From Bacillota bacterium (GTDB taxonomy: Bacteria; Bacillota; Dethiobacteria; Dethiobacterales; Dethiobacteraceae), in NCBI GenBank assembly GCA_018725565.1, contig QLUR01000017.1, positions 1 to 55,389 on the forward strand: a DNA stretch of 55,389 nucleotides, given 5' to 3'. Each line of letters begins with the position of its first letter. The stretch's first letter is position 1. This document shows positions 1-55,389 of this stretch, one piece after another. The position numbers and the translations under genes were made by a program. The notes under the pieces were generated by a model. It was not told where the DNA came from, did no database searches, and worked only from the letters and a program-made list of their open reading frames with translations.

Positions 1-77
1 AAGAACTGTGGCCGGATGTGACAAGAACTCTGGCCGGATGTCACAGGATTGCTGGCCGGATGCCGCAGGAATACTCA
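1..77. repeat. Left copy of 77-bp terminal inverted repeat (IS21-like end)
   Basis: These 77 bases are the exact reverse complement of the last 77 bases of the window; identity stops sharply at base 78. The repeat contains three tandem ~22-bp units, each carrying a form of the core CATCCGGCCA preceded by TGTGA, TGTCA or TGCGG. Several similar transposase-binding units near the tip are characteristic of IS21-family ends, so an IS21-like assignment is a reasonable inference, but no transposase gene is inside the window. Read outward from the unique DNA, the repeat begins TGAGTATTCC. A 77-base overlap is also what a k=77 de Bruijn assembly leaves where a contig runs into a repeat. Confidence 0.75.
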
Positions 78-2737
78 ACCGAAGCTTTTTGTTTGTTTAT
101 GATGACGACTACTTTGGCGATAAACTCTTCTGGGTTCTCACGGAATAACCATAGTTTTTCTTTTGCCATGCCTTCAAGGATAGCTGTAACTGTCCTTCGC
201 GTAAGGTTTGTGCCATCGGAGACCTTACCGATAATATCATAAGTCGCAAGACCGCCCTGCGCCCTGTCGAGTTTCTTTGTTTCGGTGCGCTCAACATTGA
301 AATCCGTGCCTTCCTGCGACCCTTTTGTGAGGGTGTATGACAGGCGGGCGACTTTCAACTCTGTGTTAATTGCTGTAATTGACTTATTAATGAGTTCATC
401 GCCGTCGAATTCAACGGTGTAGGCGTATTTCTTATTAATGCGCTCCCAGAGTTCCTTGAAGTTCTTCCAATTCTCGTTCAGCGGGTTATCTTTAACCTTC
501 GTGTCGTGACCATTACCCGCCATATCTTTGAGAACGCGTGGATCAAATATAGCCTGTACCAGTTTGTGGACGCTCTCGCCGAGATGAGCAAGTTCAGGCT
601 TCATCGGTGCGAAGCTACCTGTTTCAGCCGCGGCTCGATAGTTATCTGTTACACCGCCATTGTCGTCAACATAATCATTTCGGACGAGATAATTATAGAC
701 TGCTGTGGCTTCTGCAACTGTGAGCGTATGTGTTTGCTCGTCATTCAGATAAACCGTCCTGCCAGAGAAGTATTCCATGCTTGCCTTTGTTGGGCGTTCG
801 TATAGGTCTGACTTAATCTCACTCTGCAAATCAGCAACAAAGCCTGCATAGCTTTCACTTGCAACTACGGTGAGCATATTCACACTCTGAACGAGGGATT
901 CACCACAAGCCTCCAAGTCCTGACGCTCGCCAAGGCTATTCACGCACAGGCGCAAGCCGCGTCCTACTTCTTGCCTCTTTGCTGTAGCGTTGTCAGAGTG
1001 TTTCAGGGTACATATCTGGAAGACGTTGGGATTATCCCACCCTTCGCGTAAGGCTGAGTGAGAAAAGATAAACCTTGTCGGCTCTTCAAAAGAAAGTAAT
1101 CTTTCCTTGTTTTTGAGAATAAGGTCATAAGCAGATATGTCATCGGATCCCTCGGAGCCGCGCTTGACTGTGCTATTCACAGCGCGACCTTTCTTGTCTA
1201 TGGAAAAATAGCCACGATGCGTATCATTTGTCTCAATACCACGCAAATAGGATTGATATTCCGTTGGGAAAAGTGTTAGCCGTTCGTTCAGTGCGGCCGT
1301 ATATTCCTCTTCAAAGATGCGTCCGTATTCACCAAGTATTTCCTCACCTTCGTCACTGTACTGTCGATACTTCGCCACCTCATCAATGAAGAAAAGAGAT
1401 AGGCACTTGATGCCTTGCTCAAATAGTTTTTCCTCCTTGTCAGAATGGGAATTGATTGTTTCACGGATTTGAATACGGCGAATATCCTCCTCGTTGACGT
1501 TTCCGCTTGCTTCACCAGCAGCTAGACTATCACCATTCGAAAACGTGACCGTTGCACATATCGGGTCAATTTCGGCGATGGAGATTCCTCTGTATTCCTC
1601 TAATCCCTTTGAAGCGGTATAAAGACTGTCGGCTACTTCAAGTAAGTGCGTTTCTCTCTTTGGCGAACCCGCTACACGGCTGACTTCAAATTCCAACCGG
1701 GCACGGGGCGGCTTCTTTTTATCTATTACTATGGCGGCAAGGTACATATAACGATTCGTACCGCCGAGATTCTTTAGTTCGAATCCCTTGACCTCTATTT
1801 TTTTAACTAGCTTCTGCTTGAATGCGTCCAGCGCATCAAGGACATAAACAAGATTGTGGCTCGTCTTGTGTGTTGCCGAATAGTTTAGCGAGAACAGTGG
1901 CGCGAAGCTCTTTTTCAGGGCGTTCTGTGTCGCCGTTCCGCCCATCTTCTGTGGCTCGTCGAGAATGATGATCGGACGGTTCGCCTTAATAACGTCGATC
2001 GGTCGACGGCTGCCAAACTCGTCGCGCTTGGTGTAGATTATCCTCGCTGCCTCGTTGCCGCTCCTGCCCTCAATGTTCTTTTCTTCATTCATCGTAGTAT
2101 TAAACGCCTGCGTGTTGATAATCATTACATTTATACCACTATTCTGTGAAAAATCATCAAGCTGGTGAAGATTCGAAGAATTATAAATAAAATGGCGTGC
2201 TTTAAGTCCGTATATTTGCATAAAGTGGTCTTCCAGCATTTCAAAGGACTTCTTCACTCCTTCGCGGATGGCGATGCTCGGTACGACCACGATGAATTTG
2301 CTCCACCCATATGCCTTATAGAGTTCGAACATAGTCTTAATGTAGACATAAGTCTTTCCAGTTCCGGTTTCCATCTCCACGTCAAGCGATACAGCGCCAA
2401 GTCCAGCTGCTATGTCGGTGGAATACTTAATATTGTTTGCCGTCTGAACGGCGTGAATATTTTTCAACAACTGTTCTTTTGAGAGTTGCACGTTTTCGTT
2501 GCGGTAGGCGGTCTCATATTCCTCCTCGACAAGTCGCGTTTCCTCAACAGACAAGGCTGAATAAGAGATTGGCATAAATCCTCTACGCGCTGTTCTTTCT
2601 TCTTCGCTAAGTCGTTTCTCGCTACCGATGTCTCGGCGGTATTTCGACTGGCCAACATTCGGCTGACCCTTAAATACACGAACGACGCTATCTGCGGCTT
2701 CCGTCTGGAAAGGCTGTATCTTAAACTGAAACTTCAT
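41..2737 (-). pseudogene. Type III restriction enzyme Res subunit, truncated by IS end
   Basis: This is the ATP-dependent helicase/translocase and nuclease subunit of a type III restriction-modification complex, which acts with Mod. Helicase motifs are clear: GTGKT at residues 125-129, a DEPQKM Walker B-like motif near 262, NYSATHK, SALREGWDNPNVFQ and the arginine-finger motif RQEVGRGLRL. The start codon directly follows the mod stop (TAAATG). The last ~13 codons (SVEYSCGIRPAIL) are read from the 77-bp terminal repeat, not from native sequence. Family members of ~970 residues carry a PD-(D/E)xK nuclease at the extreme C-terminus. Here the protein stops at 898 just after the NPEEFIAKV region, so the nuclease is missing. 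The fragment would be cleavage-dead, though it may still bind Mod and hydrolyse ATP. The rest of the gene may lie beyond the mobile element. Confidence 0.88.
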
Positions 2738-4654
2738 TTACAGTACCATCCTTATCGTGTTCGGGCTGTAAGTAGCAAACACCTGCTCGAAGTTAACCAT
2801 CGCACTGTCGTTTGCGAAGCTGCTGTCGCGGAACACGGCATAGTAAGGCTTCTTCTTGGCAATTTCCGTAATGAGACCAGTGTCGACCTGCTTGAAGCAA
2901 GCAATCAGGAAGTTATCATTAACCGAAAATACATCGCTATTCTGCGTGATTCTCGCCGAGAGCGGAATACCAAGATCGAGCATCACTTGGAATAGCAAGT
3001 CTTCATCCGTGCGATCTTCTTTGATGTTATCCATAAAGCCGAAAAGACTCTGCTGCTTTTGAGCCATTGTCAGGAACTCTTCTGGCGTGTAGTACACGTC
3101 TTTCATATTACTGCTATCAAGTTTGAGGACGCGGAAACCTGTATCAACTTGCAGACCTTTTATGCTTTCTTTAATCTTTGCACCGGCACGGCGAATGCGC
3201 TCTTTTCCGATTTCGCAGATAGTCGGGTATTCGGCAATATCCGTCTTTTCAGGAAGTTGCACCATTATAAATTTTCGCCGCGCATTGTCCTCGGAGTTCA
3301 ACTGCATTATCGCATGAGCGGTAGTTGCAGAACCAGAGAAGAAGTCGAGAATAAGGTCATCTTTTCTCGAAACCAATAGTATCAAGTGCTTTATCAATTC
3401 AACAGGCTTCGGGAAGTCGAAATATTTAGCACCGAATAGCGCTTCCAATTCGGAAGAACCATTCTTTGTATTAGCTATATCACTGAATACGGACTTTGGA
3501 TTGTAAGTCCCACGCTCTTTTTCGTAGAACAGGATGCCTTGTTTATTGAAATAAAAACGAACGACTTTTTGCCCCTTTGAGTCGTAGGTTTCTTTTCCAG
3601 CCATCCAATCACGCACTTGATTAGCCATACCCCAACCAGCCTTAATAGTTGTGGGGGCTACAAGTTTACCATTCTTAAATTCCATTTTTTCAGAGATAAT
3701 AAACTCTTGCTCACTTCCGCCCAATACGCCTGTAAACACGGCATTATCACCCTCGAAAGGGAATCCCACAGGAAAAGTTATCTCCGTTGCAGGGTTTGCT
3801 TTGGAGATCTTCTTCAAGGCACCGTGTACTATGTTTTCATCGCTTATGGCATCAAAATTCGGCAAAACAGTTTTATTTTTGCAGTATACAAGAATATATT
3901 CGTGGGAACGTGTGAAATGCCCTGCTTGTGTACCAGTTCCTAAATCCCATATTGCTTGACATAGAAAATTTGACGAGCCGAAAATCTCATCACAGGCTTT
4001 GCGTAAATTGTGTGCTTCGCTATTGTCGTTGTTATCGGCGATGCTGATAAAGATTACTCCGTCTTCGGTCAACAAATCACGAGCAACCTTTAACCTTGGG
4101 TAAATCATATTCAGCCAGTCGGTGTGAAATCGTCCATTACTATCAAGGTTTGGCGTGAGGCGGTTGCCTTGCTCATCATACTGCCCGTCGCGTCGTAAAA
4201 ACTCACCAGTATCCTCCGCAAAATAATCCTCGTATACAAAATCCTTGCCGGTGTTATACGGTGGATCGATATATATCATTTTCACACGGTTGAGGTATGT
4301 CTCTCGAAGCAGTTTCAGAACATCCAGGTTATCGCCCTCTATGTAGAGATTCTCGGTCGTGTCAAAGTCCACGCTTTCCTCACGACATGGGCGCAGAGCA
4401 GCAGCAATCGGCGCATTGGCAAGCAGTATGCTCTTGCGCTTGTCCGGCCATGTGAACTGATAGCGTTCTTCACGCCCCTCAACAACGTGGGCGTTGATTT
4501 CCTGCGCTAATACATCCTTATCAATTGCACGGACGACCGAACCGTTCTCGTCTACGGTCTCGGTTACAGCGTTTGGGAACAGCTTTACGAGGGCAGCAAA
4601 ATTTTCGTCCGCGAGGGACGGTGTACGCATAGCAAGTTTTTCAGTATTACTCAT
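2738..4654 (-). CDS. Type III DNA adenine methyltransferase, Mod subunit
   Basis: This subunit recognises the target site and transfers methyl from S-adenosylmethionine to N6 of adenine in a type III restriction-modification complex. The catalytic motif DPPYN is at residues 130-134, and the SAM-binding motif DFFSGSATTAHA lies downstream near residue 440, the beta-class order of motifs. The segment between them is the likely target-recognition domain. At 638 residues it has the normal length for a type III Mod. Its start overlaps the upstream DUF4391 gene by 8 bases and its stop abuts the res start, so mod and res are translationally linked. It appears intact, so host methylation may persist even though Res is truncated. 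Confidence 0.93.
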   Translation of the reverse strand: MSNTEKLAMRTPSLADENFAALVKLFPNAVTETVDENGSVVRAIDKDVLAQEINAHVVEGREERYQFTWPDKRKSILLANAPIAAALRPCREESVDFDTTENLYIEGDNLDVLKLLRETYLNRVKMIYIDPPYNTGKDFVYEDYFAEDTGEFLRRDGQYDEQGNRLTPNLDSNGRFHTDWLNMIYPRLKVARDLLTEDGVIFISIADNNDNSEAHNLRKACDEIFGSSNFLCQAIWDLGTGTQAGHFTRSHEYILVYCKNKTVLPNFDAISDENIVHGALKKISKANPATEITFPVGFPFEGDNAVFTGVLGGSEQEFIISEKMEFKNGKLVAPTTIKAGWGMANQVRDWMAGKETYDSKGQKVVRFYFNKQGILFYEKERGTYNPKSVFSDIANTKNGSSELEALFGAKYFDFPKPVELIKHLILLVSRKDDLILDFFSGSATTAHAIMQLNSEDNARRKFIMVQLPEKTDIAEYPTICEIGKERIRRAGAKIKESIKGLQVDTGFRVLKLDSSNMKDVYYTPEEFLTMAQKQQSLFGFMDNIKEDRTDEDLLFQVMLDLGIPLSARITQNSDVFSVNDNFLIACFKQVDTGLITEIAKKKPYYAVFRDSSFANDSAMVNFEQVFATYSPNTIRMVL

Positions 4655-5264
4655 TGGATCTTCCTCCTAATTCTATCTTCAATCGTCTTATTTCTTCGGC
4701 TAACTCCCACTTTCTACGGGGTTGGCGTTCAGTCATCGCTTTCTTTTCAAGGGCAGTTATTTGCTTTTGTAGTTTCACTTGACGGTCGTTCTCGGCGATG
4801 GTCATGTTAAGGTCTTTGCCACCAGTGAGGTCGATGCCGCCTATCTGAGCAATGATGTTCTCCCACATAGCTTCAAGGTCAAGTCCACTCAAGGATACCT
4901 TCCAGTCGGCGAGTGGCTTGCTTTCGGACATCAGCACCTTTTCGGCTCTATAAACGGCAAGCCGTGCATTGTCACCCGATTGAAGCACGAACAGCATCCG
5001 TTGGTCAATCAGCTTCGACAAAAGTGAAATGTTCTTCTTGTCACACTCTACAGTCTTCAGCGTGACCAGAACAACGTAAACCGCCGAAACGTCTGCGCTT
5101 GCCTTAATAGCCACTGTCTGCGGCGAGATTTCCGCCACAATCGATAGGCGGTTTATCTGATCGTCAAAAAGCTTGCGGTCGGTAGGCGATGGCTTGAACC
5201 TATCGAATATCGCCTTCTTGGGAAGGGCTTTTGCAAGCTCAGTTGCCTTTGGCAGGCCTAACAT
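4647..5264 (-). CDS. DUF4391 domain protein of the defence operon
   Basis: This 205-aa protein begins MLGLPKATELAKALPKKAIF, which I recognise as the start of the DUF4391 family; its biochemical role is unknown. The C-terminal third is charged and probably coiled coil (QKQITALEKKAMTERQ and following). I chose the ATG at 5264 because AAGTGAGGTGG sits just upstream; a GTG three codons earlier overlaps that site. It lies between a helicase and the mod gene, with a short gap on one side and an 8-base overlap on the other. From memory, helicase-DUF4391-Mod-Res is a recurring arrangement in Firmicutes, which suggests it belongs to the restriction complex rather than being a passenger. Confidence 0.82.
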   Translation of the reverse strand: MLGLPKATELAKALPKKAIFDRFKPSPTDRKLFDDQINRLSIVAEISPQTVAIKASADVSAVYVVLVTLKTVECDKKNISLLSKLIDQRMLFVLQSGDNARLAVYRAEKVLMSESKPLADWKVSLSGLDLEAMWENIIAQIGGIDLTGGKDLNMTIAENDRQVKLQKQITALEKKAMTERQPRRKWELAEEIRRLKIELGGRSNE

Positions 5265-5274
5265 ACAAACCACC

Positions 5275-8200
5275 TCACTTTACAGCCACGAAGCAGACCA
5301 GTTCGAAATCGTCCAATCCGTCAATCGTTTTCGCAGCAAGAGATACTTGCTTGCCTGAAAGAAAACTGTCGATGGAATCTTCCTCATTCAGATCAACAAC
5401 GGACTTCACGGCAAAGTAGAGCAGATCAGAGTAGTGCCGCATATTTCTGCCGTCCTTGGTTTCGGCGTTGAACAGCCTGCACAATTCAACTTCGGGCTTA
5501 TCCTTACCTTTACATAGTTGCCGGAAAACATCGAGAAGTTTCTTTGGCTGCAGGTGGTCTATATGAATTACCGAACCGTCGCGAACGTAGACCATATAAA
5601 ATGGGTGCAGCTGGTTCTGGTTTTGTCTATTTATTCTGGCGTTCCGGTTCTTCAGTATGAATATCGTGCCGTTGGGCGAGTCGCCGTTGCCTGCTACCAC
5701 CGCGTGAAGACCAAACGGGGTATTATCAAGTTCCCCATGGTTCTTGACGTATTCGAGTAAGTCGAGCCGAAATTCATTCAGCCCCAAATCCATAATCGAA
5801 ACACCAGACTGCATTTCCTCAATGTCAATGACCTCGTTCTGTAGCTTTTCAAGCTGTGCCTTACGGTATTCGAGGTCACCTAATTCTTCAGGGTCGATGG
5901 GGTTGTCATCTCCCGTTGATGTCATAACGGTAGCCTTCATACGGGTTTCCACACGTCCTTTAAGTTCAAGGTACTTATCAAGGTCGATGTTAGGCCAGAA
6001 ATTCACAAGTTGTATCTTGTCATTACGGCTCCCGATACGATCAATACGTCCAAACCGTTGAATGATACGAACTGGGTTCCAATGGATGTCGTAGTTGACA
6101 CAGTAGTCGCAGTCTTGCAGATTTTGACCTTCCGATATACAGTCAGTCGCAATCAGAATGTCGATTTCGGCAGGATCGTCTGGCATCAACAGCTTTTTGT
6201 CTTTGGACATTGGCGAGAACAACGTTAGGATCGTATTCAGATCAGCACGCTTTAGCTTAACAGTCGTCCTTCCATCGGTCGTGCCAGTTATCATCGCGGT
6301 GTCAAGACCATACTTCTCCTTAACGATCGGAGCGACCTCTCTATAAAGGTAATCTACCGTATCAGAAAACGCTGAGAAGAGCAAAATTTTCTTATTGCCT
6401 GGATTGAACGGGTGCTGGATTTTATCAGCGATTAGCTGGAACAGCGTTTGTAGTTTAGTGTCATGATCGGGCGTGATGTCCTCTATCAAAATCATTAACA
6501 GTTCCAGGATTTCAGAATCTTCGGCAAGTTTGGCCCGCCATGAGATATAGTCCATGTCAGCTAGGTCGATGTCCAACTTTTTGACCGTGCTTTCAAAGAA
6601 GTCAGTGTTGCTGTCATCACTGTCAAAGTCGTCCCCTGAAAATTCTTGCATGTTGATCATTCGCTGTGTTCCACTCACATAATCGTCGATATCAGCAATT
6701 GTGCTGTTGATCAAATTCCTAACACGACCAAGCGTAATGCGGAAGGAGTAGACCGAACTTTCAAGCCGTTTCAGGAGGTTGATACACATCAAACGACGGA
6801 TACCGATTTCTCGTCCGGCACGATCAATGTTCTTACTTGGATCTATATATTTAACCCTTCGACTTTCAAGCAGGAAGTCGGTCGGAATGTAGATGGCGAG
6901 GTTCAGCTTCATTAATTGATCGTAAATCTCATCGTAGTCTATTGCCGATTCGAGGTCAGTCAACCTCGGGCGGAGCAGGAGTGGCTTCATTCTTTCAGGA
7001 AATTTGCCTATTTCAGCCATGTTGTAGTATTTTTCAATATGCTTACGCGAACGGGCAATCGTTACACTATCAAGCATCGTAAAAAAGTCAAAATCAAGAG
7101 AGCTCAACAATTCCTCAGTCGTTCGCTCTTCAGGTTTGAGTTTACTCCACTTGTTAAAGGCAGTCTGGGCGTTTCGGAAGATAACGTCAATCGGCTTCGC
7201 AGTGTCGAGTTTTTCATTTATTAACATGGGATTGCCTTCATATGCAAGTGCAAGCTGATGCCTAAGATCGGAAAAACCGTTATTCACAGGCGTTGCCGAA
7301 AGCATGAGAACTTTTGTCTTCACGCCCTTGCGGATTACCTTGTTTAACAATTGGAGATAGCGGTTTTCACGTTTGTCATCTCCTCTTCCTGAATAGTCTC
7401 CACCATTACGGAAGTTATGGCTTTCGTCGATGACTACAAGGTCGTAGTTGCCCCAATTCAGTTTAGAAAGGTCGATGCCATCTGAAAAACCTCGTTCCCT
7501 TGACAAATCTGTATGGTAAAGGACATCATAGCGCAGACGGTCTGCCGCTATTGGATTGTTCAAATAGTTTTCTTTGAAGGTGTGCCAGTTGTCGCCTAAC
7601 TTCTTCGGACAAAGCACAAGAACCATGCGATTTCGAAGTTCGTAATACTTAATGACTGAGAGCGCAGTGAACGTCTTACCAAGACCAACACTGTCTGCTA
7701 GTATACAGCCGTTATATTTTTCTAATTTATTAATAATCGCTAGCGTCGCGTCCTTTTGGAAATCGTAGAGCTTATTCCATATCTTCGTTTCCTTGAAGCC
7801 TGTTGCCTCGTTAGGTAACACGTCCTCAGAGATGTTCTCTAAAAACTCATTGAAAATATTGTATAGAGCGACGAAATATATAAATTCAGGAGTGTTTTCA
7901 TTATAGGCGGCAGTAATACCATCAACAACCTGGTCAGTAACATTCTCAAGCAGGCTTTTATCGTTCCATATTTGGTCGAACATACGAATATACTCGCCTG
8001 ATAAAGGCGCGAACATCTTATTAACCGGGTTGATAATGTTGTTCCCACGTTCGCAGCCAATATCAGAGGTGGTGAAACCTTGAAGTGGCATATAAGTTGT
8101 GACTTCTGAGCCATGAACATTCATAAATCCACTAATATTACCGCCCGTCAGATTGGAACGAAACTGCACTTTATTTCGAATCCAATCGGCACATTCGCGA

Positions 8201-8511
8201 GCGATGGCTTTCTGGGTCAATTCGTTGCGTAGCTTAACCTCGAACTCCGTACCATAAAGGGATCGTTCTCTGTCAAGGCGAGGTATGTAAAACTCCCGTT
8301 TTGCTTTTGGAGCCTTCTCTTGTAAAAACGTTGGCGAGGTAAATATAAAGCGCAACTCATCAATACCATCAAGCTGTTTTTTTAGGGCTTGATAGGCATA
8401 TATAGAGAAACAAGCCGCCGCCACAGACAGCTTATCACCCTTTTTTATTGTAACTGTTAAATCGTCTTTGACGGTTCTACTCACATTATCGAGCATTTCT
8501 GGCATTTGCAT
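5275..8511 (-). CDS. SNF2-type helicase with PLD-like N-terminus
   Basis: This is a large superfamily 2 ATPase expected to translocate on or remodel DNA. The ATPase motifs are GCILADSVGLGKTFTA (Walker A), LVVIDESHNFRN (DESH box), KVLMLSATPVNN and, in the second RecA lobe, ATDCISEGQNLQ and IIQRFGRIDRIGS. The ~200-residue N-terminal region resembles the phospholipase D-like region found in this group of helicases, but I cannot identify a complete HKD motif, so nuclease activity is uncertain. I place the start at 8511 rather than 8583 because GAGGGTGA lies just upstream of that ATG and the extra residues read like shadow sequence. It sits between the HTH gene and DUF4391 in the same operon. The product is about 1078 residues. 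Confidence 0.85.
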   Translation of the reverse strand: MQMPEMLDNVSRTVKDDLTVTIKKGDKLSVAAACFSIYAYQALKKQLDGIDELRFIFTSPTFLQEKAPKAKREFYIPRLDRERSLYGTEFEVKLRNELTQKAIARECADWIRNKVQFRSNLTGGNISGFMNVHGSEVTTYMPLQGFTTSDIGCERGNNIINPVNKMFAPLSGEYIRMFDQIWNDKSLLENVTDQVVDGITAAYNENTPEFIYFVALYNIFNEFLENISEDVLPNEATGFKETKIWNKLYDFQKDATLAIINKLEKYNGCILADSVGLGKTFTALSVIKYYELRNRMVLVLCPKKLGDNWHTFKENYLNNPIAADRLRYDVLYHTDLSRERGFSDGIDLSKLNWGNYDLVVIDESHNFRNGGDYSGRGDDKRENRYLQLLNKVIRKGVKTKVLMLSATPVNNGFSDLRHQLALAYEGNPMLINEKLDTAKPIDVIFRNAQTAFNKWSKLKPEERTTEELLSSLDFDFFTMLDSVTIARSRKHIEKYYNMAEIGKFPERMKPLLLRPRLTDLESAIDYDEIYDQLMKLNLAIYIPTDFLLESRRVKYIDPSKNIDRAGREIGIRRLMCINLLKRLESSVYSFRITLGRVRNLINSTIADIDDYVSGTQRMINMQEFSGDDFDSDDSNTDFFESTVKKLDIDLADMDYISWRAKLAEDSEILELLMILIEDITPDHDTKLQTLFQLIADKIQHPFNPGNKKILLFSAFSDTVDYLYREVAPIVKEKYGLDTAMITGTTDGRTTVKLKRADLNTILTLFSPMSKDKKLLMPDDPAEIDILIATDCISEGQNLQDCDYCVNYDIHWNPVRIIQRFGRIDRIGSRNDKIQLVNFWPNIDLDKYLELKGRVETRMKATVMTSTGDDNPIDPEELGDLEYRKAQLEKLQNEVIDIEEMQSGVSIMDLGLNEFRLDLLEYVKNHGELDNTPFGLHAVVAGNGDSPNGTIFILKNRNARINRQNQNQLHPFYMVYVRDGSVIHIDHLQPKKLLDVFRQLCKGKDKPEVELCRLFNAETKDGRNMRHYSDLLYFAVKSVVDLNEEDSIDSFLSGKQVSLAAKTIDGLDDFELVCFVAVK

Positions 8512-8546
8512 TGGCTTCACCCTCTTTTCCAGTACTTTACATTGTT

Positions 8547-8738
8547 TTACTCTATCTCGGCACTCTTCCCGCTGTTTACCCAAGCGTCCACTTCTGAAAT
8601 CTTGAACTTGTACTGTTTGCCAATCCGACGATGCGGAATGACGTCTTTTTTAATCCAATTCCGGATGGTGTCCTTGCTTACGCCGAGATGCTCGGCAATT
8701 CCTTCAAGGCTTGACCACTTTTCAGGTTCGTTAGTCAT
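8547..8738 (-). CDS. Small helix-turn-helix protein (excisionase/MerR-like)
   Basis: This 63-aa protein is essentially one winged helix-turn-helix: SLEGIAEHLGVSKDTIRNWI is the HTH, and PHRRIGKQYKFKISEVDAWV is the typical wing and terminal helix of excisionase/DNA-binding domain families. AGGAGG lies 9 bases ahead of the ATG and overlaps the stop of the preceding 28-aa ORF. It probably binds DNA at a specific site. Because it opens the helicase-DUF4391-mod-res block, it may be the local regulator of the restriction genes or part of the complex. A role as a true recombination directionality factor is possible but nothing nearby supports it. Confidence 0.85.
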   Translation of the reverse strand: MTNEPEKWSSLEGIAEHLGVSKDTIRNWIKKDVIPHRRIGKQYKFKISEVDAWVNSGKSAEIE

Positions 8739-8750
8739 GTGTTTTACCTC

Positions 8751-8837
8751 CTAGTGTTGATCCTCAACATAAACCATAATAATATTACCGTTTGTCATAT
8801 CGATATTAATGCTCCTCTGATTGATGGAGTTACTCAT
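8751..8837 (-). CDS. 28-aa micro-ORF made almost entirely of the shared NACHT/effector motif
   Basis: This reading frame starts at an ATG that overlaps the NACHT stop codon (ATGA) and ends at TAG just before the next gene's SD site. Its product contains QRSINIDMTNGNI at residues 7-19. That segment aligns without gaps to QTIIYIQTMSGNI in the NACHT N-terminus and QKFISIETMNGDI at the C-terminus of the 295-aa protein. The four-base coupling mirrors the coupling between those two genes, and GAGGAG lies in the last NACHT codons upstream. I infer that it is a real translated peptide, perhaps a nucleator, adaptor or competitive inhibitor of motif assembly. No function is established. Confidence 0.6.
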   Translation of the reverse strand: MSNSINQRSINIDMTNGNIIMVYVEDQH

Positions 8838-11179
8838 TTGATAAACTCCTCTGTCCATTCGTTATCGGTAGCTTTCTGCTTTGATTTAAGTGCAGTTAGG
8901 AATTCAATAAGTGCGAAGTACAGGCGCTTATACCTGAAATCATCGTCCCTTAATACTGTCAGCAATTCAGAATATTGCTCTGGCTTCTGACGAACTGCAT
9001 CAACTGAGAACCAGTAATCCTCGCCAACCTTAGTAAAACAAGGATATTCAAAGATTTCATGTTTGCTTTCCGGCTCATCAATTTTTTTGCAGTGGTCAGC
9101 ATCCATAACCTCAGCTTGCTTGAAGTCGGCGATAATTTGGGGGATCTTTGCCATGATAATTTCATTATCATAGTACGTCCTGTCTAACACATCATCCACA
9201 TTATCAAACTGATCTAATAAATTATAAATAATGAAGGACAGAATTTCTGAAGGCAAACCATTGGAGTCAAGTGCAAAATCGTAATACGAATCATCGTATA
9301 CTTCACCTGTATCTTCATCAGTTTCCATGCACTCGTGGTATTCGTGCCAACATCTCAGGGTCGAGAATGCTTTTTCAAGGAAAGCCCAATATCCATCATC
9401 GCTGCCATTACTATCTGATTCAAGCAGAGATTCCAGCTTAGGAACAAGAATGAACTCATCCACTTTTTCCTGCGCCATGTCATATAGCATCTCAAGAACC
9501 TTGTCGTCTAAAACCTTTCTGCCGTCAAAAAAAGTAACGAGACCCTTTGATAATTGGGCCTTCTTATCAGCAGATACTTTGTCGAATGTCCTCCTTATAT
9601 TTAACGCACAGAAATACTCCTGAAATGAACGGTGAACAAAGCGGTATTTGCCGCCGTCCAATAGCAAAATGCAGAGGTTCCCACAGAGGTCTTGCAGGAA
9701 ATCATCAGCATTCACCGCTTTGAGAAAGTTCTTCCGACAATGTTCGAAATAGTTTTTAAACTCGTCTTCAGTAAATTCGTAGTTTTCATCTTTATATGAT
9801 AAGAAGCAAATCTTCGCCAGCAACTCAGAAATCTCGTCTTTTGACAGCCCTGATTTAAACTCTCTTACGAGCAGTTTATTGTCATCATGCTTCTTAGCCA
9901 GCGTATCAAAAGCTTTCTCATAGAACTTATGGATTTTTGAAGGTACTTCGGCATACTCCTCAAAAGTCATAAGCATAATCGTCAGCAACAACGGATTCTC
10001 AGCAAACTCTTTATGACTCCACCAGAGGTCGTTATCTAAACGTGCGCGAAAATTTTCTTTAATTTTCTCCTCACCATCGCTGAAAGCAAAATTATTAATC
10101 ATTTTCACTGCTTGCATCTTACTGAAAGGCTGTAACTCCATTTCGCAGAAGTTGTTCATCCCTATAAAAACCCGCGACGGGCGCGATGACAGCACAAAGC
10201 AATTATTAGGATAGCTACACGCCAGGTTCTCTAACCCCTGGGAGAATCGCATCGATACCGAAGATTTTACCTCGTCCATTCCATCGAATAACAACAGAAA
10301 TAAGCCAGCAGTAAGTGCAGATATCAACTGGGCCTGTGTTATATTTACATTGAATTGCTTGACAACCGAATGAATGTATTCAAATAGGTTACTAGTGCTT
10401 TCGCCGAATTCTTTCAATGGTATGAAAATTGGCAACAATCCTAGCGAGTCGTAGTTATCAATAGCATTCAGCAATAGATGACGCATCATCATTGTTTTGC
10501 CAAGGCCACCTGTGCCCGACACAATCACATAGTTTGAGATAGATCGAAGCCGAGCAACAGTAATGCCGCCGATAACCTTATCGTTGTATTTCAGATCATT
10601 GCACACATAAAAGTCATAAAACTCCCTTGGAGTTTTATCGTAAAGCAATGTTTTCAGCTTTCTGTGCCAATTATACGTTTTATCTAAATAGACACGGACT
10701 GCGTCATTACCGGTACAGATCTCGTCACCATGAGCAGCGAGAACAACCATCGCATAGTCACGGATAGCTTTCTTCATATTGGTAAAAAGCAATCCTATGT
10801 CATTTCCACTTGTTTCAATATCTTTACCTGACTTTGATACACTTGTCTCCCACTCTTCGGCGAATTCGACGAGAGACAAAACATCGCCAGATGGATTTGA
10901 GAGTTTCTTAGCCGATACGATAGTACGAGTTACATTGTCGTTGAATTCTTGTACTTTCGTTTCCTTACCTCTGGAATCCTTGTTGCCAAGTGAATCAGAA
11001 AGTTCTTGTGCACTCCGGTTCAATTTCAGCACTTGCTCATAAAACGCTCTCTCAGCGGTTTGACCGGTATTACTCTTGTCAGGAACGGCAATGTTACCTG
11101 ACATTGTTTGTATATAAATAATTGTCTGGGAGCCGACGCTCGCGTGATTATCCACTTTACCAATAGGCGTTTCATTCAT
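8834..11179 (-). CDS. NACHT-domain NTPase (NLR-like defence protein)
   Basis: This is a 781-aa STAND-type ATPase. The P-loop GTGGLGKT is at residues 222-229, the Walker B stretch LLLFDGMDEV at 295-304, and CFVLSSRPSR follows as the NACHT sensor segment. The region after it (PLLLTIMLMTFEE; VHRSFQEYFCAL) matches the helical part typical of NACHT proteins. The C-terminal ~200 residues are probably the sensor. The first ~32 residues are not a folded effector domain but a short motif, QTIIYIQTMSGNI at 18-30, shared with both adjacent genes. NACHT proteins in bacteria are known anti-phage sensors that oligomerise on activation. The start overlaps the upstream stop by four bases (ATGA), so it is coupled to the putative effector. 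No catalytic effector domain is fused, so killing must come from a partner. Confidence 0.88.
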   Translation of the reverse strand: MNETPIGKVDNHASVGSQTIIYIQTMSGNIAVPDKSNTGQTAERAFYEQVLKLNRSAQELSDSLGNKDSRGKETKVQEFNDNVTRTIVSAKKLSNPSGDVLSLVEFAEEWETSVSKSGKDIETSGNDIGLLFTNMKKAIRDYAMVVLAAHGDEICTGNDAVRVYLDKTYNWHRKLKTLLYDKTPREFYDFYVCNDLKYNDKVIGGITVARLRSISNYVIVSGTGGLGKTMMMRHLLLNAIDNYDSLGLLPIFIPLKEFGESTSNLFEYIHSVVKQFNVNITQAQLISALTAGLFLLLFDGMDEVKSSVSMRFSQGLENLACSYPNNCFVLSSRPSRVFIGMNNFCEMELQPFSKMQAVKMINNFAFSDGEEKIKENFRARLDNDLWWSHKEFAENPLLLTIMLMTFEEYAEVPSKIHKFYEKAFDTLAKKHDDNKLLVREFKSGLSKDEISELLAKICFLSYKDENYEFTEDEFKNYFEHCRKNFLKAVNADDFLQDLCGNLCILLLDGGKYRFVHRSFQEYFCALNIRRTFDKVSADKKAQLSKGLVTFFDGRKVLDDKVLEMLYDMAQEKVDEFILVPKLESLLESDSNGSDDGYWAFLEKAFSTLRCWHEYHECMETDEDTGEVYDDSYYDFALDSNGLPSEILSFIIYNLLDQFDNVDDVLDRTYYDNEIIMAKIPQIIADFKQAEVMDADHCKKIDEPESKHEIFEYPCFTKVGEDYWFSVDAVRQKPEQYSELLTVLRDDDFRYKRLYFALIEFLTALKSKQKATDNEWTEEFIK

Positions 11180-12063
11180 AGTTTTATATCCCCATTCATT
11201 GTCTCGATTGAGATGAACTTCTGGTTTTGCACTGTTCCGTAGTTGTTAACGGTTATCCGTTTAGGGTCAGTGTTAATTGGCTGTAGATTGGAAGCTCCCG
11301 AATCTTCTGATGTAACATTACTTGCTGCTTCTCCGGCAACTTCCAAGGTTCCACAGGCCACATCTCCTACATCCTTTATTTGAGTGACATTGATTGCCCT
11401 AGTAATGGCATCTCCTAATTTACCCTCATGCTTTCGCTCAGCCCCATCTCTTGGCGGACATAATAGGTCAAAGGTTGCTTTTCCTGCCTTATTGTCATTC
11501 CTATTAACAATAATAAAATGCCACACTCCCAGCAGAAATGACTGCAAGCAGAAGTTGTTCATGCTTCGGAGGTTTGCTTTTGTTATACCTTGTCCACTAT
11601 CTCCAATGTAAAATACCTGAGTATCGTCTATGCTATGATCAGCTTCTATTATTTCAAGAAGAGCTTTTACAAGGCGTTCATCCTTCTTTATGCTTGTACC
11701 TGATTCAATAAAGCCTGCAACAAAATCGGACATCATCGAAAGAGCTCTGGGATATTCCGTTGTAACACGGCTATCAAATGCTGAAACCACAGCTGAATCA
11801 TCAAATGGTAAGTATACACTTTTGGATATTTTGCATGACTTATAATCCGAAGTATTTCCTTTGAAGGTGGCTTTTGTTGTAGCTGTTGGCTCGTTGTAGT
11901 CGGGAATAACAACCTTTAATAAAGCAACCAGCATTTTCGGGGCAGACAACCCGTCGCTTTCTCCTCTATAATGTTCTCTGACTCCTTTTCGCGGCTTTCT
12001 TGCCTGCAGAAGAAGTGTAAAATAAATCCCGCCGCTGAGTCGCACATTTTCATTTTTTGTCAT
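11176..12063 (-). CDS. Uncharacterised 295-aa protein with C-terminal motif shared with NACHT; candidate effector or adaptor
   Basis: This is the first gene of the defence operon. I start it at 12063 because GGAGG precedes that ATG by 7 bases; the longer frame from 12120 lacks a site. The body (about 1-225) is a conserved-looking domain beginning NVRLSGGIYFTLLLQARKPR, a type I recall in Firmicutes hypothetical proteins of unknown function. A low-complexity Ser/Thr/Asn/Gly linker follows (about 230-268). The last ~23 residues hold QKFISIETMNGDI, the motif repeated in the NACHT N-terminus. Motif at the effector C-terminus and at the receptor N-terminus is the known layout for bacterial amyloid-signalling pairs. 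There is no recognisable toxin fold, so the effector role is inferred only from position and motif. Confidence 0.72.
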   Translation of the reverse strand: MTKNENVRLSGGIYFTLLLQARKPRKGVREHYRGESDGLSAPKMLVALLKVVIPDYNEPTATTKATFKGNTSDYKSCKISKSVYLPFDDSAVVSAFDSRVTTEYPRALSMMSDFVAGFIESGTSIKKDERLVKALLEIIEADHSIDDTQVFYIGDSGQGITKANLRSMNNFCLQSFLLGVWHFIIVNRNDNKAGKATFDLLCPPRDGAERKHEGKLGDAITRAINVTQIKDVGDVACGTLEVAGEAASNVTSEDSGASNLQPINTDPKRITVNNYGTVQNQKFISIETMNGDIKL

Positions 12064-12360
12064 GGCTTGTCCTCCGTAAGATTTACTAACATAACTAACG
12101 CTAATATCTTTACTAACCATAGTAGGCTAACTTAACAAACTATTGGATGCTCTTGTGAGAAATCGCAGGGGCATTTTTTTATTACTTCTAGACCCGAGTA
12201 TTTGGTGAGTTTGTTTCCAAATCAATTCATAACAAATCCTACTAAATCATTTTAACAGAACAAGCTCTGGAAATCAATGTTATTTTACTGACTAGCATGA
12301 TAAGCCACTGATTTCCTTCCTGCGATTGCTCACGCAATTCAAATCACAGGAGGAAATCTG
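12064..12360. promoter_or_regulatory. Divergent intergenic region between defence operon and prophage early genes
   Basis: This stretch of about 300 bases must hold the promoters for the minus-strand defence operon and the plus-strand early region. I see TTACTAAC at 12083-12090 and 12110-12117, with ACTAAC at 12094-12099 between them, a cluster that could be an operator ahead of the defence operon. A second candidate is the perfect 8-bp inverted repeat GGAAATCA (12269-12276) and TGATTTCC (12309-12316) ahead of the sigma-like gene. No -35/-10 pair stands out on either strand. No small ORF with an SD site was evident. Confidence 0.4.
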
Positions 12361-13053
12361 ATGAAAAAACAAGCAAGTCAAAGTGAAAAGTCTTTCAAAC
12401 CCACCCCTATTCCACACCACACAAAATTTGGTGATCCGATGGCTTACTATACGCTATCGGACGATGGGAAAATCCACACCGAGGTGTCACGGGCAGTTTG
12501 CCTTGCCCATACTGACGAAACGGACAACCCATTCCCTCAACGCTGGTATGTCGATGAAGAATCCGGTCTTGTTGTCCGCTTGCCTCGTAATCAAATGGGC
12601 GAAGACCTCTCACGCGACAATATGCGCTTTATATGGCGAGAGCAAAAGCATCAGGATCGAAAATTCCAATGTATATCGAAAGACACGAATAAATGCAACC
12701 AAAATTGCGAGGATTGTGACAAGAAGCGTGTAAGTCGCACCGTTGAACTCGATAAACCGTTGAGAAACGATGCCGACGTCGAAGGAACAAATACATTTTT
12801 CGAGCCTTCCGACCCCACTAATATCACAGATATTTTAGAACAAAAGGCTGTATTAGACACACTCCACGCCGCTCTTGCTGCTCTTACCCAAGGAGACCGA
12901 GACCTTATAAAAGACCGTGTTATCCTTAAAAAAACCGTGCGTGAATTAGCGCCTAAATACAATTTTAAATCATCACGCAGCATTACTGTTCATGAGCGTC
13001 GTACCCTTGACATTCTGCGAAATAACGAAGCCCTGAAGAAGTTTTTCGAATAA
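12361..13053 (+). CDS. Sigma-factor-like phage regulator
   Basis: This 230-aa protein opens the rightward early region behind AGGAGG. Its C-terminal ~75 residues (LAALTQGDRDLIKDRVILKK, then VRELAPKY and RSITVHERRTLDIL) look like sigma-70 region 4 with an HTH. The middle carries a cysteine cluster, CISKDTNKCNQNCEDCDKK, that could bind zinc. Proteins of this type are annotated in Firmicutes prophages as sigma-like transcription regulators. It is transcribed divergently from the defence operon across a ~300-base gap, so it may drive phage early genes. No region 2 is evident, so it is unlikely to act as a complete sigma factor. Confidence 0.7.
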   Translation: MKKQASQSEKSFKPTPIPHHTKFGDPMAYYTLSDDGKIHTEVSRAVCLAHTDETDNPFPQRWYVDEESGLVVRLPRNQMGEDLSRDNMRFIWREQKHQDRKFQCISKDTNKCNQNCEDCDKKRVSRTVELDKPLRNDADVEGTNTFFEPSDPTNITDILEQKAVLDTLHAALAALTQGDRDLIKDRVILKKTVRELAPKYNFKSSRSITVHERRTLDILRNNEALKKFFE

Positions 13054-13074
13054 CCAGCCTCCATCAGTACGCAA

Positions 13075-13110
13075 CCGCCCCTCTTCTGTCTGTAGACGGT
13101 AGAGGGGCGG
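13075..13110 (+). ncRNA. Conserved stem-loop, copy 1
   Basis: A perfect 10-bp stem, CCGCCCCTCT at 13075-13084 and AGAGGGGCGG at 13101-13110, encloses CTGTCTGTAGACGGT. The same loop core and downstream strand recur at 17881-17918 with a compensated stem. It lies between a stop codon and the SD site of the gene starting at 13141. No T-run follows, so it is not an obvious terminator. It could be an RNA-processing, mRNA-stability or protein-binding site. Confidence 0.7.
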
Positions 13111-13140
13111 TAAAGCCTTCTCGGAAACGGAGGCAAGAAA

Positions 13141-13323
13141 ATGCAAACAAAAGCAAATGAAAGGAACTGGGAAATGCGAGATACCGAGCTGGATGAAGAA
13201 CTTGCAGGCATCCTCACGGCAATAAGCGTTGTATCCAAACGTCTCGCCAAGAAGCTGCTTGCGCTTCAAAGGCGGGATGAGTCCACCGGGAAAGGGGGTA
13301 CACCAGATGGGCAAGATGAGTGA
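13141..13323 (+). CDS. Small phage protein, unknown
   Basis: This 60-aa protein has a good SD site (ACGGAGGCAAGAAAATG). It is highly charged and probably helical in the middle (ELAGILTAISVVSKRLAKKL), with a polar glycine-rich tail. I recognise no domain. It is the first gene after the sigma-like regulator and overlaps the next gene slightly, so it belongs to the early replication operon. A small DNA-binding or accessory role is possible but unsupported. Confidence 0.65.
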   Translation: MQTKANERNWEMRDTELDEELAGILTAISVVSKRLAKKLLALQRRDESTGKGGTPDGQDE

Positions 13324-13639
13324 ACTTGACCTCTGTGTCGGCGAACTGCGGAGTGCCGCGCAATCCTTAAACACAGTGGCGGACAGCATGGTAGCCCTGT
13401 TCAGCAGCGGTAACATCCCCGGATCAATGGTTGAGCCGAAAACCAATACGACCACTACGAAACCTAAACCAATAACGCTGGAACAAGTACGCGCGGTGCT
13501 TGCGGAGAAATCTCGCGACGGACACACCGCAGAGATTAGGGCATTGCTTGAAAAACACGGTGCTGCAAAACTGTCGGAGATCGCTCCCGACAAATATGCA
13601 GATCTGCTTGCGGAAGCTGAGGTGCTGGGAAATGGGTAA
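13307..13639 (+). CDS. Small phage early protein (110 aa)
   Basis: I start this at the ATG at 13307, after AAAGGGGGT; upstream in-frame sequence lacks an SD site. The N-terminus is helical, the middle is a Thr/Lys/Pro linker, and the last ~50 residues (LEQVRAVLAEKSRDGHTAEI and on) form a compact domain that recurs in clostridial prophages just upstream of DUF2800. Similar phage proteins often carry the odd automatic name rRNA biogenesis protein rrp5, which I would not trust as a function. The stop overlaps the next start. It may be an accessory replication or recombination protein. Confidence 0.7.
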   Translation: MGKMSELDLCVGELRSAAQSLNTVADSMVALFSSGNIPGSMVEPKTNTTTTKPKPITLEQVRAVLAEKSRDGHTAEIRALLEKHGAAKLSEIAPDKYADLLAEAEVLGNG

Positions 13640-14753
13640 ACACGCTCTTCTCTCGGCTTCCTCATCCCACAGGTGGCTGAACTGCCCGCCCTCCGCAAGG
13701 CTCTGTGAGAGTTTTGAGGATAAAGGCAGTGGCTATGCCGCCGAAGGCACGGACGCACACACACTCTGCGAGTATAAGCTTAGAGCTGCTCTTGGCTTCT
13801 CAGCCAAAGACCCAACAGTCCACCTTACCTACTACAACGAGGAGATGGAGGATTGTGCCAACGGTTACGCCGCCTATATCCTTGAACTGGTGGAAACGGC
13901 GAAACAAAACTGTATCGACCCGGTTGTCCTCATTGAACAACGACTCGACTTTTCCAAGTATGTTCAGGGCGGCTTCGGTACCGGTGACTGTGTGGTAATC
14001 GCTGACGGTACGCTCCACATCGTGGACTACAAGCACGGGCAGGGTGTTCTGGTGGAAGCCGAGGACAACCCGCAAATGAAGCTCTATGCCTTGGGGGCCT
14101 TGGAAATCTTCGACGGCATCTACGACATCGATACTGTTTCCATGACCGTATACCAACCACGGCGCGACAATGTGTCCACTCACAAGGTGTTCAAGGAGTC
14201 CCTGTACCAATGGGCTGAGGAAGTTCTAAAACCAGCAGCCGAACTCGCTTACGCCGGGGACGGAAAATTATACTGCGGTGAATGGTGTCAGTTCTGCAAA
14301 GCAAAGCAAGAGTGCCGAGCCAGAGCCGAACGTAACCTGGAACTCGCCCGATATGACTTCAAGCTTCCACCTCTGCTGGAGGACGATGAGGTTGAGGATA
14401 TCCTCGGGAAAATAGACGGCCTGATCTCGTGGGCAAACGACATCAAGGATTACGCACTGGAGGCCGCCCTCGGCGGTAAGCAGTGGGACGGGTGGAAACT
14501 GGTCGAAAGCCGCTCCAACCGCAGATACACCAATGAAACAGTAGTCGCCAACACAGTAAGTAGTGCAGGTTTTGACCCATACGACCACAAGGTCCTCGGC
14601 GTCACTGCCATGCAAAAGCTACTCGGTAAATCCCGCTTTGACGAACTCCTCGCGGCCTACATTGAAAAGCCGCAAGGCAAACCGACGCTCGTGCCGGAGA
14701 GCGATAAACGACCGGCAATCAATAGCGCACAACAAGACTTTAATGAATTTTAA
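13632..14753 (+). CDS. DUF2800 protein, RecB-like PD-(D/E)xK nuclease fold
   Basis: This 373-aa phage protein is a member of DUF2800. The conserved core includes GYAAEGTDAHTLCEY, FGTGDCVVIADGTLHIVDYK (the GTxD and DYK parts of a PD-(D/E)xK site) and a C-terminal cysteine group (CGEWCQFCKAKQEC) like the iron-sulphur cluster cysteines of AddB/Cas4-type nucleases. It probably processes DNA ends during phage recombination or replication. I chose the ATG at 13632, which overlaps the upstream stop. It is followed by the ssDNA-binding protein gene, a pairing seen repeatedly in clostridial prophages. Confidence 0.85.
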   Translation: MGKHALLSASSSHRWLNCPPSARLCESFEDKGSGYAAEGTDAHTLCEYKLRAALGFSAKDPTVHLTYYNEEMEDCANGYAAYILELVETAKQNCIDPVVLIEQRLDFSKYVQGGFGTGDCVVIADGTLHIVDYKHGQGVLVEAEDNPQMKLYALGALEIFDGIYDIDTVSMTVYQPRRDNVSTHKVFKESLYQWAEEVLKPAAELAYAGDGKLYCGEWCQFCKAKQECRARAERNLELARYDFKLPPLLEDDEVEDILGKIDGLISWANDIKDYALEAALGGKQWDGWKLVESRSNRRYTNETVVANTVSSAGFDPYDHKVLGVTAMQKLLGKSRFDELLAAYIEKPQGKPTLVPESDKRPAINSAQQDFNEF

Positions 14754-14766
14754 GGAGGAAAATCTT

Positions 14767-15339
14767 ATGTCCACTAATGCAAACAAAGCCAATCCAATGA
14801 AGGTCATCACAGGTCCCGACACCCGCTGGTCTTACGCCAATGTCTGGGAAGCAAAATCCATTAACGGCGGCACTCCAAAGTTCTCGGTATCGCTGATCAT
14901 CCCCAAGTCCGACACCCGCACCGTGGCTAAAATCAAGTCTGCAATTGAAGCTGCCTACCATGAGGGCGAAGCAAGGCTGAAAGGCAACGGAAAATCCGTA
15001 CCGCCCCTTTCCACCATCAAGACGCCCCTGCGCGATGGTGATGCCGAACGCCCGGACGATCCAGCCTACGCCAATTCCTACTTCATCAATGCAAACTCAG
15101 CGACTGCACCCGGTATTGTTGATGCCGACCGCCAACCTATCTTCACACGATCCGAGGTTTACAGCGGTGTTTATGGAAGGGCAAGTATCAATTTTTATGC
15201 TTTCAACAGCAACGGCAACAGGGGCATCGCCTGCGGATTGAACAACCTGCAGAAAACCCGCGACGGTGAACCGCTCGGCGGCAAATCCCGCGCGGAGGAC
15301 GACTTCGCCACTTACGACGAAGAGGATTTCCTCAGCTAA
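14767..15339 (+). CDS. DUF2815 single-stranded DNA-binding protein
   Basis: This 190-aa protein belongs to DUF2815, a phage group related to T7 gp2.5-type ssDNA-binding proteins. The start is set by TAAGGAGGAAAATCTT ahead of the ATG. An OB-fold-like region (KFSVSLIIPK; YSGVYGRASINFYAFN; GIACGLNNLQ) is followed by an acidic C-terminal tail (EDDFATYDEEDFLS) of the kind used to recruit replication partners. It follows the DUF2800 nuclease-like gene and precedes DNA polymerase, interrupted only by the broken HNH gene. Confidence 0.85.
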   Translation: MSTNANKANPMKVITGPDTRWSYANVWEAKSINGGTPKFSVSLIIPKSDTRTVAKIKSAIEAAYHEGEARLKGNGKSVPPLSTIKTPLRDGDAERPDDPAYANSYFINANSATAPGIVDADRQPIFTRSEVYSGVYGRASINFYAFNSNGNRGIACGLNNLQKTRDGEPLGGKSRAEDDFATYDEEDFLS

Positions 15340-15408
15340 GACCAATGACTCCAAGGGTGGTGGGCTCCGCGCCTGCCACCCTATACGGGGTTATGAAAGG
15401 ACGGTCAT

Positions 15409-15930
15409 ATGGAAAACGAAATATGGAAAGATATTCCCGGCTACGAAGGTAAATATCAAGCCAGCGCGCTGGGCCGTATAAAAAGTCTTGAGCGTACAGT
15501 GCACAGTTCAAATCAATATTCGCCCTTTGATTTTACATCAAAGGTAAGGACTCTTCAGCCCGGAAAGCGCGACAAATGCGGCCACCTAGCTGTTGTCCTG
15601 AATGACCCCAGAAAGTCATTTGGCGTTCATCAACTTGTAATGCTGGCATTTGCCGGTGAGCCGCCTTCAGGCTTTTATGTTCTTCATAACAACGGCGATC
15701 CGGCAGATAACAGGCTGTCAAACCTTCGCTATGACACATAATCTGAAAATATTATTGATGTTTTCAGGCAAGGGCGGGCTTGGAAAAAATTATCTACTGA
15801 GGACGCTGAACAGATCAAATTCGGATTGTGCTGTAAGATCTCCTGTCGTGAGCACGGAGAAATATACGGTGTCACTCACCAGACAATAAGCAAGATAAAA
15901 AACGGAGTGAGATTCATATGGAAAATATAA
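15409..15930 (+). pseudogene. NUMOD4/HNH homing endonuclease interrupted by an in-frame stop
   Basis: The first 110 codons read as a NUMOD4 domain (EIWKDIPGYEGKYQASALGR) plus an HNH core (FGVHQLVMLAFAGEPPSGFY, then HNNGDPADNRLSNLRYDT). A TAA at 15739-15741 then stops it, but the same frame continues SENIIDVFRQGRAWKKLS and ends with an HTH-like segment (YGVTHQTISKIKNG) at 15930. Intact relatives read through this point with Gln (DTQSEN), so one C-to-T change, CAA to TAA, explains the stop. The gene sits between the ssDNA-binding protein and polymerase genes, a classic niche for free-standing homing endonucleases. Its end overlaps the polymerase start. Confidence 0.8.
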
Positions 15931-17867
15931 GAACTCTGTTCTGCGATATTGAGACGTATTCCTCTGAGAATCTTACAAAATGTGGAACTTACCGGTATTC
16001 TGAAGCAAGCGATTTTGAAATATTGCTATTCGGATACTCGGTAAATGAAAGTGAAATAAACGTAGTGGATTTAGCTTGTGGCGAAACAATCCCAGAAAAA
16101 ATCATAAAAGCCATACAGGATCCTGATGTTGTTAAATATGCCCACAACAGTTCCTTTGAAAGAATATGTATGAGTAAGTATCTCAACTTGTCTCAGGGTA
16201 GATATCTCGACCCACAATCTTGGCGATGCACAATGACTTGGGCAGCCTACATGGGCCTGCCGCTGTCATTGGAAGGTGTCGGTGCTGTGTTAAGGTTGGA
16301 CAAGAAGAAGCTAAAGGAAGGAAAAGACCTCATCAAGTATTTCTGTCAGCCTTGTTCCTCTACAAAAAGCAACGGCGGCAGAAGCAGGAATTACCCATAT
16401 CACGATGCTGAAAAGTGGGAGCGTTTCAAAGAATACAATAAACGCGATGTTGAAGCTGAACTCGCAATAAAACAAAAGCTTGAAAAATATCCGGTGCCGG
16501 AATATGTCTGGGACGAGTACCACACTTCTGAAAGTATCAACGACCGAGGCGTAGCACTGGATATGACGCTGGTTAAAGAGGCAATCAAAATGGATGGCCG
16601 GTCCCGCTCAGAGCTTACCGAGGCCATGAAGAAGTTGACCGAGTTAGAAAATCCAAATTCGGTGGCACAGATGAAGGAATGGCTCTCAGACAACGGGCTT
16701 GAGACTGACACCCTTGGCAAGAAGGCGGTTGCAGAACTGTTGAAGACGGTCCCATCAGAATTGCGGGAAGTATTATCCCTCAGGCAGCAGCTTGCTAAAT
16801 CATCTGTTAAGAAGTATCAAGCCATGCAAAATTGCGTTTGTGCCGATGGCCGGGTAAGAGGAATGTTTTTATTCTACGGTGCGAATCGAACAGGCCGATT
16901 TTCTTCAAAAATGGTGCAGCTGCAAAACCTCCCACAGAACCACTTGCCAGACCTCGAACAAGCGCGGAGCCTTGCCAGAAACGGAGACTTCGCCGCCCTT
17001 GAACTGCTCTACGACAACATTCCTGATGTGCTTTCCCAATTAATCCGCACCGCATTCGTGCCGAAGGACGGTCATAAGCTAATCGTCGCAGACTTTTCGG
17101 CTATTGAAGCCCGCGTCATCGCCTGGCTCTCTGGGGAGCGGTGGCGAAACGAGGTGTTTGCTACCCATGGCAAAATTTACGAAGCGTCGGCGAGCCAGAT
17201 GTTTAATGTGCCGATTGAGGCTGTCACTAAGGGTAGCCTGCTCCGGCAGAAGGGCAAAATCGCCGAACTCGCGCTGGGCTACGGTGGCTCGGTCGGTGCG
17301 CTTAAAGCGATGGGAGCGCTTGAGATGGGCTTGTCGGAGGATGAACTGCAACCACTCGTCACGGCTTGGCGGGCATCCAACCCGAACATCGTGCGGTTCT
17401 GGTGGGATGTTGACCGCGCCGCCATGACGGCGGTCAGGGACAGGACAGTTACCGAGACCCACGGTATCCGCTTCGGTTATCAGAGCGGGATGCTGTTCAT
17501 CACGCTCCCATCCGGCAGACGGCTCTGCTACGTCAAGCCCCGCATCGGCACAAACCGGTTCGGCTCGGACTGCGTGACCTACGAGGGCGTCGGCGGCACA
17601 AAGAAATGGGAACGAATCGAAAGTTACGGCCCGAAGTTTGTCGAAAACATCGTGCAGGCGACTAGCCGGGATATTCTTTCCCATGCCATGCAGACGCTCC
17701 GCCATTGCTCCATTGTGATGCACGTCCACGATGAAGTCGTAATCGAAGCCGACCCAAGGATGTCCACCAAGGTTCTCTGCAAACAGATGAGCCGAACACC
17801 GCCTTGGGCGGAGGGACTTTTGCTCCTTGCCGATGGGTTCGATTGCCCCTTTTATAAAAAAGATTAA
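15918..17867 (+). CDS. Phage family A DNA polymerase
   Basis: This 649-aa replicative polymerase has an N-terminal 3'-5' exonuclease domain (FCDIETYS with D10 and E12; KYAHNSSFER; KRDVEAELAI) and a C-terminal family A polymerase domain. Motif A is LIVADFSAIEARVIAWLSG, motif B RQKGKIAELALGYGG and motif C VMHVHDEVVIEAD. All catalytic residues are present. The length is typical of clostridial prophage PolA-like enzymes, which lack the 5'-3' exonuclease. The start lies inside the end of the broken HNH gene. It synthesises phage DNA with the primase-helicase encoded downstream. Confidence 0.95.
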   Translation: MENIRTLFCDIETYSSENLTKCGTYRYSEASDFEILLFGYSVNESEINVVDLACGETIPEKIIKAIQDPDVVKYAHNSSFERICMSKYLNLSQGRYLDPQSWRCTMTWAAYMGLPLSLEGVGAVLRLDKKKLKEGKDLIKYFCQPCSSTKSNGGRSRNYPYHDAEKWERFKEYNKRDVEAELAIKQKLEKYPVPEYVWDEYHTSESINDRGVALDMTLVKEAIKMDGRSRSELTEAMKKLTELENPNSVAQMKEWLSDNGLETDTLGKKAVAELLKTVPSELREVLSLRQQLAKSSVKKYQAMQNCVCADGRVRGMFLFYGANRTGRFSSKMVQLQNLPQNHLPDLEQARSLARNGDFAALELLYDNIPDVLSQLIRTAFVPKDGHKLIVADFSAIEARVIAWLSGERWRNEVFATHGKIYEASASQMFNVPIEAVTKGSLLRQKGKIAELALGYGGSVGALKAMGALEMGLSEDELQPLVTAWRASNPNIVRFWWDVDRAAMTAVRDRTVTETHGIRFGYQSGMLFITLPSGRRLCYVKPRIGTNRFGSDCVTYEGVGGTKKWERIESYGPKFVENIVQATSRDILSHAMQTLRHCSIVMHVHDEVVIEADPRMSTKVLCKQMSRTPPWAEGLLLLADGFDCPFYKKD

Positions 17868-17880
17868 AGCTGGTACGCAA

Positions 17881-17918
17881 AACAACCCCTCCTGTCTGTA
17901 GACGGTAGAGGGGTTGTT
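17881..17918 (+). ncRNA. Conserved stem-loop, copy 2
   Basis: An 11-bp stem, AACAACCCCTC (17881-17891) and GAGGGGTTGTT (17908-17918), encloses CTGTCTGTAGACGGTA, the same core as at 13075-13110. The outer stem differs from copy 1 but both strands change together, keeping base pairing. It again lies about 30 bases ahead of a start codon, and both copies are preceded by TACGCAA. Confidence 0.7.
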
Positions 17919-17952
17919 GCCTCTCGAAAATCTATTTTTCAGGAGGTTCAAT

Positions 17953-18732
17953 ATGAGCGGATTACAGGTATTCTCCTACGAAGGGAACGAAGTCAGGACT
18001 GTGCAACACTGCAGCGAAACATGGTGGGTTTTAAGGGATGTCTGCTCGGTGCTGGAAATCGACAACAGTGGGAATGTGGCTGCCCGCCTCGACGAGGACG
18101 AAAAGGGTGTCCATACTGTGGATACCCTTGGCGGTAAACAGGATTTGACCGTTATCAGCGAAAGCGGCCTTTACAGCACAATCCTTCTGTCCCGTAAACC
18201 CGAAGCTAAAAAATTTAAGCGCTGGGTCACACACGAGGTTCTCCCGACTATTCGCAAACATGGCGCATATGTTACCCCCGCCAAACTGGAAGAAATAATG
18301 AACGACCCCGATGCTTGGATTAAGGTGTTAGGTGCTCTCAAGGAGGAGCGTGCCGCCAAGGAAAAGCTTCAGCTTGAAGCCACCGAAAACAAACCGAAGG
18401 TCATCTTTGCCGATGCGGTATCGGTATCCGACGGGACTATACTCATTGGTGAACTGGCAAAAATCCTCAAGGGTAACGGCATTGAAATCGGTCAAAACCG
18501 ACTGTTTGAGCGGCTACGTCAGGATGGATATCTCATCAAGCGCAAAGGCACGGACTATAACGCCCCGACGCAAAGGGCGATGGAACTGGGTCTATTCAGG
18601 GTTAAAGAGACCGCCATCATCCACTCGGACGGCCACGTTACCATCAGCAAAACGACCAAGGTCACGGGTAAAGGCCAGCAGTATTTTATCAATCAGTTCC
18701 TTGGAGAAAGAGGTTGCCATGGACAGATATAA
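17953..18732 (+). CDS. Phage antirepressor (BRO-N and KilAC domains)
   Basis: The N-terminal BRO-N domain (VRTVQHCSETWWVLRDVCSV; DEDEKGVHTVDTLGGKQD; LYSTILLSRKPEAKKFKRWV) and the C-terminal KilAC DNA-binding domain (IGELAKILKGNGIEIGQNRL; RLRQDGYLIK) make this a standard phage antirepressor of 259 residues. Such proteins inactivate a lysogeny repressor or alter phage transcription. The start is set by AGGAGG. No CI-like repressor target is visible in the window. The gene follows the second conserved stem-loop and overlaps the DUF4406 gene. Confidence 0.9.
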   Translation: MSGLQVFSYEGNEVRTVQHCSETWWVLRDVCSVLEIDNSGNVAARLDEDEKGVHTVDTLGGKQDLTVISESGLYSTILLSRKPEAKKFKRWVTHEVLPTIRKHGAYVTPAKLEEIMNDPDAWIKVLGALKEERAAKEKLQLEATENKPKVIFADAVSVSDGTILIGELAKILKGNGIEIGQNRLFERLRQDGYLIKRKGTDYNAPTQRAMELGLFRVKETAIIHSDGHVTISKTTKVTGKGQQYFINQFLGERGCHGQI

Positions 18733-19144
18733 CAGTGAGGGATACCCCGATCCTACTGCTGCTGAAGCATTATCCAATGTAGCCCGAGAGGAAAAAGCGG
18801 TCGAAACCTACCGTCCGCTTGTCTACGTTGCATCGCCGTTTGCCGGGGACACGGAATACAACATATCAAAGGCACGGGGCTACTGCCGTTTCGCCGTGTC
18901 CAAGGGGTGCACCCCTCTTGCTCCACACTTGCTCTACCCGCAGTTTATGGACGACGGCGACGGGGAAGAACGGGAACTGGGGCTGTTCTTTGCCCTCGTC
19001 CTGCTCGGCAAGTGCGACGAGCTCTGGGTTTTTGGGGAGAAAATCAGCAAAGGCATGGCCGCCGAAATCGCCAAGGCGAAGAAGCGAGGGATGCCCATCA
19101 AATACTTTAACCACAAATGCGAGGTGTTGGGACATGGAACTTAA
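18719..19144 (+). CDS. DUF4406 nucleoside deoxyribosyltransferase-like protein
   Basis: This 141-aa protein contains a DUF4406 core: LVYVASPFAGDTEYNISKAR at the N-terminal side, TPLAPHLLYPQFMDD, and DELWVFGEKISKGMAAEI. It resembles nucleoside 2-deoxyribosyltransferases, suggesting a nucleotide-salvage or base-exchange role, but activity is unproven for phage members. It overlaps the antirepressor stop and slightly overlaps the primase start, so it is part of the early operon. Confidence 0.82.
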   Translation: MDRYNSEGYPDPTAAEALSNVAREEKAVETYRPLVYVASPFAGDTEYNISKARGYCRFAVSKGCTPLAPHLLYPQFMDDGDGEERELGLFFALVLLGKCDELWVFGEKISKGMAAEIAKAKKRGMPIKYFNHKCEVLGHGT

Positions 19145-21458
19145 AATCGCATACGGCGACAGCCGCCTGTCAAAGCGATGGGTCAACAAAAAAACCACCT
19201 TCGACGAGTTATGCGAGCGTTTCAAGGCTACCCGCCGCACAACCGAGACGGTCGCCGAATACAAGAAATTCACCAAAGACAAGCGCGACGCCGTCAAGGA
19301 CGTGGGCGGCTATGTCCTTGGACACTTAAAGGGCGGCAGGCGCAAGAAAGACACGGTCGAGAACCGTTCGGGGATCACCCTTGACGCAGACCACGCCGAT
19401 AGTAGTTTCATCGACGCCGTGGAGATGCTGTTCCCGCACAGGTGCGCGGTCTACTCCACCCACAGCCACACGCCGGAAGAACCGCGCCTTCGGGTAGTCA
19501 TACCCCTTGCACGCGAAGTCACGCCGGATGAATACGCCGCACTCTCCCGGCTGGTGGCGGAAGTCGTCGGTATGGACTATTTCGACGACAGCACCTACGA
19601 GCCGGAACGCCTGATGTACTGGCCGTCCACGCCGTCGAACGGGGAATATATCTTCAAAGTAATTGACGGCGACACCCTCGACCCCGACGCATACCTCTTG
19701 AAACTGTCCGACTGGCGGGACTGCTCGCTCTGGCCTACGTCAAGCCGCCAGTCCGAGGTAATCCAGCGGAGCATCCGTCAGCAGCAAGACCCGCTCGCCA
19801 AGGAAGGCGTGGTCGGGGCTTTCTGCCGCGCATATCCGATAGAGGACGTAATCGCGGCGTTCCTTCCCGACATATACGAGCCTTCGGCGATGAACGGACG
19901 CTACGACTACATCCCCGCCGACAGCTCAGCGGGCGTTGTGTTGTACGAGGGGAAGTGGGCGTATTCCCACCACGCCACCGACCCCGCCTGCGGCAAGCTG
20001 CTGAATGCCTTTGACCTCGTCCGTATCCACAAATTCCCCGACCTTGACGAGAAGGCTGGCTTCAAGTCTATGAGCGAGTTCGCCGTAAAGGACGAAAAAG
20101 TGAAGCTATTACTTGCCGAGGAGCGGATCGCCGCAGCCGAAAAGGACTTTGACAGGGGCGGCGACTGGAAGTCCCTGTTGCAGCGCGAGAAAAGCGGCGT
20201 ATTATCCAACACCCTCGGCAACCTGCTCCTTATCTTAAATAACGACGAGGACTTCGCGGGCATCCGCCACAACCGGCTCGCAAACCAGATATACGGGGAC
20301 AACCTGCCGTGGGAGCGGCCGCACCCTCCTTGGCGAGACGCCGACACCGCCCAGCTTGTGGCCTGCATCGACAAACGCTACGGCGCGTTCTCGGCGCGCA
20401 ACTACGAACTTGCCCTCACCAAGGTCGCCGACGACCGCGCCTACCATCCTATCCGTGAATATCTTGACGGCCTCCCCGAATGGGATCGGATTCCCCGGAT
20501 CGACAGCCTGCTAATCGAATACCTCGGCGCGGAGGACACGCCTTACGTCAGAGCCGTTACCCGAAAGACGCTTGTGGCCGCAGTCGCCAGAATCTTGAAC
20601 CCGGGCGCGAAACTCGATTCCATCCTGGTGCTGAACGGCAAACAGGGTATTGGGAAGTCTACATTATTCTCAAAACTCGGACAGCAATGGTACTCCGACA
20701 GCCTTTCCATATCGGACATGAAGGATAAGACCGCGCCGGAGAAGCTGCAGGGCTACTGGATACTGGAGCTTGGGGAGTTGGCTGGCATCAAGAAGATGGA
20801 TGTGGAGACGGTGAAGTCCTTTATAACCCGCGTGGACGACAAGTACCGCCCCTCATACGGACGCGCGGTCGAGAGCCATCCCCGCCAGTGCATCATCGTC
20901 GGCACAACCAACTCGGATGGCGGTTTCCTGCGCGACATCACCGGCAACCGCCGCTTCTGGCCTGTCTGGGTGTCCGGCGAAGGCAAATACAACGCTTGGG
21001 AACTCACGGACATAAACCAGATTTGGGCGGAAGCCCTTGTTAAATACCAAGGCGGCGAGGAACTGTTCCTTAAAGGCGATACGCTTGCAGCGGCTTTCGC
21101 CGAACAGCGGGACGCGCTGGAGAACGACGACCGCGAGGGGCTTGTCGCTGAATACCTCGACGCCCTGCTCCCTGAAAACTGGGATGCGATGGACATCTAC
21201 CGCAGACTGGAATATATCCGCTCCCCCGACGACCCCACGAGGACGAAGGGCAGCGTCATCAGGAGCCAGGTTTGCGTGATGGAAATCTGGTGCGAGTGTT
21301 TCGGGAAGTCCCGCGAATCCATCAAGAAGGCTGACTCTTATGAAATCCAAAGTATCCTGAACAGGCTCGGAGGTTGGGTTAAGTTCAGTGGCGGCAAAAC
21401 GGGCAAACGATATGTGCCTATGTATGGACCCCAACAAGTCTTTATCAGGACAGATTGA
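19134..21458 (+). CDS. Primase-helicase: AEP-like primase plus VapE (virulence-associated E) ATPase
   Basis: This 774-aa protein has two halves. The N-terminal ~200 residues look like an archaeo-eukaryotic primase domain: GITLDADHAD, CAVYSTHSHTPEEPRLRVVI and EPERLMYWPS supply the acidic and histidine residues. The C-terminal half is the VapE superfamily 3-like helicase: LNGKQGIGKSTLF is the P-loop near residue 505, followed by GYWILELGELAG, VDDKYRPSYGRAVESHPRQ and GTTNSDGGFLRDITGNRRFW. It should prime and unwind DNA for the phage polymerase. The ATG at 19134 follows GAGGTG; the longer frame upstream is a shadow of DUF4406. Confidence 0.9.
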   Translation: MELKIAYGDSRLSKRWVNKKTTFDELCERFKATRRTTETVAEYKKFTKDKRDAVKDVGGYVLGHLKGGRRKKDTVENRSGITLDADHADSSFIDAVEMLFPHRCAVYSTHSHTPEEPRLRVVIPLAREVTPDEYAALSRLVAEVVGMDYFDDSTYEPERLMYWPSTPSNGEYIFKVIDGDTLDPDAYLLKLSDWRDCSLWPTSSRQSEVIQRSIRQQQDPLAKEGVVGAFCRAYPIEDVIAAFLPDIYEPSAMNGRYDYIPADSSAGVVLYEGKWAYSHHATDPACGKLLNAFDLVRIHKFPDLDEKAGFKSMSEFAVKDEKVKLLLAEERIAAAEKDFDRGGDWKSLLQREKSGVLSNTLGNLLLILNNDEDFAGIRHNRLANQIYGDNLPWERPHPPWRDADTAQLVACIDKRYGAFSARNYELALTKVADDRAYHPIREYLDGLPEWDRIPRIDSLLIEYLGAEDTPYVRAVTRKTLVAAVARILNPGAKLDSILVLNGKQGIGKSTLFSKLGQQWYSDSLSISDMKDKTAPEKLQGYWILELGELAGIKKMDVETVKSFITRVDDKYRPSYGRAVESHPRQCIIVGTTNSDGGFLRDITGNRRFWPVWVSGEGKYNAWELTDINQIWAEALVKYQGGEELFLKGDTLAAAFAEQRDALENDDREGLVAEYLDALLPENWDAMDIYRRLEYIRSPDDPTRTKGSVIRSQVCVMEIWCECFGKSRESIKKADSYEIQSILNRLGGWVKFSGGKTGKRYVPMYGPQQVFIRTD

Positions 21459-21676
21459 TTGCCCAGCATTGACGATTGGGGCTTCGGCAACGACATCGGC
21501 AAAGCCGCAAGCCCCTTATAAATCGGCGTTATGTGGTTGCAATTTGCCCATATGCCTATAAATTCCTTATTAAATCTTATTTATATAGTAGAAAGAGAAT
21601 CAGGCATGCGTAATACGCGCGCGTAAGGTCTATAGGAAAAAACGGCAAGTTGGGCAATCCATAAACGGAGGTCAAC
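21459..21676 (+). other. Intergenic gap in the replication module
   Basis: About 218 bases without a convincing gene, locally AT-rich at 21535-21600 (TATAAATTCCTTATTAAATC). It could hold an internal promoter for the VRR-NUC/SNF2 genes, but no pair of boxes with proper spacing is convincing. ACGGAGG near the end is the SD site for the next gene. Confidence 0.4.
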
Positions 21677-21982
21677 ATGAGAGAGAAAAACATAGAGCGG
21701 AAACTCGTCCAAGCGGTTAAGGCGATGGGCGGTATCGCGCCCAAATTCATAAGCCCCGGCTTCGATGGGATGCCTGACCGCCTTGTGCTTCTGCCGAATG
21801 GTAAAATCGCCTTTGTGGAAGTCAAGCGGCACGGGGAGAAACCCAGCCCATTGCAGGAAGCAAGACTTAGGCTGCTCCGGCGGCTGGGATTCAAAGTCTA
21901 CGTCTTGGACGACGCAGGGCAGATACAACAAATTCTCAATGAGGTGGGATGTGCAAATGGAAGGTTTATTAGCAAGGGCTGA
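21677..21982 (+). CDS. VRR-NUC domain nuclease
   Basis: This 101-aa stand-alone VRR-NUC (PD-(D/E)xK) protein has the active-site pattern GMPDRLVLLPNGKIAFVEVK, supplying the catalytic D, E and K. It starts at an ATG after ACGGAGG. In phages this small nuclease nearly always accompanies an SNF2-like helicase and may act as a structure-specific nuclease at forks or Holliday-like junctions. It overlaps the helicase gene by 26 bases. Confidence 0.9.
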   Translation: MREKNIERKLVQAVKAMGGIAPKFISPGFDGMPDRLVLLPNGKIAFVEVKRHGEKPSPLQEARLRLLRRLGFKVYVLDDAGQIQQILNEVGCANGRFISKG

Positions 21983-23324
21983 CCTTCACGGTTATCAGAG
22001 ATATGCCGTTGGATTTATAAAAACAAATACCGTGAGCGCAATCTCACTGTCTATGGGGCTTGGCAAAACGGTGATTACCCTGACTGCCCTCGTGGATCTG
22101 TTGTTTGACAGCTTCGAGGTACACAAAGTTCTGGTCATTTGTCCTCTCCGCGTCGGGATTGTATGGGTTGACGAGATTAAAAAATGGAGTCATCTGCACT
22201 TTCTGCAATGTTCCGTTGCCATCGGAAGCGAAACAGAGCGGAAAGCGGCGCTCAAAGCCAAAGCTGACATTTACATCATCAACCGCGAGAACGTCCAATG
22301 GCTCATCGAGGACAGCGGGCTGCCCTTCGACTACGACATGGTGGTGGCGGACGAACTCTCGTCTTTCAAGAACCACCAGTCACAGAGGTTCAGATCGCTG
22401 ATGAAGGTTCGCCCCAAGGTGAAACGTATCGTTGGGCTGACGGGTACGCCAACCGGCAACGGGCTGATGGATTTGTGGGCTGAGTTCCGGCTCCTTGACA
22501 TGGGTAAGCGGCTGGGGCGGTTCATCGGGCAGTACCGCACCGATTATTTCGTCCCCGACAAGCGAAATGGCCAGGTCATATTTAGTTACAAGCCCCTGCC
22601 GTATGCCGAGGAGGAAATCTACCGTAAAATCGCTGACATTACTATTTCCATGAAGTCCACCGATCATATACAAATGCCGGAACTGGTGACCGCCGAGTAC
22701 CCCGTTCGGCTGTCGGACAAAGAGCGGGAGCGGTATGACGAACTACGGCAGGACTTGGTGCTGAGGCTGTCGGGAGGCGAGGTTACCGCCGCCAACGCCG
22801 CTGCCTTGAGCGGAAAACTCCTGCAGATGGCAAACGGCGCGGTCTACGGCGACGGCGGTGAAGTGTTCCGCATCCATGACCGCAAGCTGGATGCGCTGGA
22901 GGATTTGATTGAAGCGGCCAACGGTAAGCCCGTTTTAATTGCCTACTGGTTCAAACACGACCTAGCGCGCATACTGGAGCGGTTCCCCGCAGAAAAGCTG
23001 GATGGCGCCGACTCTATCAAACGCTGGAATAACGGCGAAATCCCGGTGGCAGTCCTCCACCCCGCCTCTGCCGGTCACGGTTTAAACCTGCAAAGCGGCG
23101 GCTCCTGTATCGTCTGGTTCGGGCTTACATGGAGCCTGGAACTCTACCTGCAGACTAACGCCCGTATCTATCGGCAAGGGCAGAAAGACACGGTGGTGAT
23201 CCACCATATCATCGCCAAGGACACGATTGACGAGCAAGTCATGGCCGCCCTTAAACGAAAGGACAAAACCCAGGCCGCCCTGATCGAGGCGGTTAAAGCA
23301 AATCTGCAAGGGGGTGTGGTATGA
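21957..23324 (+). CDS. Phage SNF2-type DNA helicase
   Basis: This 455-aa superfamily 2 ATPase has Walker A SMGLGKTVITLTAL near residue 33, DMVVADELSSFKN (DELS box), RIVGLTGTPTGNG and a second lobe with SAGHGLNLQSGGSCIVWFGL and TNARIYRQGQKDTVVIHHII. I start it at the ATG at 21957 after GAGGTGGG. It is encoded with VRR-NUC and probably remodels recombination or replication intermediates. The stop overlaps the next start by four bases (ATGA). Confidence 0.92.
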   Translation: MEGLLARADLHGYQRYAVGFIKTNTVSAISLSMGLGKTVITLTALVDLLFDSFEVHKVLVICPLRVGIVWVDEIKKWSHLHFLQCSVAIGSETERKAALKAKADIYIINRENVQWLIEDSGLPFDYDMVVADELSSFKNHQSQRFRSLMKVRPKVKRIVGLTGTPTGNGLMDLWAEFRLLDMGKRLGRFIGQYRTDYFVPDKRNGQVIFSYKPLPYAEEEIYRKIADITISMKSTDHIQMPELVTAEYPVRLSDKERERYDELRQDLVLRLSGGEVTAANAAALSGKLLQMANGAVYGDGGEVFRIHDRKLDALEDLIEAANGKPVLIAYWFKHDLARILERFPAEKLDGADSIKRWNNGEIPVAVLHPASAGHGLNLQSGGSCIVWFGLTWSLELYLQTNARIYRQGQKDTVVIHHIIAKDTIDEQVMAALKRKDKTQAALIEAVKANLQGGVV

Positions 23325-23809
23325 ACGCAGAGTTTCGTGCTGAAAACAAGTGGGTGGCAGCTTGGCTGCTTGAGAAAAACGAGCGTAAGGCGGGCATCGC
23401 GGCTAGGCGGGAAGAAATATTGAGGTCACCAACCGTTGGGATACCGAAGATTCCCTCACGCAGTGGCAAAGTGTCGGATCCGACCGGGTTTGCGGCAGCA
23501 AAGCTTGCCGAGCTTCAGGTGGAGGAACGATGGATAGCGTTAATCGAAGAAGTAGAGAAGCGGCTGCCTGATAAACAACGCATATTTCTAGAGCTGCGGC
23601 GGGAAGCCGGACATCTGCAAGGTGATATCCGCGGCAGGCCGTCGTGGGTGCCATATGTTCAATGCAAATACCCTCTAGTTATGGCCGAGCGGACGGGGAA
23701 AAAAGTGGCGGAGTTTTATATATCTCATCCAAATACCTATACAGCTTGGTGGAATCGGATTATTGAGTACACGGCACGGGTTGCCGCAAAAAGGGGGTTG
23801 TTTGGATGA
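23321..23809 (+). CDS. Conserved phage protein, function unknown (162 aa)
   Basis: A basic, helical protein that I do not assign to a family. The central part (ERWIALIEEVEKRLPDKQRI) and C-terminal stretch (YISHPNTYTAWWNRIIEYTA) resemble the size and position of ArpU/sigma-like late regulators that precede packaging genes in Firmicutes phages, but no clear HTH is seen. It is coupled to the helicase by ATGA and to the next gene by a four-base overlap. A role in late transcription is only a positional guess. Confidence 0.65.
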   Translation: MNAEFRAENKWVAAWLLEKNERKAGIAARREEILRSPTVGIPKIPSRSGKVSDPTGFAAAKLAELQVEERWIALIEEVEKRLPDKQRIFLELRREAGHLQGDIRGRPSWVPYVQCKYPLVMAERTGKKVAEFYISHPNTYTAWWNRIIEYTARVAAKRGLFG

Positions 23810-24159
23810 TGGAAAAGCAATATAGGGCACTTGCTGCCGCAGTGCTGCATCTATCAGTGGTGGACTTGCAGAGCATGTTTAAAAAGATAATGCGGTTATC
23901 GGCACTCTCTGCCGGCGGTAAACTTAAGGCGTATGTTTATCGCGCCTTGGACGAGGGAAGAGAAGAAGATATTACCTTCACGGCAGATGAAGTGAGTGCC
24001 ATGCGATTTTGGGAAAATGGGAGTGAGTGCCGGGAACTATATTTTGATCTGCTTGATATCCCTGAAATCCCAAAAGAAGTAAGGCAACAGCGCGATTACT
24101 GCTTAGAAAACTACGGCAGCCTTCAGAAAAAGCTCGCGGGATTGCGGGAAAAAATGTGA
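23806..24159 (+). CDS. Phage hypothetical protein (117 aa)
   Basis: The last gene of the early operon, overlapping its neighbour by four bases. It is mostly helical and charged, with no signal peptide, membrane segment or motif I recognise. A repeat-rich gap and a terminator follow, so it closes the transcription unit. It could be a small regulator, but nothing in the sequence proves this. Confidence 0.6.
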   Translation: MMEKQYRALAAAVLHLSVVDLQSMFKKIMRLSALSAGGKLKAYVYRALDEGREEDITFTADEVSAMRFWENGSECRELYFDLLDIPEIPKEVRQQRDYCLENYGSLQKKLAGLREKM

Positions 24160-24179
24160 TTAAATCACTGTGATTAAAT
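24156..24179. repeat. GTGATTAAAT direct repeat, possible operator
   Basis: GTGATTAAAT occurs at 24156-24165 and 24170-24179, separated by CACT; the centre also reads as an imperfect palindrome (AATCAC, GTGATT). It overlaps the stop of the preceding gene and lies ahead of the packaging block, the expected place for a late-gene control site. No protein is linked to it. Confidence 0.4.
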
Positions 24180-24235
24180 ACGCTTTTGATAGTGTATTAT
24201 GATAAGCAGAGAGGTATCGAGGATGCCAACAATAA

Positions 24236-24267
24236 CCTTCACGGGCAATTCCCGCGAGGGTTTTTTG
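24236..24267 (+). terminator. Rho-independent terminator after the early operon
   Basis: CCTTCACGGG (24236-24245) pairs with CCCGCGAGGG (24251-24260) with one wobble and one mismatch around a short CAATT loop, followed at once by TTTTTT. It separates the early genes from the HNH/terminase block. Confidence 0.72.
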
Positions 24268-24288
24268 TTTGCCGGGAGGTCGAACACA

Positions 24289-24657
24289 ATGCCCCACAAG
24301 CCACGCCGACCGTGCTCCCATCCCGGCTGCCCAAAGCTGACAGACGGCAGGTTCTGCGCGGAACACGCCAAGCAAGAAGCTAAACGGTACGAACGCTACC
24401 AGCGCGACCCGGCGACGCGCAAGCTCTACGGCAGCGCATGGCGGAAGGTGCGCGACCACTACCTCGCGGCTCATCCATTGTGCGAGAACTGTTTGGGGCA
24501 TGGCCGGGTAACACCGGCTCAGGAAGTCCACCACGTCAAGCCGCTGTCCCAAGGCGGCGCGAACAACTATGAGAATCTCAGTGCTTTATGTTGTTCTTGC
24601 CACTCAGAGATTACCGCTCGCGAAGGCGGCCGCTGGGGGTATGGGCGGTTAGAATAA
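24289..24657 (+). CDS. HNH endonuclease of the packaging module
   Basis: This 122-aa protein has an N-terminal cysteine cluster (CSHPGCPKLTDGRFCAEH) and an HNH core: CENCLGHGRVTPAQEVHHVK, then NNYENLSALCCSCHSEI. Such HNH proteins sit beside terminase in HK97-like phages and assist DNA cleavage during packaging. I take the ATG at 24289, preceded by GGGAGG, rather than an upstream in-frame ATG that overlaps the terminator. A toxin-antitoxin fragment now separates it from the small terminase gene. Confidence 0.9.
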   Translation: MPHKPRRPCSHPGCPKLTDGRFCAEHAKQEAKRYERYQRDPATRKLYGSAWRKVRDHYLAAHPLCENCLGHGRVTPAQEVHHVKPLSQGGANNYENLSALCCSCHSEITAREGGRWGYGRLE

Positions 24658-24749
24658 ATCGCTGTGGGTGCCCGTGCGGGTCAGCGTAAGGACAAAAACA
24701 TTTTGTAGTCCTTGCGGAATCTGTTTGTGGGCTTGACGGTATATTTCAT
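24649..24749 (-). pseudogene. Remnant of a YafQ/RelE-type toxin gene
   Basis: Directly after the antitoxin, with the usual ATGA overlap, a frame reads MKYTVKPTNRFRKDYK, the typical N-terminus of YafQ-like mRNA interferases. It then runs into a short out-of-frame end. In another frame, VLTLTRTGTHSDLF followed by a stop matches the typical C-terminus, including the catalytic-region histidine. The ~60 central codons are gone. An internal deletion with a frame change is the simplest explanation. The product cannot be a working toxin. Confidence 0.75.
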
Positions 24750-25018
24750 GCTTTCAAATCCTTAAACAGCGCGTCAAGGTCGGTATAGCCACGTGCGTTC
24801 GGGTCGCGGGCAATGGTTTCCGCTTCTCTCATCGCCGCGATTGTTTCCGCGTTTGGAACACGGGAAATCTCAAACGGGATTCCTTGGCTGCGTACAGCCT
24901 GACGAAGGAACACGGTCACGGCTGTGGTCATATTGAGACCCAAGTCTGAGAAGAGTTCTTCGGCTTGCTTCTTAAGTTGAACATCTATCCGGATGCTGAC
25001 ATTTGTAGTTTCATTCAT
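24746..25018 (-). CDS. RelB/DinJ-family antitoxin
   Basis: This 90-aa protein has the ribbon-helix-helix N-terminus of RelB/DinJ antitoxins (NVSIRIDVQLKKQAEELFSD, LNMTTAVTVFLRQAV), followed by the FEISRVPNAET linker and an acidic toxin-wrapping tail. It would repress its own promoter and neutralise a YafQ/RelE-type interferase. AAAGGAG precedes the ATG. It runs antisense to the prophage genes between HNH and small terminase, so it is a later insertion. Its partner toxin is a deletion remnant, leaving an orphan antitoxin. Confidence 0.88.
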   Translation of the reverse strand: MNETTNVSIRIDVQLKKQAEELFSDLGLNMTTAVTVFLRQAVRSQGIPFEISRVPNAETIAAMREAETIARDPNARGYTDLDALFKDLKA

Positions 25019-25226
25019 GGTTTAGCACTCCTTTCATTGCTTAGTATATTCATCATACTGCGTGGCATGCACAGTGTCAATACAAAGCTAAAGAGCGGGC
25101 GTTGGGGCTAGGGGCGGTCTAAATCCCTGTATTCCGATAGGAATTCAACGGGCGTGGCGCAACGCGTGAAAAAATACCGGTTCAAACGGGGGATTAACCC
25201 CTGCCACGGCAAGGAGGTGAGGGCGC

Positions 25227-25808
25227 GTGGCAAAAGACGGAACAAACAGGGGCGGCCGCAGAGTCCGCGCCGGCGACAAACCGCAGCCTCTGGCGGAGAA
25301 AATCACGGCGGGCAAGACCGCTCGCGTTTTGGAAGCCCCGGAACTGCCTCCAGAGCCGCTGCTTGAAGCGGGCGACCTGGGCGGCGCGGCGGATTTATTT
25401 GGCGAAGACATCCCTTCCCCAAGCGACTACCTCAGCGCGCGGCAGCGAGACGGCAAGCCGCTGGGCGCGGACGCGCTGTTCATCGAAACATGGCGATGGC
25501 TTAAAGATCGCGGCTGCGAGAAATTCGTCAACCCCCGGCTGATTGAAGCCTACGCCCAGGCCTTCACCCGCTACATCCAGTGCGAGGAAGCCATCAGCAC
25601 CTACGGGCTTTTGGGCAAGCACCCGACCACGGGCGGCGCGATGAGCAGCCCGTTTGTGCAGATGAGCCAGTCATTCCAAAAGCAGGCAAATCTCATCTGG
25701 TATGAGATTTTTGACATCGTCAAGCAAAACTGCACCACCGCTTTTGTCGGCAATCCGCAGGACGACGTGATGGAGAGGCTGCTCTCCGCCAGGAGGGGCG
25801 ACAGATGA
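25227..25808 (+). CDS. Phage terminase small subunit (P27 family)
   Basis: This 193-aa DNA-recognition subunit of the packaging motor starts at GTG after AAGGAGGTGA. The C-terminal region (RLIEAYAQAFTRYIQCEEAI, SPFVQMSQSFQKQANLIWYE) matches P27-type small terminases, while the Gly/Arg-rich N-terminus is likely a DNA-contacting tail. It overlaps the first methyltransferase by four bases. The large subunit lies ~5.7 kb downstream, separated by methylases and the tagging cassette. Confidence 0.82.
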   Translation: MAKDGTNRGGRRVRAGDKPQPLAEKITAGKTARVLEAPELPPEPLLEAGDLGGAADLFGEDIPSPSDYLSARQRDGKPLGADALFIETWRWLKDRGCEKFVNPRLIEAYAQAFTRYIQCEEAISTYGLLGKHPTTGGAMSSPFVQMSQSFQKQANLIWYEIFDIVKQNCTTAFVGNPQDDVMERLLSARRGDR

Positions 25809-27103
25809 AGATAGAAAAAATCAAGGTTGGGCTATTAAAGCCCGCTCGATATAACCCGCGCAAGGACTTAAAGCCCGGCGATAAGGAATATCAGAAGCTT
25901 CGCCGCTCCATCGAGGAATTCGGCTATGTGGAGCCGGTAATCTTTAATCGCCGGACCGGCAACGTGGTGGGCGGCCACCAGCGCTTGAAAGTGCTGCTTG
26001 ATTTGGGCCACAGCGAGATCGACTGCGTGGTGGTGGAGCTTGACCCAGAGCGGGAAAAGGCGCTTAACCTCGCCCTGAACAAAATTCAGGGCGAATGGGA
26101 CGAAACCAAGCTGGCCGAACTGATGGCGGAGCTTGACGCAGGCGCGTTTGACGTCTCCCTCACTGGTTTTGACGTCGCGGAAATCGACGAGCTGCTCAAT
26201 CGCTGGCACGCCAAGGAAGCGGTGCAGGACGACTTCGATGTGGACAAGGAGAAAGAACGCATCGAGGGTGAAGGCGCGATCACAAAGCCAGGGGATATCT
26301 GGCTTTTGGGTAAACATCGCCTGATGTGCGGCGACTCCACCAGCGAGGCGGATTTCGCCAAGCTCATGGACGGCGGCCGCGCACAATGTGCCGTCACTTC
26401 GCCGCCCTACGGAGTGGGCAAGGAGTACGAAAAAGCCGGTATCGAACCGTGGTTTCAGACCATCCAGCCGGTGATCAAAAACCTGTGCAAATACGCGGAG
26501 ATCGTCTGCTGGAACTTGGGCGACCTATACGCCACCGGCTCCCAGTTCATCGAGCCGACCAGCGTGTATTCGGTGAATATGTTTGCCGAAAACGGCTTTC
26601 GCCCGATCTGGATCCGCATCTGGAAAAAGCAAGGGATGAATTTCGGCGTGGGCCCTTATCACCTTGTCTCCAACAAGCCGGTGCAGCAGTACGAGTACAT
26701 TTCGGCCTTCAGCAATAACGGCGAAGCAGAGGAGTACAATGACCAGGAATATCTGTGGCTGTCCGCTTTTGCCGGTCACAGCTACAGATTTGTAAAAAGG
26801 CTGACTAAAGACGAGCGCAAAAAATGGGGCTATGCGGGCATCTGGGAAATGACCACGGTGCGCGCCAACAAGGAGCATCCGGCCATGTTCCCGGTGGAGC
26901 TGCCCTGGCGCTGCATCAAGATGCACAGCGACCGGGGCGGCATTGTTTTGGAGCCGTTCTCCGGCAGCGGCACCACCATTATCGCGGCGGAGCAGACCGA
27001 GCGCCGCTGTTACGCCATGGAGCTTTCCCCCGGTTACTGCGACTTGGCGGCCAAACGCTGGCAGACTTTCACCGGCGCAAAAGCGATCAGATTGGAGGGA
27101 TAA
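25805..27103 (+). CDS. ParB-N/methyltransferase fusion 1 (SPPY type)
   Basis: This 432-aa phage DNA methyltransferase has an N-terminal ParB-like domain (VEPVIFNRRTGNVVGGHQRL, with the GGHQR motif) fused to a beta-class methylase. The catalytic motif SPPY is near residues 198-201, and SAM-binding EPFSGSGTTIIAAEQ is near 385. SPPY is more typical of N4-cytosine methylases. It probably modifies phage DNA against host restriction. It is encoded in tandem with a paralogue from which it differs in the methylase half. Confidence 0.88.
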   Translation: MKIEKIKVGLLKPARYNPRKDLKPGDKEYQKLRRSIEEFGYVEPVIFNRRTGNVVGGHQRLKVLLDLGHSEIDCVVVELDPEREKALNLALNKIQGEWDETKLAELMAELDAGAFDVSLTGFDVAEIDELLNRWHAKEAVQDDFDVDKEKERIEGEGAITKPGDIWLLGKHRLMCGDSTSEADFAKLMDGGRAQCAVTSPPYGVGKEYEKAGIEPWFQTIQPVIKNLCKYAEIVCWNLGDLYATGSQFIEPTSVYSVNMFAENGFRPIWIRIWKKQGMNFGVGPYHLVSNKPVQQYEYISAFSNNGEAEEYNDQEYLWLSAFAGHSYRFVKRLTKDERKKWGYAGIWEMTTVRANKEHPAMFPVELPWRCIKMHSDRGGIVLEPFSGSGTTIIAAEQTERRCYAMELSPGYCDLAAKRWQTFTGAKAIRLEG

Positions 27104-27106
27104 GTT

Positions 27107-28351
27107 TTGGAGATACAGAAAATTCCCGTCACAAAAATCAAAGCGGCAAAATACAACCCGCGCAAAGACTTAAAACCCGGCGACGCGGAATACGAACAGC
27201 TCCGCCGCTCCATGGCGGAGTTTGGCTATGTGGAGCCTGTCGTCTGGAACAAGACCACGGGCAACGTGGTGGGCGGCCACCAACGGCTGAAGGTGCTGCT
27301 GGCGGACGGCGCCGCCGCAATCGACTGCGTGGTGGTGGAACTGGACGCCGCAAAGGAAAAGGCGCTCAACCTCGCCCTCAACAAGATTCAGGGCGACTGG
27401 GACAATGAAAAACTGGCCCTGGTCATCGCCGACCTGCAGGGGGCAGACTTTGATCTTTCGCTTACCGGTTTTGACGAGGCGGAGCTAAACAAGCTGATGG
27501 GCTCTTTGGATGAAGTGAAAGACGACGATTTCGACTTGACGGCCGCTTTGGAAGAGGCGGCTTTTGTTTTGCCTGGCGACATATGGACGCTTGGACGGCA
27601 CCGGTTACTCTGCGGCGATGCCACTGATGCTGCAGACGTTGCCCTGCTTATGGACGGCCGCAAAGCAAACCTTGTCCTCACCGATCCTCCTTATGGCGTT
27701 TCGTTTGAGTCAGCTAGCGGGTTGAAAATCAAAAACGACAGCATGAAGGCGGAACAGTTTTACAACTTCCTGCTCTCAGCATTCAAATGCTTTTACGAGA
27801 ACCTTGCTGACGGAGGGGCTTTTTACTGCTTCCATTCGGATTCGGAAAAGGTGAATTTTTTCCGCGCTTGTGTGGACGCTGGCTTCCATTACTCCACCAC
27901 TTGCATCTGGGTGAAAAACGCCCTAGTGCTTAGTCGCAGCGACTACCACCAGAGACACGAGCCCGTGCTCTATGCCTTCAAAAATACCGCCAAGCACAAA
28001 TGGTACTCTGACCGCAAGCAGACCACGATTTGGAACTTCGACAAACCAAGAAAGAACACGGATCATCCGACAAGCAAGCCCCTTGACCTGCTTGCCTATC
28101 CGATAAAGAACAGCAGTCAGGCAAACGCCATCGTGCTCGACACCTTCGGTGGCAGCGGTTCTACGCTCCTCGCCTGCGAGCAGCTTGACCGCACCTGCCA
28201 CATGCTTGAAATCGAAGAAAAGTACGCAAGCGTCATCCTGCGGCGGTTCGCCGATTTCAAGCAGAACGGTGGCGAGGACATCACCTGCGAGCGAGGCGGC
28301 CAAGTGTTCAGCTACGCCGATTTGGTAAAAGCAGTCGCCGGCCGAAAATAG
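27107..28351 (+). CDS. ParB-N/methyltransferase fusion 2 (DPPY type)
   Basis: This 414-aa paralogue of the preceding gene starts at TTG after GGAGGG. The ParB-like N-terminus is nearly the same (VVGGHQRLKVLL), but the methylase half has LVLTDPPYGVSFES near residue 193, typical of N6-adenine methylation, and TFGGSGSTLLACEQ near 346. The similar N-termini and different catalytic halves suggest duplication followed by domain exchange, giving two base specificities on one scaffold. Confidence 0.88.
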   Translation: MEIQKIPVTKIKAAKYNPRKDLKPGDAEYEQLRRSMAEFGYVEPVVWNKTTGNVVGGHQRLKVLLADGAAAIDCVVVELDAAKEKALNLALNKIQGDWDNEKLALVIADLQGADFDLSLTGFDEAELNKLMGSLDEVKDDDFDLTAALEEAAFVLPGDIWTLGRHRLLCGDATDAADVALLMDGRKANLVLTDPPYGVSFESASGLKIKNDSMKAEQFYNFLLSAFKCFYENLADGGAFYCFHSDSEKVNFFRACVDAGFHYSTTCIWVKNALVLSRSDYHQRHEPVLYAFKNTAKHKWYSDRKQTTIWNFDKPRKNTDHPTSKPLDLLAYPIKNSSQANAIVLDTFGGSGSTLLACEQLDRTCHMLEIEEKYASVILRRFADFKQNGGEDITCERGGQVFSYADLVKAVAGRK

Positions 28352-28370
28352 ACATTTGGCGCATATATGT

Positions 28371-28452
28371 CTTGCTATTGTAGCCCTCCTGAGTGATATA
28401 TGTAATCACCGGAAGGCCGGTGAAAGCCTTCGGAATTTTTTAAAACGGAGGT
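28371..28452 (+). promoter_or_regulatory. Conserved upstream element, copy 1
   Basis: CTTGCTATT, five bases, CCTCCTGAGTG, then ATATATGTA recurs in the same register at 29406 and 29771. TTGCTA and GATATA lie 17 bases apart, as in a promoter. Downstream, TCACCGG/CCGGTGA (28406-28423) can form a hairpin. It overlaps an alternative CCGGAAGGC/GCCTTCGG hairpin (28409-28433) followed by a T-run, resembling an attenuator. ACGGAGG then serves the gene at 28460. Confidence 0.6.
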
Positions 28453-28459
28453 CGGTCCA

Positions 28460-29320
28460 ATGAAAATCACCTACAACGTAACAGGCGCACAGCGCAAGTC
28501 ACTGGTGGGCGCAATCAGTCAGGAACTAAACGCCCCTACCAAATACCTCGGAGCACCGACATTTGCCTACGAGGTAGGCGGCTACCACATCGACAAGAGC
28601 GGTGTGGTTACAGGTCCTGACAACCTTGACCTTGAGGCAGGCCTACATGCTCTCCACGGCTTTGAAGCAGCGGAGCGCGAATATGACGAGCTCGATACCT
28701 ACGAGAGCGGGCTTGGCGGGATGATTGCAGAGCCCTCCATTGAAGAACTAAATGAAGAGGCGGAGCGTGAAATGCGCCGCATGAAACTAGAAAACGCAAA
28801 CGTCCCCGATTACTCAAATCGTGGGCAGTACGGCGGGGATGATATTTCTGCCTTTGACGAAATGCAAATTGCCGAGGAAGAGGAAGTCTGCGACACGCTC
28901 ACTATTGAGATGCCGCTGGCGGGCTTTACCGACGCGGCGCTGGAGAACCTTGAGCGGCTAATCGCAAGCAAAGCCGCCCTCATTAAAAAGGCCATCGGCG
29001 TGGACTCTCTCCCCGTCGAGCGCACAGAAACCACACTCCGGTTTCCCTGGTTTAAGTTTGGCATAGACGGCGCAACAGTCGCCGCCTACTCCCGCTTTAT
29101 CGGCGCGCTGTATGCGGCGGCGAAAGTCCAGAAGCGCGTAACCGGCAGGGAAAAGCCGGTAGAAAACGAAAAGTACGCCTTCCGGGTGTTCCTCCTCCGA
29201 CTCGGTTTTGTGGGTCGGGAATATGTGGACGTGCGGAAAATTTTATTGAAGAACCTTTCCGGAAGCTCAGCGTTTAAGAGCGGCGCCCGGTCTAAGGCGG
29301 AGGTGGACGCTGATGAATAA
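28460..29320 (+). CDS. Phage virulence-related protein family member
   Basis: This 286-aa protein begins MKITYNVTGAQRKSLVGAIS, as in prophage proteins annotated virulence-related, whose function is unknown. The N-terminal half is a small alpha/beta domain, the middle is acidic, and the C-terminal part includes LRFPWFKFGIDG. The last ~45 residues (ENEKYAFRVFLLRLGFVGRE) strongly resemble the C-terminus of the amidoligase encoded 1.4 kb downstream (ENEKFAMRTYLNRIGFIGEE). A shared tail could target both to the same partner. It is preceded by copy 1 of the conserved element. Confidence 0.75.
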   Translation: MKITYNVTGAQRKSLVGAISQELNAPTKYLGAPTFAYEVGGYHIDKSGVVTGPDNLDLEAGLHALHGFEAAEREYDELDTYESGLGGMIAEPSIEELNEEAEREMRRMKLENANVPDYSNRGQYGGDDISAFDEMQIAEEEEVCDTLTIEMPLAGFTDAALENLERLIASKAALIKKAIGVDSLPVERTETTLRFPWFKFGIDGATVAAYSRFIGALYAAAKVQKRVTGREKPVENEKYAFRVFLLRLGFVGREYVDVRKILLKNLSGSSAFKSGARSKAEVDADE

Positions 29321-29405
29321 CTTTCCTTCAGCGCGGTCTACGGCGAGGACGCAGTGAAAAAACTGTAAAGCATGCGGTTCCAGGGGTTTCCCGACCCAAA
29401 AATAG

Positions 29406-29473
29406 CTTGCTATTAATTCCCTTCTGAGTGATATATGTACATACCGCAAGGTACACTACTTCATTCAAGGAGG
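29406..29473 (+). promoter_or_regulatory. Conserved upstream element, copy 2
   Basis: Same register as copies 1 and 3: CTTGCTATT, five bases, CCTTCTGAGTGATATATGTA. A TACC-GCAA-GGTA tetraloop hairpin follows. CCTTCTGAGTG could pair, with wobbles, to CATTCAAGGAGG that contains the SD site of the 29482 gene. Confidence 0.6.
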
Positions 29474-29481
29474 CTAAACCC

Positions 29482-29697
29482 ATGACAAATCAACTTCAGC
29501 TCGGTCAGACAGTCAGCAACTTTGGTATCATTGCCAAGGTGGTCGGGTTCCACGAAGCCACTGGCGACCCAATCTTGCAAGCACACGATATCCGCTGCGG
29601 CGCCGAGAGATGGCTAGCGGACGCCGCCAAGTGCGAGCCGCTCGCCGAAGCAGGTACGATCCTGGGTTATAAAGGCGGTCTGGTGTGCTTCGGTTAA
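29482..29697 (+). CDS. Small protein of the amidoligase cassette (71 aa)
   Basis: AAGGAGG sets the ATG at 29482. The product (NQLQLGQTVSNFGIIAKVVG at the start) has a small beta-rich feel and two cysteines near the middle and end, with no family I can name. It is flanked on both sides by copies of the same upstream element, so it is probably co-regulated with the virulence-related protein and the amidoligase. It could be a substrate or accessory factor of the predicted ligase. Confidence 0.6.
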   Translation: MTNQLQLGQTVSNFGIIAKVVGFHEATGDPILQAHDIRCGAERWLADAAKCEPLAEAGTILGYKGGLVCFG

Positions 29698-29770
29698 CCG
29701 AGGTACACGCTTTCCGTGGCATCATCTCCTTAATATTCCTGATATTTCTGTGGTTATTCGCAAGAATTGA

Positions 29771-29838
29771 CTTGCTATTATTTTCCTCCTGAGTGATATA
29801 TGTACATACCGAAAGGTACACTACACCACTCAAGGAGG
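29771..29838 (+). promoter_or_regulatory. Conserved upstream element, copy 3, with possible SD-sequestering stem
   Basis: CTTGCTATT, five bases, then CCTCCTGAGTG (29785-29795) and ATATATGTA. CCTCCTGAGTG can pair over 11 bp, with one bulged A, to CACTCAAGGAGG (29827-29838), which contains the amidoligase SD. A TACC-GAAA-GGTA GNRA hairpin lies in the loop. Alternatively TTGCTA/GATATA with 17-base spacing is a promoter, in which case the left arm would not be transcribed. Confidence 0.6.
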
Positions 29839-29847
29839 ACAAACTAC

Positions 29848-30747
29848 ATGCTGGCAAGCAAATTCGGGATTGAGATCGAGTTCACGGGCATCACGAGAAG
29901 CGAGGCGGCGCGGATCGCGGCGGAACACCTCGGCGGTACGGCAACAAGCACGGGCGACTACTACGACACCTACAAGGTCACCGCACCGGACGGCAGGGTT
30001 TGGAAGTTCATGAGCGACGCCAGCATCTCCTGCCAAACAAAGCAAGGCCGGCACAAGGTTTCGGCCGGCCGCGACTACAGCGTGGAGCTGGTCAGCCCCA
30101 TCCTCACCTACCGCGAGGACATCGCCACCCTGCAGGAACTGGTACGCAAGCTGCGCAAAGCTAAGGCCTTCGCCAGCGCCACCTGTGGAATTCACCTCCA
30201 CCTTGACGGAGCAAGCCACACGCCGCGCAGCCTCCGAAACTTCGTGAACATCATCGCCAGCAAGAACGACCTTTTCTACAAAGCCCTGCAGATTGCGCCG
30301 GAGCGGATGAGCTACTGCAAGCAGATGGACAATTTGCTGGTCGAGAAGCTGAATCGTAGAAAGCCAAAGACCCTGCGGGCGATTGAGGAGATCTGGTACG
30401 AGGGCTACAGCGAAAGCCAAGAGCGCCACTACCACTCCAGCCGGTATCATTTCCTCAATCTGCACAGTTTCTTCACCGGCAACCGCACGGTCGAGCTGCG
30501 CGGCTTCAACAGCGAACTTCACGCCGGCAAGATCAGAAGCTACATAGTTCTCGCTCTGGCCCTGAACCACCAGGCGATTACGCAAAAATGCGCCTCGGCA
30601 AAGAAGCCCCAGGCCGAAAACGAGAAGTTCGCCATGCGGACCTACTTAAACCGCATCGGCTTCATTGGCGAGGAGTTCGCCAATTGCAGAGAGCACCTGA
30701 CCGCACACTTAAACGGCTCGGCGGCCTGGCGGTTTCGGGCGGCCTGA
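29848..30747 (+). CDS. Phage amidoligase enzyme (carboxylate-amine ligase fold)
   Basis: This 299-aa protein matches the putative amidoligase family, related to glutamine synthetase/gamma-glutamylcysteine ligase folds: FGIEIEFTGITRSEAARIAA, YSVELVSPILTYREDIATLQ, CGIHLHLDGA and NRTVELRGFNSEL supply the E.E, E, H.H and R.E active-site pattern. Such enzymes are predicted to form amide or peptide bonds using ATP. The ATG at 29848 follows AAGGAGG. Next to a gamma-glutamylcyclotransferase gene, it fits a predicted peptide-tagging or modified-metabolite cassette of phages. The C-terminal ~45 residues match those of the 28460 product. Confidence 0.85.
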   Translation: MLASKFGIEIEFTGITRSEAARIAAEHLGGTATSTGDYYDTYKVTAPDGRVWKFMSDASISCQTKQGRHKVSAGRDYSVELVSPILTYREDIATLQELVRKLRKAKAFASATCGIHLHLDGASHTPRSLRNFVNIIASKNDLFYKALQIAPERMSYCKQMDNLLVEKLNRRKPKTLRAIEEIWYEGYSESQERHYHSSRYHFLNLHSFFTGNRTVELRGFNSELHAGKIRSYIVLALALNHQAITQKCASAKKPQAENEKFAMRTYLNRIGFIGEEFANCREHLTAHLNGSAAWRFRAA

Positions 30748-30785
30748 GCCGCCCCTACAGCCAAAGAGCAAGGAGGACATAGACT

Positions 30786-31250
30786 ATGGATAAGCACAAC
30801 AAGCTATACATCGCCTACGGTTCCAACTTAAACCGGGAACAGATGGCGGACAGATGCCCCACGGCGAGGGTTTTAGGGACGAGCATGATGGATGGGTGGC
30901 GGCTCCTGTTCCGGGGCGCGCGCGAGGGCGCGGTGGCGGCGGTGGAGCCTTGTCAGGGCGGCAGCGTCCCGGTGCTGGTCTGGGAGATCACTCCGGTTGA
31001 TGAGGCGGCGCTTGACCGCTACGAAGGTTGGCCGTATTTCTACCGCAAGGAAACGGTTAAGGTGAAGCTGGACGGCAAACCCGTCACGGCGATGGTCTAT
31101 ATTATGAACGAGGGCAGGCCGCTTGGGCAGCCAAGCTGCTACTATTACGCCGTCATTCTCGAAGGCTACAAGGATGCGGGCTTCGATGTTGATATCCTGC
31201 GCCAAGCGACTATTGATTCGGCTGAAACGGAGGAAACCGCCCATGACTGA
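30786..31250 (+). CDS. Gamma-glutamylcyclotransferase-like protein (AIG2/GGCT)
   Basis: This 154-aa GGCT-fold protein carries the diagnostic YIAYGSNLNREQMADRCP, followed by PVLVWEITPVDEAALDRYEG with the catalytic glutamate region. GGCT enzymes remove gamma-glutamyl groups as 5-oxoproline. It sits 38 bases after the amidoligase, with AAGGAGG ahead, and overlaps DUF5049. With the ligase it could add and remove, or trim, gamma-glutamyl-type conjugates. Confidence 0.92.
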   Translation: MDKHNKLYIAYGSNLNREQMADRCPTARVLGTSMMDGWRLLFRGAREGAVAAVEPCQGGSVPVLVWEITPVDEAALDRYEGWPYFYRKETVKVKLDGKPVTAMVYIMNEGRPLGQPSCYYYAVILEGYKDAGFDVDILRQATIDSAETEETAHD

Positions 31251-31425
31251 TAAGGTGAAAGAGCAAATACTTTCCATCCGGGCAAGCGGTGTCACCAATA
31301 TGTTTGACGTAAACCGCGTCCAACGGGAAGCCTTTGCGTGCGGCTTCTACGAACTTGTGCTGTACCTGGAGGAACACAAGGCAGCATACAGCCGCTTTAT
31401 CCTGACAGGTGAGGCGGATGAATAA
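31243..31425 (+). CDS. DUF5049 small phage protein
   Basis: This 60-aa protein, VKEQILSIRASGVTNMFDVN then FYELVLYLEEHKAAYSRFIL, is a clear DUF5049 member, commonly found next to phage GGCT and terminase genes; its role is unknown. The ATG at 31243 overlaps the GGCT stop by 8 bases. It ends the tagging cassette just before the large terminase. Confidence 0.88.
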   Translation: MTDKVKEQILSIRASGVTNMFDVNRVQREAFACGFYELVLYLEEHKAAYSRFILTGEADE

Positions 31426-31501
31426 CTTATAAGTAGGCAAAGGTAAGGGGCTTCCTCGGAGGCTCCTTTCTTTTGCCCGTTTTAGGAACGGAGGCGGCAG
31501 T

Positions 31502-33103
31502 ATGGCTAAAAAGTTTATCCCCACCCGTTTTATGCTGCCGACTTCGCGGTATGACAAAGAGCGCGCTGACCACGCGGTAGAGTTCATCAAACTGCTCTGT
31601 CACACGAAGGGCGAATGGTCAGGGAAACAGTTTGTGCTGTTGCCGTGGCAGGAACAGATTATCCGGGATATCTTCGGCGTCATTAAGCCGGATGGGAACC
31701 GCCAGTTTACGACCGCTTTCATAACCTGCAGCAAAAAAAGCGGCAAAAGCGAACTTGCGGCAGCTGTTGCGCTGTATATGCTTTGCGCAGACGGCGAAGA
31801 AGCCGCAGAGGTCTACGGCTGCGCAAACGACCGCAAACAAAGCGCCATCGTCTTTGATGTGGCGCGGGATATGTGCCGACTGGCACCTCCGGCGCTTCAG
31901 CGGCGTGTGAAGCTGCTCGATTCCACAAAACGCATCATCTATCTCCCGACACGCAGCTACTACCAGGCCTTGTCGAGCGAGGTGGCTACCAAATTCGGGC
32001 TGAACATACATGCGACGGTATTTGACGAACTGCTCGGGCAAAAAGAGCGCGAACTCTACGATGTAATGACAAAGGGCGCCGGCGCGGCAAGGAGGCAACC
32101 GCTAAATTTCGTCATTACGACTGTCAGCTCCGATACAAACTCAATCTGTTATGAGGTGTATGCCAAGGCTCTGGATATTATACATGGCCGCAAGACAGAT
32201 CCGACTTTTTATCCTGTCGTATTCAGTACACCGGAGGATGCTGACTGGACAGACCCCAAGGTATGGAAAATGTCCAACCCGTCACTCGGGATCACCGTTA
32301 AGGAGGAATACCTTCGTTCGATGTGTGAATCAGCAAAACAAAATCCGGCGGAGGAGAACCATTTCAGACAGTTCCATCTCAACCAGCCTGTCAAGCAGGC
32401 CGTCCGCTGGATGCCAATGGCGAAATGGGACGCCTGCGCTTTTCCGATAGATTCAGCAAGCCTTGAGGGGCGGGTTTGCTACGGCGGGCTTGACCTCTCC
32501 TCCACTACCGACATTACCGCCTTTGTGCTGGTCTTCCCGCCGGCGGATGAGGACGACAAATATGCCGTTCTTCCCTTCTTCTGGATGCCGGAGAACAATA
32601 TCAGCCTGCGGGTACGGCGCGACCATGTGCAATACGACCTCTGGGAGAAGCAAGGCCATCTGCTGACCACCGAGGGCAACGTCGTACATTACGGCTTCAT
32701 CGAGCGGTTTATTGAGGAACTGGGCAAGCGCTACAACATCCGCGAGATCGCCTTTGACCGTTGGGGTGCTGTGCAGATGACACAAAACCTTGAGGGCCTT
32801 GGCTTCACGGTCGTTCCTTTCGGGCAGGGCTTTAAGGATATGTCGCCGCCCACAAAGGAACTGATGAAGCTTACCTTGGAAGAGAAAATCGCCCATGGCG
32901 GCCATCCCGTACTGCGCTGGATGATGGATAATATCTTCATCCGCACTGACCCGGCCGGCAATATCAAGCCTGACAAAGAAAAAAGCACAGAAAGGATCGA
33001 TGGCGCGGTGGCTACCATTATGGCGCTGGATAGGGCGATACGGTGCGGTTCCGGCAATACCGGCGGCAGCATCTATGACGAAAGGGGGATTTGGAGTGTC
33101 TGA
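31502..33103 (+). CDS. Phage terminase large subunit
   Basis: This 533-aa packaging motor has an N-terminal ATPase (Walker A-like SKKSGKSELAAAVALYML near residue 77, Walker B FDELLGQ near 173, motif III NFVITTVSSD) and a C-terminal RNase H-like nuclease with YGGLDLSSTTDITAF near 327 and RIDGAVATIMALDRA near 500. It belongs with HK97-type portal and capsid. The ATG follows ACGGAGG. It cleaves concatemers and pumps DNA into the prohead with the P27-like small subunit. Confidence 0.95.
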   Translation: MAKKFIPTRFMLPTSRYDKERADHAVEFIKLLCHTKGEWSGKQFVLLPWQEQIIRDIFGVIKPDGNRQFTTAFITCSKKSGKSELAAAVALYMLCADGEEAAEVYGCANDRKQSAIVFDVARDMCRLAPPALQRRVKLLDSTKRIIYLPTRSYYQALSSEVATKFGLNIHATVFDELLGQKERELYDVMTKGAGAARRQPLNFVITTVSSDTNSICYEVYAKALDIIHGRKTDPTFYPVVFSTPEDADWTDPKVWKMSNPSLGITVKEEYLRSMCESAKQNPAEENHFRQFHLNQPVKQAVRWMPMAKWDACAFPIDSASLEGRVCYGGLDLSSTTDITAFVLVFPPADEDDKYAVLPFFWMPENNISLRVRRDHVQYDLWEKQGHLLTTEGNVVHYGFIERFIEELGKRYNIREIAFDRWGAVQMTQNLEGLGFTVVPFGQGFKDMSPPTKELMKLTLEEKIAHGGHPVLRWMMDNIFIRTDPAGNIKPDKEKSTERIDGAVATIMALDRAIRCGSGNTGGSIYDERGIWSV

Positions 33104-33323
33104 TGAGGTCAATCACCCGAAACATTATACAAGCGGCACCACTGAGTGTATTGAAGCAATACGTGCCTCCATGACAGCTGAGGCGTTTGCCGGATATCTT
33201 AGGGGCAACTGCATGAAATACCTGTGGCGCTATAAACACAAAGGCGGCGTGCAGGATCTGCAAAAAGGCGAGTTCTATTTAAAGGCTCTAATCCATCTTG
33301 AACAGGAGCGTGAGAAGCGATGA
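33096..33323 (+). CDS. DUF3310 protein (phage nucleotide kinase-like)
   Basis: This 75-aa protein has the DUF3310 signature: VNHPKHYTSGTTECIEAI, then FAGYLRGNCMKYLWRYKHKG and DLQKGEFYLKALI. It is often annotated as a SaV-like or nucleotide kinase-like protein, but activity is unproven. I prefer the GTG at 33096, which overlaps the terminase stop by 8 bases; an in-frame ATG seven codons upstream is possible. It overlaps the portal start. Confidence 0.85.
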   Translation: MSDEVNHPKHYTSGTTECIEAIRASMTAEAFAGYLRGNCMKYLWRYKHKGGVQDLQKGEFYLKALIHLEQEREKR

Positions 33324-34561
33324 AGCTACCTCTTTTGCGCTGGTTAGTTAAAGCCAGAGACCGACCTGCAAACAGCCTGTTTAGCTCTACTTACAGCTTT
33401 TTCTTCGGCACAACCTCCAGCGGCAAGAGTGTCAACGAGCGCACAGCCATGCAGACCACAGCGGTTTACGCCTGTGTTAGGATTCTAGCAGAAACCATAG
33501 CGAGCCTGCCGCTTCATACTTTCAAGCACACCGCTAGCGGCAAGGAAAAGGCGATCGAACATCCACTATTTCATCTGCTCCATGACGAGCCAAATCCAGA
33601 GATGACTTCATTTGTGTTTCGAGAAACACTGATGGGTCATCTTTTGCTTTGGGGAAATGCTTATGCACAGATTATTCGTGATGGCAGGGGGAAGGTCCTT
33701 GCCCTCTATCCCCTGCTGCCCGACAGGATGGTGGTTGATAGAACGCTGGCTGGAGAGCTTTACTACGAATACCGAAAGGATACCGGTTCAGCCATTCTTC
33801 GAAAAGAGGATGTCTTGCATATTCCAGGGCTTGGTTTTGACGGGCTGGTCGGTTACTCTCCCATCGCCATGGCAAAAAATGCTATCGGTATGGCTCTAGC
33901 CTGCGAGGAATATGGGGCCACTTTTTTCGCAAACGGCGCAAATCCGGGCGGAGTGCTTGAGCATCCAGGGGTTGTCAAGGATCCTAAACGGATAAGGGAT
34001 AGCTGGAACGCGGTTTATCAGGGCAGTGAAAACGCGCATCGGATAGCAGTCTTGGAAGAAGGCATGAAGTTTCAAAGTATCGGTATCCCGCCTGAACAGG
34101 CACAATTTCTGGAAAGTAGGAAATATCAAACGGAGGAGATCTGCAGAATCTTCAGGGTCCCTCCTCATTTAGTCGCTAGTTTGGACCGAGCAACTTTTAG
34201 TAACATTGAACATCAGTCAATCAGCTTTGTAGACAATACGATTATTCCGTGGGTTTCAAGAATTGAGCAATCGTTGCAACGGTCATTGTTTACTGAAGCC
34301 GAGAAAAAAGTGTACTTTGCCAAATTTAACTTAAATGCGAGGCTTCGCGGGGATGCTGCCTCAAGAGCAAACTTTTATCAAACAATGCGCCAGAACGGCA
34401 TCATGTCAGCAAATGAAATAAGGGAATTAGAGGAAATGAACCTGATACCAGATGAGCTGGGTGGATCAAAGTATTTGGTTAACGGAAATTTTGTTGATAT
34501 GGCAAGTGCGGGGGCTTGGACAAAAAAATACAACGGAAAGGAGGCAGAGAAGCTTGAATAA
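33320..34561 (+). CDS. HK97-family portal protein
   Basis: This 413-aa protein forms the dodecameric vertex through which DNA enters and leaves. Recognisable stretches are VNERTAMQTTAVYACVRILA, SLPLHTF, LHDEPNPEMTSFVFRE, GLVGYSPIAMAKNAI and EICRIFRVPPHLVASLDRAT. The length is normal for HK97-type portals. It overlaps DUF3310 by four bases and the protease start by eight, keeping the structural genes in one tight operon. Confidence 0.95.
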   Translation: MKLPLLRWLVKARDRPANSLFSSTYSFFFGTTSSGKSVNERTAMQTTAVYACVRILAETIASLPLHTFKHTASGKEKAIEHPLFHLLHDEPNPEMTSFVFRETLMGHLLLWGNAYAQIIRDGRGKVLALYPLLPDRMVVDRTLAGELYYEYRKDTGSAILRKEDVLHIPGLGFDGLVGYSPIAMAKNAIGMALACEEYGATFFANGANPGGVLEHPGVVKDPKRIRDSWNAVYQGSENAHRIAVLEEGMKFQSIGIPPEQAQFLESRKYQTEEICRIFRVPPHLVASLDRATFSNIEHQSISFVDNTIIPWVSRIEQSLQRSLFTEAEKKVYFAKFNLNARLRGDAASRANFYQTMRQNGIMSANEIRELEEMNLIPDELGGSKYLVNGNFVDMASAGAWTKKYNGKEAEKLE

Positions 34562-35243
34562 GACATTTTGGAATTGGGTCAAAAATGAAGAAGGCAGAAC
34601 CCTCTACCTTGACGGTGCCATCGCCGAGGAAACTTGGTTTGGCGATGAGGTGACGCCTAAGCAATTTAAGGCTGAGCTAATCAGCGGCAGCGGAGACATC
34701 ACCGTCTGGATTAACTCGCCGGGAGGCTGTGTATTTGCAGCAAGCCAGATCTACAACATGTTGATGGACTACAAAGGAAAAGTTACAGTGAAAATCGATG
34801 GAATTGCCGCAAGTGCCGCGTCTGTTATTGCCATGGCGGGCGGGGAGGTTTTAATGTCGCCGGTTTCCATGATTATGCTGCATAATCCCATGACCATCGC
34901 CTTTGGTGACACAGAGGAAATGGAAAAAGCCATAGGCATGCTAAGCGAGGTGAAAGAGAGCATCATCAACGCCTATGAGTTAAAGACCGGCCTTTCAAGG
35001 GTGAAGCTGTCGCATTTGATGGATGCCGAGAGCTGGTTCAATGCAAAAAAAGCAGTAGAGCTTGGCTTTGCAGACAAGATCATGTTTTGGGATGCGGATG
35101 TGTCGGCTCCTGTAAACGAAGGAGCAATTTTTAGCAAAATGGCGGTTATCAACTCGCTTATGAGCAAATTGCCGCGCAAAGAGAAGACCTTAGGCAAACC
35201 TATTAGCGAACTCGACACGAGACTTGAACTATTAAAATTATAA
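34554..35243 (+). CDS. ClpP-like prohead protease
   Basis: This 229-aa S14-family protease is the capsid maturation enzyme. It starts at TTG at 34554, nine bases after AAGGAGG. The catalytic serine region is GIAASAASVIAMAGGEVLMS and the histidine is in MIMLHNPMTIAFGD; INSPGGCVFAA is the oxyanion-side motif. It should cut the N-terminal scaffolding part of the capsid protein encoded next. Confidence 0.93.
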   Translation: MNKTFWNWVKNEEGRTLYLDGAIAEETWFGDEVTPKQFKAELISGSGDITVWINSPGGCVFAASQIYNMLMDYKGKVTVKIDGIAASAASVIAMAGGEVLMSPVSMIMLHNPMTIAFGDTEEMEKAIGMLSEVKESIINAYELKTGLSRVKLSHLMDAESWFNAKKAVELGFADKIMFWDADVSAPVNEGAIFSKMAVINSLMSKLPRKEKTLGKPISELDTRLELLKL

Positions 35244-35257
35244 GGAGGCAATTGAAA

Positions 35258-36460
35258 ATGAATAAGACTCTAGAACTGCGTGAAAAAAGGGCTAAGTCCT
35301 GGGAAACAGCGAAGGCGTTTCTTGATTCAAAAAGAGGCAATGACGGGATAATCTCTGCGGAGGACACCGCCACCTACGAGAAAATGGAAACCGACGTGGT
35401 GGCGCTTGGCAGGGAAATCGACCGCCTGGAGCGCCAGGCCGCCATTGACGCGGAGCTTTCCCTTCCTGTTAACAAGCCTATCACCAACGCCCCGGCAGAT
35501 ACGCCCGGCAAGGATTTGACCGGCAGGGCGTCAGCCGAGTACAAGAAGGCGTTCTGGAACGCCATGCGCTCCCAAAAGCCAAAGTACGAGGTCATAGACG
35601 CCCTGCAGGCTGGCTCTGACCACGAAGGCGGCTACCTTGTGCCGGATACGTTCGAGCGTACGCTCGTCGAAGCCTTAGAAGAAAAAAATATCTTTCGCCG
35701 CTTGGCAAATGTCATCACCACCTCCAGCGGTGACCGCAAGATTCCCGTGGTGGCGAGTAAGGGCAACGCATCTTGGGTGGACGAGGAAGGCGCTATCCCT
35801 GAGAGCGACGACAGCTTCTTGCAGGTGTCAATCGGCGCCCATAAGCTCGCCACCATGATCAAGGTTTCCGAGGAACTCTTAAACGACTCTGTATTCGACC
35901 TTGAAAACTACATCGCCAGGGAGTTTGCCCGCAGAATCGGCAGCAAGGAAGAAGAAGCGTTCCTATTAGGCGACGGCACAGGCAAGCCGCTAGGCATCCT
36001 TGCCGCAACGGGCGGTGGCCAGACAGGCGTAACAACCGCAGCGGCAGCCGCCATCACGCTCGATGAAATCCTTGATTTGTTCTACAGCCTGAAAGCGCCC
36101 TACCGCAACAAGGCGGTCTTTGTGATGAACGACTCCACCGTCAAAGCGATCAGGAAACTAAAAGACAGCACCGGCCAGTACCTCTGGCAGCCGTCTATCC
36201 AAGCGGGGACGCCCGACTCTATCCTCAACCGGCCCCTCTACACCTCGGCTTATGTGCCGGTAATCGAGGCCGGAGCAAAGAGCGTGGTATTCGGTGATTT
36301 TAGCTACTACTGGGTGGCTGACCGCCAAGGCCGGGTGTTCAAGCGCCTGAGCGAACTGTTTGCCGTAACGGGCCAGGTTGGCTTTATGGCCACTCAGCGC
36401 GTGGACGGCAGGGTGATCCTGCCGGAAGCTATCAAGATCCTCCAGCACAAAACAGCCTAA
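35258..36460 (+). CDS. HK97-family major capsid protein
   Basis: This 400-aa protein has a helical, charged N-terminal scaffold (about 1-105, removed on maturation) and an HK97 fold beginning around GSDHEGGYLVPDTFERTLVE. Further family segments are GNASWVDEEGAIPESDD, IKVSEELLNDSVFDLENYIA, EEAFLLGDGTGKPLGIL and VFGDFSYYWVADRQG. The ATG at 35258 is nine bases after AAGGAGG; an in-frame TTG two codons upstream is too close. Confidence 0.95.
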   Translation: MNKTLELREKRAKSWETAKAFLDSKRGNDGIISAEDTATYEKMETDVVALGREIDRLERQAAIDAELSLPVNKPITNAPADTPGKDLTGRASAEYKKAFWNAMRSQKPKYEVIDALQAGSDHEGGYLVPDTFERTLVEALEEKNIFRRLANVITTSSGDRKIPVVASKGNASWVDEEGAIPESDDSFLQVSIGAHKLATMIKVSEELLNDSVFDLENYIAREFARRIGSKEEEAFLLGDGTGKPLGILAATGGGQTGVTTAAAAAITLDEILDLFYSLKAPYRNKAVFVMNDSTVKAIRKLKDSTGQYLWQPSIQAGTPDSILNRPLYTSAYVPVIEAGAKSVVFGDFSYYWVADRQGRVFKRLSELFAVTGQVGFMATQRVDGRVILPEAIKILQHKTA

Positions 36461-36478
36461 GACTGGAGGTGATGTGGC

Positions 36479-36805
36479 ATGAGCGTGATTGATACCCTGT
36501 TGCCAAAAGTCAAGGCGAACCTGATTCTGGAACACGGCGCGGACGATGAACTGCTCAAGGGCTTCATCCGCGCCGCCGTGTCCTATGCCGAAAGCTACCA
36601 GCACGTCGCCGAAGGCCATTACTTTGAGAACGCCATGCCGCCCACCACTGAACAAGCTGTGATTATGCTCTCCAGCCATTTCTATGAAAGCAGGGACGGC
36701 TCGACGGCGGGCTTTTTCGCAGATAGCGTGCAAGCCGGACAGCAGGTGTGGCACACGGTCAACCTGCTGCTGCGGCTTGACCGGGATTGGGGGAAAAGCA
36801 TATGA
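36479..36805 (+). CDS. Head-tail connector (gp6-like)
   Basis: This 108-aa helical protein matches the phage head-tail connector/DNA packaging group: LEHGADDELLKGFIRAAVSY and AVIMLSSHFYESRDG are typical. It would form a ring below the portal. It follows the capsid gene and overlaps the next gene by four bases. Confidence 0.85.
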   Translation: MSVIDTLLPKVKANLILEHGADDELLKGFIRAAVSYAESYQHVAEGHYFENAMPPTTEQAVIMLSSHFYESRDGSTAGFFADSVQAGQQVWHTVNLLLRLDRDWGKSI

Positions 36806-37134
36806 GCTTTGGCAAGATGAATACCTTTATCGATATCATCTCCACTGCGCTTGTAAAGGACAGCGAGGGCTTTGCCGCAAGCGGCGACACCATCCTCGCT
36901 TCCGTCCGGGCATACAAAGAGGACAGGCGCGGCAATGAAAAATGGGCGAACATGGCGGCCTTTTCTGAGGCGTCCGCCCTTTTTCGCTTCCGCAAAATCC
37001 CCAGCCTTGCGGTTACGACGGAGATGGTTATCGTTTGCGCTGATGGCAGGTACAACATTTTGAGCGTTCTGGACGTGCGCGGGCGCGGCATGTATCTTGA
37101 AGTTCTGGCAAAGAAGGTGATTTCCGGTGGCTAA
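36802..37134 (+). CDS. Phage head closure/head-tail adaptor protein
   Basis: This 110-aa beta-rich protein has the head-tail adaptor pattern: DIISTALVKDSEGF early, SVRAYKEDRRGNEKWAN and MVIVCADGRYNILSVLDVRG. The ATG at 36802 is preceded by GGGGGAAAA. It would plug the connector before tail attachment. It overlaps the next gene. Confidence 0.82.
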   Translation: MSFGKMNTFIDIISTALVKDSEGFAASGDTILASVRAYKEDRRGNEKWANMAAFSEASALFRFRKIPSLAVTTEMVIVCADGRYNILSVLDVRGRGMYLEVLAKKVISGG

Positions 37135-37558
37135 ACTTGACATGAAAATGCCGGAGGACTTTCTTCTTAAGGTTTCCCGCCTTGCGGAAAAGACCGACGA
37201 GATCATCCCGCGGGTGCTGCAAGCCGGTGGCGAGGTGGCGCTGGAGAAAGTTAAAAGCAACCTGCGCTCCGTTATCGGGCGCGATACTAAACATGAGTCG
37301 CGCTCTACCGGGGAGCTGGCGGAGGCCCTTGGTCTTTCCCCCGCTAAGCTGGACAGGGACGGCAACTACAACGTGAAGGTGGGTTTTTCCGAGCCGCGCA
37401 AAGGCGGCGGCAGCAACGCGAGAATCGCCAATATCCTCGAACACGGCAAATCCGGGCAGCCCGCCAAGCCGTTTCTCGGACCTGCGAAAACGGCCTCAAG
37501 GAAGGCTTGCGTCGAAGCGATGATCACGAAGCTGGATGAGGAGATAAAGAACCTATGA
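37127..37558 (+). CDS. HK97 gp10-like tail protein
   Basis: This 143-aa protein starts at GTG. The C-terminal pattern ANILEHGKSGQPAKPFLGPA is typical of HK97 gp10-like proteins, which act at the head-tail joint or tail terminator. The N-terminal helices include VLQAGGEVALEKVKSNL. It overlaps both neighbours, as usual for this module. Confidence 0.85.
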   Translation: MAKLDMKMPEDFLLKVSRLAEKTDEIIPRVLQAGGEVALEKVKSNLRSVIGRDTKHESRSTGELAEALGLSPAKLDRDGNYNVKVGFSEPRKGGGSNARIANILEHGKSGQPAKPFLGPAKTASRKACVEAMITKLDEEIKNL

Positions 37559-37899
37559 GCATTTTGTCTGAGTTGAACAGCCTGCTTGACGGGCTGGGTA
37601 TCCCCGCCGAAACGGGTGTATTTTCTGCGGCCGCTCCTGACGAGTACGCAGTCGTCACACCACTGGCTGATATCTATGAGGTCCACGCGGACAACCACCC
37701 ATGCTTTGAGGTGCAGGAAGCGCGGCTGTCATTGTTTAGCAAGAATAACTACATCCGGCGGAAGAACCGGGTGGCGGCGGCTTTGCTGGCCGCGGGGTTC
37801 ACCATTACAGACCGCCGCTATATTGGTTACGAGAATGACACAGGTTTTCACCATTATTCCGTAGATGTGGCAAAAGAATATCCGGTAAAGGAGAATTGA
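37555..37899 (+). CDS. Tail completion/terminator-like protein
   Basis: This 114-aa protein sits exactly where siphophages encode the tail terminator or minor tail component, between gp10-like and major tail. Features such as DEYAVVTPLADIYEVHADNH and YIGYENDTGFHHYSVDVAKE are consistent with that group. It overlaps the upstream gene by four bases. The assignment rests partly on gene order. Confidence 0.78.
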   Translation: MSILSELNSLLDGLGIPAETGVFSAAAPDEYAVVTPLADIYEVHADNHPCFEVQEARLSLFSKNNYIRRKNRVAAALLAAGFTITDRRYIGYENDTGFHHYSVDVAKEYPVKEN

Positions 37900-37902
37900 C
37901 AA

Positions 37903-38487
37903 ATGGCAACTATCGGGCTTGACCGGCTCTACTACGCCCCCATCACAGAAGGTACAAACGGGGAAGAAACTTATGGCGTTCCGGTAATGCTGGCAAAGGC
38001 GATCTCGGCTGAGCTGTCCGTGGAGCTCTCTGAAGCCACGCTCTACGCCGACGACGGGGCCGCTGAAATTGTCAAGGAATTTAGGAACGGCACGCTCTCC
38101 CTCGGGGTGGACGCCATCGGACGCTCCGTGGCCGCGGCTCTCACCGGCGCGGCTGTGGATGATAACGGAGTGCTCATCTCGGCGAGCGAAGACGGAGGCG
38201 CGCCGGTGGCCATCGGCTTTCGCGCAAGGAAGGCAAACGGGGCCTACCGTTACTTCTGGCTTTATCGCGTGAAATTCGGCGTTCCCGGCACCAACCTTGC
38301 CACCAAGGGCGATACCATCACCTTTTCAACGCCAACCATTGAGGGCACGGTTACCCGCCGCAACAAGCTGGACGGCAACGGCAACCACCCGTGGAAGGCG
38401 GAGGTCAACGCGGACGATGCCGGCGTGGCTCCCGCCATCGTCAACGGCTGGTACACCCAGGTCTATGAGCCGACTTTCGCGCCGTAA
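37903..38487 (+). CDS. Major tail tube protein
   Basis: This 194-aa beta-rich protein begins ATIGLDRLYYAPITEGTNGE, then has AELSVELSEATLYADDGAAE and GFRARKANGAYRYFWLYRVK, as in phi13-type major tail proteins of Firmicutes phages. It polymerises into the tail tube around the tape measure. It is followed by the tail chaperone genes, as expected. Confidence 0.9.
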   Translation: MATIGLDRLYYAPITEGTNGEETYGVPVMLAKAISAELSVELSEATLYADDGAAEIVKEFRNGTLSLGVDAIGRSVAAALTGAAVDDNGVLISASEDGGAPVAIGFRARKANGAYRYFWLYRVKFGVPGTNLATKGDTITFSTPTIEGTVTRRNKLDGNGNHPWKAEVNADDAGVAPAIVNGWYTQVYEPTFAP

Positions 38488-38501
38488 GGAGTGTGTAAAA
38501 G

Positions 38502-38885
38502 ATGGATAGTGAAAGAAGTGCGGTTATCAATATAGGCGGCATAGACTTTGCTCTGGTATTGACCACTCGAGCCACCAAGGAAATCGCCCGGCGTTACGGG
38601 GGCCTGGAGAACTTGGGCGAGAAGCTGATGAAAGCCGAGAACTTTGAACTGGCGCTGGATGAAATCATTTGGCTGATTACGCTGCTCGCGAACCAGTCTA
38701 TCCTCATCCACAACCTGAAGAATAAGGACAACCCCAAGCCGCTCCTGACCGGGGAAGAGGTGGAGCTCCTGACTTCGCCGCTTGAGCTGGCGGGCTACAA
38801 GGAAGCCATCACCGAGGCGATGTTTAAGGGGACGAAGCGGCATATCGAGAGCGAGGGAGACCAAAAAAACGCGGAAGCCGGGTAA
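38502..38885 (+). CDS. Tail assembly chaperone (gpG-like)
   Basis: This 127-aa protein lies between major tail and tape measure, where lambda-like phages encode gpG. It is helical, with INIGGIDFALVLTTRATKEI early and LLTGEEVELLTSPLELAGYK late. Near its end the frame reads CAA AAA AAC, containing the slippery heptamer A-AAA-AAC. Ribosomes that slip back one base continue into the downstream frame, making a gpGT-like fusion. It coats the tape measure during tail assembly. Confidence 0.88.
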   Translation: MDSERSAVINIGGIDFALVLTTRATKEIARRYGGLENLGEKLMKAENFELALDEIIWLITLLANQSILIHNLKNKDNPKPLLTGEEVELLTSPLELAGYKEAITEAMFKGTKRHIESEGDQKNAEAG

Positions 38886-39073
38886 GCGATGAGGAGTTGT
38901 TCACCCGGCTTCTGTATTACGGCACTGTTCATTTAAACCGCTCCGAGGAAGAGGTGTGGCTTTTGCCGATTGGCCTCTTGCTGGACTTGTGGGAGTGCCA
39001 CAGGCAGTTTCTCGGAATGGCGAAACAGAAAAGAGAGCTGTTCATTGAAGATCTGGTTCCCTATGGGGTATAG
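38864..39073 (+). CDS. gpT-like extension reached by programmed -1 frameshift
   Basis: After slippage on A-AAA-AAC (38864-38870) the frame reads CGC GGA AGC and runs 67 codons to TAG at 39071-39073. The extension includes SDEELFTRLLYYGTVHLNRS and GLLLDLWECHRQFLGMAKQK and has no start codon with an SD site of its own. The fusion would be about 190 residues. Tail chaperones with -1 frameshifting are widely conserved in siphophages, and this extension has the expected length and position. Confidence 0.85.
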   Translation, partial: KKRGSRVSDEELFTRLLYYGTVHLNRSEEEVWLLPIGLLLDLWECHRQFLGMAKQKRELFIEDLVPYGV

Positions 39074-39118
39074 GCAGCAAAAAGCAGGGAATCCAGCCCC
39101 TGTTTAACAAAACTGCTG

Positions 39119-39523
39119 TTATTCCATTTGCAGAAAATCTGCCGCCGTAACGATTTTTGGGTTTGTGATGCCTGATTCAAGAAAGTCCTTGTCGCCGGTT
39201 AAAAGTACATCGGCTTTTGCCGTTACAGCTGCCCGGAGAATTGGCCTGTCGGATATGTCCCGGACAAGCGCTTCATCTGACACGTCAACAACAGAAGTCG
39301 GAACAACCTCAAGGACGGTGAGCGCAAGCGCCAAAAAGCGTTCAAGAGCCTGGATTTTGTGCGAGAATTTCCGGTTGTAGACCCGGCGAAGCTCATCAAT
39401 GTTTTGATCGCAAATCACACCGTGGTTGGGGTGGGTAACTGCTTTGACGTATGCCTGATATGACGTTCCCTCATTGCTCAAGGACGCGGAAATAAGAATA
39501 TTGGTATCGATCAATACCCTCAC
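39119..39523 (-). CDS. PIN-family toxin
   Basis: This 134-aa PIN-domain ribonuclease of the COG1569 type has acidic active-site residues in MRVLIDTNILISASLSN, QNIDELRRVYNRKF, EALVRDISDRPILRAAVTAK and DVLLTGDKDFLES. It would cleave RNA when free of its antitoxin. It is coupled to the upstream AbrB-type gene by a four-base overlap. The pair is antisense to the prophage tail genes. Confidence 0.9.
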   Translation of the reverse strand: MRVLIDTNILISASLSNEGTSYQAYVKAVTHPNHGVICDQNIDELRRVYNRKFSHKIQALERFLALALTVLEVVPTSVVDVSDEALVRDISDRPILRAAVTAKADVLLTGDKDFLESGITNPKIVTAADFLQME

Positions 39524-39792
39524 AGTCCTTCAATCTCCGCGCGAACGTCCTTTACCAGATCCATGACATCGTCATCGGTCTGAATCCCGGCTTTTTCCGC
39601 CTCGCCCTTCATTTCCTGCCGCAGCATTTTCATAGCGTAAACAGCAGAGTTCATTAGGATGACACGGTCTTCCTCGCAAATGAGGGTGACACGGTCTCCA
39701 GTGGCAAGGCGAAGCTTGGAACGGATATCCTTTGGGAGCGTAATTTGGCCTTTGGCCATTACCTTGGCGTTATCAACTATAGGGACACTCAT
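39520..39792 (-). CDS. AbrB/MazE-type antitoxin
   Basis: This 90-aa protein has an N-terminal SpoVT/AbrB swapped-hairpin domain (NAKVMAKGQITLPKDIRSKL, TGDRVTLICEEDRVILMN) and an acidic helical C-terminus that would bind the PIN toxin. The ATG at 39792 follows AAGGAGG; the longer upstream frame has no site. The PIN gene overlaps its end by four bases. Together they form an intact toxin-antitoxin cassette inserted between tail chaperone and tape measure. Confidence 0.9.
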   Translation of the reverse strand: MSVPIVDNAKVMAKGQITLPKDIRSKLRLATGDRVTLICEEDRVILMNSAVYAMKMLRQEMKGEAEKAGIQTDDDVMDLVKDVRAEIEGL

Positions 39793-39911
39793 GCTAAAAC
39801 CTCCTTGAATTTTGAAAAGTAGGGCAATCCCTATTTGCCCTACCATTAGTATATGCCAAACAGCGTTAAAATACAATTGCTTTTGAAAATTTTGCAGGGG
39901 AGGTGCGCTGC

Positions 39912-42287
39912 GTGGCAGATTTCGGCCTACGGATAGGCGTAGAAGGCCAAAAGGAATTCAAGACCGCTATGCAGGATATCAACCGTTCTTTTAAGGTCCT
40001 TGGCAGCGAAATGGAGCTTGTTTCTGCCCAGTTTGGCAAAAACGACAAGTCAGTCGAGGCCTTAACCGCGCGAAAAGAAGTGCTTGGCAAAGAGATTGAC
40101 GAGCAGAGGAAAAAGACGGATGTCCTCCGCGCCGCCCTATTAAATGCCGCCGCCTCCTTTGGCGAAAATGACAAGCGCACACAAGAGTGGCAAATACAGC
40201 TAAATAAGGCAAACGCCGCGCTCCTTAACATGGAGCGCGAGCTAAGCGACACGAGTAATGCCCTAGAAGATGCCGCAAAGGAAACAAACGACCTAGAAAC
40301 ACAAACAGAACAGCTTGGCGACGAGCTTGACAGAACTGGCAAAGACGCAGATGAGGTTGGCTCCAAGTTTGACAGATTGAGGGGCACACTGCAAAACGTC
40401 GGCATAGCGATGGGCGCCGCGTTTGTTGCCGTAGGCGTTGCCGCTGCGGCTGCAGGCCGGGCGCTTGCCGGCATGTCCGTAGGTGCTGCAACGTATGCCG
40501 ATGAGATACTTACCGCAGCCACAGTCACCGGGATGAGCACAGATGCGCTGCAGGCATACAGATATGCTGCCGAGCTTGTGGACGTGCCGCTTGAAACGCT
40601 GACCGGCAGCATGGCAAGAAACGTGCGCGCGATGGATGCGGCCCGCAGAGGGGCGAAATTACAAACCGGGGCGTATAAGGAGCTTGGCGTCTCTGTGACC
40701 GACGCCGGCGGCAATCTCCGTGACGCGGAAACGGTCTACTGGGAAACGATCGACGCGCTGGGGCGCATAAAAGATGAGACGGAGCGCAGCGCCCTCTCCA
40801 TGCGGATATTTGGCAAATCGGCGCTGGAGTTAAATCCGCTTATTGCGCAGGGCTCCGCCGGCATCGCGGAATTAACCGAAGAAGCCCGGCAAATGGGCGC
40901 GGTGATGAGCGAGGAAGCGCTCTCTAGCCTTGGCGCGTTTGACGATACTGTCCAGCGGCTCACCGCAGGCGCCGGAGCCGCGAGGAACGCCCTGGGCATG
41001 GTGCTTCTGCCGCAGCTTACCGTTCTTGGAACCCAAGGCGTGGAACTGCTCGGCAACTTTACGCGGGGCTTAAACGAGGCGGGCGGCGACTGGACGAGAA
41101 TCAGCGCGGTAGTCGGAGACGCCGTGGGCGGCATCGTAGACACTATCATGAAAACCCTGCCTGACATCATCCAGCTTGGCATGGATATCGTGATGTCCAT
41201 CGGCCGGGCAATTACGGACAACCTCTCCCTGCTAGCGGACGCCGCCGCCAAGATAATCATGACGCTGTTAGAGGGGCTGATTAAAGCTCTTCCCGGGCTT
41301 AGCGAGGGCGCCCTGCGGCTTGTGCTGGCCCTCGCGGACGGAATTGTTGCCGCCCTGCCGGCGCTCGTGGAGGCGGCGGCAAAGATGATCGCCACGCTGG
41401 CCGGCGGCATTGGAGACGCGCTGCCCCGTCTTATCCCGGCGCTTGTGCAAGCTGTCGTACTCATCGCGCGTACTCTGGTAGAAAACCTACCCCTCCTGCT
41501 GGACGCGGCTTTTCAGCTAATTATTGGTCTGGCACGAGGGCTTCTCGGCGCTATCCCCCAGCTTGTGAGCGCGCTGCCAGCCATCATTACCGCTGTCGTT
41601 GACTTCTTGATCGCCGCGATACCGCAAATAATCGAAGCGGGCATTCTGCTCATTGTGGCGCTGGTTGCTGCGCTACCGGAGATAATTACGGCAATCGTAG
41701 CGGCAATCCCGCAAATCATCGCGGCGCTGGTGGGCGCAATCCTTGGCTCCATACCGCAACTTATCCAGGCTGGGGTACAGCTTTTTATCGCCTTAGTCCG
41801 GAACCTGCCCTTCATTATCGCGGAAATTGTAAAGGCGGCGCCGCAGATTGTTTCAGGGCTGGTCAAGGCGTTCTCCGGCTCTGCTTACCAAATGGCGCAG
41901 GTGGGCGGAGACCTTATCAGGGGGCTGTGGCAAGGCATCTCTAATATGGGGGCGTGGCTTCGGGGCCAGATCGCCGGCTTTATGAACGGCATGGTGGGCG
42001 GCATCAAAAGCTTCTTTGGTATCAGGAGCCCGTCTGTGCTGTTTGCCGGAATCGGCGGAGACATGGCCGCGGGCATCGGCGTAGGTTTCGAGCGGGCGAT
42101 GTCGCGGGTCGGCGACGATATGCGCGCGGCTGTCCCGACAGGCTTCGCCCTGCCCGGCGCGGCGGACAGAGACGTTAAGCATATTCACTCAGGCGTTATC
42201 ACCATCAAAGGCGTAACTAACGAAGGGGAATTTGTCAGCGCGGTGGACGCGGTCATGGCCGAGATGAGGAGAAGCAACAGGAGGTAA
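39912..42287 (+). CDS. Phage tape measure protein
   Basis: This protein of about 790 residues sets tail length. I start it at GTG 39912, eight bases after GGGGAGG. The N-terminal ~150 residues are coiled coil (TARKEVLGKEIDEQRKKTDV), then a glycine/alanine hydrophobic stretch (MGAAFVAVGVAAAAAGRALA). Residues ~400-660 are a long series of hydrophobic helical repeats of ~36-40 residues such as AAIPQIIEAGILLIVALVAA. The C-terminal GIRSPSVLFAGIGGDMAAGI motif is typical of tape measures. The antisense toxin-antitoxin pair separates it from its chaperones. Confidence 0.92.
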   Translation: MADFGLRIGVEGQKEFKTAMQDINRSFKVLGSEMELVSAQFGKNDKSVEALTARKEVLGKEIDEQRKKTDVLRAALLNAAASFGENDKRTQEWQIQLNKANAALLNMERELSDTSNALEDAAKETNDLETQTEQLGDELDRTGKDADEVGSKFDRLRGTLQNVGIAMGAAFVAVGVAAAAAGRALAGMSVGAATYADEILTAATVTGMSTDALQAYRYAAELVDVPLETLTGSMARNVRAMDAARRGAKLQTGAYKELGVSVTDAGGNLRDAETVYWETIDALGRIKDETERSALSMRIFGKSALELNPLIAQGSAGIAELTEEARQMGAVMSEEALSSLGAFDDTVQRLTAGAGAARNALGMVLLPQLTVLGTQGVELLGNFTRGLNEAGGDWTRISAVVGDAVGGIVDTIMKTLPDIIQLGMDIVMSIGRAITDNLSLLADAAAKIIMTLLEGLIKALPGLSEGALRLVLALADGIVAALPALVEAAAKMIATLAGGIGDALPRLIPALVQAVVLIARTLVENLPLLLDAAFQLIIGLARGLLGAIPQLVSALPAIITAVVDFLIAAIPQIIEAGILLIVALVAALPEIITAIVAAIPQIIAALVGAILGSIPQLIQAGVQLFIALVRNLPFIIAEIVKAAPQIVSGLVKAFSGSAYQMAQVGGDLIRGLWQGISNMGAWLRGQIAGFMNGMVGGIKSFFGIRSPSVLFAGIGGDMAAGIGVGFERAMSRVGDDMRAAVPTGFALPGAADRDVKHIHSGVITIKGVTNEGEFVSAVDAVMAEMRRSNRR

Positions 42288-42291
42288 CGAT

Positions 42292-42636
42292 ATGCCGGTC
42301 GGAATGTGGACAGCGGATGATACGCCAATTACGCCTTACACAACTACTATCCGCCGCCTTGAGGCGCGCCAGGTTTGGCACACCACGCTTGACGGGCAGC
42401 CTCATGTGCAAACCATCGGCGAGCCGGTAGAAATTGTTGACGTTGAGCTATGGACCTACAAGGCGGGGAAAGACCTCCTCGATTATTGCCAGGCAACCGG
42501 CACGCCCGTTAAGGTGAGTGACGGAGCGGAAATATGGGTGGGGGTTATCGCCGAGGGTCCTGCGTGGGAAAAGGTTAACAGAACGCTTGGCATATTCAGG
42601 ACCGAGCTTTCGATAAAGGCGCTTGCGCCAGAGTAG
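42292..42636 (+). CDS. Small tail protein downstream of tape measure (114 aa)
   Basis: I do not recognise a named family. The protein is beta-rich with several Trp residues (MWTADDTPITPYTTTIRRLE, VWHTTLDGQPHV, EIWVGVIAEGPAWEKVN) and lies directly after tape measure, four bases from its stop, where distal tail or hub components occur. It is probably a structural tail-tip component. There is no signal peptide or membrane segment. Confidence 0.65.
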   Translation: MPVGMWTADDTPITPYTTTIRRLEARQVWHTTLDGQPHVQTIGEPVEIVDVELWTYKAGKDLLDYCQATGTPVKVSDGAEIWVGVIAEGPAWEKVNRTLGIFRTELSIKALAPE

Positions 42637-42655
42637 GCAGTGAGGTGGTGGTTAT

Positions 42656-44035
42656 GTGCGCCCTATCAGCCCGGAGCTGTTGGCAAAAGTAAAGAGCAGG
42701 CAGCAGACTTTATATAACAACGCAGAGCCAAAGCTGAAGCTGCAATTTAGCAGGGGCCTGACCAGCGAGTTGTTTTTGGTCTACACAATCCAGACCAAAG
42801 ACTTGCTGCAAGCCGTGGATGTGACCGTTAAGCGTACTGCGGCGGGCCTGCCCCCGTCTGAGGTTATCGCTATTTGCCTAGACAATAATGTGGCGCGGGT
42901 AAAGTCGAAACCTTTGCCGTACAATGAGCTGACCCCGTGGGTTGATGAATTTACCGTAGCGCCAGATGTCGCGTGCGCGGCGATCGAATTCGATGGATTT
43001 TGGGATAGGGACTGGAAAACAAAGCGGTTTAACTTTATAACCGAGGAAGCGCCGTGGATTTTTTACGCGCGCGGAGGCGTGCTATACGCCAAGCGCTGGC
43101 GAGACGCGCCACTAGCGCTTGCGGATAACGTGGACAAAGTTTGCGCGATTCGAGGGTGGGTGCCGGTAGACAGCGACCAGGCCAATGACCAGGGCCTAAT
43201 CGCCGCCTATATCAAGAACGGGAAAGTTTATTACAGGTCGTACTGCACTCAGGTTAACAGCGCAAAGCTCTGGGAAGTCGAGCGGGAGGTTCCCGGGATT
43301 GCCGGCGCGGTCACAGACCTCGCGCTGTTTCGGACAAACGATTTCCGGATTGGCTTTCTCGTTACGGTGGGCGGCATGATGCGCTGGTTTTTGACGGAAA
43401 GAAACTACGCCGGCATGAGCGTGTGGCCTGATTTGATTACGGCGGGAATAGCCGGCTTATCCTTCGGTACGGTACCTGTCCGGTACCACGACGCCTTCCA
43501 CCCGGCGGAAAGCGTGACCGGCAGCGTTGACGTGGACCGTTTCTATGTTTGCCCGGCTGACGCGGCGGCTTTAGTTCTTAACGTGCAAAGGCCTACGGCC
43601 AGGACGATTGTTGTTACCTTTAACCATGCGCTTGAAACAGCCGAAAAGGACTTTATGGCCGTCCGAAACGTAAACGGCTCCCGATTTTATGCCCTAAGCT
43701 CGGTGGCCATAAACGGTAAGGACTTAATAGTAACGACAGCCGCTGATTTGCCGCTAGGCGACGCTTATCTGGAAATGTCCCAGGCCGGCAAGTATTATGT
43801 GGCTTTAAGGGTTACCTCCGCGTGCGTGCTCGATTACAGCCAGTTCTCAATTTTGGCCAAGGGACAACCGTCGGAAGTTTTCACTGACGAAGCGCTAACG
43901 GCGGCGGTTAATAGCGTTGCTTTTGTTGTTATTCAGGTCTTTTATAGAGACGGCTACTCAAGTAACGAAAACATTACGGCTGGAATAGCCCATATTTCGT
44001 TTGCGGTTACCCGGGTGGGCGGAAATCCGTTGTAA
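42656..44035 (+). CDS. Tail-tip or fibre structural protein (459 aa)
   Basis: A large beta-rich protein, starting at GTG after GAGGTGGTGG, with no family I can name. It contains ARGGVLYAKRWRDAPLALAD and YIKNGKVYYRSYCTQVN, which look like repeated beta-sheet units of a propeller or fibre. The C-terminal ~150 residues resemble a bacterial Ig-like or CARDB-like fold. Its position between tape measure and other tail-tip genes supports a role in adsorption or baseplate structure. Confidence 0.65.
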   Translation: MRPISPELLAKVKSRQQTLYNNAEPKLKLQFSRGLTSELFLVYTIQTKDLLQAVDVTVKRTAAGLPPSEVIAICLDNNVARVKSKPLPYNELTPWVDEFTVAPDVACAAIEFDGFWDRDWKTKRFNFITEEAPWIFYARGGVLYAKRWRDAPLALADNVDKVCAIRGWVPVDSDQANDQGLIAAYIKNGKVYYRSYCTQVNSAKLWEVEREVPGIAGAVTDLALFRTNDFRIGFLVTVGGMMRWFLTERNYAGMSVWPDLITAGIAGLSFGTVPVRYHDAFHPAESVTGSVDVDRFYVCPADAAALVLNVQRPTARTIVVTFNHALETAEKDFMAVRNVNGSRFYALSSVAINGKDLIVTTAADLPLGDAYLEMSQAGKYYVALRVTSACVLDYSQFSILAKGQPSEVFTDEALTAAVNSVAFVVIQVFYRDGYSSNENITAGIAHISFAVTRVGGNPL

Positions 44036-44046
44036 GGGGTGAGTTT

Positions 44047-46065
44047 ATGAAGGTACAAGCGGAGGTTAAGTTGCACAACCGGTTTGACGTCGAGGTTCGG
44101 GAGGCGGGAACCGGCAAGCTAAAGCAAAAAGCCCAAGCCTTAAACATCGTGCTCAATCAGATGTGGACGAGGCTTTGCGCGGGAAGCGGCTACTTTGGCG
44201 CCATCCAATTCGGCTCCGGCAGCGGTACGCTTACACCGGCGAGGACCTCGCTGTTTTCACATCTGGGAGCCAGGTGGGCGGCGGATGTTACGATTATCAG
44301 GGCCTTGCCGACTTCCTCCTGGAGAAGGCGGATTGTGCTGAATCCGGAGGAATTCGTCGGCGCGGTGCTTTCGGAAGTTGGCATTGCTTCTAGTTCTGGA
44401 ATAAATGACCTTGTGACGCACGCTATGCTAGAGGATTCGGAAGGCAACCCGATTACGATAACAAAAACAGATGTGGATGTTGTAACGATCTTCGCCACGG
44501 TGTTTGTCACCTTTAGCACGCCAAGCGGCGTAGTCCTGATAGGCATGCCCAACAGCAATTCTCTGGTAAACTGGCTGGCCGCCGGTGGTTCGGCGCCGGC
44601 GGGGTCGTTTAGTCTGGGCGAAGCCGTGGGCGCGGGGCATAATTCGCTGGCCGGAATTGGCTCACAACCGTCGCTTGGCGGTTCTCCTGCGGTGACATGG
44701 ACAGCCGATACGCCGAACAGGCGCCGGGTCTCAAGCGTGGTGCGGTTTGGCACAACCGTCGGCAATGGCCATGTAGCCGAATTTGCGTTCTCTAGCCTGT
44801 TTCGCGCCGAATTGCCACTGGCCGGCGTCTTTCCGGGGCAGCCTTATACAGGTGTTCCGGTGGGCACAGGGGATGGGAGCGCCAGAAGCTTTACGCTGCC
44901 ATCAAGGAATATCGCTCAAGGCTCTATTGTTATGAAGCTCAATGGCGTTGTGGCAACAGCGTATACGGCAGGGTTGGTACCCGCTGTCAATTATCGTTTT
45001 GTAACCCTTTCCACCCCAGGCTCCGCTCAGGACGTAGCTTTGTCCGCTGATGGCGCTGTTTTGGCTTTGGTGCTTAACGCTAATAACGTGATGACTTTTG
45101 ACCGGGTGGGGGTGGCGTGGGTCAGGCGGCCTGACCCTGCGGCGGGGCTTACGGGGACTGGGCGTGGAGTGGCCTTATCCCCTGCCGGCTTGCTTGTTGC
45201 CGCCGCGCATGATAACGCGCCTTTTGTCACGACCTACGACTGGAGCGGCTCAGCGTGGCTTAAACGGCCGGACCCGGCGGTACCGCCTCCGTCATCGGGG
45301 ATAGCGACCGCTCTGTCCGCTAACGGACTGGTTCTTGCCGTGGCACACTGGAATACGCCTTTTATCGCGACCTACGAGTGGAGCGGCTCCGCCTGGGTCA
45401 GGCGCCCGAACCCAGGCGTTTTGCCTCCGGATAATTGCCATGACGCAGCGCTTTCGTCCAACGGGGCTGTGCTCGCGCTGGCGCACGCTACCGCGCCTTT
45501 TGTCACGACTTATGACTGGAGCGGCTCAGCCTGGGTCAGGCGTCCAGACCCAGGCGTTTTGCCTACGGGGACTGGCCGAGGGGTGGCCCTATCAGCTAAC
45601 GGTTTAATTCTTGCCGTAGCGCATAGCACCTCGCCTTTCATCACGACTTACGACTGGAGCGGCTCGGCCTGGATTAAGCGTCCGGACCCGAACGTTTTGC
45701 CTACAAGCGAAGGCAGGGTTGCGCAACTTTCGGCTGAGGGGTCGATTCTCGCTATGTCACAGAGCTCCTCGCCCTTTTTAATAATGTATGACTGGAGCGG
45801 TTCGGCCTGGCTCAGGCGTCCAAACCCAGGCGTTTTGCCCGGGGGTTCTGTGCTGGCGCTTTCTCCTGATGGCTTTAGTGTCTGCGCGCCAGAACTGTTC
45901 GCCGTTTTTGTTTACGACGCAGCACCCAGGACTACCAGAATCACATTTGACACAGCACCGGCGACTGGCGTGGCTGTCACCGCTGATTATATGGTTAATG
46001 GTGTTCATAAGACCGACCAGTTCGTTATCGACGCAGGCCTTAGTTTGCAGTTTGGAACGCCATAG
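44047..46065 (+). CDS. Tail protein with predicted 7-bladed beta-propeller, candidate receptor binder
   Basis: This 672-aa protein has an N-terminal phage-type domain (HNRFDVEVREAGTGKLKQKA; IQFGSGSGTLTPARTSLFSH) and a repeat region. Each repeat is close to 46 residues with the consensus ALSANGLVLAVAH, PFVTTYDWSGSAWVRRPDPG. Six are clear, and a partial seventh (LALSPDGFSVCAPE) plus the strand before the first would close a seven-bladed propeller. Five DWSGSAW-coding sites (45238, 45376, 45514, 45652, 45790) are exactly 138 bases apart. Near-identical DNA repeats suggest recent duplication and capacity to vary. It probably binds a surface receptor. Confidence 0.75.
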   Translation: MKVQAEVKLHNRFDVEVREAGTGKLKQKAQALNIVLNQMWTRLCAGSGYFGAIQFGSGSGTLTPARTSLFSHLGARWAADVTIIRALPTSSWRRRIVLNPEEFVGAVLSEVGIASSSGINDLVTHAMLEDSEGNPITITKTDVDVVTIFATVFVTFSTPSGVVLIGMPNSNSLVNWLAAGGSAPAGSFSLGEAVGAGHNSLAGIGSQPSLGGSPAVTWTADTPNRRRVSSVVRFGTTVGNGHVAEFAFSSLFRAELPLAGVFPGQPYTGVPVGTGDGSARSFTLPSRNIAQGSIVMKLNGVVATAYTAGLVPAVNYRFVTLSTPGSAQDVALSADGAVLALVLNANNVMTFDRVGVAWVRRPDPAAGLTGTGRGVALSPAGLLVAAAHDNAPFVTTYDWSGSAWLKRPDPAVPPPSSGIATALSANGLVLAVAHWNTPFIATYEWSGSAWVRRPNPGVLPPDNCHDAALSSNGAVLALAHATAPFVTTYDWSGSAWVRRPDPGVLPTGTGRGVALSANGLILAVAHSTSPFITTYDWSGSAWIKRPDPNVLPTSEGRVAQLSAEGSILAMSQSSSPFLIMYDWSGSAWLRRPNPGVLPGGSVLALSPDGFSVCAPELFAVFVYDAAPRTTRITFDTAPATGVAVTADYMVNGVHKTDQFVIDAGLSLQFGTP

Positions 46066-46078
46066 GTGGTGACAGAAC

Positions 46079-47467
46079 GTGGAACTGATATTTGAGCACA
46101 CGGCTGAATTAGGCAGCGGTACTAACCCAGCGGCGGTGCATCTGGCTGATAACTCAGTTTACTTGTTCTCTGTTTCGGGTGGCCGGCTAAGAGCAAGGCA
46201 TTGGCAGCCGGGGGCTGGCGATGTGCCGTGGGGCGCTCCGGCGTTTGGGCCCGCGTTTACCGGCACAGCCGACAAGAATATGTCTCTGGTAAGGCTTAAG
46301 AATGTGCCCCGTATGGGAATTTACGGCGCGTGGCGTCAGGCCGAAGTTTATAAAGATGGGGCGCTGCTTGTGCCGGAGCGTCAGCGGTTTGCGATATGGG
46401 CCGGCATGGCCGATTTTAGCAAGTATCTGGATAGCTGTACGATTGAGATGACCCAAGGCACGCTGATTATGGCTGTAAGCATGACGCTTGATAACCCAAA
46501 ACAGTTTGTGGCCGGAGAGGCCGCCGCGCGGATTGTGCCCGGCATGAAAATCGAGCTGCTTTTAACATTGGGGGATAGTGAGGAGTATCCGCTTGGCGTG
46601 TATTATGCGGACCATGTTAACATGGGAGTTACGAAGAGCGCTGTGTCTATCGAGGGGCGGAGCATCAGCGGAAAACTGCTTAAAGACCAGGTACTGGATG
46701 AAAACTTCGAGTTTCCACGTCAGACATATTTTTTGAATGTTGTTAAGCTGCTCAAAGACGCTGGAATTGAGGACTACGATGTGCAATCGACGGCAGACCC
46801 GAACGCGTGGGAGTACGGCATTAGATTTATGCCGAGCATGGGCACGTTTGACGCGCTAAGTGAAATGATCCGGGCTTCGCGGAACTGGGCGGTGATTGAA
46901 ACCATGGACGGCAAAATCGTCGCCGGCTCAGTGGTAACGTACCCGCCAATCCAGGTAACCGGCACCTACACCTTCGAGCGGGGCAAGGATATCTGGAGTC
47001 GGGACGTTGTCCGCGACGACAAGGAAATATACCACAGAGTGTGCGGCTGGTTTTTGACAGCGACTGGAGCGACATACCTGTACGCGCCCGTTGTTTCGGA
47101 ATACGAGTGGATAGCGGCTCCGCATAAGACGCTGCATATCCAGTTTCCAGACGACTCCGATGATACTGAGGTGCGGGCGATTGTCAGCGATATTGCCGGA
47201 CGAATAGCAAACGCGGGAATCGTTGAAACGTTTGTCGGGCCGCTTCGCCCTCAGCTTTTGGTGGGGGATGAAGCGCGGATCACCTCAGATGATGGAACCC
47301 AGATTCTTGGCACGGTTACGACGGTGCGGCATATGCTCGGGAAGGATGGGTTTAGGACGGAGTTTACTGTAGACAGCGGCGGCGAGAAGGGGCGCCTGAA
47401 CATTAGGGAACTGATTAACTCGGCAGTTCAGCCTGCCAGAGGGACAGGCAAACGCGTCTTTGCATGA
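46079..47467 (+). CDS. Tail-tip/hub protein (462 aa)
   Basis: It starts at GTG. The N-terminal ~90 residues resemble the propeller-like segments of its neighbours (NSVYLFSVSGGRLRARHW). The rest resembles siphophage tail hub or Gp37-like proteins: YLDSCTIEMTQGTLIMAVSM, AVSIEGRSISGKLLKDQVLD and a final OB-like segment with GPLRPQLLVGDEARITSDDG. It is likely the tail-tip component that contacts the cell surface or anchors fibres. I see no peptidase motif. Confidence 0.68.
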   Translation: MELIFEHTAELGSGTNPAAVHLADNSVYLFSVSGGRLRARHWQPGAGDVPWGAPAFGPAFTGTADKNMSLVRLKNVPRMGIYGAWRQAEVYKDGALLVPERQRFAIWAGMADFSKYLDSCTIEMTQGTLIMAVSMTLDNPKQFVAGEAAARIVPGMKIELLLTLGDSEEYPLGVYYADHVNMGVTKSAVSIEGRSISGKLLKDQVLDENFEFPRQTYFLNVVKLLKDAGIEDYDVQSTADPNAWEYGIRFMPSMGTFDALSEMIRASRNWAVIETMDGKIVAGSVVTYPPIQVTGTYTFERGKDIWSRDVVRDDKEIYHRVCGWFLTATGATYLYAPVVSEYEWIAAPHKTLHIQFPDDSDDTEVRAIVSDIAGRIANAGIVETFVGPLRPQLLVGDEARITSDDGTQILGTVTTVRHMLGKDGFRTEFTVDSGGEKGRLNIRELINSAVQPARGTGKRVFA

Positions 47468-47537
47468 AGCCAATATTGGCGGCTTTCTGGGCGCTCTGCC
47501 GGGGAGGATGCCAAATTATCTTTGGAGGTGATTATCG

Positions 47538-47831
47538 TTGGAGTATGCGCTTTTAGTGTCCATTATCTCTGTGTTGTTCGCCATTTACGCAGGAGTTATC
47601 AGCCTGCGCCGCTTCCAGCGCCAGGATGACCAAGCCGAAAGCGCCATGTTGGCGCGGGTTAATCTGAGCCTTGAACACATCAACGATGGCATTACAACGA
47701 TCCGTCAAGATGTGTGCGAGATCAAGGCAGATATCAAGGAGCACGGTGAACGCATCGTCAAGGTCGAAGAGTCGAGCAAACAGGCGCACAAAAGGCTTGA
47801 CGACATGACCGCGCGGAGGGCTGGTCTGTGA
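47538..47831 (+). CDS. Membrane-anchored coiled-coil protein (XhlA-like)
   Basis: This 97-aa protein starts at TTG after GGAGGTG. It has an N-terminal membrane segment (YALLVSIISVLFAIYAGVIS) followed by a long charged helix, CEIKADIKEHGERIVKVEES, probably a coiled coil. Size and place just before the amidase resemble hemolysin XhlA-like accessory lysis proteins, although those usually carry the membrane segment at the other end. Confidence 0.65.
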   Translation: MEYALLVSIISVLFAIYAGVISLRRFQRQDDQAESAMLARVNLSLEHINDGITTIRQDVCEIKADIKEHGERIVKVEESSKQAHKRLDDMTARRAGL

Positions 47832-47870
47832 GCGCCGGCCGTTTAATTTCACAAAAAGGATGTGGGCCGG

Positions 47871-48530
47871 ATGTTCTATAAAAACGAAGTGCCTTATATT
47901 ATCAACCATATCCCCTTATCAAGCAGGCGGCCGGGGCTATCACGCCAGCCGAAAACGCTGACCGTCCACAGTACCGGCAATCCGCGGAGCACCGCCCAGA
48001 ACGAGCGCGCTTGGCTCGTAAACCCAAGAAACATACGCGTAGCAAGCTGGCATGTGGCGGTGGACGAGAAAGAAGCGGTCGAGGCTATCCCGCTAAATGA
48101 AGTGGCTTGGCACGCCGGAGACGGCAGGCAAGGCGAAGGCAACGCTTATTCCATCGCTGTGGAAATCTGCGAAAGCGGCGATAGGGCAAAAACACTGGAC
48201 AACGCGGCCAGGGTAATTGCCGCCCTCCTCCGGGAGCAGGGTTTGACTATGGCTGATGTTGTGCAGCATTTTAACTGGAACAAGAAAAATTGCCCGCGGA
48301 TATTGCGGGCGGGAAAGCTGTGGAACGAGTTCTTAGCAGCGGCCGGATCTTACTATGAGGGCGAAGCACAAGGCGCTCTGGAAGCAGCCGTGGCGCTGCT
48401 TGTAAAAGAAGAAGTTGTGCGCTCTCCGGATTACTGGCTGGAGAACGCCAAACCAGGAAAGCTGGTGCGGGGGGAATTTGCTGCGGTATTAATCATCAGT
48501 ACGGCAAATAGGTTGCGGGGAGGTGAATAA
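47871..48530 (+). CDS. N-acetylmuramoyl-L-alanine amidase (endolysin)
   Basis: This 219-aa Amidase_2 (T7 lysozyme-like) zinc enzyme cleaves between MurNAc and L-Ala. The zinc ligands and catalytic region are seen in TLTVHSTGNP, ASWHVAVDEKEAVEAIPLNE and VVQHFNWNKKNCPRIL. The C-terminal ~60 residues (ALEAAVALLVKEEVVRSPDY) form a small helical cell-wall-binding-like region. I take the ATG at 47871, after AAAAGGATG. It lies at the end of the late operon, as expected for lysis genes. Confidence 0.92.
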   Translation: MFYKNEVPYIINHIPLSSRRPGLSRQPKTLTVHSTGNPRSTAQNERAWLVNPRNIRVASWHVAVDEKEAVEAIPLNEVAWHAGDGRQGEGNAYSIAVEICESGDRAKTLDNAARVIAALLREQGLTMADVVQHFNWNKKNCPRILRAGKLWNEFLAAAGSYYEGEAQGALEAAVALLVKEEVVRSPDYWLENAKPGKLVRGEFAAVLIISTANRLRGGE

Positions 48531-48531
48531 T

Positions 48532-48687
48532 GTGAAGCCGTGGTATAAGTCTAAGACCGTCTGGGCGAATGTGCTGGCCCTGCTTATTTCCCTGGGGGTT
48601 GACTTGCAGGAACAAGACGTTGTGACAATTTTAGCGGTGATAAACCTGGTGTTGCGGGTTATGACGAAGGAAAAATTGGCGTTGTAG
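48532..48687 (+). CDS. Small membrane protein, possible holin
   Basis: This 51-codon frame starts at GTG after GGGGAGGTGAATAAT, immediately after the amidase. The product has WYKSKTVWANVLALLISLGV, one hydrophobic segment preceded by basic residues, then a second weaker hydrophobic stretch (VVTILAVINLVLRVM). Size, topology and position fit a small holin or lysis accessory protein. No named family is certain. A terminator follows directly. Confidence 0.65.
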   Translation: MKPWYKSKTVWANVLALLISLGVDLQEQDVVTILAVINLVLRVMTKEKLAL

Positions 48688-48688
48688 A

Positions 48689-48740
48689 AATAGGTCCATA
48701 GTTGTGGAGTTCCCTCTGCCCTATGGGTCTATTTTTTTTT
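48689..48740 (+). terminator. Rho-independent terminator ending the late operon
   Basis: AATAGGTCCATAG (48689-48701) pairs with CTATGGGTCTATT (48721-48733), allowing G-U pairs, and is followed by a run of eight or more T. It closes the structural/lysis operon. Confidence 0.85.
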
Positions 48741-48821
48741 GCACCTAAACCGTCCGATTTTACCTTCTCCGGTGGCTTATAGCGAAGGCGCCTGTGATTT
48801 GCCTTCGGAGGAGGTACGATT

Positions 48822-49229
48822 GTGACATATCAGCAAAAAGAAAAAATCAGGCTAATGCGCGGCGAGGGTTTCAGCTATGCGAAGATCGCGGCGGCTCTTA
48901 GCATCTCGGAGAATACGGTGGAATCATTCTGCCGCCGGAATAACCTCGGCGGTGTCAGCATGGGAATCGCCAAGCAATGCTATGGAGCTCTTTGCCGTCA
49001 GTGTAAAACCCTGCTTACACATACCGTGGGGGCGAAACAGAAGCGGTTCTGTTCCAGTAGATGCCGCCTTGCCTGGTGGAACACCCACCCGGAAGCCCTC
49101 AGGCGTAAGGCTATCTATACCTTCATATGCGCCCACTGCGGCGCCACCTTTGAGAGCTATGGCAACAAGAAGCGCAAATACTGCTCCCGCGCCTGCTATG
49201 GCAAGTCAAAGGCGGTGCCGCGTGAGTAA
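48822..49229 (+). CDS. HTH regulator with tandem cysteine fingers
   Basis: This 135-aa protein starts at GTG after GGAGGAGG. It has an N-terminal sigma-like HTH (MRGEGFSYAKIAAALSISEN, TVESFCRRN) and two C-x2-C type zinc fingers (CRQCKTLL ... FCSSRC; CAHCGATF ... YCSRAC). Such proteins accompany recombinase genes in clostridial prophages and transposons and are often labelled sigma-70-like. It probably regulates the recombination genes that follow. Confidence 0.82.
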   Translation: MTYQQKEKIRLMRGEGFSYAKIAAALSISENTVESFCRRNNLGGVSMGIAKQCYGALCRQCKTLLTHTVGAKQKRFCSSRCRLAWWNTHPEALRRKAIYTFICAHCGATFESYGNKKRKYCSRACYGKSKAVPRE

Positions 49230-49377
49230 GCAGCAGGCAAGCATCCACTACAGGACGGCAATGGCGGTTTTTAGAAAGTGGCTTGCCGAGGGCATCATCA
49301 CCGAGGAAGAACTGACAACAATTGGTATACTCATGGCACAAAAATATGGCCTGCCTTCGCACAGTATCTATCGCTAA
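49222..49377 (+). CDS. SHOCT-like small protein
   Basis: This 51-aa frame starts at GTG and overlaps the regulator's stop by 8 bases. The helix-turn-helix pair VFRKWLAEGIITEEELTTIG is the pattern of SHOCT-type short C-terminal domains. Small proteins of this type are commonly encoded just before serine recombinases in Firmicutes mobile elements; their role is unknown. Confidence 0.72.
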   Translation: MSKQQASIHYRTAMAVFRKWLAEGIITEEELTTIGILMAQKYGLPSHSIYR

Positions 49378-49436
49378 AACACTTGATAATACGGGCGTTT
49401 AGAGCGAATATGTCATAAACGGAAGGAGGCCTTTTA

Positions 49437-50744
49437 ATGGAGCGAATCATCACGCGAACAGCCCCATCGGTTCCGTTGCTGCCAAGAAGACCAAGGGTTG
49501 CCGCCTATGCACGGGTATCAAGCGGCAAAGACGCGATGCTCCACTCGCTCGCTGCCCAGGTTAGCTATTACAGCGGACTGATTCAGCGGCGGCCAGACTG
49601 GGAATATGCCGGAGTCTATGCCGATGAAGCACTGACGGGAACCAAAGATAGCCGGCCTGAGTTCCGGCGTATGCTCGCCGACTGCAGGGAGAACAAGGTT
49701 GACATGATCATTACCAAATCAATTTCCCGCTTTGCCAGGAATACCGTTACACTTCTCAAGACGGTGCGGGAGTTAAAACTGCTCTGCGTGGATGTATATT
49801 TTGAGGAGCAGAACATCCATTCCATCAGCGGAGACGGGGAGCTTATGCTGACCATTCTTGCCAGCTACGCCCAAGAAGAAAGCAGGTCAGTAAGTGAAAA
49901 TTGCAAATGGCGTATCCGTAAGCAGTTTGAAAATGGCGAACTGGCCAATTTGCGCTTCATGTTTGGTTATAAAATTGAAAAGGGCAAAGTTGAAATTGAC
50001 CCTGAAGAATCGGCTATTGTTCGCATGATATTTGATGATTATATAAATGGCATGGGCGGCAGCAAGATTGCGGTGAAGTTAAAACAAAAGAACATACCTA
50101 CCATACGGGACGGGGATTGGAACAGCGAAAGAGTAATTGCAATTATTAAGAATGAAAAATATACAGGAAACGCCTTGCTCCAAAAAAAGTATGTAACAGA
50201 CCATTTAACAAAAAGGCTGGTCTGGAATAAAGGCAAATTACCCATGTATTTTGCGGAAGGCACACACCCCGCCATTATCGATACGAAAACTTTTGAAAGA
50301 GCACAGAAGGTCTTAAAAGAGCGGCGCAAGATTTGCGGTGCAAAGGGTGATACTCATAACCGTTACCCCTTTAGCAGAATTATTCGATGCGAAAATTGTG
50401 GTAAGAAATATAAGCGAAAAGCCGGGAATAGAAAGCCAGCATGGCAGTGCTCAACATACTTGGAACAGGGTAAAGCCGCCTGTCTTGCAAAGCAAATACC
50501 CGAAAACATACTTTATGAGGCAGCTACAGATGTCCTTGGGCTTAGTGAATTTGATGAAAGTATCTTCAAAGAAAAGATAACAGAAATCTTGGTGCCCGAG
50601 TTCAATAAGCTGGTCTTTGTGTTTTGTGATGGACATTTAGTTGAAAAGGTCTGGCAGGACAGGTCACGAAGGGAAAGCTGGACTGATGAAATGCGGCAGG
50701 CTGCTCGTGAAAAAGTAAAAGGGGTGAAGGAACAATGGCGGTAA
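49437..50744 (+). CDS. Large serine recombinase 1
   Basis: This 435-aa site-specific recombinase has an N-terminal resolvase domain with the nucleophilic serine in AAYARVSSGKDAMLHSLAAQ and the core ITKSISRFARNTVTLLKTVR. A recombinase domain (IDPEESAIVRMIFDDYINGM) and a zinc ribbon (IIRCENCGKKYKRKAG) follow. It lacks the long coiled coil of its neighbour. The end overlaps the start of recombinase 2 by ten bases, so the two are co-translated and may act together on prophage integration or excision. Confidence 0.93.
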   Translation: MERIITRTAPSVPLLPRRPRVAAYARVSSGKDAMLHSLAAQVSYYSGLIQRRPDWEYAGVYADEALTGTKDSRPEFRRMLADCRENKVDMIITKSISRFARNTVTLLKTVRELKLLCVDVYFEEQNIHSISGDGELMLTILASYAQEESRSVSENCKWRIRKQFENGELANLRFMFGYKIEKGKVEIDPEESAIVRMIFDDYINGMGGSKIAVKLKQKNIPTIRDGDWNSERVIAIIKNEKYTGNALLQKKYVTDHLTKRLVWNKGKLPMYFAEGTHPAIIDTKTFERAQKVLKERRKICGAKGDTHNRYPFSRIIRCENCGKKYKRKAGNRKPAWQCSTYLEQGKAACLAKQIPENILYEAATDVLGLSEFDESIFKEKITEILVPEFNKLVFVFCDGHLVEKVWQDRSRRESWTDEMRQAAREKVKGVKEQWR

Positions 50745-52312
50745 ATGTAAGAATAATACCGGCAACCCCTAAGCGACATTCAGCCCAAAATAATAATCTG
50801 ACTGCTAAACGAAGGGCTGCGGCTTATGCCAGGGTCTCCACCGATAGCGAGGAGCAATTGACTAGTTATGAGGCACAGGTGGACTACTATACAAAGTTTA
50901 TTAAGGAGCGTGCAGACTGGGAGTTTGTTAAGGTCTATACAGACGAAGGTATCAGCGCTACCAATACCAAGAAACGTGACGGATTTAACCAGATGATAGC
51001 AGATGCTTTGGCCGGGCAGATAGATTTAATTATAACAAAATCAGTAAGCCGTTTTGCCAGAAATACTGTGGACAGCCTTGTAACGGTGCGTCAGCTTAAG
51101 GAGAAAGGCGTGGAGGTCTACTTCGAGAAAGAAAATATTTATACGCTGGACAGTAAGGGTGAGCTTCTCATCACGATAATGTCCAGCCTTGCACAGGAGG
51201 AAAGCCGCTCCATATCCGAAAATGTCACATGGGGGCAGCGCAAGCGTATGGCAGATGGAAAGGTCAGCCTGCCATACAGCCAATTTCTCGGCTATAAAAA
51301 GGGTGAGGACGGCCTGCCGGAAATTGTGGAATCCGAAGCGGATGTTGTGCGAATTATATTCCGGCTATTCATAGAGGGCAAAACGCCATCGGCGATTGCT
51401 AAGTTTTTAGAAACAAAAGGCAAATTATCCCCGGGCGGTAAAAAGAAATGGCAGGTTGCTACGGTAAAAAGCATTCTATCCAACGAAAAATACAAAGGGG
51501 ATGCTCTTTTACAAAAAACCTTCACAGTAGATTTTCTTAATAAAGCCAAGAAGATTAATGAAGGGGAGATTCCACAGTACTATGTTCAAAATAGCCACCC
51601 GGCAATAATCGACCCGAATGAGTTTGATGCGGTGCAGGCGGAAATAGAGCGTAGGAAAAAAATCGGTAGGCCCATAAGTTGTGAAAGCCCTTTCTCGGCA
51701 AAGATAGTCTGCGGTGAATGCGGGGGCTATTATGGTCCCAAGGTTTGGGGATCCAACACCAAATACCGGCGCACCATTTGGCGGTGTAATGAGAAATATA
51801 AGGGTGATAAGAAATGCTCGACTCCCCATATCACTGAGAATGAGGTTAAACAGAAGTTTATTGAAGCTTTCAACTCACTATCCAACTCTCGGGATGAGAT
51901 AATAGCTAACTGCCGATTGGCACAAAATGTTCTTTGCGATTGCACTGAGCTTGATGCTAAGTTAACTGAACTTCATCAAGAAATCGAGATTGTGGCAGAG
52001 TTATCAAGAAAAGCCATTTATGAAAACGCTCATGTTGCTATTAATCAGGATGAATGGCAAGAACGGAATAATGGGTATTTGGAAAGGCATCGAAAGGCAT
52101 TAGAACAGGTTGCTAGAATTGAAAAGTTGAAGCGCGAACGTCAGAACAAATACCTGATGCTTGAAAGCTTTATTAAAGGCATTGAAACCCGGCCATTAGT
52201 ATTGGAGGAATTTGACGATAAGCTGTGGGCGGTAGCTATAAAAAAAGTTAGGGTGATGCCTGACGGTAGGTTAGCGTTCAGCTTCAAGGATGGGACGGAA
52301 AATGAGGAATAG
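50735..52312 (+). CDS. Large serine recombinase 2
   Basis: This 525-aa serine recombinase carries its nucleophilic serine in AAAYARVSTDSEEQLTSYEA, the catalytic core IITKSVSRFARNTVDSLVTV, a recombinase domain (VESEADVVRIIFRLFIEGKT), a zinc ribbon (IVCGECGGYYGPKVWG) and a C-terminal coiled coil (LDAKLTELHQEIEIVAELSR). All parts needed for integrase function are present. It overlaps recombinase 1 by ten bases. It is the last gene before AT-richer host-like DNA, so one attachment site is expected just downstream. Confidence 0.94.
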   Translation: MAVNVRIIPATPKRHSAQNNNLTAKRRAAAYARVSTDSEEQLTSYEAQVDYYTKFIKERADWEFVKVYTDEGISATNTKKRDGFNQMIADALAGQIDLIITKSVSRFARNTVDSLVTVRQLKEKGVEVYFEKENIYTLDSKGELLITIMSSLAQEESRSISENVTWGQRKRMADGKVSLPYSQFLGYKKGEDGLPEIVESEADVVRIIFRLFIEGKTPSAIAKFLETKGKLSPGGKKKWQVATVKSILSNEKYKGDALLQKTFTVDFLNKAKKINEGEIPQYYVQNSHPAIIDPNEFDAVQAEIERRKKIGRPISCESPFSAKIVCGECGGYYGPKVWGSNTKYRRTIWRCNEKYKGDKKCSTPHITENEVKQKFIEAFNSLSNSRDEIIANCRLAQNVLCDCTELDAKLTELHQEIEIVAELSRKAIYENAHVAINQDEWQERNNGYLERHRKALEQVARIEKLKRERQNKYLMLESFIKGIETRPLVLEEFDDKLWAVAIKKVRVMPDGRLAFSFKDGTENEE

Positions 52313-52835
52313 CAAACAGTCTGAAAACAGTTGCTAAGAGTTCTTTTGTGCTATGAGATAGCGCAAGCTCAATGCAATTGCAAAAAAACAACGCAGCCTT
52401 CGAGCAATAATGTATCGGTTAAAAGGAATGACCAAAGTGACTATATTACTAAAGGCATAGAAGTTAAATAGTTTAAGCCCAACGAGCAGTCAGTATATGT
52501 TTTGAATTCCAGCAGATGAACCTGCTGGAATTCACTCAGAAACAAAATGCAAATCATTCAGACAACAAAGTAGACCCAACTGAAGATTTGAGTTTAAACT
52601 AAGGAAAGGATTGTTTACAGTGGAACTATGTCTTTAGAGGACTATGGGATCTCGATCTCGAAGATATAGTCAAAGAATTTTTTTGTAACTGTTATTAGCT
52701 ATTCTCTAATATCAGGATGGATAATACGAAGGGTCTAATCGCAGGATTCTGACTACAGGTAAAAATAAATAATTGTCTCTTTAGGTTTATTTCCTTAATC
52801 ATATGAATTATAATTAACTATAGGTAATTTAAATA
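52313..52835. other. Gene-free, AT-rich stretch between recombinases and riboswitch
   Basis: About 520 bases with no convincing ORF. The only clear structure is a perfect hairpin at 52504-52533. Composition shifts here from GC-richer prophage to AT-richer sequence, so the prophage-host junction and an attachment core probably lie in it. I could not match it to a left-end copy. Confidence 0.45.
52504..52533. repeat. Perfect 12-bp inverted repeat
   Basis: GAATTCCAGCAG (52504-52515) and CTGCTGGAATTC (52522-52533) flank ATGAAC. No T-run follows in either direction, so it is not an obvious terminator. It could be a protein-binding or recombination site near the prophage boundary, or a remnant hairpin. 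Confidence 0.6.
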
Positions 52836-52944
52836 CAAGATGCTGAATCCTTTTGGAGTGGGGGAACCATTTTTCTGGGGTGAATTTCTATCAAGAAAAG
52901 GGGCAGCTATCCCTAACCCGACAGCTAACCTCGTAAGCATTAAG
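52836..52944 (+). promoter_or_regulatory. c-di-AMP riboswitch (ydaO/yuaA class)
   Basis: Consensus blocks of the ydaO class appear in order: GGGGGAACC (52860-52868), GGGGTGAAT (52877-52885), AGGGGCAGC, then AACCCGACAGCTAACCTCGT (52915-52934). Outer stem P1 can form from ATGCT (52840-52844) and AGCAT (52936-52940). This class binds cyclic di-AMP and usually turns expression off. It precedes a potassium/proton-antiporter-type gene, a known target of c-di-AMP control. Confidence 0.9.
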
Positions 52945-52997
52945 CCACAATGCAAAATACTAATAAAGTATATTTGTTTGTGGTTTTTATTTTTAAG
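52942..52997 (+). terminator. Terminator hairpin of the riboswitch expression platform
   Basis: AGCCACAA near 52943 can pair with TTGTGGTT near 52977-52984, with an inner ATACT/AGTAT stem, followed by TTTTTATTTTT. It starts right after P1, so ligand binding that stabilises P1 should permit termination. Confidence 0.65.
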
Positions 52998-53086
52998 TTA
53001 AATATCCACTTGAAAACCAGATTAGTACTGAATTATTTACACTCCCTCAAATAATATTTTTTAAGAGGAGGTTTACCTAGACTAAG

Positions 53087-54595
53087 ATGGAACAATTTTT
53101 TGATACCGATTACCTGATTTTGCTCATGGCTCTTTTATTGATTGTGGGGGTGTTAGTTGCGAAATTTTCTGCTCGACTTGGAGTTCCTGCATTAGTACTT
53201 TTTATTTTAGCAGGTATGGCTGCGGGAAGTGATGGTTTAGGATTAATATATTTTGATAATGTTCAACTTGCACAAATGGTAGGTATGCTTGCCTTAATAA
53301 TTATTCTTTTCGAGGGCGGGCTGCAAACTAAATGGACGACGGTAAAACCCGTGGCGGTTCCATCTATTTTTCTAGCATCCATTGGGGTTCTAATAACTTC
53401 ACTAGTAGTAGCTGTTACTGCCAAATTTGTGTTAGGTATAACATGGTTTGAGGGATTTCTGTTTGGTGCAATTGTAAGCTCAACGGACGCTGCTGCGGTA
53501 TTTGCCGTTCTAAAGGGTCAAAACCTGCGTGAAAGGCTAAGGGCAACACTGGAATTCGAATCAGGTTCAAATGACCCGATGGCATTCCTTCTTACCTTAA
53601 CCTTCGTTGAACTGCTTTTGCTTGACAAATCCTATGTGAACTTTTGGCTTATTGGTTCATTCTTCTGGCAGATGGGAATTGCCGCTATTCTTGGTTTTGT
53701 CATGGGCAAACTAGCTGCCATGGCAATAAATAAAATAAACTTAGATTCAAGTGGTCTGTACCCTGTGTTTGCACTGGCTTTTGCACTTTTAACTTACAGT
53801 TTAACCAGCCTGGTAGGAGCTAGTGGGATATTGGCAGTTTATGTATCCGCTCTTGTTATCGGCAATTCTGAAATAACATTTAAACACTCAATTTTTGGGT
53901 TTAATGAAGGTTTCGCATGGATAATGCAGATTTTGATGTTTATGATTCTTGGTTTATTAGTATTTCCAACGCAGCTGTTTGTCCCAAACATTATGTTAAA
54001 TGGATTGCTCCTTTCTGCAGTATTAATGTTTTTTGCTCGCCCAGTAGCTGTATTCATCTCGACCATCAAAATGGGGTTTAGTTTAAAGGAAAAATTTTTT
54101 CTTTCCTGGGCAGGTTTAAAAGGAGCAGTACCTATTGTACTGGCAACTTATCCATTGACTGCCGGTTTAGAAAACAGCCATTTATTCTTTAATGTTGTAT
54201 TTTTTGTTGTGTTAACTTCTGCTTTAATACAGGGTTCAAGTATTATGTTATTTGCTGAAAAACTTAAATTAACTATACCTAAAAGGGTAGAATCTCCCCA
54301 TTCTTTGGAGCTAATATCCATCGGGAAAGCTAATGCAGAAATCATTGAATTCCAAGTGTGTGAGGCTAACGACATAACTGGCAAGGCTTTAGCAAATATT
54401 ACTTTTCCAAAGGATGTGCTGGTCACCGCTATAATACGCTCTGGTCAATTAATTACTCCGACAGGCATAACAAAAGTTGAGGCTGGAGATATTCTATATA
54501 TTCTTGTGGATAAAAAAAGTAAAAAAGAGCTTATAGAACTTCTGAATAATCGAAAGGCAGACTTTGAAGATGTGATTTGTACAGAACAAATGTAA
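53087..54595 (+). CDS. Potassium(sodium)/proton antiporter, CvrA/NhaP2 type
   Basis: This 502-aa membrane antiporter of the CPA1/NhaP group has about twelve hydrophobic segments from residue 10 to 390. Key residues lie in GAIVSSTDAAAVFAVLKGQN and EFESGSNDPMAFLLTLTF (the ND pair of cation sites). The C-terminal ~100 residues (IIEFQVCEANDITGKALANI and on) form a TrkA-C/RCK-C regulatory domain. The nearest AGGAGG is ~15 bases from the ATG, an unusually long spacing. It exports K+ or Na+ in exchange for protons and is under the c-di-AMP riboswitch upstream. Confidence 0.9.
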   Translation: MEQFFDTDYLILLMALLLIVGVLVAKFSARLGVPALVLFILAGMAAGSDGLGLIYFDNVQLAQMVGMLALIIILFEGGLQTKWTTVKPVAVPSIFLASIGVLITSLVVAVTAKFVLGITWFEGFLFGAIVSSTDAAAVFAVLKGQNLRERLRATLEFESGSNDPMAFLLTLTFVELLLLDKSYVNFWLIGSFFWQMGIAAILGFVMGKLAAMAINKINLDSSGLYPVFALAFALLTYSLTSLVGASGILAVYVSALVIGNSEITFKHSIFGFNEGFAWIMQILMFMILGLLVFPTQLFVPNIMLNGLLLSAVLMFFARPVAVFISTIKMGFSLKEKFFLSWAGLKGAVPIVLATYPLTAGLENSHLFFNVVFFVVLTSALIQGSSIMLFAEKLKLTIPKRVESPHSLELISIGKANAEIIEFQVCEANDITGKALANITFPKDVLVTAIIRSGQLITPTGITKVEAGDILYILVDKKSKKELIELLNNRKADFEDVICTEQM

Positions 54596-54638
54596 CAATT
54601 CATAACAATGAAATTTTAAAAGGGAGGTTAGCGTTAAC

Positions 54639-54962
54639 ATGTCTCATGAGCTTAAATTAGTAGTATCAATTGTTGCCAAAGAGAAATCTGATCGAGTTAT
54701 TGAAGCCATTGAAAAAGCTGGTGCTATTAAAAGTACTATTATGCTCGCCAGGGGGAGAAGCAGAAATAATCCTAAGTTGTTTTTTGGGATGCAAATTGAG
54801 CCAATGCGAGAAGTTATCTTCACTTTAGTACCCAAAGAAAAAGCAGAGGTTATTTTTGAGATTGCAATGAAGGAAGGGAATTTAGATAAACCCTTAAATG
54901 GATTGGTGTTTATAGTAGACTTAGAAAAAGTCGGTGGAATTGACTTAAGCATGCTTGAGTAA
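54639..54962 (+). CDS. PII-like signalling protein
   Basis: This 107-aa protein has the PII ferredoxin-like fold pattern: LKLVVSIVAKEKSDRVIEAI, a short T-loop-like segment with GRSRNNPKLFFGMQIEPMRE, and VIFEIAMKEGNLDKPLNGLV. The canonical uridylylation Tyr motif of GlnB is absent. It lies 43 bases after the antiporter behind AAAGGGAGG, so it is probably co-transcribed and may bind the antiporter or sense a nucleotide. Its ligand is unknown. Confidence 0.85.
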   Translation: MSHELKLVVSIVAKEKSDRVIEAIEKAGAIKSTIMLARGRSRNNPKLFFGMQIEPMREVIFTLVPKEKAEVIFEIAMKEGNLDKPLNGLVFIVDLEKVGGIDLSMLE

Positions 54963-55312
54963 AAACAAGTAAGCCATATTCTTAATGTTAATATTCTAGC
55001 AGAAAGTTAAGTCTAAATGGGGCATGCAAAATGCACCCCCCATCCTTTAAATCGTTGAACATTAGACCAAGGGGTGTGCATTGTATCATTTTGTAGTAGA
55101 TTAGCCAAATAATCTACCATCTATTGATACAAGGATTGTGTCGGTGGGTGGTTTTGTTTTGTCTTGAAAAGGCTAGAAACCAGCCGCTTTCGGGCTTTTT
55201 GCTTTTCACCCAGTAGCAATAGTTGGTATTTTCCAGAGGGCTTTTTCGCAGGACACTTGACTTGAACCGTGGCGGTTTACGAGGTAGCTCAAGGGGCAAA
55301 TCGTTAAAAGAA
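54963..55312. other. Gene-free region before right terminal repeat
   Basis: About 350 bases without a convincing gene. A hairpin at 55017-55043 (ATGGGG / CCCCAT around CATGCAAAATGCA) may be a weak terminator for the antiporter/PII operon. Nearby CAAAATGCACCCC (55026-55038) is mirrored imperfectly by GGGGTGTGCATTG (55071-55083). One minus-strand frame is open across 55114-55341, but it runs into the terminal repeat, has no SD site and resembles no known protein. Confidence 0.5.
55017..55043 (+). terminator. Possible terminator after PII-like gene
   Basis: ATGGGG (55017-55022) pairs with CCCCAT (55038-55043); the loop contains a further TGC/GCA pair. Only a short T-run (CCTTTAA) follows, so strength is doubtful. 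Confidence 0.4.
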
Positions 55313-55389
55313 TGAGTATTCCTGCGGCATCCGGCCAGCAATCCTGTGACATCCGGCCAGAGTTCTTGTCACATCCGGCCACAGTTCTT
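55313..55389. repeat. Right copy of 77-bp terminal inverted repeat (IS21-like end)
   Basis: Exact reverse complement of bases 1-77, beginning TGAGTATTCC and containing three ~22-bp units with core CATCCGGCCA. Its orientation shows that both ends of the window abut the same end of the same repeated element, pointing outward. Confidence 0.75.

Follow-up and report, generated by a model that had tools for sequence, protein, structure and literature searches.

We propose that a c-di-AMP riboswitch, a cation/proton antiporter gene and a gene for a PII-like protein form a single operon near the right end of this Dethiobacteraceae contig, in which c-di-AMP acts as an OFF switch on the antiporter and on a PII regulator recruited from a DUF1538 system. 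We would put the chances that this combined reading is right at about even. At high c-di-AMP, the ligand would stabilise the P1 stem of the riboswitch, the adjacent terminator would form and the antiporter and PII genes would be left untranscribed; at low c-di-AMP, RNA polymerase would read through the leader and both proteins would be made. The PII protein, a trimer if it resembles other PII proteins, would then bind and gate the co-encoded antiporter, a contact that we infer from the linkage of the two genes and from the purifying selection on them. As this PII family normally accompanies DUF1538 cation/proton antiporters, the protein seems to have changed client, and it would have moved away from DUF1538 (UmpAB-type) antiporters while staying with cation/proton exchange. 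CPA1 antiporters are dimers, a point that counts against our explanation. The window (the whole stretch of 55,389 nucleotides that was analysed) is the only one among the loci examined to carry the full trio of riboswitch, antiporter and PII. The riboswitch part of the locus is ordinary, with a less usual target for a member of its family, and the PII-antiporter pairing would be a new variant.

A cmscan of the whole window against Rfam gave RF00379, the c-di-AMP (ydaO/yuaA) riboswitch, as the sole match at the gathering threshold (86 bits against 38, E = 1e-18, complete over model positions 1-134). The aptamer occupies 52831-52954 on the plus strand, with E = 1.2e-20 when the window's own genome, G000, was scanned. 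Upstream, a possible plus-strand promoter (52786-52814) has a perfect TATAAT at 52809-52814, a poor -35 element (TTTATT) and a 17-nt spacing; it is a weak candidate, found by eye and missing from the list of the consensus scan. Directly 3' of the 3' strand of P1 lies the expression platform, a terminator hairpin with its U tract (52942-52994, plus strand). The hairpin itself (52942-52986) folds at -16.0 kcal/mol and is followed by a T-rich tail, and the surrounding region (52925-53060) has a folding z of -2.67 against 200 shuffles. The hairpin was not on the list of a simple terminator scan, probably because of its internal mismatches. The strong riboswitch and terminator-like platform given in a preliminary description of this DNA thus both hold up.

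The direction of the switch is best judged from all four antiporter leaders that carry the riboswitch (the window, L066, L078 and L086), in each of which a terminator hairpin lies downstream of P1 and shares no bases with it. As P1 and the terminator can thus form side by side in every one of them, an OFF layout is likeliest, and we regard the leader as a transcriptional OFF switch in which ligand binding and termination are predicted. No antiterminator conserved across the four leaders was found; an alternative GCAUU/AAUGC hairpin in the window has a pairing probability of about 0.2 and is not kept in L066. Because no antiterminator is common to the four, the OFF direction is one that we infer. 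The kdpFABC c-di-AMP riboswitch is described, in the passages of PMC6488665 that deal with it, as acting OFF by termination. Like that riboswitch of B. thuringiensis and those of kimA and ktrAB in B. subtilis, the window has a complete aptamer with a terminator right after it. Such riboswitches control a K+ importer or a cell-wall hydrolase, whereas the target here is a cation/proton antiporter together with a PII gene.

This target makes an OFF switch unexpected. According to the relevant part of PMC7857571, c-di-AMP stimulates exporters and inhibits importers, and on such physiological logic alone the leader might instead be an ON switch, through which high c-di-AMP would induce K+ efflux in keeping with the activation of CpaA and KhtTU by the same messenger. 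However, P1 and terminator sit side by side and are compatible in all four leaders, and the characterised members of the family, in the passages surveyed, act OFF; we therefore consider ON control improbable. OFF control of an exporter would be less out of place if the role of the protein lay in pH or Na+ homeostasis under scarce K+.

The association of riboswitch and antiporter recurs elsewhere. Of 97 genomes of the class, 3 have a homologue of the antiporter (E up to 1e-40), as do 34 of a sample of 398 from the phylum (E up to 1e-60); the window's own is included in each count. Neighbours were counted in these draft genomes at the best-scoring loci rather than at every match, with four antiporter matches left out. 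In 4 of 32 loci, from genomes of four families, the antiporter has RF00379 directly upstream in the same orientation; besides the window these are L066 (G223, antiporter 71% identical), L078 (G275) and L086 (G107), the Rfam scans having covered 31 antiporter loci beyond the window. With 48 RF00379 matches listed among the 97 whole genomes of the class, chance alone is very unlikely to have placed one a few hundred bases or less from an antiporter. At E up to 0.5, RF00379 was absent from L099, L100, L004, L065 and L068; in L005 and L098 the contig edge is reached before the leader region. We considered whether the riboswitch is a feature of DUF1538-PII operons and rejected this: in 17 genomes holding both (G000 excluded, coordinates compared by eye), none lies within 25 kb of such an operon, the closest being about 27 kb away in G027, on what are fragmented contigs. 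The presence of ydaO RNAs upstream of antiporters of this kind may already be known; Nelson 2013 and Block 2010 are expected to contain gene lists for the c-di-AMP riboswitch.

c-di-AMP signalling is present in the organism, since G000 encodes a DAC-domain protein (148.8 bits) and has a second RF00379 (G000:C19:27694-27827, or L002 1501-1634; 73.6 bits) upstream of a hydrolase-like gene. This gene, named from its sequence, presumably encodes a relative of the SleB/CwlJ-type cell wall hydrolases.

The first gene of the operon (53087-54595, plus strand) encodes a 502-residue CPA1-type K+/H+ antiporter with Pfam Na_H_Exchanger and C-terminal TrkA_C (RCK_C) domains, and matches NCBIfam NF003716, 'potassium/proton antiporter', with 595.7 bits against a cut-off of 355, in agreement with the antiporter and TrkA-C domain first described. 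Its STDAAA and ESGSNDP motifs are aligned in 24 proteins. By family, the product is a PRK05326-type antiporter that exchanges monovalent cations for protons, K+ as its substrate being taken from the family name alone. It matches PRK05326-type antiporters (NF003716), which we take to be CvrA/NhaP2-like, over nearly its whole length and in both domains; unlike them, the gene has a c-di-AMP riboswitch upstream and a PII gene downstream.

Whether the antiporter might also sense c-di-AMP directly turns on its TrkA_C domain, for which the nearest PDB sequences are TrkA proteins. The c-di-AMP signature for RCK_C domains, in the form in which an excerpt of PMC10117811 gives it, occurs in none of 24 antiporters (the window and 23 of the 31 other loci), also when the hydrophobic positions are relaxed or the core D.R.....N is taken alone. 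PDB chain 4ys2, a Na+/H+ antiporter-like protein, likewise shows no such signature over the part that aligns, so that its absence does not exclude c-di-AMP binding. We take this chain to be a domain of S. aureus CpaA. As judged from sequence, the result is no proof of non-binding, yet it removes the support that the preliminary description had drawn from the TrkA_C domain for control at the level of the transporter. CpaA and KhtTU, K+ exporters activated by c-di-AMP, share with the window antiporter the combination of cation/proton antiport and an RCK_C domain; in contrast to them, the window antiporter has no match to the published signature and its expression is apparently repressed by c-di-AMP.

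The second gene (54639-54962, plus strand) starts 43 bp downstream of the antiporter on the same strand and encodes a PII-fold regulator of 107 residues, as had been proposed. It matches Pfam P-II (35.4 bits, cut-off 25), and its model (mean pLDDT 79.9) returned PII/GlnK entries for all 50 of the Foldseek matches listed (best E 1.6e-06). It matches no NCBIfam family and falls outside the canonical GlnB/GlnK proteins. The T-loop is short and the B-loop differs from TGxxGDGK (alignment A3), which is the canonical PII motif; nucleotide binding by this protein therefore cannot be assumed. One scan for viral contigs encoding the PII returned none.

In the window, and only there, the PII was found together with a c-di-AMP riboswitch, which raises the thought that the protein is a c-di-AMP receptor like DarA/PstA, passing the same signal on to the antiporter. 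However, its Pfam match (P-II) and its structure matches (GlnK-type) point elsewhere: for 18 PII members Pfam listed eight families at E up to 1, none of them the cyclic-di-AMP receptor family, and PstA is not among the PDB matches listed, where GlnK/GlnB-type proteins appear instead. As the Pfam, PDB sequence and fold searches all give P-II/GlnK, we rejected a DarA/PstA relationship, and a receptor role of this kind seems very unlikely. The proposed pair resembles GlnK-AmtB and SbtB-SbtA, in which, as the parts of PMC10710835 on these pairs describe, a PII-fold protein regulates a transporter; AmtB and SbtA are trimers for ammonium and bicarbonate, whereas the partner here would be a CPA1 antiporter.

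A DUF1538 gene adjoins 48 of 54 distinct PII loci (the best-scoring loci and three places of G245), the six without such a neighbour being the window, L005, L099, L004, L100 and L118. DUF1538 followed by a 'P-II family nitrogen regulator' was also seen on plasmids of Chelativorans sp. AA-79, Peptoclostridium acidaminophilum and Methylocystis rosea, in the three records examined of eight matches. The DUF1538 protein UmpAB of Halomonas zhaodongensis is reported, in the passages of PMC5484666 concerned, to be a Na+(Li+,K+)/H+ antiporter that works at pH 6.5-9.5 with an optimum of 9.0. DUF1538 (UmpAB)-PII operons appear to share the PII family with the window and place it beside a membrane family that includes a known monovalent cation/proton antiporter, but the window antiporter belongs to an unrelated family and the window PII to its own clade with altered signature residues. 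It is 32-44% identical to the DUF1538-linked members (A3), from which it is set apart in a separate clade with no DUF1538 neighbour of its own. In a midpoint-rooted tree of 72 sequences, built on only 99 columns, the PII proteins of the window, L098, L005, L099, L004 and L100 form one group (100/100) apart from the other 66, and four of these six have an antiporter or a remnant of one upstream.

Within this group the L098 protein is the most similar to that of the window (91% over the readable length), and it is followed by DUF1538 about 50 bp downstream, the contig edge cutting its upstream side. The client of the window PII may therefore be, or have been, a DUF1538 protein. By blastn, window 54656-55018 is 85.5% identical to L094, and the plus-strand stretch after the PII gene (54963-55018) aligns with the PII-DUF1538 intergenic region of L094 and L098, the homology to L098 ending near 55018, just before the expected start of DUF1538; the DUF1538 gene itself is absent. 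DUF1538 was not found in G000, G012 or G128, while 4 of the 10 genomes searched have it. In L098 (1195-3990; MAG CROMO_A_192) a gene for a UPF0182 membrane protein comes after PII-DUF1538.

These observations give rise to the main rival to our explanation, in which riboswitch and antiporter are the working unit and the PII is a client-less orphan of a PII-DUF1538 cassette whose DUF1538 gene has been lost. The place at which the homology stops and the lack of DUF1538 in G000 speak for it, as does the decay of the operon in relatives (G128, G012, G206 and G017). In L005, from G012 of the same family as G000, unrelated sequence takes over after the antiporter's C-terminus and the PII's first half; this 87% similar remnant speaks for contig C22 belonging to G000 (2.67 Mb, 98% complete, 4.67% estimated contamination). 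In L100 (G206), a stretch with broken frames between a small tyrosine recombinase and the PII resembles the antiporter's first 43 or so residues, with PALVLFIL intact, and then reads SKKELIQLL as near the antiporter C-terminus. Taken singly, its best two pieces reach 25.4 and 25.0 bits, whereas none of 500 plain shuffles exceeded 24.6, and for this reason we call it a probable deletion remnant of the antiporter. L065, from G128 of a different class, has antiporter DNA 98.2% identical over window 53054-54604, with neither RF00379 nor PII found at the locus; a group II intron follows the antiporter stop, a frame read as a transposase lies upstream, and the edges are sharp on both sides. This near-identity looks like recent horizontal transfer or assembly cross-contamination. 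In L004 a recombinase precedes the PII, which has an in-frame stop. Related small tyrosine recombinases (184-191 residues, 41-65% identical) lie directly upstream of PII or antiporter in L004, L068 and L100, which come from three distant genomes.

Against an orphan PII stand its intact frame and its conservation as a protein: compared with L098, dN is 0.048 and dS 0.58, a ratio of 0.08 (NG86) or 0.11 (YN00), although this mostly averages over time before any recent loss. The antiporter gives a ratio of 0.08 against L066, with dS near saturation, and 0.38-0.43 against G128, from few changes, the latter value perhaps reflecting slackened constraint in one copy; in two further pairs dS was not usable. 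Antiporter and PII have both been preserved as proteins through most of their history.

The second point against an orphan is L099, on contig JAGXSK010000293.1 of MAG CROMO_A_192, where antiporter (65% identical to that of the window) and PII (54%) stand together, both intact, with no DUF1538 within its 5.75 kb. The CROMO papers, in the portions that describe the site, concern groundwater of high pH in a serpentinising setting. By tblastn of the PII, this place (fetched twice, as L067 and L099) and the window are the only 2 of 32 antiporter loci with a PII match alongside; 30 of the 31 others have no adjoining match, L063 stopping at a contig edge. The linkage of the two genes thus recurs, in the window, in L099, in L005 with its cut PII and in the probable remnant of L100, but it is intact in only two of the 32 loci. 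Of the levels of control once suggested for the operon, that by RNA is upheld by the riboswitch family and its four loci, while the PII as partner protein has this narrow linkage only. On balance, we regard the PII as an orphan as possible but rather unlikely. Tentatively, and with distinctly less than even confidence, we suggest that the PII clade became a dedicated regulator of CPA1 antiporters after serving DUF1538, and that PII is a general regulator of cation/proton exchange in two unrelated families. If this were true, PII regulation would span a dimeric transporter family, and the window pair would additionally be under a c-di-AMP riboswitch.

Upstream of the operon, two large serine recombinase genes (49437-52312) with a ten-base overlap end about 520 bases before the riboswitch and close a tailed-phage-like gene set, as judged by eye. 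We rejected the operon as cargo of this upstream prophage with visible attachment repeats: no direct repeat longer than 14 bases links 52312-52900 with the window sequence on its left side, the longest being an AT-rich 14-mer that is probably due to chance, and no phage records similar to 52312-53086 were found. At the right contig end (55325-55389), CATCCGGCCA occurs three times at similar spacing, as might be seen where an insertion sequence or a repeat array ends. At the left end, before the phage genes, large minus-strand genes (41-8583) read like a restriction-modification or defence set.

In the open literature, surveyed partly by passages, we found no paper that relates PII to antiporters of the CPA1 or DUF1538 families. 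Our explanation, if true, would give a client to the large PII gene family that lies beside DUF1538 genes, for which we found no role described, and would connect PII signalling, which is familiar above all from the uptake of nitrogen and carbon, with the homeostasis of pH and cations. It would also pose the question of why a messenger that activates exporters elsewhere would switch an exporter off here.
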